Source: Georhizobium profundi
GTDB taxonomy: Bacteria; Pseudomonadota; Alphaproteobacteria; Rhizobiales; Rhizobiaceae
DNA length: 64,000 bases
NCBI RefSeq assembly: GCF_003952725.1
Contig: NZ_CP032509.1
Location: 2,380,001 to 2,444,000 of the forward strand
Reading direction: 5' to 3'
In this document: positions 1 to 64,000 of the stretch, piece after piece
Numbering within the stretch: position 1 is the stretch's first letter
Layout: each line of letters opens with the position of its first letter
Position numbers and translations under genes: made by a program
The notes under the pieces: generated by a model
The model's database searches: none
The model's input: the letters and a program-made list of their open reading frames with translations, nothing else
Told to the model about the DNA's origin: nothing

Positions 1-254
1 TCATCGGCTCGTTTCTGATGGGCGTGCTGGTGGAAGTGGTGGCGCGGCGCTTCGGCGCATCGGTCGAATTGCGGCTCTTCCTTGCCACGGGCGTGCTCGG
101 CGGCTACACGACCTTTTCCGCCTTCTCGCTGGACACGATCGTTCTCTGGGAGCGCGGCGCCCCGGGCCTCGCCGTCGCCTATGTGGGATTGAGTGTCTTG
201 CTCTCGCTTGCCGCGATCATCGGCGGGCTGTGGCTGGCGCGGACGGTTTTCTGA
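1..254 (+). CDS. crcB: Fluoride ion channel CrcB, C-terminal part (start lies before the window)
   Basis: This is the 3' end of a gene entering from the left edge; the frame is open from base 3. The roughly 84 visible residues carry the CrcB/Fluc signature GSFLMG followed by TGVLGGYTTFSAFS, then a last hydrophobic helix. CrcB proteins are small dimeric membrane channels that expel fluoride. The family is about 125 residues long, so about one third is missing. It is followed at once by rluC, an order common in rhizobia. Nothing is broken in the visible part. Confidence 0.9.
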   Translation, partial: IGSFLMGVLVEVVARRFGASVELRLFLATGVLGGYTTFSAFSLDTIVLWERGAPGLAVAYVGLSVLLSLAAIIGGLWLARTVF

Positions 255-271
255 ACGGGATTGTGAACGAT

Positions 272-1255
272 ATGGCAAGCGTCGAGCAACGCAAGGTGGA
301 CGGCGACGAAGCGGGCATGCGGCTCGACCGCTGGTTCAAGCAGCATTATCCGGGGCTCGGCTTCGGGCAGTTGCAGAAGCTTTTGCGCTCCGGGCAGATC
401 CGGGTCGATGGCGGGCGGGTGAAATCCGACACGCGGGTGCAGCCGGGCCAGATGGTGCGCGTGCCGCCGCTTGGCGTGGACGAGAAGAAGACCGGGCCGA
501 TCTCGCCGCGCGCGGTGCGTTCAGCACCCGACCACGAACTGCTCAGCCAGATGCTGATCTACGAGGACCCCAAGGTCTACGTTTTCAACAAGCCGGCCGG
601 CCTTGCGGTGCAGGGCGGATCGGGCCTGTCGCGCCATGTGGATGGCATGCTGGAAGTGTGGCGCAACAAGAAGGGCGAGAAGCCGCGGCTCGTCCACCGG
701 CTCGACCGCGAGACCTCCGGCGTGCTGGTCGTTGCCCGCACGCGCGGCGCGGCGCAGGCGCTGACGGCAGCGTTTCGCGAGCGGACGACCAAGAAGACCT
801 ATTGGGCGCTGGTGCGCGGCGTGCCGAAGAAGCGCGAAGACAAGATCTCGACCTGGCTGGTGAAGGAAGCGACGCCGGATGGCGACCGGATGCGCGTTGC
901 CAAGCATGGCGAGCCCGATGCCGACCACGCCGTTTCCTATTACCGGATCATCGAGCAGGCGGCGCAGAACCTCGCCTGGCTGGAGATGGAACCCTATACG
1001 GGCCGCACGCACCAGCTGCGCGTCCACGCCGCCCACATCGGCCATCCGATTCTCGGCGATCCGAAATATTTCGACGCGGACGAGAACTGGACGCTGCCGG
1101 GCGGCATGCAGAACCGGCTGCATCTGCACGCGCGGCGGATCATCATTCCAAATCCCGCGGGTGGATCGATCGACGTGACGGCGGAGCTGCCGCCGCACAT
1201 GGTACAGAGCTTCAACCTCATCGGTTTCGACGAGGCGGAAGGTGCGACGGACTGA
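272..1255 (+). CDS. rluC: RluC/RluD-type 23S rRNA pseudouridine synthase
   Basis: The product (327 residues from this start) isomerises uridines to pseudouridine in large-subunit rRNA. An N-terminal S4 RNA-binding domain (about residues 12-70, beginning AGMRLDRWFKQ) precedes the catalytic domain, which holds HRLDRETSGVLVVART with the catalytic Asp. The C-terminal part has GRTHQLRVHAAHIGHPILGD. An ATG at 230 is in frame but lies inside crcB; the ATG at 272 gives the usual N-terminus with the S4 domain close to the start. The family is certain; the exact target (RluC against RluD) is inferred from similarity to rhizobial RluC. Confidence 0.88.
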   Translation: MASVEQRKVDGDEAGMRLDRWFKQHYPGLGFGQLQKLLRSGQIRVDGGRVKSDTRVQPGQMVRVPPLGVDEKKTGPISPRAVRSAPDHELLSQMLIYEDPKVYVFNKPAGLAVQGGSGLSRHVDGMLEVWRNKKGEKPRLVHRLDRETSGVLVVARTRGAAQALTAAFRERTTKKTYWALVRGVPKKREDKISTWLVKEATPDGDRMRVAKHGEPDADHAVSYYRIIEQAAQNLAWLEMEPYTGRTHQLRVHAAHIGHPILGDPKYFDADENWTLPGGMQNRLHLHARRIIIPNPAGGSIDVTAELPPHMVQSFNLIGFDEAEGATD

Positions 1256-1260
1256 CGGAC

Positions 1261-2103
1261 ATGGCTGAAAACGACGACAAGCACTCCGGCAGCCGCGACG
1301 ACGGGTCGATGCGCGATATCTTTGCGGAGCTTTCCGAAGCGGCGATGAGCGATCCGGACCCGGTGCGGCGCGCGCAGAAGCAGATGCAGAAGCCGCTGCC
1401 GAAGCGCTTCTACAAGCAGGCCGGGTTCGCCGAGCACGACGAGGGCGGCTTCCTGGTGACCCTCGACGGGCGGCCGGTTCGCACGCCGGCGCGGCTTTTG
1501 CTGACGCTGCCGAGCGCCGTGACGGCGGAAAAGACGGCCGCCGAATGGGACGCGCAGGCCGAAACGATCGATCCGGCGACGATGCCGCTGACACGGCTCG
1601 CCAATACGGCGATCGACGGCATTGCGCAGGACACGCAGGCCGTGGCCGAGGACGTGCTGCGCTTTGCCGGCACGGACCTCATCTGCTACCGCGCGGGCGG
1701 GCCCGAGCGGCTGGTGGAGCGCCAGAGCGAGGAATGGGACCCGGTGCTCGACTGGGCGCAGGCGGAGCTTGCGGCACGCTTCGTGCTGGCCGAAGGCGTG
1801 ATGCATGTGGCGCAGCCGCGCGAGACGCTGGCCGCCTTCGGTGCGGCGCTCAAGGCTTTTACCCAGCCGCTCGATCTTGCGGCGTTGCATCTGGCGACGA
1901 GCCTGACGGGCTCGGCGCTGATCGCCATGGCGCTGGCCAAAGGCGCTCTTGCGCCCGACGAGGCGTGGGAGAAGGCGCATCTCGACGAGAACTGGAACGC
2001 CGAGCTGTGGGGCGAGGATTACGAAGCGGCCAAGCGCCGGGAAAGCCGTCGGCGTGATTTCGATGCCGCTGCTTTCGTCCTGCTTGCCAGACGGAACGGT
2101 TGA
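1261..2103 (+). CDS. ATP12-family F1-ATPase assembly chaperone
   Basis: A 280-residue protein. After a charged N-terminal tail comes the ATP12 core: KRFYKQAGF, GFLVTLDGRPVRTPAR, the WDAQAETIDPATMPLTRLANT block and a helical C-terminus ending in RRRDFDAAAFVL. In mitochondria Atp12 chaperones the F1 alpha subunit; the alphaproteobacterial homologue is believed to do likewise. It starts five bases after rluC stops, so the two are probably cotranscribed. A HAD hydrolase often found between them in Rhizobium is absent here. Confidence 0.9.
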   Translation: MAENDDKHSGSRDDGSMRDIFAELSEAAMSDPDPVRRAQKQMQKPLPKRFYKQAGFAEHDEGGFLVTLDGRPVRTPARLLLTLPSAVTAEKTAAEWDAQAETIDPATMPLTRLANTAIDGIAQDTQAVAEDVLRFAGTDLICYRAGGPERLVERQSEEWDPVLDWAQAELAARFVLAEGVMHVAQPRETLAAFGAALKAFTQPLDLAALHLATSLTGSALIAMALAKGALAPDEAWEKAHLDENWNAELWGEDYEAAKRRESRRRDFDAAAFVLLARRNG

Positions 2104-2175
2104 GGCATTCTGCCGCCCGGCCATCAACGATCACGACCATAAAGACCGACACTGAGATCTGCGGGAGGAACGCGC

Positions 2176-3708
<1,533 letters not shown>

Positions 3709-3755
3709 GAGCTTTTCTCCTGCACGCCAAAATAGCTGTGGTAGTGCGCCGAATG

Positions 3756-3807
3756 TTGCGTGCGTTTAATTTATTTCCCCTCTAATGATGGATAAATTCT
3801 TAAACGC
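3756..3807 (+). promoter_or_regulatory. Candidate promoter with inverted repeat upstream of the AT-rich cassette
   Basis: TTGCGT at 3756-3761 and TCTAAT at 3781-3786 resemble -35 and -10 boxes, with a long 19-base spacer. GCGTTTAA at 3762-3769 is repeated inverted as TTAAACGC at 3800-3807, bracketing the putative -10. This placement suits autorepression by the HTH protein encoded in the cassette. The repeat is seen directly; its function is inferred. Confidence 0.35.
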
Positions 3808-3816
3808 GAGGTTCGC

Positions 3817-4467
3817 ATGTCGCCGTTTAACACTGCCATCATCGACAATCCTATCGACGTGAGCCGTCGTCTTGCGGATTTCGAGCTGACGATTGACCAA
3901 ATTCTAGCAATTCGCGATTCCGCGCGCGCCGCTTCAGACGATGCAAGCCCGTTAATGCCTCAGAATGCGCCTGGGACGCTGGCCTATATCCATGGTGTCG
4001 GAGCGTTGCGTTCACAGATCATAGATATGGATTGGTCGATCGACAGGACACTTGGCGTCGAGGCCGTAATCAATACGAAGCTTGGCTTTCGTATAGGATT
4101 CCAAAACGTGGATCGCTCATGCGACTCCACTTTTCCGCCGATGCCTCGCTCTGAAAAGGGTAACGGAGCAGCGCAATTGTGCCGGCTACCTCTATTCGAT
4201 TTTTTCGGCGTGGTGTTGGAGACCGATGCTGATCGCGTACCAGTTGATAACCGGCATGATAGTGGAGCTGAAATAGTCACTTATTTCGTTATGGTGGGCG
4301 AAGACGGAAGCGTCGAACTGTCCTGTCCAATCATCGCGAATAAAAGGTATGCGCAGTTTGTGGAGCGCATTTTCATAGATCGTCCTGATGATGACTGGCT
4401 GGCGCGTCTCGATCCCGAAACCGCACCAATCGACGATTTCGACGTTACAGTCACTTTTAAGAATTGA
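3817..4467 (+). CDS. Unknown protein paired with an XRE/ImmA-IrrE gene
   Basis: A 216-residue soluble protein that I do not recognise as a named family. It has no signal peptide or membrane segment. Its base composition and codon use (many A/T-ending codons) differ clearly from the GC-rich pccB and DUF1217 genes around it. GAGG lies 5 bases before the ATG. The stop overlaps the next gene as TGATG, so the two are probably translationally coupled. By position it could be the partner or target of the HTH-metalloprotease encoded next, as in other regulator-protease pairs. That is context only, not homology. Confidence 0.75.
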   Translation: MSPFNTAIIDNPIDVSRRLADFELTIDQILAIRDSARAASDDASPLMPQNAPGTLAYIHGVGALRSQIIDMDWSIDRTLGVEAVINTKLGFRIGFQNVDRSCDSTFPPMPRSEKGNGAAQLCRLPLFDFFGVVLETDADRVPVDNRHDSGAEIVTYFVMVGEDGSVELSCPIIANKRYAQFVERIFIDRPDDDWLARLDPETAPIDDFDVTVTFKN

Positions 4468-5549
4468 TGAGTGTGATGTTTTGTGCGGACCGACTAAAGG
4501 TTGCTCGCTACCGGAGAAAACTAACTGGTAAGCAGCTTGCCGCTTTGGCTGATTTAACGGATGTAACAGTGTCGAAAGTTGAGAATGGCCATCAACCGGA
4601 CGACTTCACTGCACAAAAGTTGGCGAAAGCACTAAATTTTCCGATTCAATTCTTTTTTATGGACCGGCCTGAAATTCTTGAGCCCCAAGCAGTTTCATTC
4701 CGTAGCTTAAAGAAAATGAAGGCAGCAGAGCGTAATGCTTCGCTAGCGGCCGGTTCGATGGGCATCGCTCTTTTTGATTGGATAAATTCCCGATTTGATT
4801 TGCCCGCGCCAGATCTGATTGATTTGAGCCGTGAACAAAGTAGGCCTGATGTCGCAGCTCGTTTGTTGCGCCAACATTGGGGACTTGGAGACAGGCCAGT
4901 AGGAAATATTCTTCGATTATTTGAATCGAAGGGAATACGCGTCTTGTCTCTATCTGAGAATACTCTGAATGTTGATGCGTATTCATTTTGGCATGCAGAT
5001 AATCCCTATATATTTTTAAACCAAATGAAGACGGCAGAAAGGTCAAATTTCGACGCCGCCCACGAGTTGGGGCATTTGGTGCTACATTTTCACGCTCAGG
5101 CTGAATCACTGCCAGATGAGGACGCTGAAAGGCAAGCCAACAACTTTGCATCAGCATTTTTAATGCCGGATGCTGATCTTAAGAGCACCTTATCAAACGT
5201 TTATAGTTCCTCACAGATCATCCGCGCAAAGGTGCGGTGGAAGGTCTCTGCGATGGCTCTTGCTACTCGGCTCCACCAACTTGGTATGCTTTCCGATTGG
5301 AACTACCGGTCAATCATTATCGACTTGGGGCAGCGGGGATACAGAAAAAGTGAGCCTTTAGGCGTGGAACGCGAAATCTCCACGTTACTTGCAAAAATAC
5401 TTTCTGCGCTTTGGTCGAAGGGCATTACGAAGAACGAGATTGCCGAGGAATTGAACATGCCTCGTGAAGAGATCGAGTCCTTATTGTTCGGATTAGCGGG
5501 ACCAATACGCTCACGACCTAACCGTTCAGATTTAACTCTTGTGAGATAG
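4467..5549 (+). CDS. XRE-family HTH regulator fused to an ImmA/IrrE metallopeptidase domain
   Basis: About 360 residues. An N-terminal XRE helix-turn-helix (LTGKQLAALADLTDVTVSKVENG, split here as GKQLAALADLT and TVSKVENG) is followed by an IrrE N-terminal-like/ImmA metallopeptidase domain with the zinc motif in FDAAHELGHLVLHFH and a downstream ERQANNFASAFLMP, the usual third-ligand region. A C-terminal helical segment follows. Such proteins cleave or control regulators in phage, ICE and toxin-antitoxin settings. TTG at 4464 and ATG at 4476 are alternative starts; 4467 is preferred for the TGATG overlap. AT-rich like its partner. Confidence 0.85.
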   Translation: MSVMFCADRLKVARYRRKLTGKQLAALADLTDVTVSKVENGHQPDDFTAQKLAKALNFPIQFFFMDRPEILEPQAVSFRSLKKMKAAERNASLAAGSMGIALFDWINSRFDLPAPDLIDLSREQSRPDVAARLLRQHWGLGDRPVGNILRLFESKGIRVLSLSENTLNVDAYSFWHADNPYIFLNQMKTAERSNFDAAHELGHLVLHFHAQAESLPDEDAERQANNFASAFLMPDADLKSTLSNVYSSSQIIRAKVRWKVSAMALATRLHQLGMLSDWNYRSIIIDLGQRGYRKSEPLGVEREISTLLAKILSALWSKGITKNEIAEELNMPREEIESLLFGLAGPIRSRPNRSDLTLVR

Positions 5550-5672
5550 TAGCTCGTGCGATGTTCAATATGGGGATTGGAATCGAGACCTATGGCCACA
5601 CCACACCCCCCACCAGCCCCACGCAAGCCCAGTCCCTGACACTCCGCGCACCTCACGTCGCGGAGTCGCTGC

Positions 5673-7850
5673 ATGCTTTCGACCTATCTCAGTTACAACC
5701 TCATCGATCGCGACATGTCGCGCAGCATCGGGCGGGTGGCGGATGATGCGGTGGTGGCGCGGGAGGCGCAGTATTATCGCGAGACGATCGGCAAGATTTC
5801 CACGGTCGAGGAGTTTCTCGACGATTACCGCGTCTACTCCTATGCGATGAAGGCCTACGGGCTGGAAGAGATGACCTATGCGCGCGCCTTCATGCGGCAG
5901 GTGCTGGAAAGCGATCTCTCCGACAGCGACAGTTTCGCCAACAAGCTCGAGGACGAGCGCTATCGGAACTTCGCGAAGGCGTTTTCCTTTGCCGGCAATG
6001 CAGAAGCGCAGGTGAAGCCGGACATCCAGTCTGACCGGCAGACCGAGGATCTGATCGGGCTTTACGATGTGAGCGTGCAGAATGCCGGCCGTGCCTATGC
6101 GGCGGAATTCGAAAACTACAAGGCGCGCATCGGCCAGATCACCAATGTCGACGAGTTCCTGGCCGACCGGCGGCTGGTCGAGGTTGCGCTAAAGGCCAAT
6201 GTGATCGACACGCGCTATTATTCGGCCGATTTTCTGCGGGAGATTCTCACGAGCGATCTCTCCGATCCGACCAGTTTCGCCAACCGGCCGGAGAACCGGA
6301 ACTATCTTTCGCTGGCTCAGCAGTTCAATTTCCAGGCAGACGGGTCGCTGGCCAGCGGCGTTCCTGCGCAAACGGCGGAGCAGGTTCGAAAGACGACGGA
6401 GGACTATCTGTTCGACGTGCCGGACCGGATCGTGCCGCTGGCCGCCGATCTGATGACCAGCTATTTCAACGAGAAGATCGGCACGATCACCAATGTCGAC
6501 GATCTGCTGGCCGATCCGAAGCTCGTCAACTATCTCTGGACCGCCTACGACCAGCCGGCTTCGCTGACGCGGCGTGCCGATATTCGTGCTGCGCTGACGA
6601 GCGATCTCTCCGACCCGACGAGCTTTGCCCGCACGACACCGAACAGCGCGCTTCGGGAGATGGCCCGCCTGTTCAACTTCGGCACGGATGGTGAGGCGAT
6701 CGGCCCTGCGCAGACGACCGAGCAGCGGACGACGCTCAACCGGGCATTCATGTCGAATTACGACAATGCCGGCGAACGCCGCGACGCGACACGCGAAAGC
6801 GTGTTCCGCTCGGCCATGGCGACGGTTAATTCCGTCGATGCGCTGATGCGCGATGCCGCGCTCTACAATTACGTCATGCAGGCCTATGGGCTTGATCCTC
6901 TTACGGAAACGAAGGATGCCGTGAAGCGTGCGCTGACCAGCGACCTCAACGATCCGAACAGCTTTGCCAACCAGCCGCGCAATGCGCGCTTCCGTGGCCT
7001 TGCCGAGGCGTTCAATTTCGGCGCGGATGGGCTTGCGACCACGGCGCGGCGCGCGCAATCGGAAGCGCAGGTCAATGCCTTCACCGCCGACTATCTCGAA
7101 CGGGCCGAGCTTCTGGGGCTGACGGAGGATCAGGCGGAAACCGAGGTGCGCTACTATCGCGAGCAGATCGCCAAGGTCTCATCGATCGACCAGCTTCTGG
7201 CGGATCGGCGCGTGGTTGCCGTGCTTCTGCAGAGCCAGGGTTATGATCCCGAGGTGATCGACACCCGCACGCTGCGCGACGTGCTGACGAGCGACGTGGA
7301 CGATCCGGACAGCTTCGTGAACACGCAATCCGATCGCAGCCTGCGGCTTCTGGCGGCGAGCTTCAATTTCAACACCGACGGGACGATCGACCGGGAAGTG
7401 ACCGGCAAGGTGCAGTCGGAAGCCGACATAATCCAGACGGAAGAATTCTATTTGCGCCAGACGCTGGAAGAAGAGGCGGGCCTGGAAAACGAGGGCGTGC
7501 GGCTTGCGCTTTATTTCAAGCGCATGGCGGGCGAGATCAAAAGCCCGTTCGACATCCTGGCGGATCCTGCGCTGCAGCAGGTGGTGCGCGTGGCGCTCGG
7601 CCTGCCGCAGGAGATCGCCCAGTCCGACATCGACGCGCAGGCGCGCATGATCGAGGACCGGTTGGATCTTTCATCCTTCTCCGATCCGCGCGAGCTCGAC
7701 AAGTTCCTCGTGCAGTTCGCCGCGCTCTTCGACATGGAAAACAACAATTTCCAGGATCCGGCGCTGGCACTCTTTTCGTCCAATGCCGGTGCGGCGCTCG
7801 GCGCGGACATGCTGAGCAGTCTCGCGCAGATCAATCGTCGCGGGTTCTAG
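5673..7850 (+). CDS. DUF1217 repeat protein
   Basis: A 725-residue protein built of tandem DUF1217 units. Five clear copies end in variants of TSDLSDPTSFAN (ESDLSDSDSFAN, TSDLSDPTSFAN, TSDLSDPTSFAR, TSDLNDPNSFAN, TSDVDDPDSFVN), each followed by a hydrophobic LAxxFNF block; a degenerate sixth unit closes the protein. DUF1217 proteins are common in Rhizobiales and often lie in flagellar clusters, but no flagellar gene is seen here. The start has GGAG about 8 bases upstream. Function unknown. Confidence 0.88.
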   Translation: MLSTYLSYNLIDRDMSRSIGRVADDAVVAREAQYYRETIGKISTVEEFLDDYRVYSYAMKAYGLEEMTYARAFMRQVLESDLSDSDSFANKLEDERYRNFAKAFSFAGNAEAQVKPDIQSDRQTEDLIGLYDVSVQNAGRAYAAEFENYKARIGQITNVDEFLADRRLVEVALKANVIDTRYYSADFLREILTSDLSDPTSFANRPENRNYLSLAQQFNFQADGSLASGVPAQTAEQVRKTTEDYLFDVPDRIVPLAADLMTSYFNEKIGTITNVDDLLADPKLVNYLWTAYDQPASLTRRADIRAALTSDLSDPTSFARTTPNSALREMARLFNFGTDGEAIGPAQTTEQRTTLNRAFMSNYDNAGERRDATRESVFRSAMATVNSVDALMRDAALYNYVMQAYGLDPLTETKDAVKRALTSDLNDPNSFANQPRNARFRGLAEAFNFGADGLATTARRAQSEAQVNAFTADYLERAELLGLTEDQAETEVRYYREQIAKVSSIDQLLADRRVVAVLLQSQGYDPEVIDTRTLRDVLTSDVDDPDSFVNTQSDRSLRLLAASFNFNTDGTIDREVTGKVQSEADIIQTEEFYLRQTLEEEAGLENEGVRLALYFKRMAGEIKSPFDILADPALQQVVRVALGLPQEIAQSDIDAQARMIEDRLDLSSFSDPRELDKFLVQFAALFDMENNNFQDPALALFSSNAGAALGADMLSSLAQINRRGF

Positions 7851-7887
7851 AGTGAGGCGTTGATCTCAGAGTGTTGATCTCAGGCGG

Positions 7888-8763
7888 TCAGGCGCAGGCG
7901 GAACGCAGCGCCTCTGCCTTGGCGACGGCCTCACGGCCGTCGCGGGCAAGCGCATCGGCGCCCATGCGCTCGGCGTGGGACGGGTCGCGCGAGAAGGCGG
8001 CGCCCCCGGTGAGGATGCCTACCTTGGGGTTGCGCGAGCGGGCGCGCACCTTGCCGATATCGGCACGGGTCGCGTCCACATGTTCCTCGAAGCCGACGGA
8101 CAGGCCGACGACCGCATACCATTCCTGGCCGACCATGCGGATGAGCGGCGCGCCGCTTTCCACGTCGGGCCCACCATCCACTTCCCAGCCGGCAAGCCGC
8201 AGGAATTCGGCAACGATGAGCAGCCCGAAGGCGTGCTGTTCGTTGCGGGCGGTGGCCAGCACGATGCGACGCGTGGCATCCTGGTTGAGTGCGCCGTAGC
8301 AGCTGTCGCTGGTCAGCTCATGAACGAGCGATTGCAGGCGCGCGAGCCCGACCGTCACGTCGATGAAGCTCAGTTCGTCGCGCTCCCACATGAGGCCGAG
8401 ACGGTGCGCGACGGGTGCGAGAAGGCCGAGATAGACCGTTTCGAGCTGCATGCCCCGGCTGCGGCGGCTTTGCAGATATTCCACGCATGCGGCGGTATCT
8501 GCCTCGACGACGATGTGCAGAAGCTCGTTGACGTCGCGGGCCGAGGGCCGTGAGACGTCGCTCGCGATTTCGTGCGGCTGACGCAGGGCGGCGCTTTCGG
8601 CAATGAGAAGGCGCGGCACGACCTGGTTTTCAATGACTGATCTTAGGAATGTCCGATCGGAATCTGTCTGCGCCGATCCGCAATCGACATGTCCCACAAC
8701 TGCATCCGATGCGGCGCCTGCCGATTGATCGACAGGTCCACGGCGGCTATGCCCCTCCGGCAT
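7888..8763 (-). CDS. Cobalamin-binding-domain regulator, AerR/PpaA-like
   Basis: A 291-residue protein with a helical B12-cap region followed by a Rossmann-like B12-binding domain. The block WERDELSFIDVTVGLARLQ, then NEQHAFGLL and a late GILTGGAAF, matches the pattern of the AerR/PpaA class of cobalamin-dependent regulators, which modulate PpsR/CrtJ repressors in photosynthetic relatives. The classical DxHxxG motif is absent, as in that class. No photosynthesis or ppsR gene is visible, so the target is unknown. A perfect inverted repeat lies just upstream. Confidence 0.75.
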   Translation of the reverse strand: MPEGHSRRGPVDQSAGAASDAVVGHVDCGSAQTDSDRTFLRSVIENQVVPRLLIAESAALRQPHEIASDVSRPSARDVNELLHIVVEADTAACVEYLQSRRSRGMQLETVYLGLLAPVAHRLGLMWERDELSFIDVTVGLARLQSLVHELTSDSCYGALNQDATRRIVLATARNEQHAFGLLIVAEFLRLAGWEVDGGPDVESGAPLIRMVGQEWYAVVGLSVGFEEHVDATRADIGKVRARSRNPKVGILTGGAAFSRDPSHAERMGADALARDGREAVAKAEALRSACA

Positions 8764-8777
8764 ATGCTACCCCTTGG

Positions 8778-8807
8778 TATGTCGCATCCTCCCGAAGGTG
8801 CGACATA
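8778..8807. promoter_or_regulatory. 9-bp perfect inverted repeat upstream of the B12-domain gene
   Basis: TATGTCGCA (8778-8786) is repeated inverted as TGCGACATA (8799-8807) with a 12-base spacer. It starts 15 bases before the ATG of the B12-domain gene on the minus strand, so it is either an operator over the transcription start or a leader hairpin. The repeat is seen directly; its role is inferred. Confidence 0.5.
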
Positions 8808-8994
8808 TTGGATGCTATGCCTGTAGAATTGCGTTGACGACGGTGGAAATCGCCACCGATTTTTTCCGATATTTTGAATATATCGCCAACTGCTAATTAA
8901 TGCGCATGCGGCCTAACACAGCCGCATTTGACCAATCGTTCGAATTTACGAGACTTTAGCCGGTTTTTTTAAAGCACATGCTTACGATGCCGGA

Positions 8995-9828
8995 CTAGAG
9001 GCGCGCGCGGTGCCAGCGCAGATGATCGTCCATGAAGGTGGAGATGAAGAAGTAGGAGTGGTCGTAGCCGGGCTGCATGCGAAGCTTCAACGGAATGTTC
9101 GCGGCATTGCAGGCTTCCTCGAGAAGCCAGGGTCGCAGACCGTTTTCTAGAAAGCCATCGGCATCGCCCTGATCCACGAGAAACTCGGCGAAGCGGTGGC
9201 CGTTCTCGATCAGCCGCGTGGCGTCATAGTCTCGCCATGCCGACGACTCGGCACCCAAATATTTCTCAAAGGCACCTTTCGACCAGTCAGCCGTGCTCGG
9301 CTGCACGATCGGCGCGAAGGCCGAGCAGGACTTGAAGCGATCGGGATTGCGCAATGCCATCACCAGCGCGCCATGCCCGCCCATCGAGTGGCCGAAGATG
9401 CCCTGGCGATTCATGTCCGCTGCAGGAAACTCGGTGGCGATGAGGCCCGACAGTTCGTCCAGGATGTAGCTGTACATGCGGTAATGCTGGGAATAGGGCG
9501 CCTCGGTCGCATCGACATAGAAGCCGGCGCCCTTGCCGAATTGCCAGTTGTCGGGCTCGTCGGCCACGTCGTCGCCGCGAGGGCTGGTATCCGGGCACAC
9601 GATGATCAGGCCGAGTTCGGCCGCAAGCCGGCGATACTCGCCCTTGTCCATGACGTTCTGATGGGTGCAGGTGAGGCCGGAGAGGTACCAGAGAACCGGA
9701 GCCTTGGCGCCTTCAGCCAGCGGCGGCACGAAGACGGCGAAGGTCATTTCGCAATTGGTGACGGCGGAGGGATGGGAATAGACGCCCTGGATGCCGCCAT
9801 GGGCCTTGGTCTGCGAAACTGTCTTCAT
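8995..9828 (-). CDS. fghA: S-formylglutathione hydrolase
   Basis: A 277-residue esterase D-type alpha/beta hydrolase that converts S-formylglutathione to formate and glutathione, the second step of glutathione-dependent formaldehyde oxidation. The nucleophile elbow GHSMGG (Ser about 148), an Asp in DQGDADGF and a His in PGYDHSYFF form the triad. LSGLTCTHQN near residue 50 is typical. The usual partner, glutathione-dependent formaldehyde dehydrogenase (adhC/frmA), is not adjacent. Confidence 0.95.
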   Translation of the reverse strand: MKTVSQTKAHGGIQGVYSHPSAVTNCEMTFAVFVPPLAEGAKAPVLWYLSGLTCTHQNVMDKGEYRRLAAELGLIIVCPDTSPRGDDVADEPDNWQFGKGAGFYVDATEAPYSQHYRMYSYILDELSGLIATEFPAADMNRQGIFGHSMGGHGALVMALRNPDRFKSCSAFAPIVQPSTADWSKGAFEKYLGAESSAWRDYDATRLIENGHRFAEFLVDQGDADGFLENGLRPWLLEEACNAANIPLKLRMQPGYDHSYFFISTFMDDHLRWHRARL

Positions 9829-9870
9829 GGGCTGTTACCTCGAATGCTGTTGGCGGCTGTCGCAACCATA

Positions 9871-10341
9871 TCATCTCGACCGATCGGACATAGCCCGACG
9901 AAGGAGCCGGTCGAGCGTTTCCAGAAAGGCGGATCGGTCGCGCTGGGAAAACGATGGGTTGTAGCCCTTGATCGCACCCGATTCGCGCAGGTGCTGGCCG
10001 AGATCGCGCATCGCGGTCGCCATGCCGATGGATGTCTGGTCGAAGATGCGACCTGTCGGGCCGGTCACATGGGCGCCAGCCTCCACGCAGCGCCCGGCAA
10101 GCGGCACGTCGGCGGTCACGACGATATCCCCCGGTTTGACGGCATCGGCGATCCAGTCGTCGGCCGCATCGAAACTTGCCGACACGACGACGTTGACGAT
10201 CATCGGATCACGCGAGGGCCGCAGGCCAGAATTGGCGACGAACACCGTTTTGACCCCATGACGCTCGGCGACCTTGAGGATCTCGGGCTTCACCGGGCAG
10301 GCATCGGCGTCCACATAGATGACGGGGTTCTCAGCGCCCAT
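9871..10341 (-). CDS. UPF0178 (DUF188, YaiI/YqxD) family protein
   Basis: 156 residues from the ATG at 10341, which has a good GAGGA site. The family signature [13 protein letters not shown] is at the N-terminus, with later [12 protein letters not shown] and the G.T..S.G...A block. The fold is PIN-like; biochemical function is unknown. The open frame extends upstream to 10458, but that extension lacks family similarity. Transcribed divergently from rpiA. Confidence 0.9.
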
Positions 10342-10553
10342 GGTCCTCGGTAAGTCCTTCCATGCAGGGATCGCCCACGGCAATCCTAATTCAGGCCTGT
10401 TCCGGCCTCTTCCGGCGTGATCAGGGCCTTGGGTATCCGCCGTTGGGGCTCGGTTCAAGCCTTGGCTTGATCCTGCTCGTCATGGTAACAGCGGCGCACG
10501 CATCAAAGCGGCCGGTAGCGGCCCGTTCATCGAGGCAAAGGCGAAAGACACGC

Positions 10554-11264
10554 ATGGATCCACGTGACAGCAAGATCGAAGCCGCACGCGCGGCGCTCGG
10601 CTATGTGGAAGACGGCATGCGTCTCGGCATCGGCACCGGATCCACCGCGGAAGAGTTCGTGCGGCTTCTGGCCGAAAAGGTCGAGGGCGGGCTTTCCATC
10701 AAGGGCGTGCCGACATCGGAGCGCACCGCACGGCTGTGCATGGATCTTGGCGTGCCGCTCTTCTCGCTCGACGAGGAACCGGAACTCGACCTGACGATCG
10801 ATGGTGCCGACGAAGTCGACCATGCACTGCGCCTGATCAAGGGCGGTGGCGGGGCGCTGCTGCGCGAGAAGATCGTGGCGGCGGCTTCCAAGCGCATGAT
10901 CGTCATCGCCGATGCGTCGAAACTGGTCGACACGCTGGGTGCCTATGCGCTGCCGATCGAGATCAACCCGTTCGGCATGACATCCACCCGGATTGCAGTG
11001 GAAAAGGCGGCTGCGAAGCTCGATCTTTCCGGTGGCTTCACGATCCGCCCCGGCAATGACGGCGCCTATGAAACCGACGGCGGACACCACATTCTCGACG
11101 CATCATTTGGCCGTATTCCCGATCCAGAAGCGCTGTCCGCCGCGCTGCATGCCATCCCCGGGGTTGTCGAGCACGGTCTTTTCATAAATCTGGCCTCGGT
11201 GGCGATTATCGCCGGCGAAAACGGCGTTGAAACGCTGACGGCTGAGCAGGAACACAGGAGCTGA
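10554..11264 (+). CDS. rpiA: Ribose-5-phosphate isomerase A
   Basis: 236 residues from the ATG at 10554. It interconverts ribose 5-phosphate and ribulose 5-phosphate in the pentose phosphate pathway. The family motifs are present: [11 protein letters not shown] for phosphate binding, DGADEVD, the catalytic [11 protein letters not shown] and a PVEI-like LPIEINPFG. The order rpiA-DUF2059-gor is conserved in Rhizobiaceae, and the next gene begins 8 bases on. Confidence 0.95.
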
Positions 11265-11271
11265 TCCTCAC

Positions 11272-11859
11272 ATGGCAATCTCGAACGGTCTCTTTCGCGG
11301 TGCAGGTGCCGCCGCTCTCATCGCCTTCGCCCTGGCGGGCGGGACTGCGCATGCGCAGGAACAGCTGAGCGACAGCCACCGGGCCGCGGCACGTGCAGCC
11401 ATCGCGGCGCTTGGTGCCACCGACCAGTTCGACCAGATCCTGCCCGGTACGGCCGAGCAGCTGAAGGCGGCGCTCATCCAGAGCACGCCGAACTTCGAAG
11501 CAGAAATCTCCTCCACGATCGACGACGTTGCAGTTTCGCTGGCATCGCGGCGTGGCGACCTCGAGCGTGAGGCTGCCGAGATCTACGCGCGTACCTTCAC
11601 GGAAGAAGAACTGAACGCTATCACGGAGTTCTATACGTCGCCGGCCGGTCTCAAGCTCCTGGAAAATGGCATCACCGTCACGCAGGAGCTGATGCGTTCG
11701 GCCGAAATCTGGGCGACGGGTATCTCGCGCGATCTCGCCGTCGAGGCCGATGCCGCGCTCGAGCAGCGTCTGGGCGACCAGGCGCCGACTGCGGAAGACG
11801 CCGGCATCGATCCCGAGACCGGCACAGTGGCCGATCCGGCTGCCACCCCTGCACAATAA
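11272..11859 (+). CDS. Secreted DUF2059 domain protein
   Basis: 195 residues with a clear signal peptide cut after ALAGGTAHA (about residue 28). The DUF2059 core is visible as YARTFTEEELNAITEFYTS followed by PAGLKLLE. The acidic Pro/Ala-rich tail looks disordered. Probably periplasmic; function unknown. It lies between rpiA and gor, and a terminator follows. Confidence 0.9.
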   Translation: MAISNGLFRGAGAAALIAFALAGGTAHAQEQLSDSHRAAARAAIAALGATDQFDQILPGTAEQLKAALIQSTPNFEAEISSTIDDVAVSLASRRGDLEREAAEIYARTFTEEELNAITEFYTSPAGLKLLENGITVTQELMRSAEIWATGISRDLAVEADAALEQRLGDQAPTAEDAGIDPETGTVADPAATPAQ

Positions 11860-11887
11860 GCTCAAAGCGCACTAGATAAGATCTCAA

Positions 11888-11913
11888 AAGCCCGGCCAAG
11901 CGCCGGGCTTTCA
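11888..11913 (+). terminator. Intrinsic terminator after the rpiA-DUF2059 unit
   Basis: AAGCCCGGC (11888-11896) and GCCGGGCTT (11902-11910) form a 9-bp stem with a 5-base loop, followed by a short T-rich stretch. It separates the DUF2059 gene from gor. Confidence 0.75.
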
Positions 11914-11972
11914 TTTCACCGTCTCGGCGTCGGATACGCGGCGTCGACAAGACCACGCGCAGGATCGATCCC

Positions 11973-13361
11973 ATGGCTGAGTACGACTACGACCTTTTCG
12001 TCATCGGTGGTGGCTCGGGTGGTGTTCGGGCAGCGCGGGTGACGGGTGCGCTCGGCCGCAAGGTGGCGATTGCGGAAGAGTATCGCTATGGCGGCACCTG
12101 CGTGATCCGCGGCTGCGTGCCGAAGAAGCTCTTCGTCTATGCCTCGCATTTTTCCGAAGCATTCGAGGACGCCGCCGGATATGGCTGGTCTGTCGGGGAA
12201 TCGTCGTTCGACTGGCCGACGCTGATTGCCAACAAGGACCGCGAGATCGAGCGTCTGGAAGGGCTCTATCGCAAGGGGCTGACCAGCGCGAATGTGACGC
12301 TATTCGACAGCCGCGCCGTGCTCGTGGACGCCCACACGATCGAGCTCAAGGCCACGGGCGAGCGCGTCACGGCAGACAAGATCCTCATCGCCGTCGGCGG
12401 GTATGCCAATCCGCACGCTTCGCTGCCGGGGCATGAGCTCTGCATCACCTCGAACGAGGCGTTCCACTTGGAGACGCTGCCAAAGGCGATCGTCATCGCC
12501 GGCGGCGGCTATATCGCGGTCGAGTTCGCCAACATCTTCCACGGGCTCGGTGTCGACACGACGATCATCTATCGCGGCAAGGAAATTCTCGGCCGCTTCG
12601 ATGGCGACATGCGCCGCGGGCTTCATGCGGCGATGGAAAAGAAGGGCATCCGCATTCTTTGCCAGGATGTTTTCGCGAAGATCGAAAAGGGCGACGACGG
12701 CCGGCTCGTGGCGCATACCAAGAACGGCGAGGTGCTGGAGGCCGACCAGGTGATGCTGGCGCTTGGACGCGACCCGAACACGGAAGGTCTCGGGCTCGAG
12801 GCTGCGGGCGTTGCGGTCGATCACAAGGGCGCGGTCACCGTCGACGATTATTCCCGCACCAATGTCGAGAATATCTACGCTGTCGGTGACGTGACCGATC
12901 GCGTGCAGCTGACGCCGGTCGCCATCCATGAGGCCATGTGTTTCGTGGAAACCGCCTTCAAAAACAATCCGACCAAGCCGGATCACCACCTCATTGCGAC
13001 GGCGGTTTTCTCCCAGCCGGAGATCGGCACGGTGGGACTGTCGGAGGAGGATGCCAGCAAGGATCACGAGGAGCTCGAGGTCTATCGCGCCGAATTCAGG
13101 CCGATGAAGCATGTGCTGGCCGGCCGGGATGAGCGGACCATCATGAAGATCGTCGTCAATGCGCTCGATCGGAAGGTGCTGGGCGTCCACATCCTCGGAC
13201 CGGAGGCGGGCGAGATGGCGCAGCTTCTCGGCATCGCGCTCAAGGCGGGTGCGACCAAGGACGACTTCGACCGTACCATGGCGGTGCACCCGACGGCTGC
13301 GGAGGAACTGGTGACGATGTACAACCCGACCTATCGCATCAAGGACGGCAAGCGGGTCTAG
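11973..13361 (+). CDS. gor: Glutathione-disulfide reductase
   Basis: A 462-residue class I pyridine nucleotide-disulfide oxidoreductase that reduces oxidised glutathione with NADPH. FAD site GGGSGG near residue 13; redox-active Cys43 and Cys48 in GGTCVIRGCVPKKL; NAD(P)-binding GGGYIAVEFANIFHGLG; C-terminal HPTAAEELV with the active-site His-Glu pair. The GCVPKKL version of the disulfide motif separates it from dihydrolipoamide dehydrogenase. Confidence 0.96.
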   Translation: MAEYDYDLFVIGGGSGGVRAARVTGALGRKVAIAEEYRYGGTCVIRGCVPKKLFVYASHFSEAFEDAAGYGWSVGESSFDWPTLIANKDREIERLEGLYRKGLTSANVTLFDSRAVLVDAHTIELKATGERVTADKILIAVGGYANPHASLPGHELCITSNEAFHLETLPKAIVIAGGGYIAVEFANIFHGLGVDTTIIYRGKEILGRFDGDMRRGLHAAMEKKGIRILCQDVFAKIEKGDDGRLVAHTKNGEVLEADQVMLALGRDPNTEGLGLEAAGVAVDHKGAVTVDDYSRTNVENIYAVGDVTDRVQLTPVAIHEAMCFVETAFKNNPTKPDHHLIATAVFSQPEIGTVGLSEEDASKDHEELEVYRAEFRPMKHVLAGRDERTIMKIVVNALDRKVLGVHILGPEAGEMAQLLGIALKAGATKDDFDRTMAVHPTAAEELVTMYNPTYRIKDGKRV

Positions 13362-13459
13362 GCGCCGGCAATCATTAAAATTCGACATAAAATGGAAGTC
13401 CGACCGTAAGGCGGCGTCGTTAAGGTCACCCCGAAACGTCCAAAAGACGGGGTTGGGTG

Positions 13460-14512
13460 ATGCGTATTCTACGGAGATTTCGCCAGGAGAAGTCTGGCCA
13501 GTTCGGCATTCTGTTCGGGCTTCTGCTCGTTCCTGTCGCGGGAGCCGCAGGCCTTGCGGTGGATTATACCAAGGCGTCGAACATTCGCTTTCAGATGAAA
13601 CACGAGGCCGACAAGATCGCGCTCGCAGTTGCCGCCAACGGCGTCAATGCCGACGACGCGGCGTTGCTGGACGGGTTCAGAAGCAATCTGAGCGACAGGT
13701 TCGCATTCAGAGGCGATCTCGCCGATGTGGTCCTGGATGGCGAATGGGTGTCGATCAGCGACTTCCAGGTGACGGCCGCGCTGACGATGCGCACTTCGAT
13801 CGGCAGCATCCTGCAGACCGGGCCGGTCAGCATCGGCGCCACGAGCACGGCCCGTTACAAGGGCGCGGCTTACGTCTACACGGCTCCGAAGGTTGCACAG
13901 CTTGACCCCGAGGCATGGGATTATAACCGCGTCTCCGTCTATTGTTTCGATGCCCGCAAGGCCGCCGATGCCAAGGCCAATGCCGGTGGCGGCAGGGGCG
14001 GCTCTTCTGCTAACGGCGATAAGTCGCCCGGCCGCTCGCAGATGACACCGATCGCCGACAACAATGGTGGCCATTACAACGTCGAGATGCCCGTTTGCGG
14101 GGCAGGCGAGGCGTTGAGCCTGAAGCTCTGGAACGTCCGTGAGGCCAAGCATTATGGGGATGATCCCGATAAATCGACGCGGCGGCAATACACCTACTAC
14201 ACCGACACGGTGATCGAGAATGGCGTTGAAAGTTACGATCTAGGAGGGCTTCGTCTCGTGGAGACGGTGCTGTGCGATACGTTCGAGCAGTGCAAGCCGA
14301 AGAGCAGGGGCGGTGTCATTCCGGAAGGAAAGAACCGCAACCCGCAGATCTCGACCGCGGCATGCGCGCCGGGCAAGTTTCGCTATTATGGCTTCGAGGA
14401 CCGTCCTCCGGAGAATGGCGGCAGCGACCGCGATTACGATGATATCCGCGTGATCATCGAGTGTCCCGTCGAGGTGCTCGTTGGACCGGAGACGGTGCGG
14501 CTCGTTCAGTAG
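13460..14512 (+). CDS. TadG-like pilus-assembly protein with a DUF4114-like C-terminus
   Basis: About 350 residues. The N-terminus (FRQEKSGQFGILFGLLLVPVAG) is the TadE/TadG-type segment: short basic region, G-rich transition and one transmembrane helix, then AVDYTKA. The extracytoplasmic part ends in YYGFEDRPPENGGSDRDYDDI, an acidic motif resembling DUF4114. It is not in a tad/cpa operon here, which suggests a stand-alone surface or pseudopilin-like protein. GTG at 13457 is an alternative start directly before this ATG. Confidence 0.8.
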   Translation: MRILRRFRQEKSGQFGILFGLLLVPVAGAAGLAVDYTKASNIRFQMKHEADKIALAVAANGVNADDAALLDGFRSNLSDRFAFRGDLADVVLDGEWVSISDFQVTAALTMRTSIGSILQTGPVSIGATSTARYKGAAYVYTAPKVAQLDPEAWDYNRVSVYCFDARKAADAKANAGGGRGGSSANGDKSPGRSQMTPIADNNGGHYNVEMPVCGAGEALSLKLWNVREAKHYGDDPDKSTRRQYTYYTDTVIENGVESYDLGGLRLVETVLCDTFEQCKPKSRGGVIPEGKNRNPQISTAACAPGKFRYYGFEDRPPENGGSDRDYDDIRVIIECPVEVLVGPETVRLVQ

Positions 14513-14598
14513 AAGCTCCAAATCCAGCGCCTCGGGTTGAGCCGCGTACAACCGCATGGCATGAGCGCCCCGCTAACGTCGAACAGGAGCGGGGCAAC

Positions 14599-15249
14599 AT
14601 GCAGGATCGTCCGGTGGATGACGGAACGCTTTCGCGGCTGGCCGCGGAGGGCGCGCTGGTCGCCTATTTCGGCTACGGATCGCTTGTCAACCGCGAGACG
14701 CTGCGCACCCACATCGTCGGCGCGCGGCCTGCGCGCGTTTCAGGCTGGCGGCGCGAATGGCAGCCACGCCCCGACGCGGGGCTTGCCGCCGATCGCGCCG
14801 TGCATGCATCGCTTTTGACCGTGCGGCCTGCGCCGGAAAGCGAGATCGACGGGCTTCTGGTGTTCGACCATGTGGACAATCTCGCAGCGGTGGATCTGCG
14901 CGAAAGCGACTACCAGCGCCGGCACGTACCGCTCGAAACGCTGACGGTTATCGGTGACGGGGTGCCGGACGGGTGTCCGGTCTATATCTACGAGGCCGAT
15001 CCGCCGGAGGAGAGCCCGGAGGAATGCCCGATCCTGCAATCCTATCTCGATGCAGTGCTGAAGGGCTTCCTGCGCGAGCACGGGTTGGAAGGGCTTCAAC
15101 ACTTCATTCGAGGAACTGCGCATTTCAATACGCCGATCCTCGGCGACCGGGATTGGCCGATCTATCCCAGGGCAGTGAGCCTCTCGTTAGAAGATCGCGC
15201 ACTCTTCGATCGGCTGCTGCAAGAAAATGGCGCGCGCTACGTCGCCTGA
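14599..15249 (+). CDS. Gamma-glutamylcyclotransferase-fold protein
   Basis: 216 residues. The N-terminal YFGYGSLVN is the GGCT/AIG2-like substrate-loop signature, and the DLRESDYQRR block carries the acidic catalytic region expected for the fold. Proteins of this type open gamma-glutamyl dipeptides or related amides; the substrate here is unknown. The ATG at 14599 follows AGGAGCGGGG. It lies between a TadG-like gene and aroF without an evident operon link. Confidence 0.85.
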   Translation: MQDRPVDDGTLSRLAAEGALVAYFGYGSLVNRETLRTHIVGARPARVSGWRREWQPRPDAGLAADRAVHASLLTVRPAPESEIDGLLVFDHVDNLAAVDLRESDYQRRHVPLETLTVIGDGVPDGCPVYIYEADPPEESPEECPILQSYLDAVLKGFLREHGLEGLQHFIRGTAHFNTPILGDRDWPIYPRAVSLSLEDRALFDRLLQENGARYVA

Positions 15250-15270
15250 AGTCTATTCGTTGCGCGGCCT

Positions 15271-15299
15271 TTGCTTGACGCGTGCTTTGGGTTTATAAG
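15271..15299 (+). promoter_or_regulatory. Candidate promoter of the DAHP synthase gene
   Basis: TTGCTT (15271-15276) and TATAAG (15294-15299) are spaced by 17 bases, about 60 bases upstream of the aroF start. The -10 is good, the -35 weak. Prediction only. Confidence 0.35.
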
Positions 15300-15361
15300 C
15301 CCGGCTTCGAACGGCGGGCAGGTCATGTCCGTCGTCAGGGAAGAGCCGACAGGTGAGCGTT

Positions 15362-16741
15362 ATGGCACAGACATGGAACCCCGCAAGCTGGCGCGACAAG
15401 CCGATCCAGCAGGTCCCCTCCTATCCGGATATGGAGGCGCTGAAGACTGCCGAAGCGCGTCTGGCCAGCTTTCCGCCGCTCGTTTTTGCCGGCGAGGCCC
15501 GCAAGTTGAAGACGTCGCTTGCCCGCGTGGCCGAGGGCGAGGGCTTCCTGCTTCAGGGCGGCGATTGCGCCGAGAGCTTCGCCGAGCATGGCGCGGACAA
15601 CATCCGCGACTTCTTCCGCGTGTTCCTGCAGATGGCCGTCGTCCTGACGTTCGGAGCGCAGCAGCCGGTCGTGAAAGTCGGTCGCATTGCCGGCCAGTTC
15701 GCCAAGCCGCGCTCGTCCGACAACGAGACGAAGGACGGCGTGACGCTGCCTTCCTACCGCGGCGACATCATCAACGGCATCGAGTTCGACGAAGCCTCGC
15801 GCATTCCGAGCCCGGAGCGCCAGATCATGGCCTACCGGCAGTCGGCGGCCACGCTGAACCTGTTGCGCGCCTTCGCGCAGGGTGGCTACGCCAACCTCGA
15901 CAACGTGCACCAGTGGATGCTCGGCTTCGTCAAGGACAGCCCGCAGGCCGAGCGCTACCGCAAGCTCGCCGATCGGATTTCCGAGACGATGGACTTCATG
16001 AAGGCGATCGGGATCGATTCCGAGAGCAACCGCTCGCTCAACGAAACCGATTTCTTCACCAGCCATGAAGCGCTGCTGCTTGGCTATGAAGAGGCGATGA
16101 CGCGCGTCGATTCCACTTCGGGCGACTGGTACGCCACTTCGGGTCACATGATCTGGATCGGCGACCGCACACGCCAAGCCGATCACGCCCATATCGAGTT
16201 CTGCCGCGGCATCAAGAACCCGATCGGCCTGAAATGCGGACCGAGCCTGCAGCCGGATGACCTGCTCAAGCTGATCGACATCCTCAATCCGGGCAACGAA
16301 GCCGGGCGGCTGACGCTGATCGCACGCTTCGGCCACGACAAGGTCGCCGAGCACCTGCCGAAGCTGATCCGCGCCGTCGAGCGCGAAGGCAAGAAGGTCG
16401 TCTGGTCCTGCGATCCGATGCACGGCAACACGATCACGCTGAACAGCTACAAGACGCGGCCATTCGAGCGGATCCTGTCGGAGGTCGAGAGCTTCTTCCA
16501 GATCCACCGGGCCGAAGGCTCGCATCCAGGCGGCATTCACATCGAGATGACCGGCAAGAACGTGACCGAGTGCACGGGCGGCGCGCGTGCCGTTTCCGCC
16601 GACGACCTATCGGACCGCTACCACACCCATTGCGATCCGCGGCTCAACGCCGACCAGGCGCTGGAACTCGCCTTCCTCGTGGCGGAACTGCTCAAGGGCG
16701 GCCGCGACGACCAGTCCCGCAAGGTGGCTGTGAACGGGTGA
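15362..16741 (+). CDS. aroF: Class II 3-deoxy-7-phosphoheptulonate (DAHP) synthase
   Basis: About 459 residues. It condenses phosphoenolpyruvate with erythrose 4-phosphate in the first step of the shikimate pathway. The plant-type (class II) signatures are present: [25 protein letters not shown] (metal-binding Cys), [12 protein letters not shown], the W-SCDPMHGN block, [14 protein letters not shown] and [14 protein letters not shown]. The ATG at 15362 is preferred over GTG at 15353 because it has AGGTGA at proper spacing and gives the usual MAQTWNP start. Confidence 0.95.
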
Positions 16742-16757
16742 GGTTGGGGCTGAACGC

Positions 16758-17351
16758 CTACTTTTCTGAATAAAGCTGGGCCGCTTCGACGAACTTTGCG
16801 TCGAGCGGCCTTTCTTTTTCAGCGTTCGATTGGACGACGTGACCATCCTCGATCGCCAGGACCACGCGTGCCCCAAAACCACTATTGTCGATCAGCGTGA
16901 TCTGGTCTGCAATTTCGAACGCTTCGGTAAGGCGTTGAAACGACGTGTCGTAGCGGCGCCGGATCGCATCCTCAGGGATGGCATGTCCTCCACGGCCCAC
17001 GCGTTCCTGTACGCGCCGGATGTGCAAGTCGGCGTTTTCAAGCGCCGCAAATATCAGGCGTATGCGGTAACCTAGAACTTTGCACCGTCACATCAGCCGT
17101 ATGGATTGAGCGCTGGATAAGGTCGTTTCGTAAACAAAACTCGTTCCATGAGCAGACAGCTATTCGAGTCGGGACAGGGCCAAACGTCCAGCTTCCATAG
17201 CGGCACTCTCGGGTAAACCTGGCGAGAGGCGACGCGCGATATCGTCGGCATTCACAAAAGGCAGGTCGAGTGCAAGCGCCTGATGGATGGTGGATTTGCC
17301 ACCACCGTTCGGTCCAGCAAGGATAATGCAGACCTTACTCTGCCGCTGCAT
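16758..17351 (-). pseudogene. Zeta-type toxin, inactivated by two in-frame stop codons
   Basis: The minus strand reads as one zeta-toxin frame of about 197 codons. The P-loop AGPNGGGKST lies at residues 12-21, then LPFVNADDIARRL. After ALSRLE there is a TAG (17160-17162), then, still in the same frame, HGTSFVYETTLSS (the expected GxSFxxETTLSS), a TGA soon after SIRLM, and then LGYRIRLIFAAL and HIRRVQERVGRGGH to the natural end. TAG for CAG and TGA for CGA would each need one C-to-T change. No frameshift is needed. Zeta toxins phosphorylate UDP-N-acetylglucosamine; this copy should be dead. Confidence 0.85.
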
Positions 17352-17571
17352 GGTTCGGCAGACGCGGTCCAAGGTGTGCCAGCAGACGTTCCTCGCCGAG
17401 CTTTCGATCGATCAGGTCTCGCGATCCGTCAGGGTATTCCTTGATAATACCCTCAGGATGCGCGGGATCGGTGTAGAAGATCGGTTTGCCGGCAGCGCGT
17501 CCCAGCTCGGCCGCGACTTCCCCGGTTCGCCTAATGGCCTCTTCCAAGTGTCGCAAATGCTTATCGGTCAT
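17335..17571 (-). CDS. Small partner (putative antitoxin) of the zeta-type toxin
   Basis: 78 residues from the ATG at 17571 (an in-frame start at 17592 exists; GGAG supports 17571). The C-terminal half, KPIFYTDPAHPEGIIKEYPDG, resembles the short proteins often encoded just before alphaproteobacterial zeta toxins. Its 3' end overlaps the toxin start by 17 bases, as in toxin-antitoxin operons. Unlike the toxin, its frame is intact. Antitoxin activity is inferred from position. Confidence 0.65.
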   Translation of the reverse strand: MTDKHLRHLEEAIRRTGEVAAELGRAAGKPIFYTDPAHPEGIIKEYPDGSRDLIDRKLGEERLLAHLGPRLPNHAAAE

Positions 17572-17630
17572 GGGGCTGCTCCGACTGCTCAAAGTCCCAT
17601 TCTACGCTCGGTCCACGGCTTTCGCCAATC

Positions 17631-18287
17631 TCACGCTGCAGCCGCTTCGGCGGCGACCTGGCGGATGGCGTCGGCGAGCGTTGCGGCGGGCTGGGCGCCG
17701 CTGATGGCGTATTTGTTGTTCAGGATGAAGCAGGGCACGCCCTGGACGCCCATGCGGCCGGCGTTTTCGATTTCGGCGGAGACGGTGGCGCGGTCGAGAT
17801 CGCCGGCGAGCATGGTGGCGACGACGGCGCGGTCGAGGCCTGCTTCCTCGGCGCAATCGAGCAGGGTCTGGTCGTCGCCGATATGCGCGCCTTCGGTGAA
17901 GTACTTGCGAAACAGGCTTTCGACGACCCGGTCCTGAACCATGCGGCCTTTTTCACCGGCCCAGCGGATCACGCGGTGGGCGTCAAGCGTGTTGGCAGAG
18001 ACGGGTATCGCGTCGAAGTCGAAGGGAATCCCTTCTTCGCGGCCCGCCTCGCGCACCCGCTCGTAGATGGCTGCGGCGCGCTCCGGCCCGCCGAACTTCT
18101 CTTCGAGATAGCGCGCGCGGTCCTTGCCCTCTTTGGGCAGCGTCGGATCGAGCTGATAGGGGCGCCAGTTGATCTCGACTGCGACATCGCCATCAAGCGC
18201 TGCGACGGCGCCTTCAAGCCGGCGCTTTCCGATATAGCACCAAGGGCACATGACATCCGAGATCACGTCGATGCGGATTGTCTTCAT
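17631..18287 (-). CDS. DsbA-family oxidoreductase, FrnE-like
   Basis: 218 residues of thioredoxin fold with the active site CPWC at about residues 14-17 (DVMCPWCYIGKRRLE), an inserted helical domain and the cis-Pro region GVQGVPCFILN. FrnE-type proteins are cytoplasmic disulfide isomerase-like enzymes; related ones isomerise 2-hydroxychromene-2-carboxylate. No signal peptide is seen. It starts 39 bases after the end of the upstream solute-binding protein gene on the same strand, so cotranscription is possible. Confidence 0.9.
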   Translation of the reverse strand: MKTIRIDVISDVMCPWCYIGKRRLEGAVAALDGDVAVEINWRPYQLDPTLPKEGKDRARYLEEKFGGPERAAAIYERVREAGREEGIPFDFDAIPVSANTLDAHRVIRWAGEKGRMVQDRVVESLFRKYFTEGAHIGDDQTLLDCAEEAGLDRAVVATMLAGDLDRATVSAEIENAGRMGVQGVPCFILNNKYAISGAQPAATLADAIRQVAAEAAAA

Positions 18288-18326
18288 GGTGATCGTCTCC
18301 TCGGATGCGCTTTTTGGGTTCGGCGC

Positions 18327-20156
18327 CTATTCGCCGGCCACGCGGCCGTCCCACCATGTGGGCAGCGTGTATCCATATATGGGTGTTGTTTCCGGCCGTT
18401 CGATATGGGCCCAACGTGCGACCCATTGTTCTTCGACGTGGTAGAGCGGCACCATGTACCAGCCCGACAGCAGCACCCGATCGAAAGCGCGAACAGCAGC
18501 GGTGAATTCTTCGTCGCTGCGAGCGTTGAGCATCGCGTCGATCATCGCATCGATCGCCGGGTCGGCGGCACCGGCGAAGTTGAAGGTGCCTTGCGGATCG
18601 CGCGAGCTGGAGTGCCAGCGCCAGTTCTGCTCAGCGCCGGGAGAAAGGGTCGACGGGTAGGACTTGACGATCATGTCGTAGTCGTAAGCGAGGCTTCGCT
18701 GCTGGTACTGCGCGTCGTCGACCGTGCGGATGCGCATGGCGATGCCGAGAGAGGTGAGGGTGCGCTGGTAGGCGAGCGCGAGTTTTTCCTGGCCTTCGTT
18801 TTGTGTCATCACCTCGAAGGACAACTGCCGGCCGTTCTCATCGACCATGCGGCCGCCCTCGATACGATAGCCGGCCTCTCGCAGCAGATCATAGGCGGCA
18901 CGCTGGCTTTCGCGGTCGCGGCCGGCGCCACTGGTGCGTGGCATGGTGAAGCTGCCGTCCATGATCGCAGGCATCACGGCATCGGGGAACGGTGCGAGTA
19001 GGTCCTTCTCCAGCGCATTGGCGGGCGTTCCCAGGCTCGAGAAGTCCGAACCCTGCCAATAGCTCTGCGTGCGCGTGTAGGCCCCGTCGAAGAGCGTACG
19101 GTTCGCCCATTCGAAATCGAAGAGCATGGCAAGCGCCCGGCGCACCCGTCGATCGGCGAAGATGTCGCGTCGCGTGTTGAAGACGAAGCCCAGCATGCCG
19201 GAGGGAAGCTGCGGGCGGAACTCGTCCTTGACGATCCGGCCATCGGTAACGGCCGGGAAATTGTAGGACCGCGCCCAGGCGGTGGGGCTGCCCTCGGGAA
19301 AGACGTCGAACAGGCCGCGCTTGAACGCCTCGAACTGAGAGCTCGCCGAGAGGAAATACTCCACCGTTACGGTGTCGAAATTGTCCTGGCCGCGTTTGAC
19401 CGGCAGGTCGCGGGCCCAGTAATCGGGGTCGCGTTCGAAGGTGATGCGCTGGCCCGGCTCGACCCTGGCGACCAGATAGGGGCCGGAGCCGATCGGGGGG
19501 CGAAGGGAAGAGCGGTCGAACGTTTCCGGATCGATCGCGTGCTTCGGCAGGATCGGGCTCATGGCGATCAGCAATGGCAATTCGCGGCTCGCATCTTCGC
19601 CGAAAGTGAAGCGTACGCCGCGCTCGCCGATTTTTTCGAGCTTGTCGACGAAATTCAGCCGGGTCGAATAGGGCGGGCGACCTTTTTCGGTGAGCAGTTC
19701 GAAGGAGAAGATCACGTCTTCCGGCTTGATGGGCTCGCCATCGGAAAAGCGCGCTTCCGGGTGGAGCTGAAACTCGATGAAGCTGCGCTCCTCATCCCAT
19801 TCGGCGGTCTCGGCGATCAGGCCATAGAGCGTGAAGGGTTCGTCGCGGCTGCGAAACATCAGCGATTCGTAGACGAGGTTGCCGTATTCCTGGTCGATGA
19901 CGCCACGCGCCGTGGTGCGCATGGACTGCAGGATGAACGGGTTGAGGCTGTCGAACGTGCCGACCACGCCATAGGCGATGCTGCCGCCCTTCGGCGCATC
20001 GGGATCGACATAGGGCAGGTGCTCGAAATCCGGGCCAAGGGCCGGTTCGCCGTGCATGGCGATGGCATGAACCGGTTCGGCGGAGGCAGGCGACAGAAGT
20101 GCCGGCAGGAAGGCGGCGGCAATGGCGAGCGCCACGGTCGGAGAAAAGCGACCCAT
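18327..20156 (-). CDS. Periplasmic peptide-type ABC substrate-binding protein (SBP family 5)
   Basis: 609 residues with a signal peptide ending around ALLSPASA (residue 27). The family 5 pattern follows: PYVDPDAPKGG near the N-terminus, FEFLLTEKG-like and PPIGSGPYLV, then a long C-terminal lobe. Within the family it resembles YejA-type (oligopeptide or microcin C) binding proteins. No permease or ATPase genes accompany it, so it is an orphan binding protein here. The substrate is not determinable. Confidence 0.88.
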   Translation of the reverse strand: MGRFSPTVALAIAAAFLPALLSPASAEPVHAIAMHGEPALGPDFEHLPYVDPDAPKGGSIAYGVVGTFDSLNPFILQSMRTTARGVIDQEYGNLVYESLMFRSRDEPFTLYGLIAETAEWDEERSFIEFQLHPEARFSDGEPIKPEDVIFSFELLTEKGRPPYSTRLNFVDKLEKIGERGVRFTFGEDASRELPLLIAMSPILPKHAIDPETFDRSSLRPPIGSGPYLVARVEPGQRITFERDPDYWARDLPVKRGQDNFDTVTVEYFLSASSQFEAFKRGLFDVFPEGSPTAWARSYNFPAVTDGRIVKDEFRPQLPSGMLGFVFNTRRDIFADRRVRRALAMLFDFEWANRTLFDGAYTRTQSYWQGSDFSSLGTPANALEKDLLAPFPDAVMPAIMDGSFTMPRTSGAGRDRESQRAAYDLLREAGYRIEGGRMVDENGRQLSFEVMTQNEGQEKLALAYQRTLTSLGIAMRIRTVDDAQYQQRSLAYDYDMIVKSYPSTLSPGAEQNWRWHSSSRDPQGTFNFAGAADPAIDAMIDAMLNARSDEEFTAAVRAFDRVLLSGWYMVPLYHVEEQWVARWAHIERPETTPIYGYTLPTWWDGRVAGE

Positions 20157-20493
20157 GAATGAAACTCCGGCGGCGTATCAATGCTGATATGATTCGCGAA
20201 ACCCTAACACGATCGCCACTGGTCTCGCATGAGGTCATGCCTGAGCTTGTGTTGGGGCGATATGATGGTAGTTGCTGCAATCGCTATCGCCGATCGGGTT
20301 CTAGTGGATATTGGCGTCAAACGGGTGTAACGAGGCCGATGACGTATCGCCGAGGCGATCCTGCGAGCCATTGTAATGCCGTATTTGGCCAACAGGACGG
20401 AGCGATATTCGGGGGCGTGCGAGACGGGATTCGTCGTCGCGGGGCCGGATCGAACACACTCTTGAAGAGACGATTGAGGAGACGAAGAAGCCA
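20157..20493. other. Intergenic region between divergent SBP and IalB-family genes
   Basis: 337 bases without a convincing gene. It must hold the divergent promoters of the two genes. A GGAGACGAAG ribosome site precedes the IalB-family start. Several near-palindromic GCGATATC/GATATG-like segments occur, but none forms a repeat I would call. Confidence 0.5.
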
Positions 20494-21141
20494 ATGAGCG
20501 TCAGGAACGCGATCAGCACCAAGACGGCCGCCGCGGGCAGTGCCGTCTTTGCAGCGGCCATGGGTTTCGCCGTGATGGCTTCGCCCGCCATGGCACAGGC
20601 GCAGGCACCGGCTTCCGGGCAGGCGCCCCAGGGCTGGTACAAGGCATGCACCCAGCAGGCTGAAAACGACGTCTGCGTCGTCCAGAACATCGTCGCCGCC
20701 GGCAATGGCCAGCTTCTGACCGCCGTCGGCCTGATTTCGGTCGAGGGCCAGGTCAATCAGCGCGTCATGCAGGTTTCCGTGCCTTCGGCGCGCCTCGTCC
20801 AGCCGGGCATCAACATGCAGATCGATGGCGGACAGGCCACCAAGCTCGACTTCGCCGTCTGCATGCCCGACAAATGCGTGGCGGAAGTTCCGTTGAGCGA
20901 TGCTGTCGTGGCGGAATTCAAGCGCGGCCGCGAGGTCGTCTTCACGTCCGTCAACTTCCAGCGTGCGCCGAACCCGATCAGCATCTCGCTGTCGGGCTTC
21001 ACCCAAGCATTCGATGGGGAAGCCATGGCGCAGTCGGAACTGGAAGAGCGCCAGCGAGTGCTTCAGGAAGAGATGCAGCGCAAGGCTGCCGAAGCGCGCC
21101 AGCGCCTCGAAGAAGCCCAGGAAGCCGCCAAGTCGAACTGA
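20494..21141 (+). CDS. Invasion-associated locus B (IalB) family protein
   Basis: 215 residues. A signal peptide ends near SPAMAQA (about residue 35). The IalB core includes GWYKACTQQAENDVCVV with paired Cys, later CMPDKC, and a C-terminal coiled coil rich in Glu/Gln/Arg. IalB in Bartonella promotes erythrocyte invasion; homologues are widespread in free-living Rhizobiales, where their role is general and envelope-related. The name here implies family only. Confidence 0.9.
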   Translation: MSVRNAISTKTAAAGSAVFAAAMGFAVMASPAMAQAQAPASGQAPQGWYKACTQQAENDVCVVQNIVAAGNGQLLTAVGLISVEGQVNQRVMQVSVPSARLVQPGINMQIDGGQATKLDFAVCMPDKCVAEVPLSDAVVAEFKRGREVVFTSVNFQRAPNPISISLSGFTQAFDGEAMAQSELEERQRVLQEEMQRKAAEARQRLEEAQEAAKSN

Positions 21142-21166
21142 CCGGCGCGGTCTTCGTATGGACATT

Positions 21167-21200
21167 AAAGGCCCGGGTCGCAGGTGCAACCCGGGCCTTT
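21167..21200. terminator. Bidirectional intrinsic terminator between ialB-like and hspQ
   Basis: A perfect 12-bp stem, AAAGGCCCGGGT (21167-21178) with ACCCGGGCCTTT (21189-21200), has a 10-base loop and T-tracts on both strands. It sits between two convergent genes. Confidence 0.85.
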
Positions 21201-21219
21201 CGATTCATGGCGATGGAAA

Positions 21220-21564
21220 TTAGTGACCGATGGGGCCGCGGGGCCGATAGCTGCCGTCAGTCGGCCCTTCGAACACCTCCAGAACTTGAGGATGCCTCAC
21301 GGGCTGGGCGTTCTCATCGGGCACGAGGTTCTGCTCCGAAACATAGGCAATATATGAGGTTTCGGCATTCTCGGCGAAAAGGTGATAGAAGGGCTGGTCC
21401 TTGCGGGGGCGCACTTCAGCGGGGATGGCGTTCCACCATTCCTCCGTGTTCGAGAATGTGGGGTCGACATCAAAGATCACGCCGCGAAACGGGTAGACCC
21501 GGTGCCGCACGATCTGGCCGATATGGAATTTGGCTTGTCTCTCTTGCATCGATTTCACGTCCAT
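21220..21564 (-). CDS. hspQ: Heat shock protein HspQ (hemimethylated-DNA-binding YccV family)
   Basis: 114 residues from 21564; an ATG at 21549 (MQERQAKFHIG) is the alternative start. The YccV-like fold is shown by KFHIGQIVRHRVYPFRGVIFDVDP, NTEEWWNAIP and QPFYHLFAEN. HspQ is a small protein that acts as a specificity factor for Lon and binds hemimethylated DNA in vitro. The longer open frame upstream to 22185 is antisense to the transporter gene and not real. Confidence 0.9.
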   Translation of the reverse strand: MDVKSMQERQAKFHIGQIVRHRVYPFRGVIFDVDPTFSNTEEWWNAIPAEVRPRKDQPFYHLFAENAETSYIAYVSEQNLVPDENAQPVRHPQVLEVFEGPTDGSYRPRGPIGH

Positions 21565-21675
21565 TTCTAAACGCTTAAATGGGCGGCGGGCAGGGCGATG
21601 GCAAGAGGTGCGACTTGACGCACACGCGTGACGCCGCCTAGTCAGGACTTTCCTGTCACGTGGCGATCCCCCTCC

Positions 21676-22638
21676 ATGGCCGAAGTTTTCGCACTCGTTC
21701 TGCCATTCTTCGGCATGATCCTGATCGGCTACATTGCTGCGCGCATTGTGCGGCTGCCGGAAGAGGCGCTTGGCTGGTTCAACGTCTTCATCATCTATGT
21801 GGCGCTGCCGGCGCTCTTCTTCCGGCTTCTGGCCGATACGCCGATCGAGGACCTGGCGCGGTTCGATTTCATCGCAGTCAACATCGCTGTCACCTTCGCG
21901 ATCTTTCTGGCGGTATTCTTTGTGGGCCGGCGCCTGCGGGGGGCGCCGATCGAGGATGCGACAATTCAGGGTCTGGCGGGCGCCTATGGCAATATCGGCT
22001 ATATGGGTCCGGCGCTGGCGATCCTTGCGTTCGGTGAACGCGCGGCCGTGCCGGTGGCGCTTATCGTCTGCTTCGAAAACATCCTGCATTTCTCGGTGAC
22101 GCCGATGCTGATGGCGGCCGGGCGCGGTCGGGACAGGCGGCCGCTGCAGCTGGTGGTGAGGATTGCGAAGCGGATCGCATTCCATCCTTTCATCATTTCC
22201 ATGGTGCTCGGCATAGCTGTCGCCGCTTCCGGGCTGACGCTGCCGGGCTCCGTCTCACGCCTCGTCGAATATTTGTCGCAGGCAGCCGCACCGTCGGCGC
22301 TCTTCGTCATGGGCGTGACGCTTGCATTGCGGCCGCTGAAGCAGCGGCCGGTCGAGCTTGGCTATATCGTTCCGGTAAAACTGATCCTTCACCCGCTTGC
22401 CATGTACGTCGCATTGTCGGCGGCCGGCGATTTTCCGGCGATCTGGGTTTTCACGGCAGTTCTTCTGGCAGCCTTGCCGACGGCGACGAATGTCTTCGTG
22501 CTGGCGCAGCAATATGGCGTCTGGATCGAAAGGGCGTCGGCGACCGTGCTGATCACCACGGCCGGATCGGTCGTGACCGTGTCAGCGCTGCTGCTCGCGA
22601 TCACGTCCGGCACGCTGCCGCCGGATCTGTTCCCGTAA
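21676..22638 (+). CDS. AEC (auxin efflux carrier) family transporter
   Basis: 320 residues with about ten hydrophobic helices. The typical N-terminus VLPFFGMILIGYIAARI, the NVFIIYVALPALFF helix and the mid-protein AYGNIGYMGPALA motif are the AEC hallmarks (MdcF/YfdV type). Members export or import small organic acids; the substrate is unknown. Its 3' end overlaps the convergent ubiH-like gene by 57 bases. Confidence 0.88.
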   Translation: MAEVFALVLPFFGMILIGYIAARIVRLPEEALGWFNVFIIYVALPALFFRLLADTPIEDLARFDFIAVNIAVTFAIFLAVFFVGRRLRGAPIEDATIQGLAGAYGNIGYMGPALAILAFGERAAVPVALIVCFENILHFSVTPMLMAAGRGRDRRPLQLVVRIAKRIAFHPFIISMVLGIAVAASGLTLPGSVSRLVEYLSQAAAPSALFVMGVTLALRPLKQRPVELGYIVPVKLILHPLAMYVALSAAGDFPAIWVFTAVLLAALPTATNVFVLAQQYGVWIERASATVLITTAGSVVTVSALLLAITSGTLPPDLFP

Positions 22639-23820
22639 GCGACCGCCGAAGCCCGAGAATGCGCTGCCGGGCTTCATGCCTTCCTTCAGCGCCAATTGTC
22701 GTACGGGACCGGTGCCGGCGAGCAGGGTGAGGCCAGCGGCGCGGGCAAACTGCACCGGGAGCAAACCATTGAGCAGCGACCGGTTGAGAAGATCGACCGC
22801 CTGGGTGCGGCTGACGATATCCGGTCGGCGCGCGCGATCAAATTTGGCGATCGCGGCCTCGACGCTCGCCCGGTCTTCCAGATGAGCCGGCAGATTGCGC
22901 AGCTCCGCCACATCGCGCATGCCGAGATTAAGGCCCTGCGCGCCGATCGGCGGAAAGAGGTGGGCTGCTTCGCCGACAAGCGCGATGGCGCCACGACCGA
23001 AGTTTTCCGCGACCATGCCGGACAGTGGAAAGCGCTGTAGTTCGCTGTCGACGGTGACAGCGCCAAGGATCGACTGCAGGCGGTCTTCGATCTCGCGGTT
23101 CAGCGCGTCCGGCGAGAGCGCCATGATGCGCTCTGCGTGCTCGGGTTTCACCACCCAGACGAGGCTCGATCGGTTGCCGGAAAGCGGGACCTGGGTGAAT
23201 GGACCTTCTTCCGTGTGGAATTCGGTCGAGACATCCCGGTGGGGCAGCTTGTGCGAAAATGTCAGAACGATCGCCGATTGCGGGTAGGACCAGACACGTG
23301 TCTTGATGCCCGCAGCCTCACGCGCCACGGAATTGCGGCCATCGGCAGCGATGATTAGCCGGCCTTCGATTTCCATGCCGTCCGCGAGCGTGACGATGGG
23401 TGCTGCGGCTTCCGGCGAAACGGAGCGCGCCGGCTGGTCGAAGCGGGTGATAGACGGCGTCTCGGCGATCCGGTCGTCGAGTGCAGCGAGCAGATCGGCA
23501 TTGGCGACGTTGTGGCCGAAGGCATCCTCGTCGATCTCCGAGGAATTGAACGAGACGGTCGGGGCGCGCAGCAGCCTGCGGCTCGCATCGGCGATCCTCA
23601 TGGTGCGCAGAGGGGCCGTTTTGCCGTTGAGGTGCGACCATACGTCGAGTTCGTCCAGAAGCGCGATCGACGGCATCAACAGGGCGGTGGTGCGGCCATC
23701 CTTGACCGGTGCCTTCGGTGCTACGAAGCCAACCGAGCGGCCGCCCTGGGCGAGCAAGAGCGCCGCGGCACAGCCGGCAAGGCCTCCACCGATCACGACC
23801 GCATCGAATGTCTTCGTCAT
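22582..23820 (-). CDS. UbiH/UbiF-type FAD-dependent ubiquinone biosynthesis hydroxylase
   Basis: 412 residues. The N-terminal FAD-binding GGGLAGCAAALLLAQGG, the central DG motif IAADGRNSVAREAAGI and the C-terminal GEAAHLFPPIGAQGLNLG define the UbiH/Coq6 family, which hydroxylates the ubiquinone ring precursor. Which ring position it acts on is not clear from sequence. The C-terminus is coded over the end of the convergent AEC transporter. Confidence 0.9.
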   Translation of the reverse strand: MTKTFDAVVIGGGLAGCAAALLLAQGGRSVGFVAPKAPVKDGRTTALLMPSIALLDELDVWSHLNGKTAPLRTMRIADASRRLLRAPTVSFNSSEIDEDAFGHNVANADLLAALDDRIAETPSITRFDQPARSVSPEAAAPIVTLADGMEIEGRLIIAADGRNSVAREAAGIKTRVWSYPQSAIVLTFSHKLPHRDVSTEFHTEEGPFTQVPLSGNRSSLVWVVKPEHAERIMALSPDALNREIEDRLQSILGAVTVDSELQRFPLSGMVAENFGRGAIALVGEAAHLFPPIGAQGLNLGMRDVAELRNLPAHLEDRASVEAAIAKFDRARRPDIVSRTQAVDLLNRSLLNGLLPVQFARAAGLTLLAGTGPVRQLALKEGMKPGSAFSGFGGRLREQIRRQRAGRDREQQR

Positions 23821-24037
23821 GGTGTCACGCTCCAGCCTTTTGCTGCTTCAGCTTCAACGCTGAAAATGGGATCGTCGATCCCGGCTGCAATGGGCAGGGA
23901 TCAAAGGCCGCAGCGGCAACATAATTGTGTATGTTGTCAATAGGTTCTAGTCATCGACGCACCTATCGCGCATTGGTCTTGGGGCGTCGGTGATCGTCGG
24001 CGTTGCCTGTCCGCTCCGACATGGATAGCCTCATCGC

Positions 24038-24793
24038 ATGACCCTTTTGCGCCGCATCGGCACCAAACTCTACAGCTACCGGCGTCTGCCTTATGCCGAG
24101 ATCCGCGCCTTTTCGGTGCATATTCTCACGGCATCAGGTGCCTATCTGGCATTCCTTGCAGTCGTTGCAGCGGCTGAACTGCGCTTCGTCGACATGTTCT
24201 GGTGGCTCGGCTTCGCCTTGCTCGTCGATGGCATTGATGGTCCGATCGCGCGGCGGCTGAACGTCAAGGAAGTTCTGCCTGGCTGGTCGGGCGAGCAACT
24301 CGACAATGTGATCGATTACGTGACCTACGTGCTGATCCCGGCATTCGCGCTCTATCAGAGCGGGATGATCGGCGAGATCATGTCGTTCGTGTGCGCGGCG
24401 CTGATCGTGATTTCGAGCGCGATCTATTATGCCAATATGGGCATGAAGACGTCCGAGAACTTCTTTTCCGGCTTTCCGGTCGTCTGGAACATGCTGGTCT
24501 TTACCCTCTTCGCCATCGAGGCGAGCGAGTGGACGGCGATGATCGTCGTGTTCGTGGCGGTGATCCTGACCTTCCTGCCGATCTATTTCCTGCATCCCGT
24601 GCGCGTCATCCGCTTGCGGGCGCTCAATCTTCCGATCTTTCTGATCTGGTGCGTGCTGTCCGGCTGGGCGCTGCTGTTGCATTTCGACAGCCCTCTGTGG
24701 CTGCAATGGGCGGTGAGCCTCAGCGCGCTCTACCTGTCGGTGATCGGTGGCATCATGCAATGGTTTCCAAAGCTCGGCGCGCGCGCGGCCTGA
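24038..24793 (+). CDS. pcs: Phosphatidylcholine synthase
   Basis: 251 residues, about seven to eight transmembrane helices. The CDP-alcohol phosphotransferase motif DG-x2-AR-x8-G-x3-D-x3-D is seen in DGPIARRLNVKEVLPG followed by EQLDNVIDY. Pcs joins CDP-diacylglycerol and choline to phosphatidylcholine, a pathway typical of Rhizobiales and Legionella. IRAFSVHILTASGAYLAF near the start is characteristic of Pcs. Confidence 0.92.
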   Translation: MTLLRRIGTKLYSYRRLPYAEIRAFSVHILTASGAYLAFLAVVAAAELRFVDMFWWLGFALLVDGIDGPIARRLNVKEVLPGWSGEQLDNVIDYVTYVLIPAFALYQSGMIGEIMSFVCAALIVISSAIYYANMGMKTSENFFSGFPVVWNMLVFTLFAIEASEWTAMIVVFVAVILTFLPIYFLHPVRVIRLRALNLPIFLIWCVLSGWALLLHFDSPLWLQWAVSLSALYLSVIGGIMQWFPKLGARAA

Positions 24794-24823
24794 GCATATC
24801 TGACAGCTTTCGAGGAGGACAAA

Positions 24824-25801
24824 ATGACCAAGGCGATCGTGGTGCACGCGCATGGCGGACCGGAGGCTCTTGCCTATGAGGATGTGACTGTAGGCGCGCC
24901 CGGCAAGGGCGAAGCACTGATCCGCCAGGCGGCCATCGGCCTCAATTTCATCGACGTCTATTTCCGCACCGGTCTGTACCCGGCACCGAACGGCCTGCCC
25001 GTAATTCCGGGTGGCGAAGGCGCCGGTGAGGTGGTGGCGCTGGGCGAAGGCGTGGATTACCTGCAGGTCGGTGATCGCGTTGCCTATGTCAGCGCCGTTG
25101 GTGCCTACGCGGAAGAGCGGCTGATCGCGGCCGACAAGCTCGTCAAGGTGCCGGACGCCATCGATCTCGAAACCGCCGCGGCCATGATGCTGAAGGGCAT
25201 GACGGTGGAATATCTCTTCTGCCGGACGCATGAGCTGAAAGCCGGCGAAACGGTTCTCTTCCACGCCGCGGCCGGGGGCGTCGGCCTCATTGCCGGCCAG
25301 TGGGCTCGCGCGATCGGCGCGACCATCATCGGCACAGTGAGCTCGCCAGCCAAGGCGGATCTGGCACGTGCGGCCGGTTACGACCATGTCATCGACTATT
25401 CCAGCGAGGATTTCGTCGCGCGCGTGAAGGAAATCACCGGGGGACGCGGCTGCGACGTCGTCTACGATTCTGTTGGCAAGGACACATTCCCGGGTTCGCT
25501 GGATTGCCTTCGCCCGCGCGGTCTCTTCGTCAGCTTCGGCCAGTCATCCGGCCCGATCGAGAATTTCGACGTGGGTCTTCTGTCGCGCAAGGGCTCGCTC
25601 TACATGACGCGACCGACGCTTTTCACCTACAACGCGACGCGGCCTGAACTGGAGGCGTCTGCCAAGGCGCTGTTCGACATGGTCGAAAGCGGCAAGGTGA
25701 AAATCGACGTGAACCAGCGCTACAAGCTGGCCGATGCCGCTCAGGCACATCGTGATCTGGAAGCACGGAAAACAACGGGTACGACGCTGCTGATCCCTTG
25801 A
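24824..25801 (+). CDS. Zinc-free quinone oxidoreductase (NADPH:quinone reductase, MDR superfamily)
   Basis: 325 residues. The N-terminal GroES-like domain has GLNFIDVYFRTGLYP and PGGEGAGEV; the Rossmann domain has HAAAGGVGLIAGQWARAIGA. Zinc ligands are absent, as in bacterial QOR/zeta-crystallin reductases, which reduce quinones by one electron with NADPH. GAGGA precedes the ATG; the gene starts 30 bases after pcs on the same strand. Confidence 0.93.
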   Translation: MTKAIVVHAHGGPEALAYEDVTVGAPGKGEALIRQAAIGLNFIDVYFRTGLYPAPNGLPVIPGGEGAGEVVALGEGVDYLQVGDRVAYVSAVGAYAEERLIAADKLVKVPDAIDLETAAAMMLKGMTVEYLFCRTHELKAGETVLFHAAAGGVGLIAGQWARAIGATIIGTVSSPAKADLARAAGYDHVIDYSSEDFVARVKEITGGRGCDVVYDSVGKDTFPGSLDCLRPRGLFVSFGQSSGPIENFDVGLLSRKGSLYMTRPTLFTYNATRPELEASAKALFDMVESGKVKIDVNQRYKLADAAQAHRDLEARKTTGTTLLIP

Positions 25802-25896
25802 AATCGCCGGTGGAATGGTGAAGCATTGTGCAGTTGCGTTCATTGCACAATCGGTGGCCTAGAGTGGTAACCATCGTGCTGTCAGGATCTTGAAGC

Positions 25897-27471
25897 GTGC
25901 AGGCAAGCGATAACCGATCTTCAGCGCCATTGCTCGCGCTTGCCGGCCTGACGAAGATTTTCGGCACGCTCAAGGCCTGTGACGCGATCAGCCTCGAAAT
26001 CGCGCCCGGCGAGATCCATGCGCTGCTCGGCGAAAACGGTGCGGGCAAGTCGACGCTCGTCAAGATGCTGTTCGGGGTGCTGGCGCCCGATGCCGGCCAG
26101 ATCGTCTGGAAGGGCGAGCCCGTTTCGATCAATAGTCCTTTTGCGGCGCGCCATCTCGGCATCGGCATGGTATTCCAGCACTTCTCGCTGTTCGAAGCGC
26201 TGACGGTCGCCGAAAATATCGCGCTTTCGCTCGATGACAGCGTGCCGATCGGCCAGATCGCAGAACGGGCGCGGGCCTTGTCGGAAGGGTATGGCCTGCC
26301 GCTCGATCCGGACGCGCTCGTGGCGGACCTTTCCGTAGGCGAACGCCAGCGCATCGAGATCGTGCGGACACTCCTGCAGGATCCGCAGCTGATCATTCTC
26401 GACGAACCGACATCGGTGCTGACACCGCAGGAGGCGGATCGGCTGTTCGAGACGCTGGAGAAGCTGCGCAGCGAAGGCCGTTCGATCCTCTATATCAGTC
26501 ACCGTCTGGAAGAGGTGCGGCGCATCTGCGACCGCGCGACCGTCTTGCGTCACGGCAAGGTCGTGGGCGCCTGCGATCCGCGCCAGGAGACGGTCGCTTC
26601 GCTGGCACGGATGATGGTCGGCGGGGATGTGGCCGACGTGACGATCGGGGCGAATGCCGGCGACGGCAGGGTGCTGATCGAAACGCGTAGACTGAGCCTT
26701 CCGGCGCGCACGCCGTTTGCGGTGTCGCTGAAGGACATCGATCTTACCGTCCATAGCGGTGAAGTGGTCGCGATCGCGGGCGTGGCCGGCAACGGGCAGA
26801 GCGAGCTTTTCGATGCGCTGTCAGGCGAGGTGACCACCAGCCGCGCCGATGCCGTGCGGCTCTCCGGTCAGGATGTCGGCCGCAAGGGCATCACCGAGCG
26901 GCGCCTGCTCGGCTGCGGATTCGTGCCGGAAGAGCGCCACGGGCACGGCGCCGTCTCGCAGATGAAGCTGTCCGACAACATGGTGCTGGCGCGTCATGCA
27001 TCGGATGCGAAGACCTTTCTCGGCGGCGGGCTTGGCCTGTTGAAGCGCGATGCCGTGTGGGCCGCGACCGAACGGGTGATCAAGGCGATGGATGTCCGGA
27101 AATCCGGCGTCGATCCGCATGCATCGGCGCTGTCGGGCGGAAATCTGCAGAAATTCATCATGGGGCGTGAGCTCGATCGCAATCTCTCGGTGCTGATCGT
27201 CAACCAGCCCACCTGGGGCGTGGATGCCGGCGCCGCGAGCCGCATTCGCCAAGCAATCGTCGATCTGGCAAAATCCGGTGCGGCGGTGGTGGTGATCAGC
27301 CAGGATTTGGACGAAGTGTTCGAAATCGCCCATTCGATCGCCGTCATCCATCACGGGCGGCTGAGCGCTTCGGAACCGGCCCGGACATTGACGCGCGAGC
27401 GGATCGGGCTGCTGATGGGCGGCGCGGCGCCCGAGGCCGATACGGTGCCGGAGGCTGCCCATGCGCGTTGA
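25897..27471 (+). CDS. BMP-type ABC importer, duplicated ATP-binding protein
   Basis: 524 residues with two ABC modules. Module one: Walker A GENGAGKST (about residue 46), signature LSVGERQR, Walker B LIILDEPTS. Module two: degenerate Walker A GVAGNGQSE, signature LSGGNLQK, and LIVNQPTWG in place of a canonical Walker B. This is the layout of sugar/nucleoside importers (YufO/NupO, RbsA-like). The start is GTG. It opens a four-gene operon and overlaps the next gene by 11 bases. Confidence 0.93.
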   Translation: MQASDNRSSAPLLALAGLTKIFGTLKACDAISLEIAPGEIHALLGENGAGKSTLVKMLFGVLAPDAGQIVWKGEPVSINSPFAARHLGIGMVFQHFSLFEALTVAENIALSLDDSVPIGQIAERARALSEGYGLPLDPDALVADLSVGERQRIEIVRTLLQDPQLIILDEPTSVLTPQEADRLFETLEKLRSEGRSILYISHRLEEVRRICDRATVLRHGKVVGACDPRQETVASLARMMVGGDVADVTIGANAGDGRVLIETRRLSLPARTPFAVSLKDIDLTVHSGEVVAIAGVAGNGQSELFDALSGEVTTSRADAVRLSGQDVGRKGITERRLLGCGFVPEERHGHGAVSQMKLSDNMVLARHASDAKTFLGGGLGLLKRDAVWAATERVIKAMDVRKSGVDPHASALSGGNLQKFIMGRELDRNLSVLIVNQPTWGVDAGAASRIRQAIVDLAKSGAAVVVISQDLDEVFEIAHSIAVIHHGRLSASEPARTLTRERIGLLMGGAAPEADTVPEAAHAR

Positions 27472-28582
27472 ACTGGAAAAGCGTCCGGAGCGATCCAAGC
27501 TCTTTTCGATCCTGTCGCCCTTCATCGCGCTTGGCCTGACGCTGATTGTCGGGGCGATCCTATTTCTGGCGCTCGGCAAGAACCCAGCCGAGGCGATGTT
27601 CTATTTCTTCATCGATCCGCTGCTCGTCGGCTGGTCGCTGCATGAGCTTGCCATCAAGGCGACGCCGCTGATCCTGATCGCGGTCGGGCTTTCGGTGTGT
27701 TTTCGCTCCAACAACTGGAATATCGGCGCAGAAGGCCAGTTCGTGATGGGCGCCATCGCAGGTTCGATCATCCCGGTCATGTTCCACGGGTGGGAATCGC
27801 CGCTCGTGCTGCCGCTGATGATGATTTCCGGAGCCATCGGCGGCGCGCTTTACGCCACGATCCCGGCGCTTCTCAAGGCAAAGTTCAACACGAACGAGAT
27901 CCTGACGAGCCTGATGCTCGTCTATGTGGCGCAGCTCTTTCTCGACTGGCTGGTGCGCGGGCCTTGGCGCAACCCTGAAGGCTTCAACTTTCCCGAGACG
28001 CGGAATTTCAACGCCTCCGCGATCCTGCCGGAGATCCTCGATGGCGGGCGTGCGCATTGGGGCCTGATCTTCGCGATCGTCGCGGCACTTGCGACCTGGT
28101 TCATGATGCGCAGCACGCTCAAGGGCTTCGAGATATCGGTACTGGGGCAATCGGCGCGGGCAGGGCGCTTCGCCGGCTTTTCGGCAACCAAGATGGTGTT
28201 CTTCGCCTTTATCTTCTCCGGTGCGATGGCCGGGCTTGCAGGCATCGCAGAGGTATCCGGCGCCATTGGGCAGCTGCGGCCGGTCATCTCGCCTGGCTAC
28301 GGGTTCACGGCGATCATCGTCGCGTTCCTCGGTCGCCTAAACCCGCTCGGTATCGTCGCCGCCGGCCTCGTGCTCGCGCTCACCTATCTCGGCGGCGAAG
28401 CTGCGCAGATTTCGATCGGCGTCTCCGACAAGGTCGCGCGGCTTTTCCAGGGCGCGCTTCTGTTCTTCGTGCTCGCCTGCGACACGCTGATCCACTACCG
28501 CATCCGCCTGCGCTCCAACGCCAAGGTGGCGAGCGTTGCGGCGGGCCCTGTTCAGTCGCCCGCACCGGTGGAGGCACGCTGA
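27461..28582 (+). CDS. BMP-type ABC importer, permease 1
   Basis: 373 residues, about ten membrane helices, with the BPD_transp_2 core: NWNIGAEGQFVMGAI, ALLKAKFNTNEIL and GFTAIIVAFLGRLNP. This is the YufP/NupP-type subunit of the nucleoside-like importer. Its stop overlaps the next start as TGATG. Confidence 0.93.
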   Translation: MRVELEKRPERSKLFSILSPFIALGLTLIVGAILFLALGKNPAEAMFYFFIDPLLVGWSLHELAIKATPLILIAVGLSVCFRSNNWNIGAEGQFVMGAIAGSIIPVMFHGWESPLVLPLMMISGAIGGALYATIPALLKAKFNTNEILTSLMLVYVAQLFLDWLVRGPWRNPEGFNFPETRNFNASAILPEILDGGRAHWGLIFAIVAALATWFMMRSTLKGFEISVLGQSARAGRFAGFSATKMVFFAFIFSGAMAGLAGIAEVSGAIGQLRPVISPGYGFTAIIVAFLGRLNPLGIVAAGLVLALTYLGGEAAQISIGVSDKVARLFQGALLFFVLACDTLIHYRIRLRSNAKVASVAAGPVQSPAPVEAR

Positions 28583-29502
28583 TGGGCTTTTATGAAGCCG
28601 TTCTGATCTCGGTGATGACAGCTGCGACACCCCTGGTGCTTGCAGCCATCGGCGAACTGGTGGTCGAGCGGTCAGGCGTCCTCAATCTCGGCGTCGAAGG
28701 CATGATGATCATGGGCGCGGTGTGCGCCTTTGCCGGCGCGCAGATGTCCGGATCAGCGCTGGTCGGTGTGGTTTGCGGCATGATCGCAGGTGGTGCGTTT
28801 TCGCTGCTCTTCGGTTTTCTCACGCTGACGCTTGTTGCCAACCAGGTGGCGACCGGTCTTGCGCTCACGATCCTGGGGCTCGGGCTTTCCGGCATGATCG
28901 GGGAGAGCTTCATCGGGCTTCCGGGCGTGCGCCTGCCGGTTCTCGACATTCCCGTCCTTAGCGACATCCCGGTGATCGGCCGGATCGTGTTCGGGCAGGA
29001 TCTTCTGTTCTACGCGTCGATCGGTCTGGTCATCGGTGTCGCCTGGTTCCTGTTCAGGACGCGCGCCGGCCTCAGGCTGCGTGCGATCGGCGACAATCAC
29101 GGTTCCGCCCATGCGCTCGGTGTTTCAGTCATCCGCGTGCGGTATCTCGCGGTGCTCTTCGGTGGCATGTGCTCAGGCCTTGCGGGCGCGCATCTGTCGC
29201 TTGTCTACACGCCGCAATGGGTGGAGAACATGTCGGCCGGGCGCGGCTGGATCGCGCTGGCGCTGGTGGTCTTTGCTTCCTGGCGGCCGCTTCGTCTTCT
29301 TGCCGGTGCCTATCTCTTCGGCGCTGTCTCCATCGGTGGATTGCATGCCCAGGCACTTGGTGTCGGCATTCCCTCGCAGTTCGTATCGATGCTTCCCTAT
29401 CTCGCAACGATCGTCGTTCTCGTCCTCATTTCGATGGATCGCCGCCTGACGCTCATCAACCGTCCCGCCTCGCTCGGCCAGCCTTTCGTTCCGGAAAGAT
29501 AG
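28582..29502 (+). CDS. BMP-type ABC importer, permease 2
   Basis: 306 residues from the ATG overlapping the previous stop. Hydrophobic throughout, with VLNLGVEGMMIMGA and GLRLRAIGDN, the YufQ/NupQ-type second permease pattern. Together with permease 1 it should form the membrane channel. Confidence 0.93.
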   Translation: MGFYEAVLISVMTAATPLVLAAIGELVVERSGVLNLGVEGMMIMGAVCAFAGAQMSGSALVGVVCGMIAGGAFSLLFGFLTLTLVANQVATGLALTILGLGLSGMIGESFIGLPGVRLPVLDIPVLSDIPVIGRIVFGQDLLFYASIGLVIGVAWFLFRTRAGLRLRAIGDNHGSAHALGVSVIRVRYLAVLFGGMCSGLAGAHLSLVYTPQWVENMSAGRGWIALALVVFASWRPLRLLAGAYLFGAVSIGGLHAQALGVGIPSQFVSMLPYLATIVVLVLISMDRRLTLINRPASLGQPFVPER

Positions 29503-29571
29503 GTTGAGGCGATGTCACAGAAGGACGGATAGGGATTCCAGTTCAACCTCCAAACAACCAAGGGCAACAAC

Positions 29572-30648
29572 ATGAAAAAAACGCTCCTCGCTCTCGCCGC
29601 TTCGGCCAGCGCGATCATGCTCGCCGGTCCCGCAGCCGCACAGATGGACCAGGTCAAGGCCTGCTTCATCTATGTCGGCCCCGTCGGCGATTTCGGCTGG
29701 TCCTACCAGCACGACCAAGGCCGCCTCTTCGCCGAAGAGCATTTCGGTGACCGCCTGGAAACGGCGTTCCTCGAAAGCGTGCCGGAAGGCGCCGATGCCG
29801 AGCGCGCCATCGAGCGCTTCGCACGGTCGGGCTGCAACATCATCTTCACGACGTCGTTCGGTTACATGGACGCCACCAATGCCGTCGCCGAGCGCTACCC
29901 GGACATCAAGTTCGAGCACGCGACCGGTTACAAGCGCGACCATCCGAACGTCGCCACCTACGATTCGCGCTTCTATCAGGGCCGCTACATCATCGGCCAG
30001 ATCGCGGCCGAGATGTCGGAAACCGGTTCGGCGGGCTACATCGGCTCGTTCCCGATCCCGGAAGTGGTTCAGGGCATCAACGCCTTCATGCTCGGCGCAC
30101 AGTCGATCAATCCGGACTTCGAGCTGAAGGTCGTGTGGGTCAACACCTGGTTCGACCCAGGCCGTGAAGCCGATGCCGCCCGTGCGCTGATCGACCAGGG
30201 CGTCGACATCCTGACGCAGCACACCGATTCGACCGGTCCGATGCAGGTGGCAGCCGAGCGCGGCATCTTCGCTTTCGGCCAGGCATCGGACATGATCGAG
30301 TTCGGTCCCGAGACACAGCTGACCTCGATCATCGACGATTGGGGCCCGTATTATGTCGAGCGCATCGAAGCTGTCATGGACGGCACCTGGGAGCAGCAGG
30401 CAACCTGGGACGGTCTTGCCGAAGGTCACGTCGTGATGGCGGAATATGCCAACATGCCGGACGACGTGAAGGCACAGGCCGAGGCGACCGAGGAGTCGAT
30501 CCGTTCTGGCGCGTTCCACCCATTCACCGGTCCGATCAACAAGCAGGACGGCACCGAGTGGCTCGCCGAAGGCGCGGTTGCTGACGATGCGGCTCTGTCG
30601 AGCATGAACTTCTACGTCGAAGGCATCGACGACCAGCTGCCGCAGTAA
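29572..30648 (+). CDS. BMP-family substrate-binding protein
   Basis: 358 residues with a signal peptide ending AGPAAA-Q (about residue 23). The BMP/PnrA family pattern is clear: CFIYVGPVGDFGWSYQHDQGR, FTTSFGYMD, YQGRYIIGQIAAEMS. The family mostly binds purine nucleosides. It lies 69 bases after the permease gene, behind a strong Shine-Dalgarno-poor but adenine-rich leader, and is followed by a strong terminator. Conclusion: periplasmic receptor of the importer encoded just upstream. Confidence 0.93.
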   Translation: MKKTLLALAASASAIMLAGPAAAQMDQVKACFIYVGPVGDFGWSYQHDQGRLFAEEHFGDRLETAFLESVPEGADAERAIERFARSGCNIIFTTSFGYMDATNAVAERYPDIKFEHATGYKRDHPNVATYDSRFYQGRYIIGQIAAEMSETGSAGYIGSFPIPEVVQGINAFMLGAQSINPDFELKVVWVNTWFDPGREADAARALIDQGVDILTQHTDSTGPMQVAAERGIFAFGQASDMIEFGPETQLTSIIDDWGPYYVERIEAVMDGTWEQQATWDGLAEGHVVMAEYANMPDDVKAQAEATEESIRSGAFHPFTGPINKQDGTEWLAEGAVADDAALSSMNFYVEGIDDQLPQ

Positions 30649-30676
30649 GCGCCGCTCGCTCATTGCACTGAAATGC

Positions 30677-30712
30677 AAGAAACCCGCCGGAGCGATCCGG
30701 CGGGTTTCTTTT
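30677..30712 (+). terminator. Strong intrinsic terminator of the BMP operon
   Basis: A perfect 14-bp stem, AAGAAACCCGCCGG (30677-30690) with CCGGCGGGTTTCTT (30697-30710), has a 6-base loop and a T-tract. Its symmetry lets it serve the convergent RND gene too. Confidence 0.9.
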
Positions 30713-30756
30713 GGTCTTGCTCGGGAGGTCAGACCGAACGGGCTATCGCCCGTTCC

Positions 30757-33700
30757 TCACTCGGCCGGAGCCGGTGAAGGGGAGTGGCCGGTGGCCACAT
30801 CTTTCTTGTCATGCCGCTTCATCGCCGATTCAGGCTTGGCGATGTAGGTGTAGAACATCGGCACGACGAAGAGCGTGAACAGCGTTCCGATGCAAAGGCC
30901 GGAGAAGATCACGAGACCCATGGCCTGGCGGGCGGCTGCACCAGCGCCGGACGCGATCATCAGAGGCACGACGGCGAGCGCCAGAGCAGCGGTGGTCATC
31001 AGGATCGGACGAAGGCGGACCTTGGCCGATTCCACGATCGCCTCGCGGATCGGGTATCCTTCCTCGCGCCGCTGATTGGCGAATTCCACCAGAAGAATGC
31101 CGTGCTTGGTGATGATGCCGATCAGCGTGATCAAGCCGACCTGAGTGTAGATGTTGATCGTGCCGAGCCCGAGATTGAGCGGGAGGATCGCACCGAAGAT
31201 CGACAGCGGAACCGACATCATGATGATGAACGGGTCACGGAAGCTTTCGAACTGCGCCGCGAGCACGAGATAGATGACCACGATGGCGAGCGCGAATGCG
31301 ATCAGGATCGTGTTGCCCTGCTGGACTTCCAGACGCGACTGGCCGGAATATTCCAGGAAGAAGCTGTCCGGCAGAAGCGGATTGGCGATATCGACGATCG
31401 TCTGCAAGCCCTGGCCAGTGGTGACGCCAGGCAGCGGCAGGGCCGAGATGGTGGCTGCATTCAGCTGGTTGAACTGCTCGATGGAGGCAGGTGCAGAGCC
31501 TGTCTCGACGCTGACGACCGAGGACAGCGGGATCATCGTGCCCGTGGTCGAGCGGATGAAGAAGTCCGTCAACGCCTGGGGGTTGTCGCGATATTCCTGC
31601 GGCACCTGGGTGATGATGTCGTAGCTGTTTGAATCGCGATCGAACTGCGCAACGGCACCGCCGCCGACGAGAACGTTCAGCGTGTTGCCGATGTCGCTGA
31701 TCGGGACATTGAGGGCCGCCGCCCGGTCGCGGTCGATCGTCATCGTGATCTGCGGACTGTCGTAGGACAGCGAGTTCTGCACGATGATGAACTGGCCGGA
31801 GGCCTGGGCTTCCTGACGGATCTGCTCGGCCACTTCGTAGACCTGGCTCGGATCGCCGGTCGACTGGACAACCATGGAGATCGGCAGACCGCCGCCGGCG
31901 CCCGGGAGGGAGGGCGGTGCAAAGACGAGCGCCTGCACGCCGTTGACCGGTGCGATGCGGCCCTGAATGTCCTGCTGGATTTCGGCCTGGGAACGCTCGC
32001 GGCTGCCCCAGTCCTTCAGGCCCCAGACCGCGAAGCCGCTGTTGGTTTCGCCACCCATGCCGACGATGGAGAACTGCGCACGCACTTCGTCGATGTCGCT
32101 GGTGGCATCGGCCAGCTGGTCGACGAAAGCACTGGTGTATTCGCTCGTGGCATAACGGGGAGCAGTCACCAGCGAGAAGAGGGCGCCTTCGTCTTCTTCC
32201 GGCGCGAGTTCACTTGACGTCTGCATGAAAAGAAAGCCGGTCAGCGCCATCAGGCTGATGGTGACCATCATCGTGATCGGCCGATAGTTGAGCGATCCGG
32301 AGACCATGCGCTCGTACCAGTTCGCGAGCCGTTCGAAGGTGCGGTCGATGAAGCGCTGGAAGCGGCTGTGATTGCCGGCTTTCAGAATACGGGCGCTCAT
32401 CATCGGGGTGATGGTCAGTGCGATGATGCCCGAGATGATGACGGCGCCTGCGAGCGTGAACGCGAACTCGCGGAAGAGCGAGCCGGTCAGACCGCCGGTG
32501 AAGCCGATGGGTGCGAAGACGGCAGCGAGCGTGATCGTCATGGCCACGATGGCGAGCGAGATCTCCTCCATGCTCTTCTTGGAGGCCGCCATCGGATCCA
32601 TGCCTTCCTCAATGTGGCGATGGATGTTCTCGACCACGATGATGGCGTCGTCGACGACGAGGCCGATCGCGAGAACCATTGCCAATAGCGACAGGAGGTT
32701 GATGGAGTACCCAAGCACGAGAAGGAAGAAGCAGACGCCGATGAGCGACAGCGGGATCGTCACGATCGGCATCAGCGTGGAACGGAACGATCCGAGGAAC
32801 AGCAGGATGACGACGATCACGATGACGACGGCTTCGGCGATCGTCTTGAACACTTCCTCGATCGAGGAACTGATGGTCTCGGTGGCGTTGTAGACCATCT
32901 CGATGGACATGCCGTCCGGCAGCGTGTCGCTGATGGCTGGCAGTTCTGCGAGCACGGCATCGGCGGTATCGAGCGGGTTCGCCGAGGGGGTCGGGAAGAT
33001 GCCGATGAAGATGCCAGGCTCGCCGTTGAAGTTGACGACCGTGTCGGTGCTTTCGGCAGCCAGTTCGACCTCGGCGACATCCGTCAGCCGCACGACGCTG
33101 TCGCCATTGGACGTGATCGGAAGTTGGCCGAACGCCTCCGGCGTCTGCAGTGTGGACTGCAGGGTGATCGCCTGGGCGACAAACTCGTTTTCAGTGCGGC
33201 CCGGCGCCGACAGGAAGTTGGAGGCGTTGATGGCCTGGGTGACTTCGGATGCCGTCACTCCACGCGCAGCGAGCCGGATCGGGTCGATCCAGACGCGCAT
33301 AGCGTAGTTTGCAGCACCGAGGATCTGAATTTCGGCCACACCTTCGATGGTGGACATGCGGGGACGAACCACGCGCTCCAGATATTCGGTGAGCTGCTCG
33401 GCGGTCATGTTGGGGTTCTGGACCGCCAGGTACATGATCGCGAATTGCTGACCCGTGCCCTTGGTGATGATCGGGTCTTCGGACTGCGACGGCAGCTGGC
33501 CGCGGACCTGCTGCACCTTCGACATCACTTCCGTGAGCGCGATATCGGGATCGGCACCGAGTTCCATTTGCACGGTCACGGTGCTGCTCGACGCACGGCT
33601 TTGCGAGGTGACGTAGTCGATGTTCTCGGTGGTCGAGACGGCGGCGGCGATCGGGGCCGTGATGAAGCCCTGGATCAGCTCTGCGTTGGCGCCGGGATAG

Positions 33701-33849
33701 ACCGTGTTGATGGTGACGACGGTTTCCTCGACCTCGGGGTACTGACGCACCGAGAGACTGAAGAGACCTTGGAAGCCGAGCAGGAGGATCAGGCAGCCGA
33801 GAACGGTGGACAGGACCGGGCGCTGAATGAAGGTGTTGGAAATATTCAT
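30757..33849 (-). CDS. RND multidrug efflux pump, inner-membrane permease (HAE1 family)
   Basis: 1030 residues. N-terminal FIQRPVLSTVLGCLILLLG and the duplicated 12-helix layout with two periplasmic loops are those of MexF/MdtC-type proton-driven drug pumps. The proton-relay Asp pair lies in LAIGLVVDDAIIVVEN. The gene begins within the end of the adaptor gene (4-base overlap). An outer-membrane channel gene is not in the window, so the pump probably borrows a TolC-like protein. Confidence 0.95.
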   Translation of the reverse strand: MNISNTFIQRPVLSTVLGCLILLLGFQGLFSLSVRQYPEVEETVVTINTVYPGANAELIQGFITAPIAAAVSTTENIDYVTSQSRASSSTVTVQMELGADPDIALTEVMSKVQQVRGQLPSQSEDPIITKGTGQQFAIMYLAVQNPNMTAEQLTEYLERVVRPRMSTIEGVAEIQILGAANYAMRVWIDPIRLAARGVTASEVTQAINASNFLSAPGRTENEFVAQAITLQSTLQTPEAFGQLPITSNGDSVVRLTDVAEVELAAESTDTVVNFNGEPGIFIGIFPTPSANPLDTADAVLAELPAISDTLPDGMSIEMVYNATETISSSIEEVFKTIAEAVVIVIVVILLFLGSFRSTLMPIVTIPLSLIGVCFFLLVLGYSINLLSLLAMVLAIGLVVDDAIIVVENIHRHIEEGMDPMAASKKSMEEISLAIVAMTITLAAVFAPIGFTGGLTGSLFREFAFTLAGAVIISGIIALTITPMMSARILKAGNHSRFQRFIDRTFERLANWYERMVSGSLNYRPITMMVTISLMALTGFLFMQTSSELAPEEDEGALFSLVTAPRYATSEYTSAFVDQLADATSDIDEVRAQFSIVGMGGETNSGFAVWGLKDWGSRERSQAEIQQDIQGRIAPVNGVQALVFAPPSLPGAGGGLPISMVVQSTGDPSQVYEVAEQIRQEAQASGQFIIVQNSLSYDSPQITMTIDRDRAAALNVPISDIGNTLNVLVGGGAVAQFDRDSNSYDIITQVPQEYRDNPQALTDFFIRSTTGTMIPLSSVVSVETGSAPASIEQFNQLNAATISALPLPGVTTGQGLQTIVDIANPLLPDSFFLEYSGQSRLEVQQGNTILIAFALAIVVIYLVLAAQFESFRDPFIIMMSVPLSIFGAILPLNLGLGTINIYTQVGLITLIGIITKHGILLVEFANQRREEGYPIREAIVESAKVRLRPILMTTAALALAVVPLMIASGAGAAARQAMGLVIFSGLCIGTLFTLFVVPMFYTYIAKPESAMKRHDKKDVATGHSPSPAPAE

Positions 33850-35060
33850 TGCGCTACCTGCTCGGCTGTCTGCGGATTGCCGCGGTTCAAGGGGCTCTCG
33901 CTCTCATCGATGGTGACGAGTGCGCCGTTGGACAGGCGGTTCTGGCCCGCCGAAACGACGATGTCTCCTGCCGAGAGACCTTCGGCAATTTCGACCAGCG
34001 AACCGTTGCGGCGACCAGTCGTCACGAAGACCTGACGCGCCTCCATCGTCGGGCCCGCATCTTCTGCCGGGGCAGGCGCAGCGGCTGCTGCCTCGGGCAT
34101 TTCCTCGGCCTGTTCCGCTGCCTGTTCGGCAGCCTGCTCCTGCTCTTCCGACGCTTCGCGCACGACATAGACGAAGTCGCCGTAAAGGCTCGAGACAATC
34201 GCTGTCTGCGGCAGCGCGATGACGTCTGATTCCTCGGGAAGCTCGACACGTACGCGGGCGAACTGGCCGGGATTGAGTGCTTCCTCGGTGTTTTCCACCT
34301 CGGCGCGGATGGAAACGAGACGGGTCGCCGGATCGATGCGCGGCTCGATGCCGACGATTGTGCCGCTATAATCGAAGCTGCCGTTTTCCGTGCCCACGCG
34401 AATGGTCTGGCCGATCTGCAACTGGCTGCGCTGCTGCTCAGGAACCGAGAAATCGACGCGCATGCGCGACAGGTCCTGAAGCGTGGCGACGACCGTGCCT
34501 GTGGTGACATACTGGCCGGCTTCCACCTGCGGAATGCCGATTGTGCCCGAGAACGGTGCTTCCAGCGCCTTCTGGCTCAGGGTTGCGTTCAGCGAGGCGA
34601 TTTCAGACTGTGCTGCCTGAGCGTTCGCTTCCGCTTCTTCCAGGCTCGATTCGGCGCTGACGCCGCGCGTGCGCAACTGCTGGGCACGGGCAAGCGTCTG
34701 TTCGGCCAAGGTAAGGTTGGCGCGTGCCGCGATCAGGTTCGACTGCTCAATCTGGTCGTCGATCTGGACGAGCACGGTTCCTTCCTCGATCGCGTCGTTC
34801 GACGTGAAGTTCACCTCGCGAACGACACCGCCGGCTTCAACGGCGAGGTCAACACCGCGGACAGCGCTGACGGTGCCGATCGCCTCGATGCCGGGCTGCC
34901 AGCTCGCCGGTTCTGCCGTAACGGTCTGCACCGGCAGGGCGGGCTGCTGCATCGTAGCGAAGAAGTTCTCGATCGCCTGATTGCGGAAGATGTTGAAATA
35001 GACCAAGCCCCCGCAGACCACCGCGAGCAAGACGAAGGCGATCAGGAATCTTTTTATCAT
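33846..35060 (-). CDS. RND efflux periplasmic adaptor (membrane fusion protein)
   Basis: 404 residues from the ATG at 35060 (MIKRFLIAFVLLAVV, an N-terminal anchor). The frame extends to 35135, but that stretch overlaps promoter sequence. Lipoyl half-motifs flank a coiled-coil hairpin (ANLTLAEQTLARAQQL to SEIASLNATLSQKAL), then beta-barrel. An unusual Glu/Ala-rich insertion (EASEEQEQAAEQAAEQAEE) lies near the C-terminus. It couples the pump to the outer-membrane channel. Confidence 0.93.
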   Translation of the reverse strand: MIKRFLIAFVLLAVVCGGLVYFNIFRNQAIENFFATMQQPALPVQTVTAEPASWQPGIEAIGTVSAVRGVDLAVEAGGVVREVNFTSNDAIEEGTVLVQIDDQIEQSNLIAARANLTLAEQTLARAQQLRTRGVSAESSLEEAEANAQAAQSEIASLNATLSQKALEAPFSGTIGIPQVEAGQYVTTGTVVATLQDLSRMRVDFSVPEQQRSQLQIGQTIRVGTENGSFDYSGTIVGIEPRIDPATRLVSIRAEVENTEEALNPGQFARVRVELPEESDVIALPQTAIVSSLYGDFVYVVREASEEQEQAAEQAAEQAEEMPEAAAAAPAPAEDAGPTMEARQVFVTTGRRNGSLVEIAEGLSAGDIVVSAGQNRLSNGALVTIDESESPLNRGNPQTAEQVAQ

Positions 35061-35153
35061 GGCTCGAAATGCTCCGGGGGAGTGTCGCTGAAAATCACAG
35101 AAAAAGCGGCGCGCAAAATCGATGCTGCACCGCACTATGTCTTATGTTGTGCT

Positions 35154-35183
35154 TAACTGTACCGGCTGGACGGTATTGTCAAG
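35154..35183 (-). promoter_or_regulatory. Pump promoter overlapped by a TetR-type operator
   Basis: On the minus strand CTTGACA (ending 35177) is a good -35, and TACAGT (35161-35156) a plausible -10 at 15 bases. Between and over it lies the palindrome TACCG-N6-CGGTA (35160-35164 and 35171-35175). Binding of the divergent TetR protein there would block the pump promoter. Sequence seen; function inferred. Confidence 0.55.
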
Positions 35184-35213
35184 CCGTGATAGGCAGCGTC
35201 GGCACGATATCTT

Positions 35214-35819
35214 TTGGAGATTGGCATCATCACCCGGAATTCAAGACAACGCATATTGGAAGCCGCCAATGAGCTTGCCCGCGACGTCGGTCCCGGCAAT
35301 CTGTCGCTGGATGCGGTTGCCCAGCGGGCAGGTCTGTCGAAAGGCGGGCTTCTCTATAACTTCCCGACGAAGGCGAAGCTGATGGAGGCGCTGGTCGAGA
35401 TGCACATCTCACAGCATCGCCAAGCGCTCGAAGCCGCCCAGCTGCGGCACCGCGGGAAGCCGAATGCGCTGTCTCTCGCCGTCGTGGATACGTTTCTAGC
35501 GGAATGCGGGTCCAAGCAAAAGCCAGCAAGCGGCGTTCTCGCAGCGATTGCCGAAGATCCGAGCTTCATCGAGCCCATGCGGCTTTATCAGCGAGAGCTC
35601 GTGGCGCGGTTGAAGGCCGAGTCCGACGATCCGGACCTTGCCCATCTCGCATTTCTTGCGATCGAAGGCTTGAGATGCCTGCAGCTCTTCGAAGTCGATG
35701 CCTTTTCGGCGGACGACAGCCGGCGGCTTCTTTTGCGGATGGTGCAGATGGTGGCGCGGGAACTGGGGCTCGAAGCGCCGCTGGAGCCTGCGACAGCCAC
35801 GGTCGAGGCATCTCGCTGA
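35214..35819 (+). CDS. TetR-family repressor, probably of the RND pump
   Basis: 201 residues. An N-terminal TetR helix-turn-helix (RQRILEAANELARDVGPGNLS, seen as RILEAANELARDVG then LDAVAQRAGLSKGGLLYNF) and a helical ligand domain with a C-terminal TetR_C pattern. The only usable start in frame is TTG at 35214, which leaves a short leader. Divergent from the pump operon with a palindrome between them, the standard arrangement of a local efflux repressor. Confidence 0.87.
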   Translation: MEIGIITRNSRQRILEAANELARDVGPGNLSLDAVAQRAGLSKGGLLYNFPTKAKLMEALVEMHISQHRQALEAAQLRHRGKPNALSLAVVDTFLAECGSKQKPASGVLAAIAEDPSFIEPMRLYQRELVARLKAESDDPDLAHLAFLAIEGLRCLQLFEVDAFSADDSRRLLLRMVQMVARELGLEAPLEPATATVEASR

Positions 35820-35826
35820 CAGTCGC

Positions 35827-36855
35827 CTAGCGCACGAGCACGCGCTGGAGCCGATCGATTTCCCGGATGTGCGCTCGCGCGTCCTCGTAGCCACGCGCGA
35901 TGGCTTCGTCCGCGCGATGGAATTCCGAAAGACCGATGTCGGACAACTTCGGCAGGATCGAGAGATCGGGCGGGTCGCCAGCAAGACGCGCGCGCGAAAT
36001 GCGATCCTGAATGATGTTGTAGGCCTCCACCATCACGCCGGTCATGCCGAAACGGCGTTCGGCGCGGTCCGTGAATGTCGTGCGGTTCTCTGCCTGGCGG
36101 CGGCTGAGGGACACTTCGTCGGGCGAGGGCGCCGAGGCGCTGTGCTTGATGACCGCGGAGCGACCGTAAAGATCGTAATGCAGGTTGACCGCGACGACCA
36201 GCGGCTCCTCGTAAGCGCGGCAGATGGAGACCGGAACGGGATTGACGAGCGCACCATCGACGAGCGTGCGGCCATTGCATTTGACCGGCTCGAAGATCCC
36301 CGGCAGCGCGTAGGAGGCGCGGATGGCAGTCACGAGCGAACCGCGCGTGATCCAGACTTCATGGCCTGTCGTCACCTCGGTGGCAATCGCGACGAAGGGG
36401 CGGTCGAGATCCTGGATGTCGATGCCTTCCAGGTGCTCGTTCATGCGGTTGTTAAGCCGCATGCCGCCGAAGAGGCCGCCGCCTCGGATCGTGAAATCGA
36501 GCAGCCCCGCGATGCGCCGCATGGTGAGGCTGCGGGCGAAGGCCTCCAGTTCATCGAGCTTGCCGGCGAGATAGCAGCCACCGACCAGCGCGCCGATCGA
36601 GGTGCCGGCGATCATGCCGATCTGGATGCCGGCTTCGTCCAGCGCCCGCAGCACGCCGATATGAGCCCAGCCGCGCGCTGCACCTCCGCCCAGCGCAAGA
36701 GCGATCGGCGCGCGTTTCTGATCGGGTTCGGGCGAATGGGGTGGCATCAAGGGAGGAGGTGTCGTCAATTGCGGATCGGAGAAATCCCGGTCGGGCGCCT
36801 CATGGACGATTTCGCCACCACTTCGTCTGCCAGACCAGTTCATCATGCGTCTCAC
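35827..36855 (-). CDS. Patatin-like phospholipase (RssA/NTE-type)
   Basis: 342 residues. The oxyanion hole GGGAARGWAHIG, the nucleophile GTSIG and the catalytic DGA (LVDGALVNP) are all intact, so it should be an active serine lipid hydrolase. The N-terminal 45 residues are Pro-rich and look disordered. In-frame ATGs at 36846 and 36843 are alternative starts. The order patatin-hisI-folE is conserved in Rhizobium. Confidence 0.92.
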   Translation of the reverse strand: MRRMMNWSGRRSGGEIVHEAPDRDFSDPQLTTPPPLMPPHSPEPDQKRAPIALALGGGAARGWAHIGVLRALDEAGIQIGMIAGTSIGALVGGCYLAGKLDELEAFARSLTMRRIAGLLDFTIRGGGLFGGMRLNNRMNEHLEGIDIQDLDRPFVAIATEVTTGHEVWITRGSLVTAIRASYALPGIFEPVKCNGRTLVDGALVNPVPVSICRAYEEPLVVAVNLHYDLYGRSAVIKHSASAPSPDEVSLSRRQAENRTTFTDRAERRFGMTGVMVEAYNIIQDRISRARLAGDPPDLSILPKLSDIGLSEFHRADEAIARGYEDARAHIREIDRLQRVLVR

Positions 36856-36931
36856 TCCCCGACACGCTCCGTCCCGGTTTCATCATCTGGCGAACATGGT
36901 TTCGGTTTGGTGAAAATAACGCGGATGCCGT

Positions 36932-37381
36932 CTATTTCTGATAGACCATCGTCGGATCAAAAAGTGGCGCCTCGGTGTCGGTGATCAGGCGGTGAGCGCC
37001 AGCTTCGTCGGACTCGACCTTGCGATAGAAGCAGGACCGGCGCCCGGTGTGGCAGGTCGCGCCGTGGCCATCGACATCCACCTTGAGCCAGATCGCGTCC
37101 TGATCGCAATCGACGCGGATCTCGGTCACACGTTGCAGATTGCCGGAGCTTTCGCCCTTCTTCCAGATCGCCTGGCGGGAGCGGCTGTAATAGTGGGCGA
37201 TGCCCGTGTCGAGCGTCAGCGCCAAAGTCTCGGCGTTCATGTGCGCGACCATCAGCAAAACGCCGTCGCGACTGTCGGTCACGACGGCGGTCACAAGTCC
37301 ATCCGCTGAGAAGCGGGGTGTCAAAGCCGAACCTTCTTCAAGCTCGGCCTTGCCGGCAGGTTCTTCAAAGGCAGTCGTCAT
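36932..37381 (-). CDS. hisI: Phosphoribosyl-AMP cyclohydrolase
   Basis: 149 residues. It opens the purine ring of PR-AMP in histidine synthesis. The HisI motif is clear: [15 protein letters not shown] then [14 protein letters not shown], giving the zinc-binding Cys residues. No HisE (pyrophosphohydrolase) domain is fused, as usual in alphaproteobacteria. Confidence 0.95.
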
Positions 37382-37414
37382 GGGGAAGCTCCCGGAGGAG
37401 GGAGCCTTCCAAGA

Positions 37415-38044
37415 TCAATGACCGTTGTGGCTCCGCAGCATTGTCATGAACCGGGCCTGCTGATGCGGGTCGGTCTTGAACTGACCGGTAAAGGTGGTCG
37501 TCAGCGTTGTCGAGCCCTGCTTGCGGATGCCGCGCATGGCCATGCACATATGCTCTGCCTCGATCATGACGGCGACACCCAAAGGACGCAGCGTTTCATC
37601 GATTGCCTTCGACACCTGGGCGGTCATGGATTCCTGGGTCTGCAGGCGACGCGCATAGATGTCGATCACGCGAGCGATCTTCGACAGGCCAAGCACCTTG
37701 CCATCGGGCAGATAGGCCACATGCGCCTTGCCGATGATCGGCACCATGTGGTGCTCGCAATGGGAAAAGAACGGGATATCACGGACAAGGACCATATCGT
37801 CATAGCCTGCGACCTCCTCGAAAGTACGGCCGAGAACATCTTCAGGGTCTTCGTCATAGCCGCCGAACAAATCCTTATAGGCCTTGGCAACACGCTTCGG
37901 CGTATCGACAAGTCCTTCCCGGTCCGGATCGTCACCGACCCAGAGGAGCAAAGTACGGACAGCCGCCTCGACTTCCGACTGAGAGGGACGGGCGTCTTTT
38001 TCGTCCTGATCTTTTCCGGGGAAGGATTTTACAATTGCGTCCAT
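37415..38044 (-). CDS. folE: GTP cyclohydrolase I
   Basis: 209 residues from the ATG at 38044, which follows GGGAG. It makes 7,8-dihydroneopterin triphosphate from GTP for folate and queuosine. The signature [18 protein letters not shown] with Zn-binding Cys/His and the C-terminal [12 protein letters not shown] with the second Cys are intact. A longer in-frame start at 38065 is less likely. Confidence 0.95.
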
Positions 38045-38324
38045 TTTGAACTCCCGCTTTTTCACCTTCTACGGTGCCTTTTTATTATCGGACCAACGCC
38101 GCCGGCCGAAATGTCCGAGAACCGAACACGGGGTCTTGCAGGCAGGTTCCGAGGCTCTCGGAATGGTCCTCAAGCACGGTTTCCCTAATTGTGCCGTCCC
38201 TTGCCGTTGAAAGCCGTCAAAAGCGCCACAAAATACGATATAGGTTCCAACCCGGTGAGAGAAAGTGGCGAGGCCCCGAAATGTGGGATTTGCCGTCCGC
38301 CGGGCACACGCAATAGGTAGAGCG

Positions 38325-38774
38325 ATGATCGACGACGTCTATAACAGCAAGATCCTGGAACTTGCTGGGAACATACCCCGGCTCGGTCGGCTCGATGACG
38401 CGGATGCCACTGCAATGGCGCATTCCAAGCTTTGTGGCTCCAAGGTCACCGTTTGGCTGAAAACGGATGACGGAATCGTGACCGATTTTGCCCATGACGT
38501 GAAGGCATGCGCGCTCGGGCAGGCGTCGTCATCGGTGATGGCACGCAATGTGATCGGCGCCACTGCCGACGAGGTGCGGAAAGGCCAGGCCGAACTGCGC
38601 GCCATGCTGAAAGACAACGGGCCTGCGCCTTCCGGGCGTTTCGCCGATCTCAAATATCTGGAGCCCGTGCGCGACTACAAGGCACGCCACGCATCCACGC
38701 TTCTAACTTTCGACGCGGTGGTCGATGCGCTTGACCAGATCGCGGCGAAGCGGGCGAATGAAGCTGCAGCCTGA
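38325..38774 (+). CDS. NifU-N/IscU-like iron-sulfur scaffold-family protein
   Basis: 149 residues. The IscU-type fold is indicated by YNSKILELAGNIPRLGRLDDADA, then KLCGSKVTVWLK and VKACALGQASSSVMA, with two of the scaffold Cys residues; the third position is less clear. The start at 38325 with upstream GGTAG is chosen over the in-frame 38265. Overlaps the yidD start by one base, consistent with coupling. Confidence 0.85.
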   Translation: MIDDVYNSKILELAGNIPRLGRLDDADATAMAHSKLCGSKVTVWLKTDDGIVTDFAHDVKACALGQASSSVMARNVIGATADEVRKGQAELRAMLKDNGPAPSGRFADLKYLEPVRDYKARHASTLLTFDAVVDALDQIAAKRANEAAA

Positions 38775-39076
38775 TGTGTCAGGACGAGGAGCATAAGCCG
38801 GTCCCGATGGGGCGCACGCGGAATTACGAAGGCCCATGGCCCCGCACGCCGGCACGCGTTTTCGGCACCAGCCTGATCCGGCTTTATCAACTGACCCTTT
38901 CCGGCTTCGTCGGCAATTCGTGCCGTCATCTGCCGACCTGCTCCGAATATGCCTACGAAGCCGTGGCCCGCCACGGCCTGTTCAAAGGCAGCTGGCTTGC
39001 GCTGAAGCGCGTGGCAAGCTGCGGACCCTTCGGAAGCCGGGGCTTTGATCCGGTTCCGCCGCCAAAGGCCGATTGA
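38774..39076 (+). CDS. yidD: Membrane protein insertion efficiency factor YidD
   Basis: 100 residues with the family signature LIRLYQLTLSGFVGNSCRH followed by LPTCSEYAYEAVARHG. YidD assists YidC-dependent insertion. In most bacteria it sits between rnpA and yidC; here, as in other Rhizobiales, it follows the scaffold gene and precedes thrS. Confidence 0.93.
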   Translation: MCQDEEHKPVPMGRTRNYEGPWPRTPARVFGTSLIRLYQLTLSGFVGNSCRHLPTCSEYAYEAVARHGLFKGSWLALKRVASCGPFGSRGFDPVPPPKAD

Positions 39077-39261
39077 TCCAGTCTGGTCACCTGCCGCCTT
39101 TACGTCCCTGATGCCAGTCGTTAAAGAGGCCGCGCGCCGCTCGAAGAGTTTGGCGTTTCCGAACGGTGAACTGGTATCCACTTCACCTCGAAACGCTGAT
39201 GCGGCGCTTTACAGGCAACCACCCGCGACCGTTGGCGGGACTGGATGAAGAGGATGACGAC

Positions 39262-41250
39262 ATGGCCGAAGCCATTGCACTGACCTTCCCCGACAATTCG
39301 ATCCGCAATTTCGATGCCGGCACCACGGGCCGGGAGGTGGCGGAGTCCATCTCCAAGTCGCTGGCCAAGAAGGCAGTGGCGATCACCATCGACGGCGATC
39401 TGCGTGATCTTTCCGATCCGGTCGAACCCGGCGCCATCGAGATCGTGACGCGCGAGCATCCGCGCGCGCTGGAACTCATTCGCCATGACGCGGCCCATGT
39501 GATGGCCGAGGCCGTGCAGGAGCTCTGGCCCGGCACGCAGGTGACGATCGGCCCGGTCATCGAGAACGGCTTCTATTACGACTTTGCGCGCTCCGAGCCG
39601 TTCACGCCGGACGATCTGCCCGTCATCGAAAAGAAGATGCGCGAGATCATCGGGCGCAACAACGCGTTCACCAAGGAGATCTGGTCGCGCGAGAAGGCCA
39701 AGCAGGTCTTCAGCGAAAAGGGCGAGGCTTACAAGGTCGAGCTGGTCGACGCGATCCCCGAGGGTCAGGATCTCAAGATCTATGCCCAGGGCGAGTGGTT
39801 CGATCTCTGCCGCGGCCCGCATATGGCCTCGACCGGCCAGATCGGCGGGGCCTTCAAGCTGATGAAGGTGGCCGGTGCCTATTGGCGCGGCGACAGCAAC
39901 AACCCGATGCTGACGCGCATCTACGGCACCGCCTGGGCGGAGCAGAAGGATCTCGACGCCTATCTGCACATGCTGGCCGAGGCGGAGAAGCGCGATCACC
40001 GCCGGCTTGGTCGTGAGATGGATCTCTTCCATTTCCAGGAAGAGGGGCCGGGCGTCGTGTTCTGGCACGCGAAGGGCTGGCGGATGTTCCAGTCGCTCGT
40101 CTCCTACATGCGCCGCCGCCTCGACCTCGAAGGGTACGAAGAGGTCAACGCGCCGCAGGTGCTCGACAAATCGCTCTGGGAAACCTCCGGCCATTGGGGC
40201 TGGTATCGCGACAATATGTTCAAGGTAACGGTCGCCGGCGACGAGACCGAGGACGAGCGTGTATTCGCCCTGAAGCCGATGAACTGCCCCGGCCACGTGC
40301 AGATTTTCAAGCACGGCCTGAAGTCCTACCGCGAGCTGCCCGTGAAGCTCGCCGAATTCGGCAATGTGCATCGCTACGAGCCATCCGGTTCGCTGCACGG
40401 CCTGATGCGCGTGCGCGGGTTCACGCAGGACGACGCGCACGTGTTCTGCACCGACGAGCAACTGGCATCGGAATGCCTGCGCATCAACGCGCTCATCCTC
40501 TCGACCTATGCCGATTTCGGTTTCGACGAGATCACGGTGAAGCTGTCCACCCGTCCGGAAAAGCGCGTAGGCGACGATGCGCTTTGGGACCGTGCCGAAA
40601 GCGTGATGGCCGAGGTGCTGAAGACCATCGAGGCGCAGTCTGGCGGCCGCATCAAGACGGACATCCTGCCGGGCGAGGGTGCGTTCTACGGACCGAAGTT
40701 CGAGTACACGCTGAAAGACGCGATCGGCCGTGAATGGCAGTGCGGCACGACGCAGGTCGACTTCAACCTGCCGGAGCGGTTCGGCGCCTTCTACATCGAT
40801 CGCGACAGCGAGAAGCGCCAGCCTGTCATGATCCACCGAGCGATCTGCGGCTCGATGGAGCGGTTCCTCGGCATTCTCATCGAGAACTTTGCCGGGCACA
40901 TGCCGCTCTGGATCGCGCCGCTGCAGGTGGTGGTGGCAAGCATCACCTCGGATGCGAACGATTATGCTGAAGAGGTTGCCCGCGAGTTGAAGGCGGCCGG
41001 TCTCGTCGTGAAGACCGATACGCGCAACGAGAAGATCAACTACAAGGTCCGCGAGCATTCCGTCACCAAGGTGCCGGTGATCGTCGTGTGCGGCAATCGC
41101 GAGGCGGAAGAGCGGTCGGTCAACATTCGCCGCCTCGGCAGCCGGGATCAGACGGCGATGTCGCTTGCCGATGCCATTGCCGTGCTGAAGGACGAGGCAA
41201 CGCCACCGGACCTCAAGCGCCGTGCGGAGCGCCAGCAGTCGGCCAGTTAA
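39262..41250 (+). CDS. thrS: Threonyl-tRNA synthetase
   Basis: 662 residues from the ATG at 39262 with AAGAGGA upstream; the frame opens at 39166 but the extension has no family match. An N-terminal TGS domain, the editing domain with [19 protein letters not shown], and the class II catalytic core with [16 protein letters not shown]-like [15 protein letters not shown] and [11 protein letters not shown] are followed by the anticodon-binding domain. Complete and typical. Confidence 0.97.
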
Positions 41251-41280
41251 GTCGATCGAGGATAGATGCGGAAACGATAG

Positions 41281-41303
41281 AGGGGCCTTCGCGGCCCCTT
41301 TAT
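41281..41303. terminator. Intrinsic terminator between thrS and the convergent gene
   Basis: AGGGGCC (41281-41287) and GGCCCCT (41293-41299) form a 7-bp stem with the stable TTCGC-type loop, followed by TTTATT. It overlaps the stop codon of the convergent gene. Confidence 0.7.
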
Positions 41304-42271
41304 TCTGCCATCAACACTTCGACGTCGGTGTTGCGGCCGGCCTCGACCTTGAAGTCGCGCTGGAACACGCGCTCCTTGTTGCGGGCTATGGCGGTGTAAT
41401 CACCTTCAGCGAGAATGATCGTGGAGAACGCGCCGACGCTCTCGCCGATCGGGTCGCCCGACGCGGTGAGGATCGACCAGGCCGTGTCGGCAATCGCCTC
41501 GCCGCCGGGCTCGGAGACGAGCTTCAGCGTCAACTCGGCAGCACGGTGCTCGATGGTGGCTTCCGTGAGCTTGCCGGCTTCGATGTGGATGTCGGAGCGG
41601 ATGCTGGCGTTGTGCGCACCGTAGTCGGAGACAACGTGGTAGGTGCCCGCATTCAGCCGGATTACCGTATCGGGCCGTACATCGGCGACGATCAGCCCGC
41701 GCTCGCCTTCGAGATCGGGCGTTGCGGTGTAGATGGAGAAGGTCAGGTCTTCTGGCGGAATGCGCATGTCTTCGCCGGACAGCGCGTTGAGCACGAGGCC
41801 GCCGGCGTTGAGCGTCAGCGACTGTGGCGGCACCGGGCCGCTCGCCGGCACCGTGAGACGCTTGGAAACCGCTGCACGGCCGAAGGCCACATGCAGGAAA
41901 TAATCACCGGGCGGGAACGCGAATTCAGCATTGCCGCCTTCGGAGCTGGCGATCAACGGCAGCTTGCCGTCGCGGCCGGGCACCGAATCGAAGACACGCC
42001 AGACGAGGCCATCGCTGATCGTCTCACCGCCTTCGACCAGCCGCGCGTCGAGCGACACCGACCGGAAATCGGTCGCCATCGCGCCATCGGGCACTGTCGG
42101 GGCGTATTGATTGAGCCCGGGAAGCTCGATTGCCGGCATCTCCGGATCGATCTCGCCAAAGGCGCTTTGCGCGGATGCGGAGGAGGTCATGGCGAAAGCG
42201 GCGCACGCCAGAATGACGGCCCGGCGGTTGCATGCGTGATAGGGCATCAATGGCATCGTCACTGTTGACAA
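41300..42271 (-). CDS. Secreted protein of unknown function with beta-rich repeats
   Basis: 323 residues with a signal peptide (AVILACAAFAMTSSASA). The mature part has recurring segments of the type G-x-Y-x(2)-hydrophobic (FPPGDYFLHVAFG, LNAGTYHVVSDYG, LAEGDYTAIARN), like carboxypeptidase-regulatory/Cna-B beta-sandwiches. A conserved hypothetical in Rhizobiales as far as I can tell. Periplasmic; function unknown. ATGs at residues 6 and 9 are alternative starts. Confidence 0.8.
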   Translation of the reverse strand: MSTVTMPLMPYHACNRRAVILACAAFAMTSSASAQSAFGEIDPEMPAIELPGLNQYAPTVPDGAMATDFRSVSLDARLVEGGETISDGLVWRVFDSVPGRDGKLPLIASSEGGNAEFAFPPGDYFLHVAFGRAAVSKRLTVPASGPVPPQSLTLNAGGLVLNALSGEDMRIPPEDLTFSIYTATPDLEGERGLIVADVRPDTVIRLNAGTYHVVSDYGAHNASIRSDIHIEAGKLTEATIEHRAAELTLKLVSEPGGEAIADTAWSILTASGDPIGESVGAFSTIILAEGDYTAIARNKERVFQRDFKVEAGRNTDVEVLMAE

Positions 42272-42360
42272 GCTTCTAGACAGGCGCCACTTGAACCGAA
42301 AAGCTTAGGCAATTTCAAGGCCTGCTCATATTTCCCCCAATTTGCGAGAGGTTTCACGCA

Positions 42361-42951
42361 ATGCAGGAGCATGCACTCAACGCGCGCCCGGATCTGAAAT
42401 CCTATCTCAATACAAGGCGTTCGGTGCCTGCACTGCAGATGAGTGAGCCCGGCCCCGACAGGTCGCAGATCAACGAAATGCTGAGGCTGGCGACACGGGT
42501 GCCCGACCATGGGAAGCTCGCGCCTTGGCGCTTCGTCGTAATTGCAGGCGAATCGCGCACGCGAATCGGGGTCGAACTCGCGCGGATCGCGACCGAGCGA
42601 CGGGGCGATCTTTCGGAAAAGGAAGTGGAGATCGAGCGCGAACGGCTGGCGCGCGCGCCGGTCGTCATCGCCGTCATCAGCACGGCGGGCGAGCACCCGA
42701 AGATCCCGCTTTGGGAGCAGCAGCTTTCCGCCGGTGCGGTCTGCCTCAACCTGTTCATGGCGGCCAACGCCCTCGGCTTTGCCGCGAACTGGCTGACCGA
42801 ATGGTATGCCTATGATGCGGCGACCCGGCCGCTTTTCGGCCTCAAGGATGGCGAGCAGATCGCCGGCTTTCTCCATATCGGCAGCAGCGAAATGACGCCG
42901 CCCGACCGTCCGCGTCCCGACGTGGATGCGCTGACCACATTCCTGGATTGA
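42361..42951 (+). CDS. Nitroreductase family protein
   Basis: 196 residues. FMN-binding signatures TRRSVPALQ and ATRVPDHGKLAPWRF at the N-terminus and the dimer region CLNLFMAANALGFAANWLTEW are typical of small YdjA-like nitroreductases, which use FMN and NAD(P)H. The natural substrate is unknown. Separated by 3 bases from the flavin reductase gene, so probably one operon. Confidence 0.92.
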   Translation: MQEHALNARPDLKSYLNTRRSVPALQMSEPGPDRSQINEMLRLATRVPDHGKLAPWRFVVIAGESRTRIGVELARIATERRGDLSEKEVEIERERLARAPVVIAVISTAGEHPKIPLWEQQLSAGAVCLNLFMAANALGFAANWLTEWYAYDAATRPLFGLKDGEQIAGFLHIGSSEMTPPDRPRPDVDALTTFLD

Positions 42952-42954
42952 TCG

Positions 42955-43575
42955 ATGTTCTATACGACCGACACCAATCGGCATGGGCTTGCCCATGATC
43001 CGTACAAAGCCATCATTTCGCCCCGGCCGATCGGCTGGATCGGGACGAAGTCGAAGGATGGCGCGCTCAACCTTGCGCCTTACTCCTTCTTCAATGCGGT
43101 CTCGGATCGTCCGAAGCTCCTGATGTTTTCGTCTGCCGGCTACAAGCACAGCGCGCGCAACGCGGAAGAGACCGGTGTGTTCACCACCAATCTGGTTGGT
43201 CGGGCGCTGACCGAGCAGATGAACATGAGTTCGGTGGATGCGCCGGATGGCGTCGACGAATTCGAGCTGTCGGGGCTGACGGCGAAGGCCGGCGAGCTGG
43301 TCGACGCGCCTTATGTGGATGAGGCCTATGCGGTTCTCGAATGCCGCACCACCGATGTCTTCCGCCCGAAGGGCCTCGACGGGCAGCCGTCGGAAAACTG
43401 GATGGTGCTGGGGCAGGTCGTCGGGATCCGCATCCGCGACGAGGCGATCCGCAACGGACGGCTCGACATGGCGCTCGTCGCGCCGCTCGCGCGGCTCGGC
43501 TACATGGACTATTGCGATGGCGGCGACACGTTCGAGCTGTTCCGCCCGGAATGGGAAGCCGTCAAGCGCGCCTGA
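42955..43575 (+). CDS. Flavin reductase-like (FMN-binding split barrel) protein
   Basis: 206 residues. The N-terminal KAIISPRPIGWIGTKSKDGALNLAPYSFFNAVSD, seen as SPRPIGWIGT then NLAPYSFFNAVS, is the FMN-binding signature of the flavin reductase/DIM6 family. Likely reduces flavin or uses FMN for an unknown small molecule; pairing with the nitroreductase suggests a shared flavin role, which is inference. Confidence 0.9.
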   Translation: MFYTTDTNRHGLAHDPYKAIISPRPIGWIGTKSKDGALNLAPYSFFNAVSDRPKLLMFSSAGYKHSARNAEETGVFTTNLVGRALTEQMNMSSVDAPDGVDEFELSGLTAKAGELVDAPYVDEAYAVLECRTTDVFRPKGLDGQPSENWMVLGQVVGIRIRDEAIRNGRLDMALVAPLARLGYMDYCDGGDTFELFRPEWEAVKRA

Positions 43576-43588
43576 ACGTGCGGAAGCG

Positions 43589-44476
43589 TCAAGCGTTCAA
43601 GCCGGCGGCCGCAGCCCGCTTCAGGATGCGTTCGGCCTGCCGCAGATGCGGCCGGTCGATCATCTGTCCTTCGAGGCTCATGACGCCCGCATCCTCACCG
43701 GCGCCCTCGAAGAGTTCCACGATGCGCCGCGCGCGGTGAACCGCCTCAGAGCTTGGCGTGAAGACGCGGTTGATCACCTCGACCTGTGCGGGATGGATGG
43801 CGAGCTTGCCTGAAAAACCATCGCGCTCGGCGGCGAGGCATTCGCGTTCGAGTCCCTCCATGTCGCGAAAATCGGTGAAGACCGTGTCGATCGCCATGAT
43901 CTGCGCAGCCGCGGCTGCAAGCAATGTCATGGAGCGCGCGAGACGGAAAACGTCGGTATAGTGGCCATCATCGCCGCGGTTGCGTGCGGCACCGAGATCG
44001 GCCGCCAGATCCTCGCCGCCCCAGGACAGTGCCTCGAGCCGCGCAGATGCGCTGCGGTAGCCATTCAAATTGAGCACGCCGGCGGCTGTTTCGGCTGCCA
44101 GCGCGTGGATGCGCAGCTGGCCTTCCGGAATGTCGTTTTCGGCTTCCCGAACGGCGATGAGTGCCGAGAGGTGCTGGATGGCCGCAGGGCCTTCGGCCTT
44201 GGGCAGGAGAATGCCGTCGGGCTTCGCGCCGACGACGGCATCGAGATCTGCCTCGGCGTGGCCGCTATCGAGCGCGTTGATGCGCACGATGAGCTTTGGC
44301 TGGCCTTCGCCGCGCTCGGCACCGGCGAGAAACGCGGCAGCCATTGCGCGGGCCTCGATCTTGCGGCGCGGCGATACGCTGTCCTCCAGGTCGATCAGGA
44401 GGCAATCCGCGCCGGAGGAGGGCGCCTTTTCCAGCTTTCGATCGGAATCACCCGGCACGAACAGATAGGACCGCAT
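43589..44476 (-). CDS. HpcH/HpaI-family CoA ester lyase (CitE-like)
   Basis: 295 residues. RSYLFVPGDSDRKLEKA at the N-terminus, DLEDSVSP for metal and CoA contacts, RINALDS with the catalytic-site Arg, and a C-terminal GKLAIHPAQVEVINRVF place it with stand-alone CitE-like lyases, which cleave malyl-CoA, methylmalyl-CoA or citramalyl-CoA. No citrate lyase alpha or gamma subunits are present, so it is not citrate lyase. Confidence 0.9.
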   Translation of the reverse strand: MRSYLFVPGDSDRKLEKAPSSGADCLLIDLEDSVSPRRKIEARAMAAAFLAGAERGEGQPKLIVRINALDSGHAEADLDAVVGAKPDGILLPKAEGPAAIQHLSALIAVREAENDIPEGQLRIHALAAETAAGVLNLNGYRSASARLEALSWGGEDLAADLGAARNRGDDGHYTDVFRLARSMTLLAAAAAQIMAIDTVFTDFRDMEGLERECLAAERDGFSGKLAIHPAQVEVINRVFTPSSEAVHRARRIVELFEGAGEDAGVMSLEGQMIDRPHLRQAERILKRAAAAGLNA

Positions 44477-44666
44477 CTTCTATTTCCTCCCAGTATCGAT
44501 CGAGGTGCTGCTCTTACGCACCGCGCTCGTCCTAACTGCTTTGTCCGCCTGGGAAAAGCGTAGGTCACCCGGCTGTTCGACGAAAACATGGTGAACCAAA
44601 CGTAAACCTTTGGCGCCTAGCCTTGTCTCCACTGGGAATCGCATCGTCTTTGGGTTGGGGCCATCC

Positions 44667-45809
44667 ATGATCATCGCCGCATTTCTCCGCTGGACCGAAA
44701 CGGCGCCGGCTGCCGATCGGGCGAAGGCGGCGGGTTCGCTGGCGCGGGCTTTCGTCGAGCGCACACTTGCCGCCGACGACCGTCAGGCGGCCGAGGTGGC
44801 GCTGACCTATCTGCTGGACGATCCGTCTCCCAAGGTGCGGCTCGCGATTGCTGATGTCATGGCGCAATCGACCGAAGCGCCGCGGGCGATCGTCCACGCA
44901 TTGTCGCGCGACCAGATCGAGGTGGCGGGCCGAATCGTGGCGTTCTCGCCGCTGCTCAGCGATGCCGATCTCGTCGACCTCGTCGGCGAGGATGTGGAGG
45001 ATCTGCAGCGCCTCGTCGCCTTGCGGACGGGTCTCTCCCGTTCCGTAGCTGCTGCAATCGCCGAGGTCGCCGGTGCGGAGCCGATCTGTGATCTCCTTCA
45101 GAATCGTTCGGCCGCCATCGCGCCGTTTTCGCTTCGCCGCATTGCCGAGCGGTTTTCAGCCGATACCGCCGTACGGGCTTTGCTCGTGGAACGGGACGAT
45201 CTTCCGGCCGATGTTCGCCATCGGTTGATGGGCGCTGTCGCAACCGCGCTCTCGCAGTTCGATCTCGTGCGCAACGTGATTGGCGAGCGGCGGGCCGAGC
45301 GCGTGGTGACGGAGACGCAGATGCAGGCGACGCTGACGCTTGCTGGCGACGGCAACACCGCTGCCTTGCCCGGTCTGGCCGAGCATCTGCGCGCTGAGGG
45401 GCGCCTTACGCCCGCATTGCTGATGCATGCACTGGCCAGCGGCAAGCTCGATTTCTTCGTGGCCGCCGTGGTTGCGATTTCCGGACAACCCGAAGCCCGG
45501 GTGCGCGCCATCGTCGTCGATGGGCGCGTGCCGGCCATCCGCGCGCTCTATGGTGCAATCGGCCTGCCGGGGCGCCTGTTGACGGTCTTTATCTCTGCAA
45601 CGCTCGTCTGGCGCGACGCCTCGAGCAGAGGCAGGATCGCGACGCCATCGCATCTCGCCCGCACATTGATCGAGTTGCATCAGCGCGACGCGGCCGAGCA
45701 TCCGGAAGTGGCGGAGCTTCTGACGCTCGTCGAGAAGCTCAATCTCGCCCATCGCCGCCAATGTGCGCGCGCGGACGCGCTTGCGCTCGCAAGCGTTCGC
45801 GCGGCCTGA
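44667..45809 (+). CDS. DUF2336 helical-repeat protein
   Basis: 380 residues from the ATG at 44667. All-helical, with repeated segments such as LLDDPSPKVRLAIADVMAQ and LRRIAERFS resembling HEAT repeats; it matches the DUF2336 pattern of alphaproteobacteria, first noted for Caulobacter proteins. No catalytic motif. Cytoplasmic; function unknown. It ends one base before the convergent parE stop. Confidence 0.85.
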   Translation: MIIAAFLRWTETAPAADRAKAAGSLARAFVERTLAADDRQAAEVALTYLLDDPSPKVRLAIADVMAQSTEAPRAIVHALSRDQIEVAGRIVAFSPLLSDADLVDLVGEDVEDLQRLVALRTGLSRSVAAAIAEVAGAEPICDLLQNRSAAIAPFSLRRIAERFSADTAVRALLVERDDLPADVRHRLMGAVATALSQFDLVRNVIGERRAERVVTETQMQATLTLAGDGNTAALPGLAEHLRAEGRLTPALLMHALASGKLDFFVAAVVAISGQPEARVRAIVVDGRVPAIRALYGAIGLPGRLLTVFISATLVWRDASSRGRIATPSHLARTLIELHQRDAAEHPEVAELLTLVEKLNLAHRRQCARADALALASVRAA

Positions 45810-47867
45810 TCAGATATCCAGATTCTCGGCGAAGGCCGCGCGTTCCTGGATAAAGCGGAAGCGTGCCTCCGGCTTGGTGCCCATCAGGTCGTCGATCGCG
45901 ATCGCGGTACCTTCCAGATCCTCGGCATCGATGGAGACGCGCAGCAGCGTCCGCTTCGCGGGATCCATGGTGGTTTCCTTCAACTGCGCCGGCAGCATTT
46001 CGCCGAGGCCCTTGAAGCGGCCGATCTCGACCTTGCCGCGGCCCTTGAACTCTGTTTCGAGCAGTTCAACCCGATGCGCGTCGTCGCGGGCATAGAGCGT
46101 GCGCGATCCCTGCGTCATGCGATAGAGCGGCGGGATGGCCAGATAGAGGTGACCGTTGTCCACCAGGCCGCGCATCTCCTGATAAAAGAATGTGATGAGC
46201 AGCGACGCGATGTGCGCGCCGTCGACATCGGCGTCGGTCATGATGATCACGCGGTCGTAGCGCAGATCGTCGTCACGATACTTGGCTCGCGTGCCGCAGC
46301 CGAGCGCCTGGATGAGATCGCCGATCTGCTGGTTTGCCGTGAGCTTGTCGCGGCCGGCGCTGGCTACGTTCAAGATCTTGCCGCGGAGTGGCAGGATCGC
46401 CTGCGTCTGCCGGTTGCGCGCCTGCTTGGCAGAACCGCCGGCCGAGTCGCCCTCGACGATGAAGAGTTCAGCGCCTTGCGCCGCCGTTTGCGTGCAATCG
46501 GCGAGCTTGCCGGGCAGGCGCAGCTTCTTCACCGCACTCTTGCGGTTGATTTCCTTTTCCTTGCGCCGGCGCACGCGTTCATCGGCGCGGTCGAGCACCC
46601 AGTCGAGCAGCTTCGCCGCTTCGGCCGGCTGGTCGGCGAGGTAGTGATCGAAGGGATCGCGCAGCGCGTTTTCGACGAGGCGCTGCGCCTCGACTGTGGC
46701 GAGCTTGTCCTTCGTCTGGCCGACGAATTCCGGTTCGCGCACGAAGACCGACAGCATCGCCGCGCCCGAGATCATCACGTCTTCCGTCGAGATGATGGAG
46801 GCGCGCTTGTTGCCGGTGAGCTCCGCATAGGCCTTGAGGCCGCGCGTCAGCGCGATACGCAGGCCGGCCTCATGGGTGCCGCCCTCGGGCGTCGGGATGG
46901 TGTTGCAGTAGGACTGGACGAAGGGATCGCCGCCGAACCAGGTGACGGCCCATTCCACGGTGCCATGGCCGCCGGTCTTGGTCGTCTTGCCGGCAAAGAT
47001 TTCGTTGGTGACGGTGAAATCCTGGCCGAGCGAGGCTTGCAGATAATCTTTCAGACCGCCGGGGAAATGGAAGACGGCCTTTTCCGGAACGTCGGGCTTT
47101 TCGGCCACCAGTTCGGGCGCGCAGGACCAGCGGATTTCGACGCCGCCGAAGAGATACGCCTTGGAGCGCGCCATGCGCATGAGCCGGGCCGGATCGAACC
47201 GCGCGTTCTGGCCGAAGATCTGATGGTCGGGCTTGAAGGAGACGCGCGTGCCGCGACGATTCTGGACTTCGCCCACCTCTTCCAACGGCCCGAGCGTGAC
47301 GCCGCGCGAGAAGCGCTGGCGGTAGAGCTTGCGGTTGCGCGCAACTTCGACCGTCAGTTCTTCAGAAAGCGCGTTGACGACGGAGATGCCGACGCCGTGC
47401 AGGCCGCCCGACGTCTCGTAGACCTTGCTGTCGAACTTGCCGCCCGCATGCAGCGTGGTCATGATCACTTCGAGCGCGGAGCGGTCCTTGAACTTCGGAT
47501 GGGGGTCGACGGGGATGCCGCGTCCGTTGTCGGTGACGGACAACACGCCATCGGCCGACAATTCGACATCGATGAAATTGGCGTGGCCAGCCACGGCCTC
47601 GTCCATGGAGTTGTCGATGACTTCGGCGAAGAGATGGTGGAGCGCCTTTTCGTCGGTGCCGCCGATATACATGCCCGGCCGGCGACGCACCGGCTCCAGG
47701 CCTTCCAGCACTTCGATGTCCGCAGCCGAATAATCGCCTTCACTATCCCGCGGCTTTTGCGCCTTCGGCGCCTGGCGCTGAGGCTCGGCAACAGCTGGCC
47801 GCTTTGCCGGAGCGGCGCCGAGGCCGGCGCTAGGGATTGTTGCGAAAAGATCGTTGCTGTCGTCCAT
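45810..47867 (-). CDS. parE: DNA topoisomerase IV subunit B
   Basis: 685 residues. The GHKL ATPase domain shows EVIDNSMDEAVAGHA, DNGRGIPVD and the GGLHGVGISVVNAL box; the toprim domain shows EGDSAGGSAKQARNR and MTDADVDGAHI. A Q/P-rich N-terminal tail of about 45 residues precedes the ATPase. It decatenates chromosomes with ParC, which is not in the window. PGMYIGGTDEKALHHLFAEV-type motif and length distinguish ParE from GyrB (which is longer). Confidence 0.96.
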   Translation of the reverse strand: MDDSNDLFATIPSAGLGAAPAKRPAVAEPQRQAPKAQKPRDSEGDYSAADIEVLEGLEPVRRRPGMYIGGTDEKALHHLFAEVIDNSMDEAVAGHANFIDVELSADGVLSVTDNGRGIPVDPHPKFKDRSALEVIMTTLHAGGKFDSKVYETSGGLHGVGISVVNALSEELTVEVARNRKLYRQRFSRGVTLGPLEEVGEVQNRRGTRVSFKPDHQIFGQNARFDPARLMRMARSKAYLFGGVEIRWSCAPELVAEKPDVPEKAVFHFPGGLKDYLQASLGQDFTVTNEIFAGKTTKTGGHGTVEWAVTWFGGDPFVQSYCNTIPTPEGGTHEAGLRIALTRGLKAYAELTGNKRASIISTEDVMISGAAMLSVFVREPEFVGQTKDKLATVEAQRLVENALRDPFDHYLADQPAEAAKLLDWVLDRADERVRRRKEKEINRKSAVKKLRLPGKLADCTQTAAQGAELFIVEGDSAGGSAKQARNRQTQAILPLRGKILNVASAGRDKLTANQQIGDLIQALGCGTRAKYRDDDLRYDRVIIMTDADVDGAHIASLLITFFYQEMRGLVDNGHLYLAIPPLYRMTQGSRTLYARDDAHRVELLETEFKGRGKVEIGRFKGLGEMLPAQLKETTMDPAKRTLLRVSIDAEDLEGTAIAIDDLMGTKPEARFRFIQERAAFAENLDI

Positions 47868-48033
47868 GGCTATGCTTCAGTCCCAAGGCGTGAATTGTGG
47901 CCGAATCACCTGCGCAGTGTGACAGATGGCGTTCTGGCAAGCGAGTCGTGTTCCCTTTGTGTTCACGGTCCTGCGCACGGTTGCCCACATGAAAGGATGG
48001 CCAGTGGCGGCACGAATAGGGGATATCGAGCCA

Positions 48034-48951
48034 ATGAGGAAGGGGCGACGCCGGGTCGTGACAATCACGTGGTGGACGATCATGGGACGGGCGGTGCTGA
48101 TATGCCTGATGGCGATGGCTGCGGCGGCTCCCGCCGCGGCGACGGACATAGCGCCGTTCAAGGACGACCTGTTCGCCCATCCTGCGGTGATCGAGGAGAG
48201 TGCGGATGGCGCTTTCCGGCGCTATGACTACCGGGAGATGCGCGACATCAATGGCCGGGACGAGATTCCGGAACGTCGCGCCAAACGCGCCTATGTCGAT
48301 CTTTCGGTCCATCGCGCGGCGCGCGAACGCGTCATCGCAAACGGGGCGGGTCAGGTCACCGTCAACGAGTTCGGCGTGGAAGCCGGCGCACGCTTCGTCG
48401 TCATCTTCGTGCACGGCCGCGACGGCGACCGCAGGCTAGGTTCCGACGACTGGCGCTTCGGTGGCAATTTCAACCGGCTGAAGAACCTCGCGACCCGCAA
48501 TGGCGGCACCTATTACGTGCCGAGCCTTCCAGATTTCGAGGCCGGTGGGCAGGGGGTGATCCGAGCGTTGTTTGCCCATTCGAGGCAGGTCTCGCCGCAA
48601 GCGCCGATCGTGCTGGCTTGTGGCTCGATGGGGAGCGCGCTGTGTCTCGCAGCTGCGCGCGATGGAGCGCTGGCCTCCGAGCTCGGCGGGCTGGTTCTGC
48701 TCGGCGGCGTGCCGGATGGCTCTTTAGCTGATAGCGCGGCAGCGCGTGCCCGGCTGCCGATCGTCTTCGGGCATGGCGAGAACGACCGTGTCTATGACTG
48801 GCGCAATCAACGCGCCGTCTTTGACCGACTTCGTTCAAGTGGCGGCTATCCAGCGCGGTTTCATCTTTTTGCCACCGGCAGCCACGGCACTCCCATCCGC
48901 ATGATCGACTGGCGCGACACGCTGAATTTCGTGCTGGCGAATGGTCGCTGA
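48034..48951 (+). CDS. Exported alpha/beta hydrolase-fold protein
   Basis: 305 residues from the ATG at 48034 (GGGGAT upstream); 48082 is an alternative start. A signal peptide ends near AAAAPAAA. Strand-turn VIFVHGRDGDRR, the nucleophile elbow CGSMGSAL, and a late Asp and SHGTP give a plausible Ser-Asp-His triad. No specific family is recognised. Transcribed divergently from parE. Confidence 0.8.
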   Translation: MRKGRRRVVTITWWTIMGRAVLICLMAMAAAAPAAATDIAPFKDDLFAHPAVIEESADGAFRRYDYREMRDINGRDEIPERRAKRAYVDLSVHRAARERVIANGAGQVTVNEFGVEAGARFVVIFVHGRDGDRRLGSDDWRFGGNFNRLKNLATRNGGTYYVPSLPDFEAGGQGVIRALFAHSRQVSPQAPIVLACGSMGSALCLAAARDGALASELGGLVLLGGVPDGSLADSAAARARLPIVFGHGENDRVYDWRNQRAVFDRLRSSGGYPARFHLFATGSHGTPIRMIDWRDTLNFVLANGR

Positions 48952-48973
48952 TGCAACCGTCATCAGAAGTTTG

Positions 48974-48998
48974 GGAACCCTAAGCGACGACGCGGGTT
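48974..48998 (+). promoter_or_regulatory. Candidate EcfG-type general-stress promoter
   Basis: GGAAC at 48974-48978 is followed after 16 bases by GGTT (48995-48998), close to the EcfG consensus GGAAC-N16/17-CGTT of Alphaproteobacteria. It lies 34 bases upstream of the small lipoprotein gene, a gene type often stress-induced. One mismatch in the -10; prediction only. Confidence 0.4.
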
Positions 48999-49031
48999 AC
49001 GTTAACGATCGCTTTAATAGGAGAATTTCCC

Positions 49032-49241
49032 ATGATGAAGAAAATTGCCACGCTTTCGGTTGTCGCTGTCGCCACGCTCGGCGCAGCCGGTTGCACGACC
49101 GGCCAGAAGACCGTAGGCGGCGCCGTTGTGGGCGGTGCTGGCGGAGCCGTGGTCGGTAACGCGATTGCCGGTACGGGCGGCGCCATTGTCGGCGGTGTCG
49201 GCGGTGCGGTCGCAGGCGGCGCAGTCGGTCGCAACCTCTAA
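49032..49241 (+). CDS. Small glycine-zipper lipoprotein
   Basis: 69 residues. A lipoprotein signal with lipobox LGAAGC places the lipid on Cys21. The mature part is almost entirely glycine-zipper (repeats of the type VGGxxGGAVxGN), like OsmB/SmpA-related envelope lipoproteins. TAGGAGAA is a strong ribosome site. Likely an outer-membrane stress protein; exact function unknown. Confidence 0.88.
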   Translation: MMKKIATLSVVAVATLGAAGCTTGQKTVGGAVVGGAGGAVVGNAIAGTGGAIVGGVGGAVAGGAVGRNL

Positions 49242-49258
49242 GATCGACACCAATTTCT

Positions 49259-49302
49259 GCCGCGTCCCGAGCGAGACGAAAAGTCCTCGTTCCGGACGCG
49301 GC
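49259..49302 (+). terminator. Possible terminator after the lipoprotein gene
   Basis: GCCGCGTCC (49259-49267) pairs with GGACGCGGC (49294-49302) across a 26-base loop; a TTTTT run follows 11 bases later. The loop is long, so this is a weak call. Confidence 0.4.
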
Positions 49303-49384
49303 AAACTGCATTTTTGCGGTTGACCCCCGGCAGGCGCCTGCCTATGTTCCGCGCCAATTCCACGGGGCATCACCGCCCCGGCGG

Positions 49385-49460
49385 GAGCCTGTAGCTCAGC
49401 TGGTAGAGCAACTGACTTTTAATCAGTAGGTCCAGGGTTCGACCCCCTGCGGGCTCACCA
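49385..49460 (+). tRNA. tRNA-Lys(TTT), probable integration site
   Basis: 76 bases including encoded CCA. Acceptor GAGCCTG pairs with CGGGCTC; D-arm TAGCTCAGCTGGTAGAGC; anticodon stem ACTGA/TCAGT with loop CTTTTAA, anticodon TTT; T-arm CAGGG-TTCGACC-CCCTG. A tyrosine integrase gene and phage genes begin just downstream, so its 3' end is the likely attachment site. Confidence 0.95.
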
Positions 49461-49688
49461 ATCGAACCAATGACTTAGTCATTACGATCGGTGAACGGAA
49501 GCGGAACGTGGGGCATTTGTGGGGTTTTCTCCTATTGACCCACAGCCCCATGGGTTCCCTGGTCGTTCCTGTCAGATCCGGCCCGGCTGCGGCAGACACG
49601 CAAGCACTGATCCTTCCATCGCAAGAAACCGTTCGAAAATAGGCTAAGGCGCGCAGGGCAGCTTTGAAGGAAAGACAGCCATTTTTGC

Positions 49689-50261
49689 TTAAGCGCGGGG
49701 AAGCGTAACGTCTGCTGCTATCGTTAGCGTTTTGCCGTCATAGGTCAGTGGATGAGACGGCATTGGCGTCAAATGCTGCACGCTATCTTCATCAACCTGA
49801 TATCCGTGTTTCGTGAGGAACTCCACAATTTGTCGGCCGGTCTTCCAAGCCCTGGCTGAAGGCCCCACAATCAGGACAGCTAAAGGTTTGTCCTTCGGTA
49901 CTTTAACAAGGAGGTCCTGGCCGAGCGCTTCATTGAACTCGAGTCTTCGATCCCCATAATTATTCACCGGGCCGATATGTCCGTAATTGCTTCCGAAGTT
50001 ATTGTAGTTGTCGCCCGTCATCTGCGGCTCTCGTTTTCTTGGTGCTGTCAAATTCCATGCCCAGAACCATAATGCAGCGGTCAGGACAGACAACATCGAG
50101 GCGGGAAGGGAATTGCTGATGACCCAATTCCAAATTGGGTCTATCGCAGCTCGAGCCTCAGGCCAAATAGCAGCTGCGCCGAGGGCGGTAGCAACGACAA
50201 ATGCGATGACCGCCGGTATCCACTGAAGGAGCTGATGCAGGCTCGAAACCATGCAGCACAC
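49689..50261 (-). CDS. Accessory two-helix membrane protein at the element edge
   Basis: 190 residues, not recognised. Two N-terminal transmembrane helices (residues about 10-35 and 48-72) are followed by a polar linker containing NYNNFGSNYGHIGPVNNYG and a soluble domain with the strand-rich LAVLIVGPSARAWKTGRQIVEFL. Lower GC than the integrase beside it. Genes between an att site and integrase are often lysogenic-conversion or defence genes; that role is inferred from position only. Confidence 0.7.
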   Translation of the reverse strand: MCCMVSSLHQLLQWIPAVIAFVVATALGAAAIWPEARAAIDPIWNWVISNSLPASMLSVLTAALWFWAWNLTAPRKREPQMTGDNYNNFGSNYGHIGPVNNYGDRRLEFNEALGQDLLVKVPKDKPLAVLIVGPSARAWKTGRQIVEFLTKHGYQVDEDSVQHLTPMPSHPLTYDGKTLTIAADVTLPRA

Positions 50262-50308
50262 ATATCACCGCATCCATTGATTCGTAATGGTGGGTGAGCA
50301 TCCGCCGT

Positions 50309-51607
50309 TTAGAGACCCGTCTCCGTTTCGCCACCGTCGTCGTACCACGACATCATCTTGCCGATCGCGTTGTCGGCCATCTCCGGATGGCGCGCGAGGT
50401 AGTGCTTGAGCACCTGCGTAGCGCTGGCAAGTGAGTGGCCGGTGACCGATGTGATTTCAGGGATGGTCGCGCCGGCGAGCGCCATCCAGACCACGGCCGT
50501 ATCGCGGAAGTCCATTTCCCAGAAGCCCTCGAGCGTCGGGCAGGGCGCGATGATCTGGCGGCCGTTCTCGTCGACGACGCCCTTGACTGCCTGCTCCTGG
50601 ACGATCCGGAACATGCGGCGATAGGGCCAGGCGCCAAAGGGCTGCCAGGTCTGCTCGTTGAGGATGACGTGGGGTGAGACGATGCCGGCGGCCTGGCGGC
50701 GCTCCTGTGCTGCCTTGAGCCTGCGGGCGAGCTCCGGCGGTTCCTTAATGGCGACGACGGCGCCCGTCTTCGCCTGGCGGAAGACGCGCCGGCCGTTGAC
50801 GAGGCCGCGATCGACGAGCTCCAGGCGATCAGCCTGGCGCTGCCCCGTCCAGACGGCGAGGGTGAACATGTCGCCGAGCTCCGGCCGGCCCATGTGATCG
50901 GCGACCGCGACGAGCGTCTCGAGCTCGGCACGCGAGGCGAAGCGCACGCGCGGCTCCGGTGTCGCCATGCCCAGGCCAAGCGCCGGGTTCGTCTTCAGTC
51001 GCTTGAACTTGCCCCGGTTGAGGCCCCAGCTGATCGCGGCCGAGAGCGTGGCCATGGCGCCGCGCGCCGTCGCCAGGCCGCGCGTCTGCCAGAGATCCTC
51101 ATAAAGCCCATAGCAGATGACGCGATCGAGCGCGTCGACTTCCGACGCCCAGAGATCCGGATCGTGGCTCTCGATCACGCGCGCCTTCTGCTTGAAATCG
51201 CGGATCGTGTTGGCCGTGTAGATCTTGCCGCCGATGGGTTTCCTTGCCCCGCCCTTAAGCTTCTCGCCTTCGGCTGCGGCGCTGGCGGGGGCCCCGATAC
51301 CGCCGAACTTCGGCGATCGATACCAGTCTTCGAACAGGCGGCCGAGCGGATAGGTGGGGGCGATCTTCTTCGGTGCCGTGCGCGCGGCCACCGCGCTGCG
51401 CTTCGCGTTGTGCCGATCGGCGGCGAGCTTGCGGCAGAAATCCACCGACCAGTCCACGGCCTCGCCGCGGCTGAACCATCGGCCGTCGGCGTGCTTGAGA
51501 TCTTGGGCGACATAGCCGAGCGCGCGCAGCGTCTTCGCCGGCGAGAAGCGCGGCCGGCCGTCTCGCCAGTCGACGTGTGGATGGGGGTTCTTGCGTTTCG
51601 TCGGCAT
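50309..51607 (-). CDS. Phage tyrosine integrase
   Basis: 432 residues from the ATG at 51607 (in-frame 51631 is an alternative). The C-terminal catalytic domain has box I Arg in VWTGQRQADRLE, box II as MDFRDTAVVWMALAG with the His of HxxR replaced, TGHS, and the nucleophile Tyr in VLKHYLARH. This variant box II is common in alphaproteobacterial phage integrases with a (D)LRGTAV motif. It points toward the tRNA-Lys, as expected for the enzyme that integrated there. Confidence 0.92.
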   Translation of the reverse strand: MPTKRKNPHPHVDWRDGRPRFSPAKTLRALGYVAQDLKHADGRWFSRGEAVDWSVDFCRKLAADRHNAKRSAVAARTAPKKIAPTYPLGRLFEDWYRSPKFGGIGAPASAAAEGEKLKGGARKPIGGKIYTANTIRDFKQKARVIESHDPDLWASEVDALDRVICYGLYEDLWQTRGLATARGAMATLSAAISWGLNRGKFKRLKTNPALGLGMATPEPRVRFASRAELETLVAVADHMGRPELGDMFTLAVWTGQRQADRLELVDRGLVNGRRVFRQAKTGAVVAIKEPPELARRLKAAQERRQAAGIVSPHVILNEQTWQPFGAWPYRRMFRIVQEQAVKGVVDENGRQIIAPCPTLEGFWEMDFRDTAVVWMALAGATIPEITSVTGHSLASATQVLKHYLARHPEMADNAIGKMMSWYDDGGETETGL

Positions 51608-51671
51608 GATCGCGGCTCCATTCGTGATCATCGGGCAGCATGAGATCGCCCGGGCAGGAAGTCAAAGAAAT

Positions 51672-51702
51672 GCAGGCGGCTACTCGAACACAGGCCGCCT
51701 GC
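51672..51702 (-). terminator. Hairpin between the leftward operon and the integrase gene
   Basis: GCAGGCGGC (51672-51680) and GCCGCCTGC (51694-51702) form a perfect 9-bp stem with a 13-base loop. On the minus strand ATTTCTTTG follows, a weak T-tract. It may end the leftward early transcript before int or protect the int leader. Confidence 0.45.
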
Positions 51703-51762
51703 CAGGTGGGTCCGCCTCGTTATGCTTGGGAGGAAACGGCAGACCGGGGGAGATGGTGCGCG

Positions 51763-52092
51763 TCAGACGCGATGGTGAGCAGGTGGCTTGCGAAGCTGCC
51801 ACAGCTCGCGGTCAACCAGCTCGACATCGCCATTGGCATCTATGCGCATGAAGGCGCTGCCGTGCGTGTTGGCTTCGACGATGACCCGTTCGAGCAGATA
51901 CTCGAAGTCGCCGCCGAAACGCCTGTTCCAAGCGGCACGCGCCTGGCCTTCGTTCGCCCGGCTGTCCGTCTCGGCACCGCAGTCGTTGCAGCTGATCCAC
52001 GAAGCCGTGGTCCGGTTCACGCGCATGTCGCGGCCGCCGCAGAATGGGCACGGCTTTAGCTCATCGGCCTCGTTCGTCATCTCGTGCTTCAC
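51763..52092 (-). CDS. Lar-like restriction alleviation protein (zinc ribbon)
   Basis: 109 residues from GTG at 52092, whose GTGA overlaps the upstream stop; ATG at 52080 is the alternative. The motif ELKPCPFCGG followed by ISCNDCGAET gives two CxxC pairs, and EGQARAAWNRR follows, as in the Lar/DUF551-linked phage family. Rac-prophage Lar (RalR) modulates EcoKI restriction; this family membership suggests but does not prove anti-restriction. Confidence 0.75.
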   Translation of the reverse strand: MKHEMTNEADELKPCPFCGGRDMRVNRTTASWISCNDCGAETDSRANEGQARAAWNRRFGGDFEYLLERVIVEANTHGSAFMRIDANGDVELVDRELWQLRKPPAHHRV

Positions 52093-52436
52093 GCGCCCAT
52101 CTCCTTGCCAGCCAGCCCATGGGCCACACGCCACGGACAATCGCGCGCGACCTCGCCATGGGGGCAGGTGCAGGCAATGCGGAGGGCACAGTGGCAGCGC
52201 GTTTCAAATTTCGGATCGTTCTCCACAGCCACCACCAGCGGCACCACGTTGCCAGCGAAGGTGCGATGCGCTCCATCATCGGCTCTTGCCCGGCCGAGGC
52301 GCTCGGCGTCGGCTTCTTCCATATCCCGGCGGAGCATGGCTAGCTCAACGACGTGGCTGGCAAGCCGGTCCCTGATCCGGTCGAACTCCTGGAAGGTTTC
52401 GTCCATGGCATCGACGATGCGCTTGAGCTCGCTCAT
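52089..52436 (-). CDS. Small unknown phage early protein
   Basis: 115 residues. An N-terminal coiled coil (residues about 1-45) is followed by a Cys/His-rich patch, CHCALRIACTCPHGEVARDC, that may bind metal. Overlaps both neighbours (4 bases each), so it is part of the leftward early operon. Not recognised. Confidence 0.7.
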   Translation of the reverse strand: MSELKRIVDAMDETFQEFDRIRDRLASHVVELAMLRRDMEEADAERLGRARADDGAHRTFAGNVVPLVVAVENDPKFETRCHCALRIACTCPHGEVARDCPWRVAHGLAGKEMGA

Positions 52437-52717
52437 TGCGACTTCTCCTTCCGGGTGCGTTCCAGCTGCATGAGGGCGAGCTGGCCGGCTTCGGTGAGGC
52501 GCAGCCTCTTGGCGAAGCCGGTGTTCATTTCGCGGATCAGGCGGCGTGCTTTCACGGCCTCGACGAGCGAATAGGAGTAGCGCTGGCCGGCGAAGTCCCA
52601 GCCGTTCTTGATGCGCTTGCCTTCGAGCTTCTCGACGCTTGTGAGCAGCTGGCGCTGCCTGGCGGTGAGCACCTGGCGCGGTGCGATGACGGCGGCATTC
52701 TCGAGGATCGACGTCAT
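52433..52717 (-). CDS. Small unknown phage early protein, possible winged helix
   Basis: 94 residues. The layout, a helix, TARQRQLLTSVEKLEG, a Tyr-rich turn and KRLRLTEAGQLALMQLE, resembles a winged-helix where the last part (LTEAGQLAL) is the usual wing/helix signature. DNA binding is a guess. ATGA overlap with neighbours. Confidence 0.65.
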   Translation of the reverse strand: MTSILENAAVIAPRQVLTARQRQLLTSVEKLEGKRIKNGWDFAGQRYSYSLVEAVKARRLIREMNTGFAKRLRLTEAGQLALMQLERTRKEKSQ

Positions 52718-53103
52718 GCGTTGCCTCCCGCGACCGTCGGGATCTCCGAGGCGATGCCTAGATGACCCTCGCCGTTGCGCAGCGCCCGCAGCATCAGCGT
52801 GTAGATCTTCGCGATCGTGTCACTCGGCTCCTGGCCGGCGTTGTGCTCCAGTGACATGACGAAGCTGAACAGCATGTTGGCCATGACCGCGCAGCGATGG
52901 TCGGTGCGGCTCATGTGGTTGAACTCGTCGGCCATCCATGCCTGCAACTCGATCTGCAGATCGATCGCGCGGCGCTGTACCTCCAGCAGTGCGCGATCAT
53001 CCTTGCAATCTGCCTTCTCGTCGCCCTGGCGCAGCGCTTCGAGGACGTTGACCCGTGCGTGCTGGCGCAGAAGATCAACGTCGATATGTCGCGGCCGGTT
53101 CAT
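52714..53103 (-). CDS. Small unknown phage early protein
   Basis: 129 residues, helical, no recognised motif. It overlaps the upstream DNA-binding gene and the downstream gene by 4 bases each and so is translated from the same leftward message. Confidence 0.7.
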   Translation of the reverse strand: MNRPRHIDVDLLRQHARVNVLEALRQGDEKADCKDDRALLEVQRRAIDLQIELQAWMADEFNHMSRTDHRCAVMANMLFSFVMSLEHNAGQEPSDTIAKIYTLMLRALRNGEGHLGIASEIPTVAGGNA

Positions 53104-53384
53104 GCCCGGCCTCCATAGCGCAGGCGCAGGGCGGCGTTTTGGGCGGCGATCGCGTCGGCCGCCGGCGGCGGATCTCGTGGGGCCTCATTGTCGTTGGCCG
53201 CAAGCGCGTTGCCTTCCAGCCAGGTTTCGATCGAGCGGCGTGGCCAGAGCCAGCCGGCGGCCGACTTGCGCGGCATGCCGAGCTTCACGTGACGCTGCAG
53301 CCAGGTGCGCTTCAGCGTGTCGGGCTTCAGGCCCAGCATCTCTGCCAGCTCCTTCAGCCCTACGAATTTTTCTGAGAGATGCAT
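53100..53384 (-). CDS. Helix-turn-helix (excisionase/AlpA-like) protein, first gene of the leftward operon
   Basis: 94 residues. KFVGLKELAEMLGLKPDTLKRTW is a MerR/excisionase-type HTH, then WPRRSIETWLEG fits the wing. First gene after the leftward promoter, so it may be excisionase or a control protein. The C-terminal third is Ala/Pro-rich. Family assignment is by pattern only. Confidence 0.7.
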   Translation of the reverse strand: MHLSEKFVGLKELAEMLGLKPDTLKRTWLQRHVKLGMPRKSAAGWLWPRRSIETWLEGNALAANDNEAPRDPPPAADAIAAQNAALRLRYGGRA

Positions 53385-53431
53385 CGCGATCCCCTCGCTT
53401 CCCCCAAATCACCATGATCAGGGTCGAGCGA

Positions 53432-53460
53432 AGGATGTGAATGAAATCACTTTATGTCAA
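53432..53460 (-). promoter_or_regulatory. Leftward early promoter with repressor operator
   Basis: On the minus strand TTGACA (53460-53455) is a perfect -35; 17 bases on, CATCCT is a weak -10. The palindrome GTGA-N6-TCAC (53437-53450) fills the spacer. The same 17-base block, with two differences, is at the rightward promoter (54462), which marks it as an operator of the element's own repressor. Confidence 0.65.
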
Positions 53461-53622
53461 GAATTTTCCATGGAACGTGTTCACACCTGTAGGTGACGCG
53501 ATGCGGCGTAGCCGTCTGCCTGGCATTGGTGTCCACAGATTTCGCTATTTCGCGAGCTCGCTTTATCGCGATCCTCAGCGGCCGAGGATTTTGCAACGGG
53601 TTGCACGCGATGTTTTCCGCCC

Positions 53623-53767
53623 GGTTTAATCAAGTGCCAGCGCGTGGCTAAACCGTGTGGTTTAGTCCAGTGCGAGTCTGGCGAAATCCGCCCGGGTTGA
53701 TCTAGTGCGGAGCGCCAGAAATCCGCCCGGTTTAGTCCAGTGCCAACCGTGCGGTTTAATCAAGTGC
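53623..53767. repeat. Five direct repeats of GGTTTARTCMAGTGC
   Basis: Copies of a 15-base motif start at 53623, 53659, 53694, 53729 and 53753 (spacing 36, 35, 35, 24). Copies 1 and 5 are identical (GGTTTAATCAAGTGC), as are 2 and 4 (GGTTTAGTCCAGTGC); copy 3 is GGGTTGATCTAGTGC. The units share upstream CCGCCCGG. The array ends 3 bases before the repressor stop codon. Iteron, centromere-like or stoperator-like function is possible. Confidence 0.8.
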
Positions 53768-53771
53768 GGGA

Positions 53772-54413
53772 TTAGGCGGCGTTTGCGGAACGCTCGCGCA
53801 TCATCGTGACGACGACGCCCTTGATCTGAACGCGCTCGTTATCGACGAGCAAAGGTCTGCGCAGCGAGTTGTCCATCGAGGCCGCGACCAGGAATGGGTG
53901 CTCGTAAACCCTGAACAGGATCTCAGCCTGGCCCATGGCGTTCATCACCTGCGCGCAGACCACGTCGCCGTTGCTCGGGGTTGCGTTCATGTCGACGACC
54001 AGGACGTCGCCCGGCAGGTAACCGGCCGTCTCTAAGCCACGAGAACGCAGGATCCAGGGATCGATGCCGTTGCGCATGCTTTTGAGCTCGACCAGCATCT
54101 TTCGCAGAGTGCCTGCACTGTCGCGGCTCTCGATGACGAGGTCGTAGTGGGTTGCCTCGTCCTCTGCCAAGCCGCGCTGCATGGCAGGTGGCTTGCGCTC
54201 GAATGGCGGGATGCCACCCACAGCGGCGATTTTCTCGATCACTTCTGTTGAGAGGGTCGCGGTCCCAGAAGTGTCGTTGACGAACTTCGTCAAAGTCGAC
54301 GGGTTGATGCCCGCCTCGCGTGAGAGGCGCGCACGTTTCCAATCCTTGAAATCAAGGATTGCGTTCACCCACTCCAGGTGTTTTCGCCGGACGTTTTCCA
54401 CAACGCGATACAT
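53772..54413 (-). CDS. CI-like phage repressor without recognisable autoprotease residues
   Basis: 213 residues from the ATG at 54413. An N-terminal HTH (ARLSREAGINPSTLTKFVND) is joined to an S24/LexA-like domain with GYLPGDVLVVD and GDVVCAQVMN. Where LexA has the Ser of SMxP, this protein reads RSRGLETAGYLP, and the lysine position near AEILFRVYEHP has no Lys. It may therefore not self-cleave. Two matched operators flank it. The frame extends to 54992 but the extension overlaps the rightward operon. Confidence 0.82.
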   Translation of the reverse strand: MYRVVENVRRKHLEWVNAILDFKDWKRARLSREAGINPSTLTKFVNDTSGTATLSTEVIEKIAAVGGIPPFERKPPAMQRGLAEDEATHYDLVIESRDSAGTLRKMLVELKSMRNGIDPWILRSRGLETAGYLPGDVLVVDMNATPSNGDVVCAQVMNAMGQAEILFRVYEHPFLVAASMDNSLRRPLLVDNERVQIKGVVVTMMRERSANAA

Positions 54414-54453
54414 AGCAGCGTCCGCATCACAAGCCTGACGGCCTGGAATTAAC

Positions 54454-54480
54454 TTGACTAAGTGAAGCAAATCACTTTTT
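54454..54480 (+). promoter_or_regulatory. Rightward early promoter with repressor operator
   Basis: TTGACT (54454-54459) is a good -35; the spacer contains the palindrome GTGA-N6-TCAC (54462-54475), followed by a T-run. It matches the operator at 53437. The start of the first rightward gene is 34 bases downstream of the operator. Confidence 0.6.
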
Positions 54481-54513
54481 CGATGGAAAAGGCAATGGAG
54501 GCTCCGTCGAAAA

Positions 54514-54747
54514 ATGACACAAATGCGGCGATGGTCTGAGGTCAAGCGCAAAATCCAGTCGGTGGAGTGGACGATTGCGGGTCTCGCACGCAAGGCCGGC
54601 ATCTCGGAAAGCACCATCCACAAGGGCGTGAAGCACAACACGTCGCTGCGGCCATCTACGGCGAAGGTCATCGGCGACGCTTTCGCCGAGCATGCCAGGG
54701 AAGAGGCGCTTGCCGAGGCGCAGGACGCGCAAGAGCGCGCAGCATGA
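54514..54747 (+). CDS. Small HTH (Cro-like) protein, first gene of the rightward operon
   Basis: 77 residues. WTIAGLARKAGISESTIHKGV is a clear XRE-type HTH, followed by an Ala/Glu-rich helix. Position and size suit a Cro-type or early activator protein. The stop overlaps the next ATG. Confidence 0.78.
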   Translation: MTQMRRWSEVKRKIQSVEWTIAGLARKAGISESTIHKGVKHNTSLRPSTAKVIGDAFAEHAREEALAEAQDAQERAA

Positions 54748-54989
54748 TCATCTCCGAGATCAACATCTGCGACCGCGTGCGGCCCGGGCAGGATCCGAGC
54801 GGCGTGCATGAAAGCATGCTCGACGACATCAAGCGTGAGGCCCGCCGGGCCGCCTGGCGCGGGATCACCTTCACCCACTACGGCTTCGACAAGGCTTCCG
54901 GCCGCGTCGCCATCCAGGCGATCGCCGGCACCGGCCCGGCCACGCTCGACGCCCTCAAGCTTTTCGCAATCGAGGAGAGACGGCGATGA
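54744..54989 (+). CDS. Small unknown phage early protein
   Basis: 81 residues starting MIISEINICDRVRP; contains WRGITFTHYGF and a C-terminal helix. ATGA overlaps on both sides show it is translated with its neighbours. Not recognised. Confidence 0.72.
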   Translation: MIISEINICDRVRPGQDPSGVHESMLDDIKREARRAAWRGITFTHYGFDKASGRVAIQAIAGTGPATLDALKLFAIEERRR

Positions 54990-55159
54990 CACCCGAATTC
55001 ACCTTGCTTTGTGTTCTCTTAGGCGCCGGCGTGGCGCTGCTCTATGGTGGCGCGGCCGGGATCGTCGGCGCCGACAGCGCCCGCGAGCGGGCAGGTGGCT
55101 CGATCGTCTTCGCCGCCGGCGTCGCGGTCATCACCATTATCTGCTGGGGCACGGTATGA
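54986..55159 (+). CDS. Small two-helix membrane protein
   Basis: 57 residues. Two hydrophobic segments (about residues 6-26 and 38-56) separated by the charged GADSARERAGG make it a membrane hairpin. It overlaps both neighbours by 4 bases, which supports that it is real despite its size. Function unknown; an exclusion or membrane-associated early role is possible. Confidence 0.7.
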   Translation: MTPEFTLLCVLLGAGVALLYGGAAGIVGADSARERAGGSIVFAAGVAVITIICWGTV

Positions 55160-55491
55160 CCCTGATGGAACCGATGATCCGCGCCATGCACGCCGCGCTG
55201 GACGACGCCGGGCGGGCCGACGTGCTTTTGCGCTGCCCGCGTGCGGTGCTGATGAAGTTTCACCACGTGTTCATGGATGCCTGCGGCAAAGCGCAATTCG
55301 AGGCCGGGATCGAATATCTGATCGTCGAGCAATCGGCGCGCCATGCCGTGCTGCAGGCCGACGGCACCTTGCCCCCGGTGATGCAGGCGGGCTGCGACAT
55401 GATGCGGCTCAATCTCGTGAGGATCGTGAAGGCCGCTGCCCAGGCGCGGAAAGCCGAGGCTGCGATCGGAGAGGGGACCGATGCCCCATGA
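55156..55491 (+). CDS. Small unknown phage early protein
   Basis: 111 residues, helical, with several Met residues and RCPRAVLMKFHHVFMDACG. ATGA overlaps with neighbours. No motif recognised. Confidence 0.72.
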   Translation: MTLMEPMIRAMHAALDDAGRADVLLRCPRAVLMKFHHVFMDACGKAQFEAGIEYLIVEQSARHAVLQADGTLPPVMQAGCDMMRLNLVRIVKAAAQARKAEAAIGEGTDAP

Positions 55492-56000
55492 CGGATGTCA
55501 TTGCGATCGAGGATCGGCGGCTCGCTCTCAAGGTGTCGATCCGGAAGCTGGAACGCACAGCCGGGCTTTCGCACGGCGAGTATCGCCGGATCGTCGACAG
55601 CCAGAGCTGCCGGCCGACGACAATCGCCAAGTTGGAACAGGCCTTGGCGCGGCTTTCGCGGCGCGAGGATCCGCACGATCGCGAGCGGCTCGAGGAATGC
55701 GTGTTCCGGCTATGCGTGGCGATCGTGGCGATGGAGGCCGGCACCAATGCCGCCTTCGTCTTTTCCCACGACCCGGCCAAGCGGGCGACGGCGAACCCGG
55801 ACTGGATGCGCGCGGCCGAGCTGCGCCGCAAGGCGCTTTACATGGCCAATGTCGTCGTCGGCCTGCCACAGGCCACGCTGGCGCGCGCCGCCGGCATGAC
55901 GAAATCGGCCGTCTCGCTCGCCATGCAGGAGCTCGAAGCCGAGCGGCCGGACAGCGGCCCGGATTTTTTCAGCCATTTCGAGGAGGCGTTGCAGGGATGA
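55488..56000 (+). CDS. Phage protein with C-terminal helix-turn-helix
   Basis: 170 residues. GLPQATLARAAGMTKSAVSLAMQELE is a strong HTH near the C-terminus; the N-terminus (KLERTAGLSHGEYRRIVD) may be a second HTH. It could be a replication or transcription control protein. ATGA overlaps on both sides. Confidence 0.75.
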   Translation: MTDVIAIEDRRLALKVSIRKLERTAGLSHGEYRRIVDSQSCRPTTIAKLEQALARLSRREDPHDRERLEECVFRLCVAIVAMEAGTNAAFVFSHDPAKRATANPDWMRAAELRRKALYMANVVVGLPQATLARAAGMTKSAVSLAMQELEAERPDSGPDFFSHFEEALQG

Positions 56001-56248
56001 CTAGCGCGGTCGACGAGCACCAGGTCAACAAGATCTACGACACGATGTCGGAATATTGCGCTTGCCGCGATCCGCGCGAGGTGCTGGCAGCGCTCGGCGA
56101 GCTCGTGGCCGACACCTATGTCGCCTGCTCCGGCAGCCATGCCAGCGCGATCGAGGGCGCAACGGATCTCCACCGGCAAATTTTGATCCGGATCGATGCG
56201 GCCGAACAGGCCGTCGGGATCCCGTTTCGCGGGGGTGAGCGGCAATGA
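55997..56248 (+). CDS. Small unknown phage early protein
   Basis: 83 residues, helical, with CACRDPREVLAALGELVAD. Overlaps its neighbours by 4 bases. Not recognised. Confidence 0.7.
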   Translation: MTSAVDEHQVNKIYDTMSEYCACRDPREVLAALGELVADTYVACSGSHASAIEGATDLHRQILIRIDAAEQAVGIPFRGGERQ

Positions 56249-56922
56249 GCAAGTCTAACTTCGAAGGCGATCTCTCCGGCCGCGACTATTTCGTCAAGCG
56301 CGTCGGCTGGCGCTGGCAGGTGTGGTTCCGTCACGTCGACGGCACAGGCGACGACAACGGCGCGAAAGAGTGGCTGGCCTGTGCCGTGCTCTACTGGCGC
56401 CGGATCAACGCCGAGCGTGCCGCCATTGCTATGCACCAGGCGTTCAACGCCGGCGTCTGGTGCGAAAGCGGCCGGAACAATGTCGACGCGCTTCAACAGC
56501 GGGTGGCCGCCGTATCAGGAACGCTAGAGGCGGTGGAGCCGGTGGCGTGGCCCATCGAGACGGAAGATCAGGTCGAAGCGCTCGCCCGCGAGTGCGATTG
56601 GGATAACCGCAAGTACATGACGCCGCCCGATTATACGATCTGGTGTGAGCGCATGCGGAAATTCGCTCGCCTCGCCGCCGCACCCCCATCCGATCCGGTC
56701 GGACAAGCGGCAGTGACGAAATACTGCACATGCAAAAATAGCAAGACGAACCCGTGTATCGTTTGCGGGAAGAAAAAGTTCATCGACCCGAAATGGCTTC
56801 TACGGAGGCTTGAAGCGCACCCAGATGAGGGGGAAATCGGCGCTGGTAGAGAAATGTTTTCCGCATCCCCTGCACCGGAAGCGGGAAGCGCGACCCGCCG
56901 CGATCCATGGGTGAAGCCATGA
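56245..56922 (+). CDS. Unknown phage protein with a Cys-rich knuckle
   Basis: 225 residues. The middle is Trp-rich (WRWQVWFRHVDG, WLACAVLYWRR); near the C-terminus CTCKNSKTNPCIVCGKKK may bind zinc. Its stop overlaps the primase start (ATGA). Not recognised as a family. Confidence 0.72.
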   Translation: MSKSNFEGDLSGRDYFVKRVGWRWQVWFRHVDGTGDDNGAKEWLACAVLYWRRINAERAAIAMHQAFNAGVWCESGRNNVDALQQRVAAVSGTLEAVEPVAWPIETEDQVEALARECDWDNRKYMTPPDYTIWCERMRKFARLAAAPPSDPVGQAAVTKYCTCKNSKTNPCIVCGKKKFIDPKWLLRRLEAHPDEGEIGAGREMFSASPAPEAGSATRRDPWVKP

Positions 56923-58019
56923 ACCGCGATGATCTGCCGGAGATCAAGCAGGCGCTGAAGGATCGGATCCAGGAGCTGTGCCGTGCGCTTCTGCCGGACG
57001 GCCGGCCGATCGGGCGGCTCTACATCGCGCACAATCCCGTCACCCTCGATCACGACAAGTCGCCTGAATTCAAGGTGGCGCTGAACCGTGACACCGGCGC
57101 ATGGAAGGACTGGCGCACGGGCGAGAAGGGCGACGTGATCCGCCTGATCGAGTACGTCAAAGGCACCGATTTCGCCGGCGCCATGCAGTTTGCGCGCGAC
57201 TTCCTCGGCATCCGCCAGATGACGGCCGAGGAGCGCCGGCGCTTCACTGAGGAGAGCCGCGCCCGCGTGGCGGCGGCGACCGTGAAGGCGGAAAAAGACC
57301 AGCGCCACAACCGCGAGAAGGGCGAAGCGCTCTTCCTGGAGGGTTTGCTCGACGGCGCGGGATCCACGGCCGAGCACTATGCCAAGCGCTATTTCGAGGG
57401 CCGTGGCTGCCCGCTCTTCCAGGTGCCGAACCGGGATATCGCGACGATGCGCTATTCCGCCGGCACGGAATACTGGAAGCTTGCGGACTGGAAGCGGCAT
57501 GCCGACGGCCGCCTGGAGAAGCTGAAGGCCGGGCCGATGCTGCCGGCGATCCATTCCGCCTTTCGCACGGCCACCGGACAAGTGGTTGCCTGCCATTGCA
57601 CGTTTCTCGACCCGGTGGAGCCGATCAAGGCGCGGCTTGGAGGCGATACCGCCAAGCTGATGCGCGGCGAGGTGCAGGGCGCCGTCATCCGGATCAGCCA
57701 CGGGCCGGAAGGCCTGCCGCCGGAAGAGGCGCGCCGGGCGTTTCCGCTGATCATCGGCGAGGGGATCGAGAACTCGCTTTCCGTGGCGATCGCCGTGCCC
57801 GAGGCGCGCGTGTGGGCGGCCGGATCGCTCGCCAATATCGGCAACTGCCCGGTGGATCTGCCCTGCATCTCTTCCGTGATCGTGGCGATCGACAACGACT
57901 GGCAGAACGCCCAGGCGCAAAAGCAGCTCGAGAACGGGATCCGCGCGCTCGCCGCCAAGGGCAAGCCCGTCAGCATCATGGCCGCCCATGCGGGCAGCGA
58001 CTTCAACGACATGTTTTGA
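56919..58019 (+). CDS. Toprim-domain phage primase
   Basis: 366 residues from ATG at 56919. A primase-like N-domain (ALNRDTGAWKDWRTGEKGDVIRL, seen as WKDWRTGEKGDVIRLIEY) lacks an obvious CHC2 zinc finger. The toprim domain has LIIGEGIENSLS with the catalytic Glu and VIVAIDNDWQN with the acidic pair. It should prime DNA synthesis of the element together with the P-loop helicase encoded at 60014. Confidence 0.87.
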   Translation: MNRDDLPEIKQALKDRIQELCRALLPDGRPIGRLYIAHNPVTLDHDKSPEFKVALNRDTGAWKDWRTGEKGDVIRLIEYVKGTDFAGAMQFARDFLGIRQMTAEERRRFTEESRARVAAATVKAEKDQRHNREKGEALFLEGLLDGAGSTAEHYAKRYFEGRGCPLFQVPNRDIATMRYSAGTEYWKLADWKRHADGRLEKLKAGPMLPAIHSAFRTATGQVVACHCTFLDPVEPIKARLGGDTAKLMRGEVQGAVIRISHGPEGLPPEEARRAFPLIIGEGIENSLSVAIAVPEARVWAAGSLANIGNCPVDLPCISSVIVAIDNDWQNAQAQKQLENGIRALAAKGKPVSIMAAHAGSDFNDMF

Positions 58020-58036
58020 AACGAGAGGACGGAACG

Positions 58037-58285
58037 ATGAGTGACGAAAGAATGATCGACAGCGCCAGCGATGAACGCACGGCCAATAATGCCGTGCGCC
58101 ACCAATATCGCTCGCTGAGTGACAGCGAGAAGGCCGACATGGTGGCGCTGAAGGATCACGGCGCGGCCTTCCTGCAGGCGATCGACGCGGTGGAGCGCCG
58201 ATCGGCGCCGAGCCGTGAGCTCTCGCTTGCCCGCACGAAGGTCGAAGAGGCCGTCATGTGGGCCGTCAAGCACGTCACGCGGTGA
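58037..58285 (+). CDS. Acb2/Tad1-like domain protein (putative cyclic-nucleotide sponge)
   Basis: 82 residues. The pattern YRSLSDSEKADMVALKDHG (residues 24-42) and SLARTKVEEAVMWAVKHVT (63-81) is that of the small helical hairpin family of anti-CBASS Acb2 and related Tad1 proteins found in many phages. Acb2 sequesters cyclic di- and trinucleotides, Tad1 a gcADPR signal. Which, if either, this protein binds cannot be read from sequence. It has its own GGAACG ribosome site after the primase gene. Confidence 0.72.
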   Translation: MSDERMIDSASDERTANNAVRHQYRSLSDSEKADMVALKDHGAAFLQAIDAVERRSAPSRELSLARTKVEEAVMWAVKHVTR

Positions 58286-58290
58286 CCGGC

Positions 58291-58569
58291 ATGGGCAGAT
58301 ACAGAAAATTGCCGGTCGAGATCGAAGCCGTGCAGTGGTTCAAGCCCGGCGATCATCCGAAAGTCAAAAGCGGCGCCGGGCCGGCCACCTGGCCGGATGG
58401 CAGCATCAAGGTTGCTGGAGCCGATTGCGGTTTCATAGAAACGCTGGAAGGCGGCCACATCGTCACGCCAGGCGACTGGATTATCCAGGGCGTGAACGGC
58501 GAATTCTACCCGTGCAAGCCCGACATTTTCGCGAAAACCTACGAGCCCGTGGAGCCCAGCCATGTCTGA
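58291..58569 (+). CDS. Conserved small phage protein
   Basis: 92 residues. [12 protein letters not shown] near the start and [22 protein letters not shown] toward the end, seen as [18 protein letters not shown], form a pattern common in small phage proteins of unknown function. GTG at 58282 overlapping the previous stop is an alternative start. Overlaps the next gene by 8 bases. Confidence 0.85.
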
Positions 58570-58822
58570 CACAGGCGGGATCGCCCGCGACCAGCTGCAG
58601 GCCTTCGTCGATCGCATCGAGCGCCTCGAGGAAGAGAAGAAGACGATCAGCGACGACATCAAGGATGTTTATGCCGAGGCCAAGGGCACCGGCTTCGACA
58701 CGGCAGCGCTGCGCAGGGTCATCGCCCTGCGCAAGCTCGATAAGGACGAACGGATGGAACAGGAAGCCATCCTCGACACCTACCTCCATGCGCTCGGCAT
58801 GGGGCCCGCACCCGATCTTTAA
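58562..58822 (+). CDS. GapR-like DUF2312 nucleoid-associated protein
   Basis: 86 residues. The family pattern is nearly complete: [49 protein letters not shown] and [10 protein letters not shown]. Caulobacter GapR clamps overtwisted DNA ahead of forks and RNA polymerase. A phage-borne copy may serve its own replication or compete with the host protein. Complete; alpha-helical, coiled-coil dimer expected. Confidence 0.9.
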
Positions 58823-58953
58823 CGAATACCCAGGCGGTCTGGTCCGGCTCGCGAGGCCGTCAGCACCCATCGACCCGGCCTGAAGCCGGATAGGGGACCT
58901 TAGAAGGTAGGGGCAAAGCCCGCCGCCACCCCCAACACAAGCGAGGAACGACG

Positions 58954-59874
58954 ATGAGCAAGAGGAAGAGCAATGCGCAAGGCGGATCAGCTGCAAAGCC
59001 GGAAGCTGGCACGGGCCCGGACCAGGAAGCGCCTGAAGGTGCTGAAACCGTGGTCGCGGCCGGCGGCGAAGCATCTGGAGAGCCGGCAGACGCGGGCACT
59101 GGCGGGGATGCTGGCGCTCCAGCTGATAATGGAGCCGCGACTGTTGGGGCGGAGAGCGTGAATAATGAAGGCGCCGAAGAAAGCTCCGAGCCGGCTGCCC
59201 TCGAAATGGCTGGAGACGGCGCAAGTGGATCTGATCAGCCGACCATCGCAAGTCCGGAAGAGCAGGCCCCCGAAGGGACTGACGGAGCTGATGACAGTGC
59301 TGCGGCGCAGTCGGAGGGTTCTGCAGATCCAGAAAGCGTGGCCAGCGATGGGCCGGTAGCGCCGGACGGCAGTCCGGACACCGACGGCGTGCCTGGCAGC
59401 CCGGGCCCGGACCCGGACAGCATCGCCACAACGGCCATGCTCGCCGCCGGCGCCGCCTATTTTCGAGCAACGCGGCTCGGCGAGGAGGTTGCGGACGGGA
59501 TCGATTTCGGCTGGCTGATAGACGATCGCAAGAATGAGATTGTCGATCGCCGCGCATCGGCCGAACGGGCCGTCATTGCGCTTGCCGAATTCTGCCGCAA
59601 AGTGCCCGGAGCCTCTGCCGGTACACTGGTGATGCAGCTGCAGCTTAGCCGCTATCGCGCGAGCGCCGAGACCACGCCCGAGGAACACGTTGCCTTCAAC
59701 GTGTTCGCCTGGACGCTGCATCAACTCGACTGGCTGGCGAAGATCCGCGCGGCCGAGGCGCGTGAGAAGCACAAGAAAATCCCGAAGCCGGCGGCGATCG
59801 ACATCGAGGAGACGACGCTTGCGCTCGTCGACGAACCGATGGCGCTGACCGAAATCGGCATGCGGAGCCGCTAA
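58954..59874 (+). CDS. Phage protein with a long acidic low-complexity N-terminus
   Basis: 306 residues. Residues 1 to about 160 are Ala/Gly/Asp/Glu/Pro-rich and look disordered; residues about 160-300 form a helical domain (DSIATTAMLAAGAAYF onward). Codon use changes sharply at the junction (about 59436): GCT, GGA and GAT codons are frequent before it and rare after. A second frame (58973-59359) is also open in two short pieces with its own GAGGAAG site. GAGGA supports the start at 58954. Not recognised. Confidence 0.7.
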   Translation: MSKRKSNAQGGSAAKPEAGTGPDQEAPEGAETVVAAGGEASGEPADAGTGGDAGAPADNGAATVGAESVNNEGAEESSEPAALEMAGDGASGSDQPTIASPEEQAPEGTDGADDSAAAQSEGSADPESVASDGPVAPDGSPDTDGVPGSPGPDPDSIATTAMLAAGAAYFRATRLGEEVADGIDFGWLIDDRKNEIVDRRASAERAVIALAEFCRKVPGASAGTLVMQLQLSRYRASAETTPEEHVAFNVFAWTLHQLDWLAKIRAAEAREKHKKIPKPAAIDIEETTLALVDEPMALTEIGMRSR

Positions 59875-59924
59875 GCCGGGCCACCAAGATCCGCGGCGCG
59901 ACCTCTCCGCGCGCCGCTGATGAG

Positions 59925-59966
59925 ACCGCCGGCCTCCTCCCGCAACAGGGCCGGCGGTTTTTCTTT
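59925..59966 (+). terminator. Intrinsic terminator before the helicase gene
   Basis: ACCGCCGGCC (59925-59934) and GGCCGGCGGT (59949-59958) form a perfect 10-bp stem with a 14-base loop, then TTTTTCTTTT. It probably ends the rightward early transcript. Confidence 0.85.
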
Positions 59967-60013
59967 TCAGGCAAGAGGCGGCCGGGGCGGCCGCGACAGG
60001 GCGCAGCATTCAC

Positions 60014-61867
60014 GTGGCAAAACGCAAGACCATCAACCATGCCGGCGTGACCGGAACCCGCGCCGTATTTCTCGATGCGATGCGCTGGATCGAAAGTCGC
60101 GCGATCGCCGAGGATCCCGATCCCAACTTTTCGCGCGACGGTATCAAGCCCGGGCAATGGCCTGGCGCACCATGGGACAATCTTCCGCCGAACTGCCCCG
60201 TCCAGGTGCTCGGCCACAATGGCGATCTGATCTATTGCCGATCGGCCACCGGCCAGCTGCACGAGGTCGAGCGCTGGGACTATCCCACGCTCGTCAAGCT
60301 TTTCGCGCCCTACATCAATTTTCTCTATTGGGCCTGGCCCGGGTTCGGATCCGGCGGCAAGGATGCCGACGGCCAGGAGCTGCCGCCGATCGTCAAGCGC
60401 GTGGAGCGCGACAAGGCCGTGACGTGCCTGATCGCAGAGGGCAAGCGGCGCGGCCTCTTCGACCCGAAGAAGCGCGTGCGCGGCCGTGGCGGCTGGATGG
60501 CGGCCAATGGCGCCTTCGTCTGGCATTCCGGCGAGCGGATCTGGACGGTCGATAGCGGTCTCAAGCTCTCATGCGCGGATCCCGGCGAGCATGACGGCGA
60601 TTTCTACACCAAGCTGCCGAGCGTGATGGAGCCCTGGCAGATGCCGGTCAACATTCTCGACACGCCGGCGTCGCGGATCCTCGAGGATCTCAAGACCTGG
60701 AACTGGGAGCGGCCCTATCTCGACCCGCTGTTGCTGCTCGGCTGGATCGGCACCGCCTTCATGGGCGGGGCGCTTGCCAACCGGCCGATCGTCTTTACCA
60801 CCGGCGGCGCCGGCGTCGGCAAATCGACGCTGCACCAGGTGACCGAAGCGATCCTGGACGACGCCGTGCATGCGCTCGTCGACACGACGGCCGCCGGCAT
60901 CTATCAGCACGTGAAGCACGACAGCCTGCCCGTGACGGTCGACGAGCTCGAGGCGAAGAAGGGTTCGACGAAGGCGACGGCCGTCATCGAGCTCGCGCGC
61001 CTGGCCTTCTCCGGCGGCAAGATGGCACGCGGCGGCGCCAGCCACGACGGCACGACGTTCCAGGCGCGATCGTGCTTCATGTTTTCGGCCATACTGCACC
61101 CGCCGCTCGCCGTCCAGGACAAGACGCGCATGGCGATCCTGAACCTGCGAAAGCTGAACAAGGGCCACGGCCGGGAACCGGTGATCAACGACGCCGACGG
61201 CCGCATGCTGTTGCGCCAGGTGATGGACGGCTGGACGGGCTTCAACACCAAGATCCTGCCGGACTGGCGCAAGACGCTGCACATGGCCGAATTCGATGCG
61301 CGCGCCATCTCGACCTATGGCACGCTGCTGGCGGCCGCCGAGCTGCTCGTCGGACCGCTGGCCATGGAAGCCATCGGCCTGCCGGTCGGCGACCAGCATG
61401 CGCTGGCGGAGATGATCCAGGAGGCGACGTCGGTCGAGCGCGCCGAGCAGATGGAGAAGTGGCAGGAATGCCTCGAGCATTTGTTGGCGGCGCCGATCGA
61501 GGGCTACAATGGTGGGCAGCGAATGACCGTGGGCAGCGTGCTGCATGAATTCGAGAATGTCGGTCAGACCATCGAGATCACGCGCGACAAGCTGGCGCTC
61601 GCCGGCCTCGGCATTCGCCGCGCCGGCGATCCAGGGCAGGGACCGTGCCTTGCCATTCCCGCCCAGCACCCGGCGCTCGGCAAGATCTTCCAGGACACCG
61701 ATTTCTACGATGGCGGATGGATCAACGCGCTGAAGCAGGGGCCGGACCAGGTGGTGCTGACCAAAGCGCCGAAGAACACCAAGGTCGTGAAGATCTCGCG
61801 CGTTGCCAAGCACTGCCTGCTCGTTGATCTCGGCAGCTATGACGCGATGATGCCGAAGGAACAATAG
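60014..61867 (+). CDS. Phage P-loop replicative helicase/primase-helicase
   Basis: 617 residues. GSGGKDADG and a variable N-terminal half precede an ATPase with Walker A GGAGVGKST (about residue 275), Walker B-like LPVTVDELEAKKG and RSCFMFSAILHPPL, which is the layout of virus/plasmid D5- or DUF927-like helicases. The start is GTG. Partner of the toprim primase in element replication, by context. The C-terminal domain is not recognised. Confidence 0.8.
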   Translation: MAKRKTINHAGVTGTRAVFLDAMRWIESRAIAEDPDPNFSRDGIKPGQWPGAPWDNLPPNCPVQVLGHNGDLIYCRSATGQLHEVERWDYPTLVKLFAPYINFLYWAWPGFGSGGKDADGQELPPIVKRVERDKAVTCLIAEGKRRGLFDPKKRVRGRGGWMAANGAFVWHSGERIWTVDSGLKLSCADPGEHDGDFYTKLPSVMEPWQMPVNILDTPASRILEDLKTWNWERPYLDPLLLLGWIGTAFMGGALANRPIVFTTGGAGVGKSTLHQVTEAILDDAVHALVDTTAAGIYQHVKHDSLPVTVDELEAKKGSTKATAVIELARLAFSGGKMARGGASHDGTTFQARSCFMFSAILHPPLAVQDKTRMAILNLRKLNKGHGREPVINDADGRMLLRQVMDGWTGFNTKILPDWRKTLHMAEFDARAISTYGTLLAAAELLVGPLAMEAIGLPVGDQHALAEMIQEATSVERAEQMEKWQECLEHLLAAPIEGYNGGQRMTVGSVLHEFENVGQTIEITRDKLALAGLGIRRAGDPGQGPCLAIPAQHPALGKIFQDTDFYDGGWINALKQGPDQVVLTKAPKNTKVVKISRVAKHCLLVDLGSYDAMMPKEQ

Positions 61868-61931
61868 GGCTCCACAGCGGGCGCCCTGGCTGGCAGGATG
61901 GCCTTCCTTGAGTCTGGGGAGGCTGAGCTGC

Positions 61932-62240
61932 ATGATCCCTTACACCCTGTCCGCGCTGATCCTCGTCTTCGGTGGCGGCTTCGCCTGGTGGTTTGCCTCG
62001 GACCGTTTCCCAGGCTGGTTTGCGCGACAGCTCTCAAATCAGGTCGATCGCAGTCCGGCTGCCCGCCGGCCGTCGGCAGATGGCATATATACCTTCACGA
62101 TCGAGGAGCTGCAGGAGCACAATCGAAGCCTGATCTACTCGATCGGCCACCAGATTTCGCCGTTGATCGGCATTGCTGCAGTGCTCGTTTTCGGCGCGAT
62201 CCTCTCCAATTTCACTGATTTTCCACCGCCCATGCCCTGA
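61932..62240 (+). CDS. Small phage membrane protein
   Basis: 102 residues with an N-terminal helix (LSALILVFGGGFAWWFA) and a C-terminal helix (PLIGIAAVLVFGAIL), the middle being soluble. GGGGAGG lies 9 bases before the ATG. Could be part of a lysis or membrane function; not recognised. Confidence 0.72.
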   Translation: MIPYTLSALILVFGGGFAWWFASDRFPGWFARQLSNQVDRSPAARRPSADGIYTFTIEELQEHNRSLIYSIGHQISPLIGIAAVLVFGAILSNFTDFPPPMP

Positions 62241-62735
62241 TCAGAGGGCATTTATCCCGGCCGCACTTGACCCTCCTTACCCCTGCCCATGAGAGGAAAA
62301 ACGGAGCCCGCGCGCGACCACGGAAACGCCCACGGATCAGGCGGTCGCCTCGATCCATGGACGCCACGATGGCCGGTGCGAGTAGCTGCGCGGGCACTTG
62401 ATCAGGGGCAGGCCGTGACACGGTGGATGACTGCCGGCGAACGGGTGCGGGAGACGCATCCCGGTTAGCTTCGGTAAGACACGGTTAGACGGGTTCTAAC
62501 CGGATTTCATCAATCAAAACAATGCGGTAAGCCATGCGGTTAGAAGTTAGCCCGGTAAGCAAGAGTTTCATACGCGCGCGCGTGCATACACGCGAGACTA
62601 TCTAACCATCTAACTTCTAACCCGTGGGTATATCTTCCTGAAAAGACAGGCATTTCGCGGTTAGATTGTGGTTAGAAACCGATGCGGCGCCGCCGGTCGG
62701 TCTAACCGCCATAGACAATTCGGGATCAATTCACG
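62241..62735. other. Non-coding region with GGTTAGA repeats, before the terminase genes
   Basis: 495 bases without a credible gene. The right half (62463-62707) is a repeat cluster; a run of alternating CG/GT (about 62571-62594) lies inside it. The left half shows no clear structure. It probably controls the following genes or is the replication origin. Confidence 0.65.
62463..62707. repeat. Cluster of GGTTAGA repeats in both orientations
   Basis: Exact GGTTAGA at 62483, 62538, 62659 and 62670; exact TCTAACC at 62495, 62601, 62616 and 62701; near copies at 62463, 62545 and 62609. The pair 62482-62489/62495-62502 is a perfect 8-bp inverted repeat with a 5-base spacer. Eight exact 7-mers in about 225 bases cannot be chance. 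Possible iterons of an origin. Confidence 0.85.
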
Positions 62736-63419
62736 ATGGCCGACCAGGGCGACGACACGGCAGATCAGAGGTTTTTGACGGCTCACCGGCCGGGCGAAAA
62801 TCCCGGCGCGGATCCGGAGCGGCCAGATCCGGAGCGGGCGGCGAAGGTCGGCGATCGGAAGGCGACGGCCGAGGCCGCGATCGAAGACCTGGCGCGGCAG
62901 ATCGCCGGCGGCGACGAGGAGGCCGAGGCCGACCAGCTTGACCTGATGCTCGACCCTGACCTGCCCTTGTTCAAGGGGCCGGTGGCGCATGTGGCGAATA
63001 CCATCGAGAGCGCTCGCGGGCGCGGGAGGCCGGTCGGCTCGAAGAACAAGGCCAACCAACTCTTCCGCGATACGCTGATGCGGATGGGCTTCCGGCATCC
63101 CGGCTTGAACCTGGCGGCGCTGGCGAACGCGGATCCGCGCGAGCTGTCCGCCGAGCTCTCGCAGCCGCGATGGGACAAGAAGACGGAGCGGTGGATCGAG
63201 GCGAGCTGTACGCCGGGCGAGGCCATGAAGCTGATCAAGGATGCGAACGCCGAGCTGCTGCCCTACTTCGAGAGCAAGCGCCCGACCGAGGTCCACGTGC
63301 AGCGCCGCGAGCTCGGCGTGTTCATCATGGGCGAGATGGCCATCGACCAGGGCGACGACGAGGGCATGATCGACGTGACCAGGGCGCAAGAGCCGAAGTC
63401 AACGAATTCAGGCACTTAG
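62736..63419 (+). CDS. Probable terminase small subunit
   Basis: 227 residues. A basic AT-hook-like GRGRPVGSKNKANQLFRD in the middle, an acidic N-terminus, and helices after it suit a DNA-recognising terminase small subunit, and the large subunit starts 367 bases on. Identification rests mainly on position; the sequence family is not certain. Confidence 0.6.
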   Translation: MADQGDDTADQRFLTAHRPGENPGADPERPDPERAAKVGDRKATAEAAIEDLARQIAGGDEEAEADQLDLMLDPDLPLFKGPVAHVANTIESARGRGRPVGSKNKANQLFRDTLMRMGFRHPGLNLAALANADPRELSAELSQPRWDKKTERWIEASCTPGEAMKLIKDANAELLPYFESKRPTEVHVQRRELGVFIMGEMAIDQGDDEGMIDVTRAQEPKSTNSGT

Positions 63420-63785
63420 CCTTGTGGCAAATGGTGAAGATGACCCACGATCAGGCTATCGCATTGATCCTGTTGCGGAAATGGCCAGTAGCATACTGAT
63501 CTAAAATCAGTAGACCAAGACCGGGTTTCGACCTGGATTGAATGACCCCTCGGCCCTCGCTGGCCTATCGGCGAACCCGGGCCCCCGGTGCCGATCGGCA
63601 GGGGCGGGTGGCCGGCGACGCGGCTTCGAAACTCGCGGACGGCCCTGGTGGGGGGCCTATTCTGCCTCACACACACCTGCCTGAACAGACCGGCGGCACT
63701 CGACCGGTGGCCGGCGGTCTTAGTCTCGACCTCAAGCGGCGGGCGCGGGCACGCGCGATCCGCACGGGTGCCGAGGGTCCAGGGT
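63420..63785. other. Non-coding stretch between terminase genes
   Basis: 366 bases, very GC-rich to the right, without a credible gene. It contains a tRNA-like hairpin pair (63494-63536) and the 12-bp palindrome TGCCGATCGGCA (63589-63600). Function is unknown; packaging signals often lie near terminase genes. Confidence 0.5.
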
Positions 63786-64000
63786 TTGGGAAATATCAAT
63801 CTGCAGCGCTACAAGCCGCCCGGGCCGGTCGGCGCGGCTTTCATCCAATCGCGCGGGCCGATCGACCTGATCATGGGCCCAGCAGGCAGCGGCAAGACGG
63901 TTGCTTCGGTGGTCAAGGGTCCGTCGCTCGCCTCGAGCTACTTCCCCGTCTGCAAGGATGGGTGGGTGAGGGTGAAGATCGCCTGCATCCGCGACACCTA
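63786..64000 (+). CDS. Terminase large subunit, N-terminal part (runs off the window)
   Basis: The last 215 bases encode the start of an ATPase: after INLQRYKPPGPVG comes IMGPAGSGKT, the Walker A (DNA-packaging motor) motif, near residue 40, then SLASSYFPVCKDGWVRVKI. The TTG at 63786 is the likely start; GTG further upstream is possible. The layout matches portal-side phage terminases whose P-loop is near the N-terminus. Confidence 0.8.
   Translation, partial: MGNINLQRYKPPGPVGAAFIQSRGPIDLIMGPAGSGKTVASVVKGPSLASSYFPVCKDGWVRVKIACIRDT

What the first reader, a model, noticed from the sequence alone, without database searches (positions are those of the whole stretch)
58037..58285. Putative anti-CBASS/anti-Thoeris protein in the replication operon
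The 82-aa product matches the helical-hairpin pattern of Acb2/Tad1 proteins (YRSLS..E.....K..G, then EEAVMWAVKH). Such proteins soak up signalling nucleotides of host defence. It sits after the primase gene, so it would be made early in infection.
Basis: partly seen in the sequence, partly recalled or inferred. Interest (0 to 1): 0.7.

Follow-up and report, generated by a model that had tools for sequence, protein, structure and literature searches.

The report
Acb2-type anti-defence sponge in prophage
A virus dormant in a bacterial chromosome carries a small gene of a known family of proteins that mop up the bacterium's alarm molecules; this is a further member of that family, from a branch that looks common and mostly has an extra conserved front end.

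Summary
ORF 58037-58285 (+) encodes 82 aa, 17 bp after a primase-like gene, and matches Pfam PF24729 (Acb2/Tad1 hairpin) at 72.1 bits, cut-off 27; PaMx33 Acb2 scores 66.1. Foldseek's first 16 rows are all Acb2, Vs.4 or Tad1, with weak E-values. Tyr24 and Lys39, spaced like Acb2 Tyr11 and Lys26, are kept in 249 of 254 and 255 of 255 aligned rows. Best reading: a cyclic-oligonucleotide sponge (anti-CBASS); binding is inferred. Tad1's N-terminal beta domain is absent, so the anti-Thoeris half is unsupported. 'Early' fits this locus but not all relatives, some of which lie among head and portal genes. The gene belongs to a 38.8-kb tRNA-Lys prophage. The host chromosome gives no SMODS or ThsB match; a same-genus genome has SMODS. 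Extra: the protein lies apart from PaMx33 and T4-type Acb2 in a tree and has a conserved N-terminal extension that those lack, though the extension does not map to one clean clade. New member of a known kind.

The parts
58037..58285 (+). acb2-like gene, 82 aa, PF24729 hairpin protein
   Evidence: PF24729 4.3e-20, 72.1 bits (cut-off 27); 2,321 homologs of 2,330 candidates
58058..58105 (+). codons 8-23: conserved N-terminal extension (SxSDxRTxNNxxRH) absent from PaMx33 and T4-type Acb2
   Evidence: R14 244 of 244, N17 245 of 249, R21 251 of 253, H22 245 of 253 rows with a letter there
58106..58282 (+). codons 24-82: two-helix hairpin domain (predicted helices 29-55 and 60-81)
   Evidence: AF2 mean pLDDT 84.9 (blocks 96-98 from residue 31 to 80)
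58106..58108 (+). codon Tyr24, at the place of Acb2 Tyr11
   Evidence: 249 of 254 rows. Role of Tyr11 recalled
58151..58153 (+). codon Lys39, at the place of Acb2 Lys26
   Evidence: 255 of 255 rows. Role of Lys26 recalled
56907..58019 (+). primase-like gene (Toprim_3, DUF7146), immediately upstream
58291..58569 (+). PGDYG-like phage protein, 92 aa, next gene downstream (5 bp gap); very common family, no BLASTP alignment to Tad1
   Evidence: phrog_419 1.8e-34; PF14083 0.0082, below cut-off
58562..58822 (+). GapR-like DNA-binding protein gene, overlapping the previous gene by 8 bp
   Evidence: PF10073 2.6e-34
60014..61867 (+). 617-aa replication-type protein
   Evidence: phrog_21086 (unknown function) 2.7e-55, phrog_35358 (DNA primase) 1.9e-34; no Pfam family
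50309..51631 (-). prophage integrase
   Evidence: phrog_1 2.3e-20
49415..49460 (+). attL: 46-bp 3' end of tRNA-Lys (gene 49385-49460), repeated exactly at window-equivalent 88177-88222 (attR, outside the window)

Best explanation
The gene encodes an Acb2-type sponge protein of a tRNA-Lys-integrated prophage. Two-helix hairpin protomers assemble into an oligomer (a hexamer in studied Acb2) and hold cyclic di- and trinucleotide alarm signals in pockets that include Tyr24 and Lys39, so that the effector of a CBASS-type defence is not switched on while the phage replicates. Shown here: the gene, its family, the conservation of the Tyr and Lys at Acb2 spacing, the prophage and the gene order. Inferred: oligomer, ligand binding, defence inhibited, timing.
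For: PF24729 at 72.1 bits, against 66.1 for PaMx33 Acb2, 71.0 for a Vs.4 homolog of a T4-type phage and 34.2 for SBSphiJ7 Tad1. A 27-sequence profile finds as its nine best PDB chains only Acb2 (p26), Vs.4, Tad1 and an 'Acb2 homolog 43', though at weak E (0.016-0.069; the next, unrelated chain is at 0.32). The Foldseek top 16 are all Acb2, Vs.4 or Tad1, probability 0.75-0.99. Tyr-x14-Lys spacing is identical in the window protein, PaMx33 Acb2 and the T4-type Vs.4, with K39 in 255 of 255 and Y24 in 249 of 254 rows. The gene sits in a prophage with integrase, primase, terminase, capsid and tail genes. Acb2 as a sponge: passages of PMC12043709 and PMC11722364.
Confidence: 0.75

Rival explanations
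1. Same fold, different signal: the N-extended proteins have moved to another nucleotide signal (for example trinucleotides of type III CRISPR, gcADPR or its isomers, or an unknown alarm molecule), with the conserved SxSDxRTxNNxxRH segment forming part of the pocket.
For: The extension is as conserved as the Tyr and Lys and is absent from PaMx33 and T4-type Acb2. The C-terminal tail of those proteins (AQPDSF, FQPEEKY) is missing. The protein lies apart from them in the tree (96/87). SMODS and ThsB were not found in the host.
Against: The same Tyr/Lys pair is kept, which points to the same pocket. The extension has low model confidence (blocks 45-54), so its place near the pocket is a guess, and on the tree its presence needs several changes.
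Confidence: 0.17
2. A phage structural or assembly helper: a hairpin protein used in head-tail morphogenesis, without nucleotide binding.
For: In Sinorhizobium phage Aussie the homolog lies between head-to-tail adaptor and stopper genes. 11 of 84 upstream neighbours of relatives match a portal family, and some downstream neighbours match head morphogenesis or head-tail adaptor families (4 and 3 of 86).
Against: The window gene and at least one other relative lie near replication or recombination genes. The kept Tyr/Lys pair and the family membership favour ligand binding.
Confidence: 0.06
3. A chance or mis-called ORF with no product.
For: None beyond small size and long overlapping ORFs in this stretch.
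Against: 2,321 homologous proteins; near-invariant residues across distinct rows; tight spacing to both neighbouring genes.
Confidence: 0.01

Closest known systems
Acb2 (Pseudomonas phages PaP2/PaMx33 p26; PDB 8h2j, 8h2x, 8ixz)
   Same: PF24729 hairpin, small size, Tyr-x14-Lys at the same spacing, no added beta domain
   Different: 25% identity; the window protein has a conserved 16-residue N-terminal segment, lacks the C-terminal tail and the long interhelix insert, and lies elsewhere in the tree
Vs.4/Acb2 of T4-type phages (PDB 7uq2)
   Same: PF24729 at 71.0 bits, Tyr8 and Lys23 at the same spacing; top VIA-align row. The protein used is from Escherichia phage PaulHMueller, which shares the 22-residue probe of the PDB chain exactly
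   Different: 30% identity, same differences at the N- and C-terminus
Tad1 (SBSphiJ7, Clostridium botulinum prophage; PDB 7uav, 8kbe)
   Same: C-terminal hairpin with RE...EEA.MW motif
   Different: Tad1 is 142 aa in SBSphiJ7 with an N-terminal beta-sheet (PMC12043709 passages) that the window protein lacks
Acb4 and Tad2 sponges
   Same: Likely the same job, soaking up signals
   Different: PMC11722364 (passages) says Acb4 has no structural homology to Acb2, Tad1 or Tad2; neither Acb4 nor Tad2 was compared here

Membership tests
PF24729 Acb2/Tad1 hairpin family | Profile match above the curated cut-off | tested here: met
   72.1 bits against 27, E 4.3e-20
PF24729 Acb2/Tad1 hairpin family | Antiparallel two-helix hairpin fold like solved members | tested here: met
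   AF2 helices 29-55 and 60-81; Foldseek ranks 1-16 all Acb2/Vs.4/Tad1, weak E; VIA-align does not separate them from unrelated hairpins
Acb2 (anti-CBASS 2) | Tyr and Lys at the places of Tyr11 and Lys26 | tested here: met
   Y24 and K39, same 15-residue step as PaMx33 and T4-type Acb2; their role in binding is recalled, not read here
Acb2 (anti-CBASS 2) | Groups with the studied Acb2 proteins in a tree | tested here: not met
   Tree of 55 rows, 62 columns: window among 42 rows, PaMx33 and T4-type in the other 13, split 96/87; few columns, midpoint root, Tad1 not included
Acb2 (anti-CBASS 2) | Hexamer that binds cyclic di- and trinucleotides | not testable with these tools
   Needs purified protein
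Acb2 (anti-CBASS 2) | Rescues phage from CBASS | not testable with these tools
   Needs a phage assay
Tad1 (anti-Thoeris) | N-terminal beta domain before the hairpin | tested here: not met
   Only 23 residues before the hairpin, modelled as coil and a short helix at low confidence; the next gene's product has no BLASTP alignment to SBSphiJ7 Tad1

The most novel reading that the evidence does not exclude
The protein belongs to a large set of Acb2-type sponges, mostly from alphaproteobacterial genomes and phages, whose conserved N-terminal segment (SxSDxRTxNNxxRH) replaces the C-terminal tail of studied Acb2 in closing the pocket and gives a different signal specificity, possibly for a nucleotide alarm not yet known to be targeted. 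Because the gene sits in early modules in some phages and inside head-tail modules in others, the set would serve against both early and capsid-triggered defence.
Probability: 0.25. Interest if true: 0.6.

Novelty: new member of a known kind. Interest (0 to 1): 0.35.

Why it matters
Proteins with this Acb2-type hairpin therefore look common in viral contigs and in alphaproteobacteria (70 of 80 genome loci by my reading of the record titles), and their signal specificity can be tested with one small protein. Whether these relatives are working sponges is not known.

Tried and rejected
Split-Tad1 idea: I asked whether the next gene (58291-58569, PGDYG-like) is the missing Tad1 N-terminal domain. 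Rejected: no BLASTP alignment to SBSphiJ7 Tad1 (no profile comparison was made), no Tad1 chain in its PDB search, no second member near 160 relatives of the sponge gene by single-sequence phmmer or by a motif scan, and none of the 120 listed of its 7,998 homologs carries a PF24729 label.

Direct PDB sequence search with the single protein found nothing; NCBIfam and PADLOC gave nothing for it; PHROGs gave only families of unknown function (best phrog_717, 1.5e-07). VIA-align did not discriminate among helical hairpins. A deeper alignment (66 rows) did not raise confidence for the N-terminal segment. Searches of the host for DncV-like and SAVED families rang in no control genome, so they show nothing. 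Promoter and terminator scans of 53300-64000 gave no more hits than shuffles.

Co-occurrence of PF24729 with CBASS or Thoeris markers in the host family: none seen.

Extension as one clean clade: not shown. With rows labelled by a text pattern, the label needs 8 changes on the tree (at least 3 forced by well-supported branches), and 15 of the 42 rows on the window's side lack it. Some of these are mislabelled by my ORF starts (L140 and L195 have identical hairpins but different labels) or lack the Tyr the pattern asked for (L151, L154).

Papers: PMC12043709, PMC12657218 and PMC11722364 were seen as passages only; other titles as search listings. The three Acb2/Tad1 papers that I asked for by DOI were not held, so the roles of Tyr11 and Lys26 are recalled. 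A search for PF24729, 'Acb2 Tad1', 'Acb2-like' or 'Acb2 family' found no paper, and one for 'Acb2 homolog' found only a review. I did not establish that no member of this set has been tested: the 9ptq 'Acb2 homolog 43' entry shows that homologs are being studied.

Limits of counts: neighbour genes were called by a longest-ORF rule without a gene finder. Of 160 loci, 139 were kept after dereplication; 125 had an upstream and 134 a downstream neighbour within 400 bp; the 84 upstream and 86 of the 87 downstream neighbours on the plus strand were scanned (one downstream neighbour was left out by oversight). In one search, 119 of the 120 listed proteins and 160 loci gave 260 distinct rows, and each count is over rows with a letter at that column. 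These rows are the closest relatives by design, and one of the two patterns that fetched the genome loci is itself N-terminal, which favours the extension; the viral loci were not chosen that way, and 78 of 80 have it. The strict Tyr-x14-Lys-Asp/Glu pattern is found in 79 of 80 viral and 71 of 80 genome loci. For the tree I used 29 of the 160 related loci and left out six loci of the PF24729 samples besides the window's own (L179, L187, L188, L192 too divergent; L185, L186 with no ORF recovered).

Full report
What is there. It starts 17 bp after a primase-like gene (56907-58019), and is followed after 5 bp by a PGDYG-like phage gene (58291-58569), which overlaps a GapR-like gene (58562-58822) by 8 bp. 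The run of genes on one strand looks like an operon (inference); promoter-like and terminator-like matches were no more frequent than in shuffles.

The element. The tRNA-Lys gene at 49385-49460 has its 3' 46 bp repeated exactly at window-equivalent 88177-88222. Between the two copies lie an integrase (phrog_1 2.3e-20), an ORF with a UmuD-like part, the primase, a terminase large subunit, a head-tail adaptor, a major head protein, tail proteins and an endolysin-like protein. The gene is thus part of a roughly 38.8-kb prophage in a genome of one 4.36-Mb contig.

Family. Pfam PF24729 (Acb2/Tad1 hairpin) matches residues 24-82 at 4.3e-20, 72.1 bits, cut-off 27. The same model gives 66.1 bits to PaMx33 Acb2, 71.0 to a Vs.4 homolog of a T4-type phage and 34.2 to SBSphiJ7 Tad1. 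A homology search returned 2,321 of 2,330 candidates at E <= 1e-3; all 120 listed carry PF24729, and two of them (P0055, P0108) are named 'Acb2/Tad1 domain-containing' in UniRef. A profile of 27 members against PDB sequences lists Vs.4, Acb2, Tad1 and 'Acb2 homolog 43' as its first nine entries, with E-values of only 0.016-0.069.

Binding residues. Tyr24 and Lys39 stand 15 residues apart, exactly as Tyr11 and Lys26 in PaMx33 Acb2 and Tyr8 and Lys23 in the T4-type protein. That Tyr11 and Lys26 hold the cyclic dinucleotide is recalled from the Acb2 literature and was not read here. Across aligned relatives Lys39 is kept in 255 of 255 and Tyr24 in 249 of 254 rows with a letter there (260 distinct rows).

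A distinct set. Residues 8-23 form a conserved extension: Ser9 233 of 243, Arg14 244 of 244, Asn17 245 of 249, Asn18 239 of 250, Arg21 251 of 253, His22 245 of 253 rows. By a text pattern it is present in 78 of 80 viral loci, which were not selected by it, and 64 of 80 genome loci, some of which were. PaMx33 and T4-type Acb2 lack it and have a C-terminal tail that the window protein lacks. In whole-genome samples searched with PF24729, 28 loci besides the window's own were fetched; an ORF was recovered in 26, of which 10 have the extension, all within the host's class; the 5 loci outside the class do not. A few genome-contig loci labelled as other phyla also carry it, for example L091 and L099, so it is not confined to one class. 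In a 55-row tree the window protein falls among 42 rows apart from the 13 that hold PaMx33 and T4-type Acb2 (96/87), with few columns and midpoint rooting. The extension does not mark a single clade there: 15 of the 42 rows lack it by my pattern and the label needs 8 changes, some of them due to mislabelled ORF starts.

Context in relatives. In Sinorhizobium phage Aussie the homolog lies between head-to-tail adaptor and stopper genes; in a metagenomic podovirus record it lies near exonuclease and RecT genes; in Dunaliella viridis virus SI2 its nearest neighbours are unnamed. Of 84 upstream neighbours of relatives, 11 match a portal family; of 86 downstream neighbours, 4 match a head morphogenesis and 3 a head-tail adaptor family. 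GapR homologs lie within the fetched stretch in 7 of 160 relatives and primase homologs in 5 of 160. The gene is therefore found in both early and late modules, and 'made early' rests only on this prophage's gene order.

Target. The host genome has no SMODS or ThsB_TIR match; searches for two other CBASS families had no working control. In 199 genomes of the host's family, own included, 28 have SMODS (24 over the cut-off), including 1 of the 2 other same-genus genomes, and 16 have ThsB_TIR; 10 have PF24729 (9 over the cut-off), of which 2 have SMODS and 1 ThsB. Suitable defences thus exist in related hosts, but no association was seen.

Mechanism. The best-supported account is a sponge: hairpin protomers assemble and hold cyclic oligonucleotides, as described for Acb2 in a review and a preprint (PMC12043709 passages; PMC11722364 passages). 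For Tad1, the review describes an N-terminal beta-sheet before the two helices; the window protein lacks it, and I found no sign that the neighbouring PGDYG-like gene supplies it. Anti-Thoeris action is therefore not supported, though not excluded.

Verdict. The gene is a new member of a known kind, in a common set whose conserved N-terminal extension deserves a binding test.

Noticed in passing
58562-58822: A GapR-like DNA-binding protein (PF10073, 2.6e-34) is encoded two genes downstream in the prophage; GapR homologs also lie near the sponge gene in 7 of 160 relatives.
   Followed up: partly
58291-58569: PGDYG-like protein from a very abundant family (7,998 of the 7,999 candidates scored matched) with no solved relative found by single-sequence search (best E 0.37, unrelated).
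   Followed up: partly
49415-49460 and window-equivalent 88177-88222: 46-bp direct repeat of the tRNA-Lys 3' end marks the ends of a roughly 38.8-kb prophage that runs past the window; its connector and tail families suggest a podovirus (inference).
   Followed up: yes
L151:31-222 and L154:3983-4210: Roseovarius relatives keep the hairpin and parts of the extension but have no Tyr at the binding position (RHACRVL, RHIPRTL), perhaps a variant pocket.
   Followed up: no
L172, L173, L175, L180, L196: A second type of PF24729 protein (RWLA.GR..IEQG.MA.NRA) occurs in the same host family and class and groups with PaMx33 Acb2; one genome, G178, holds both types (L170 and L180).
   Followed up: partly
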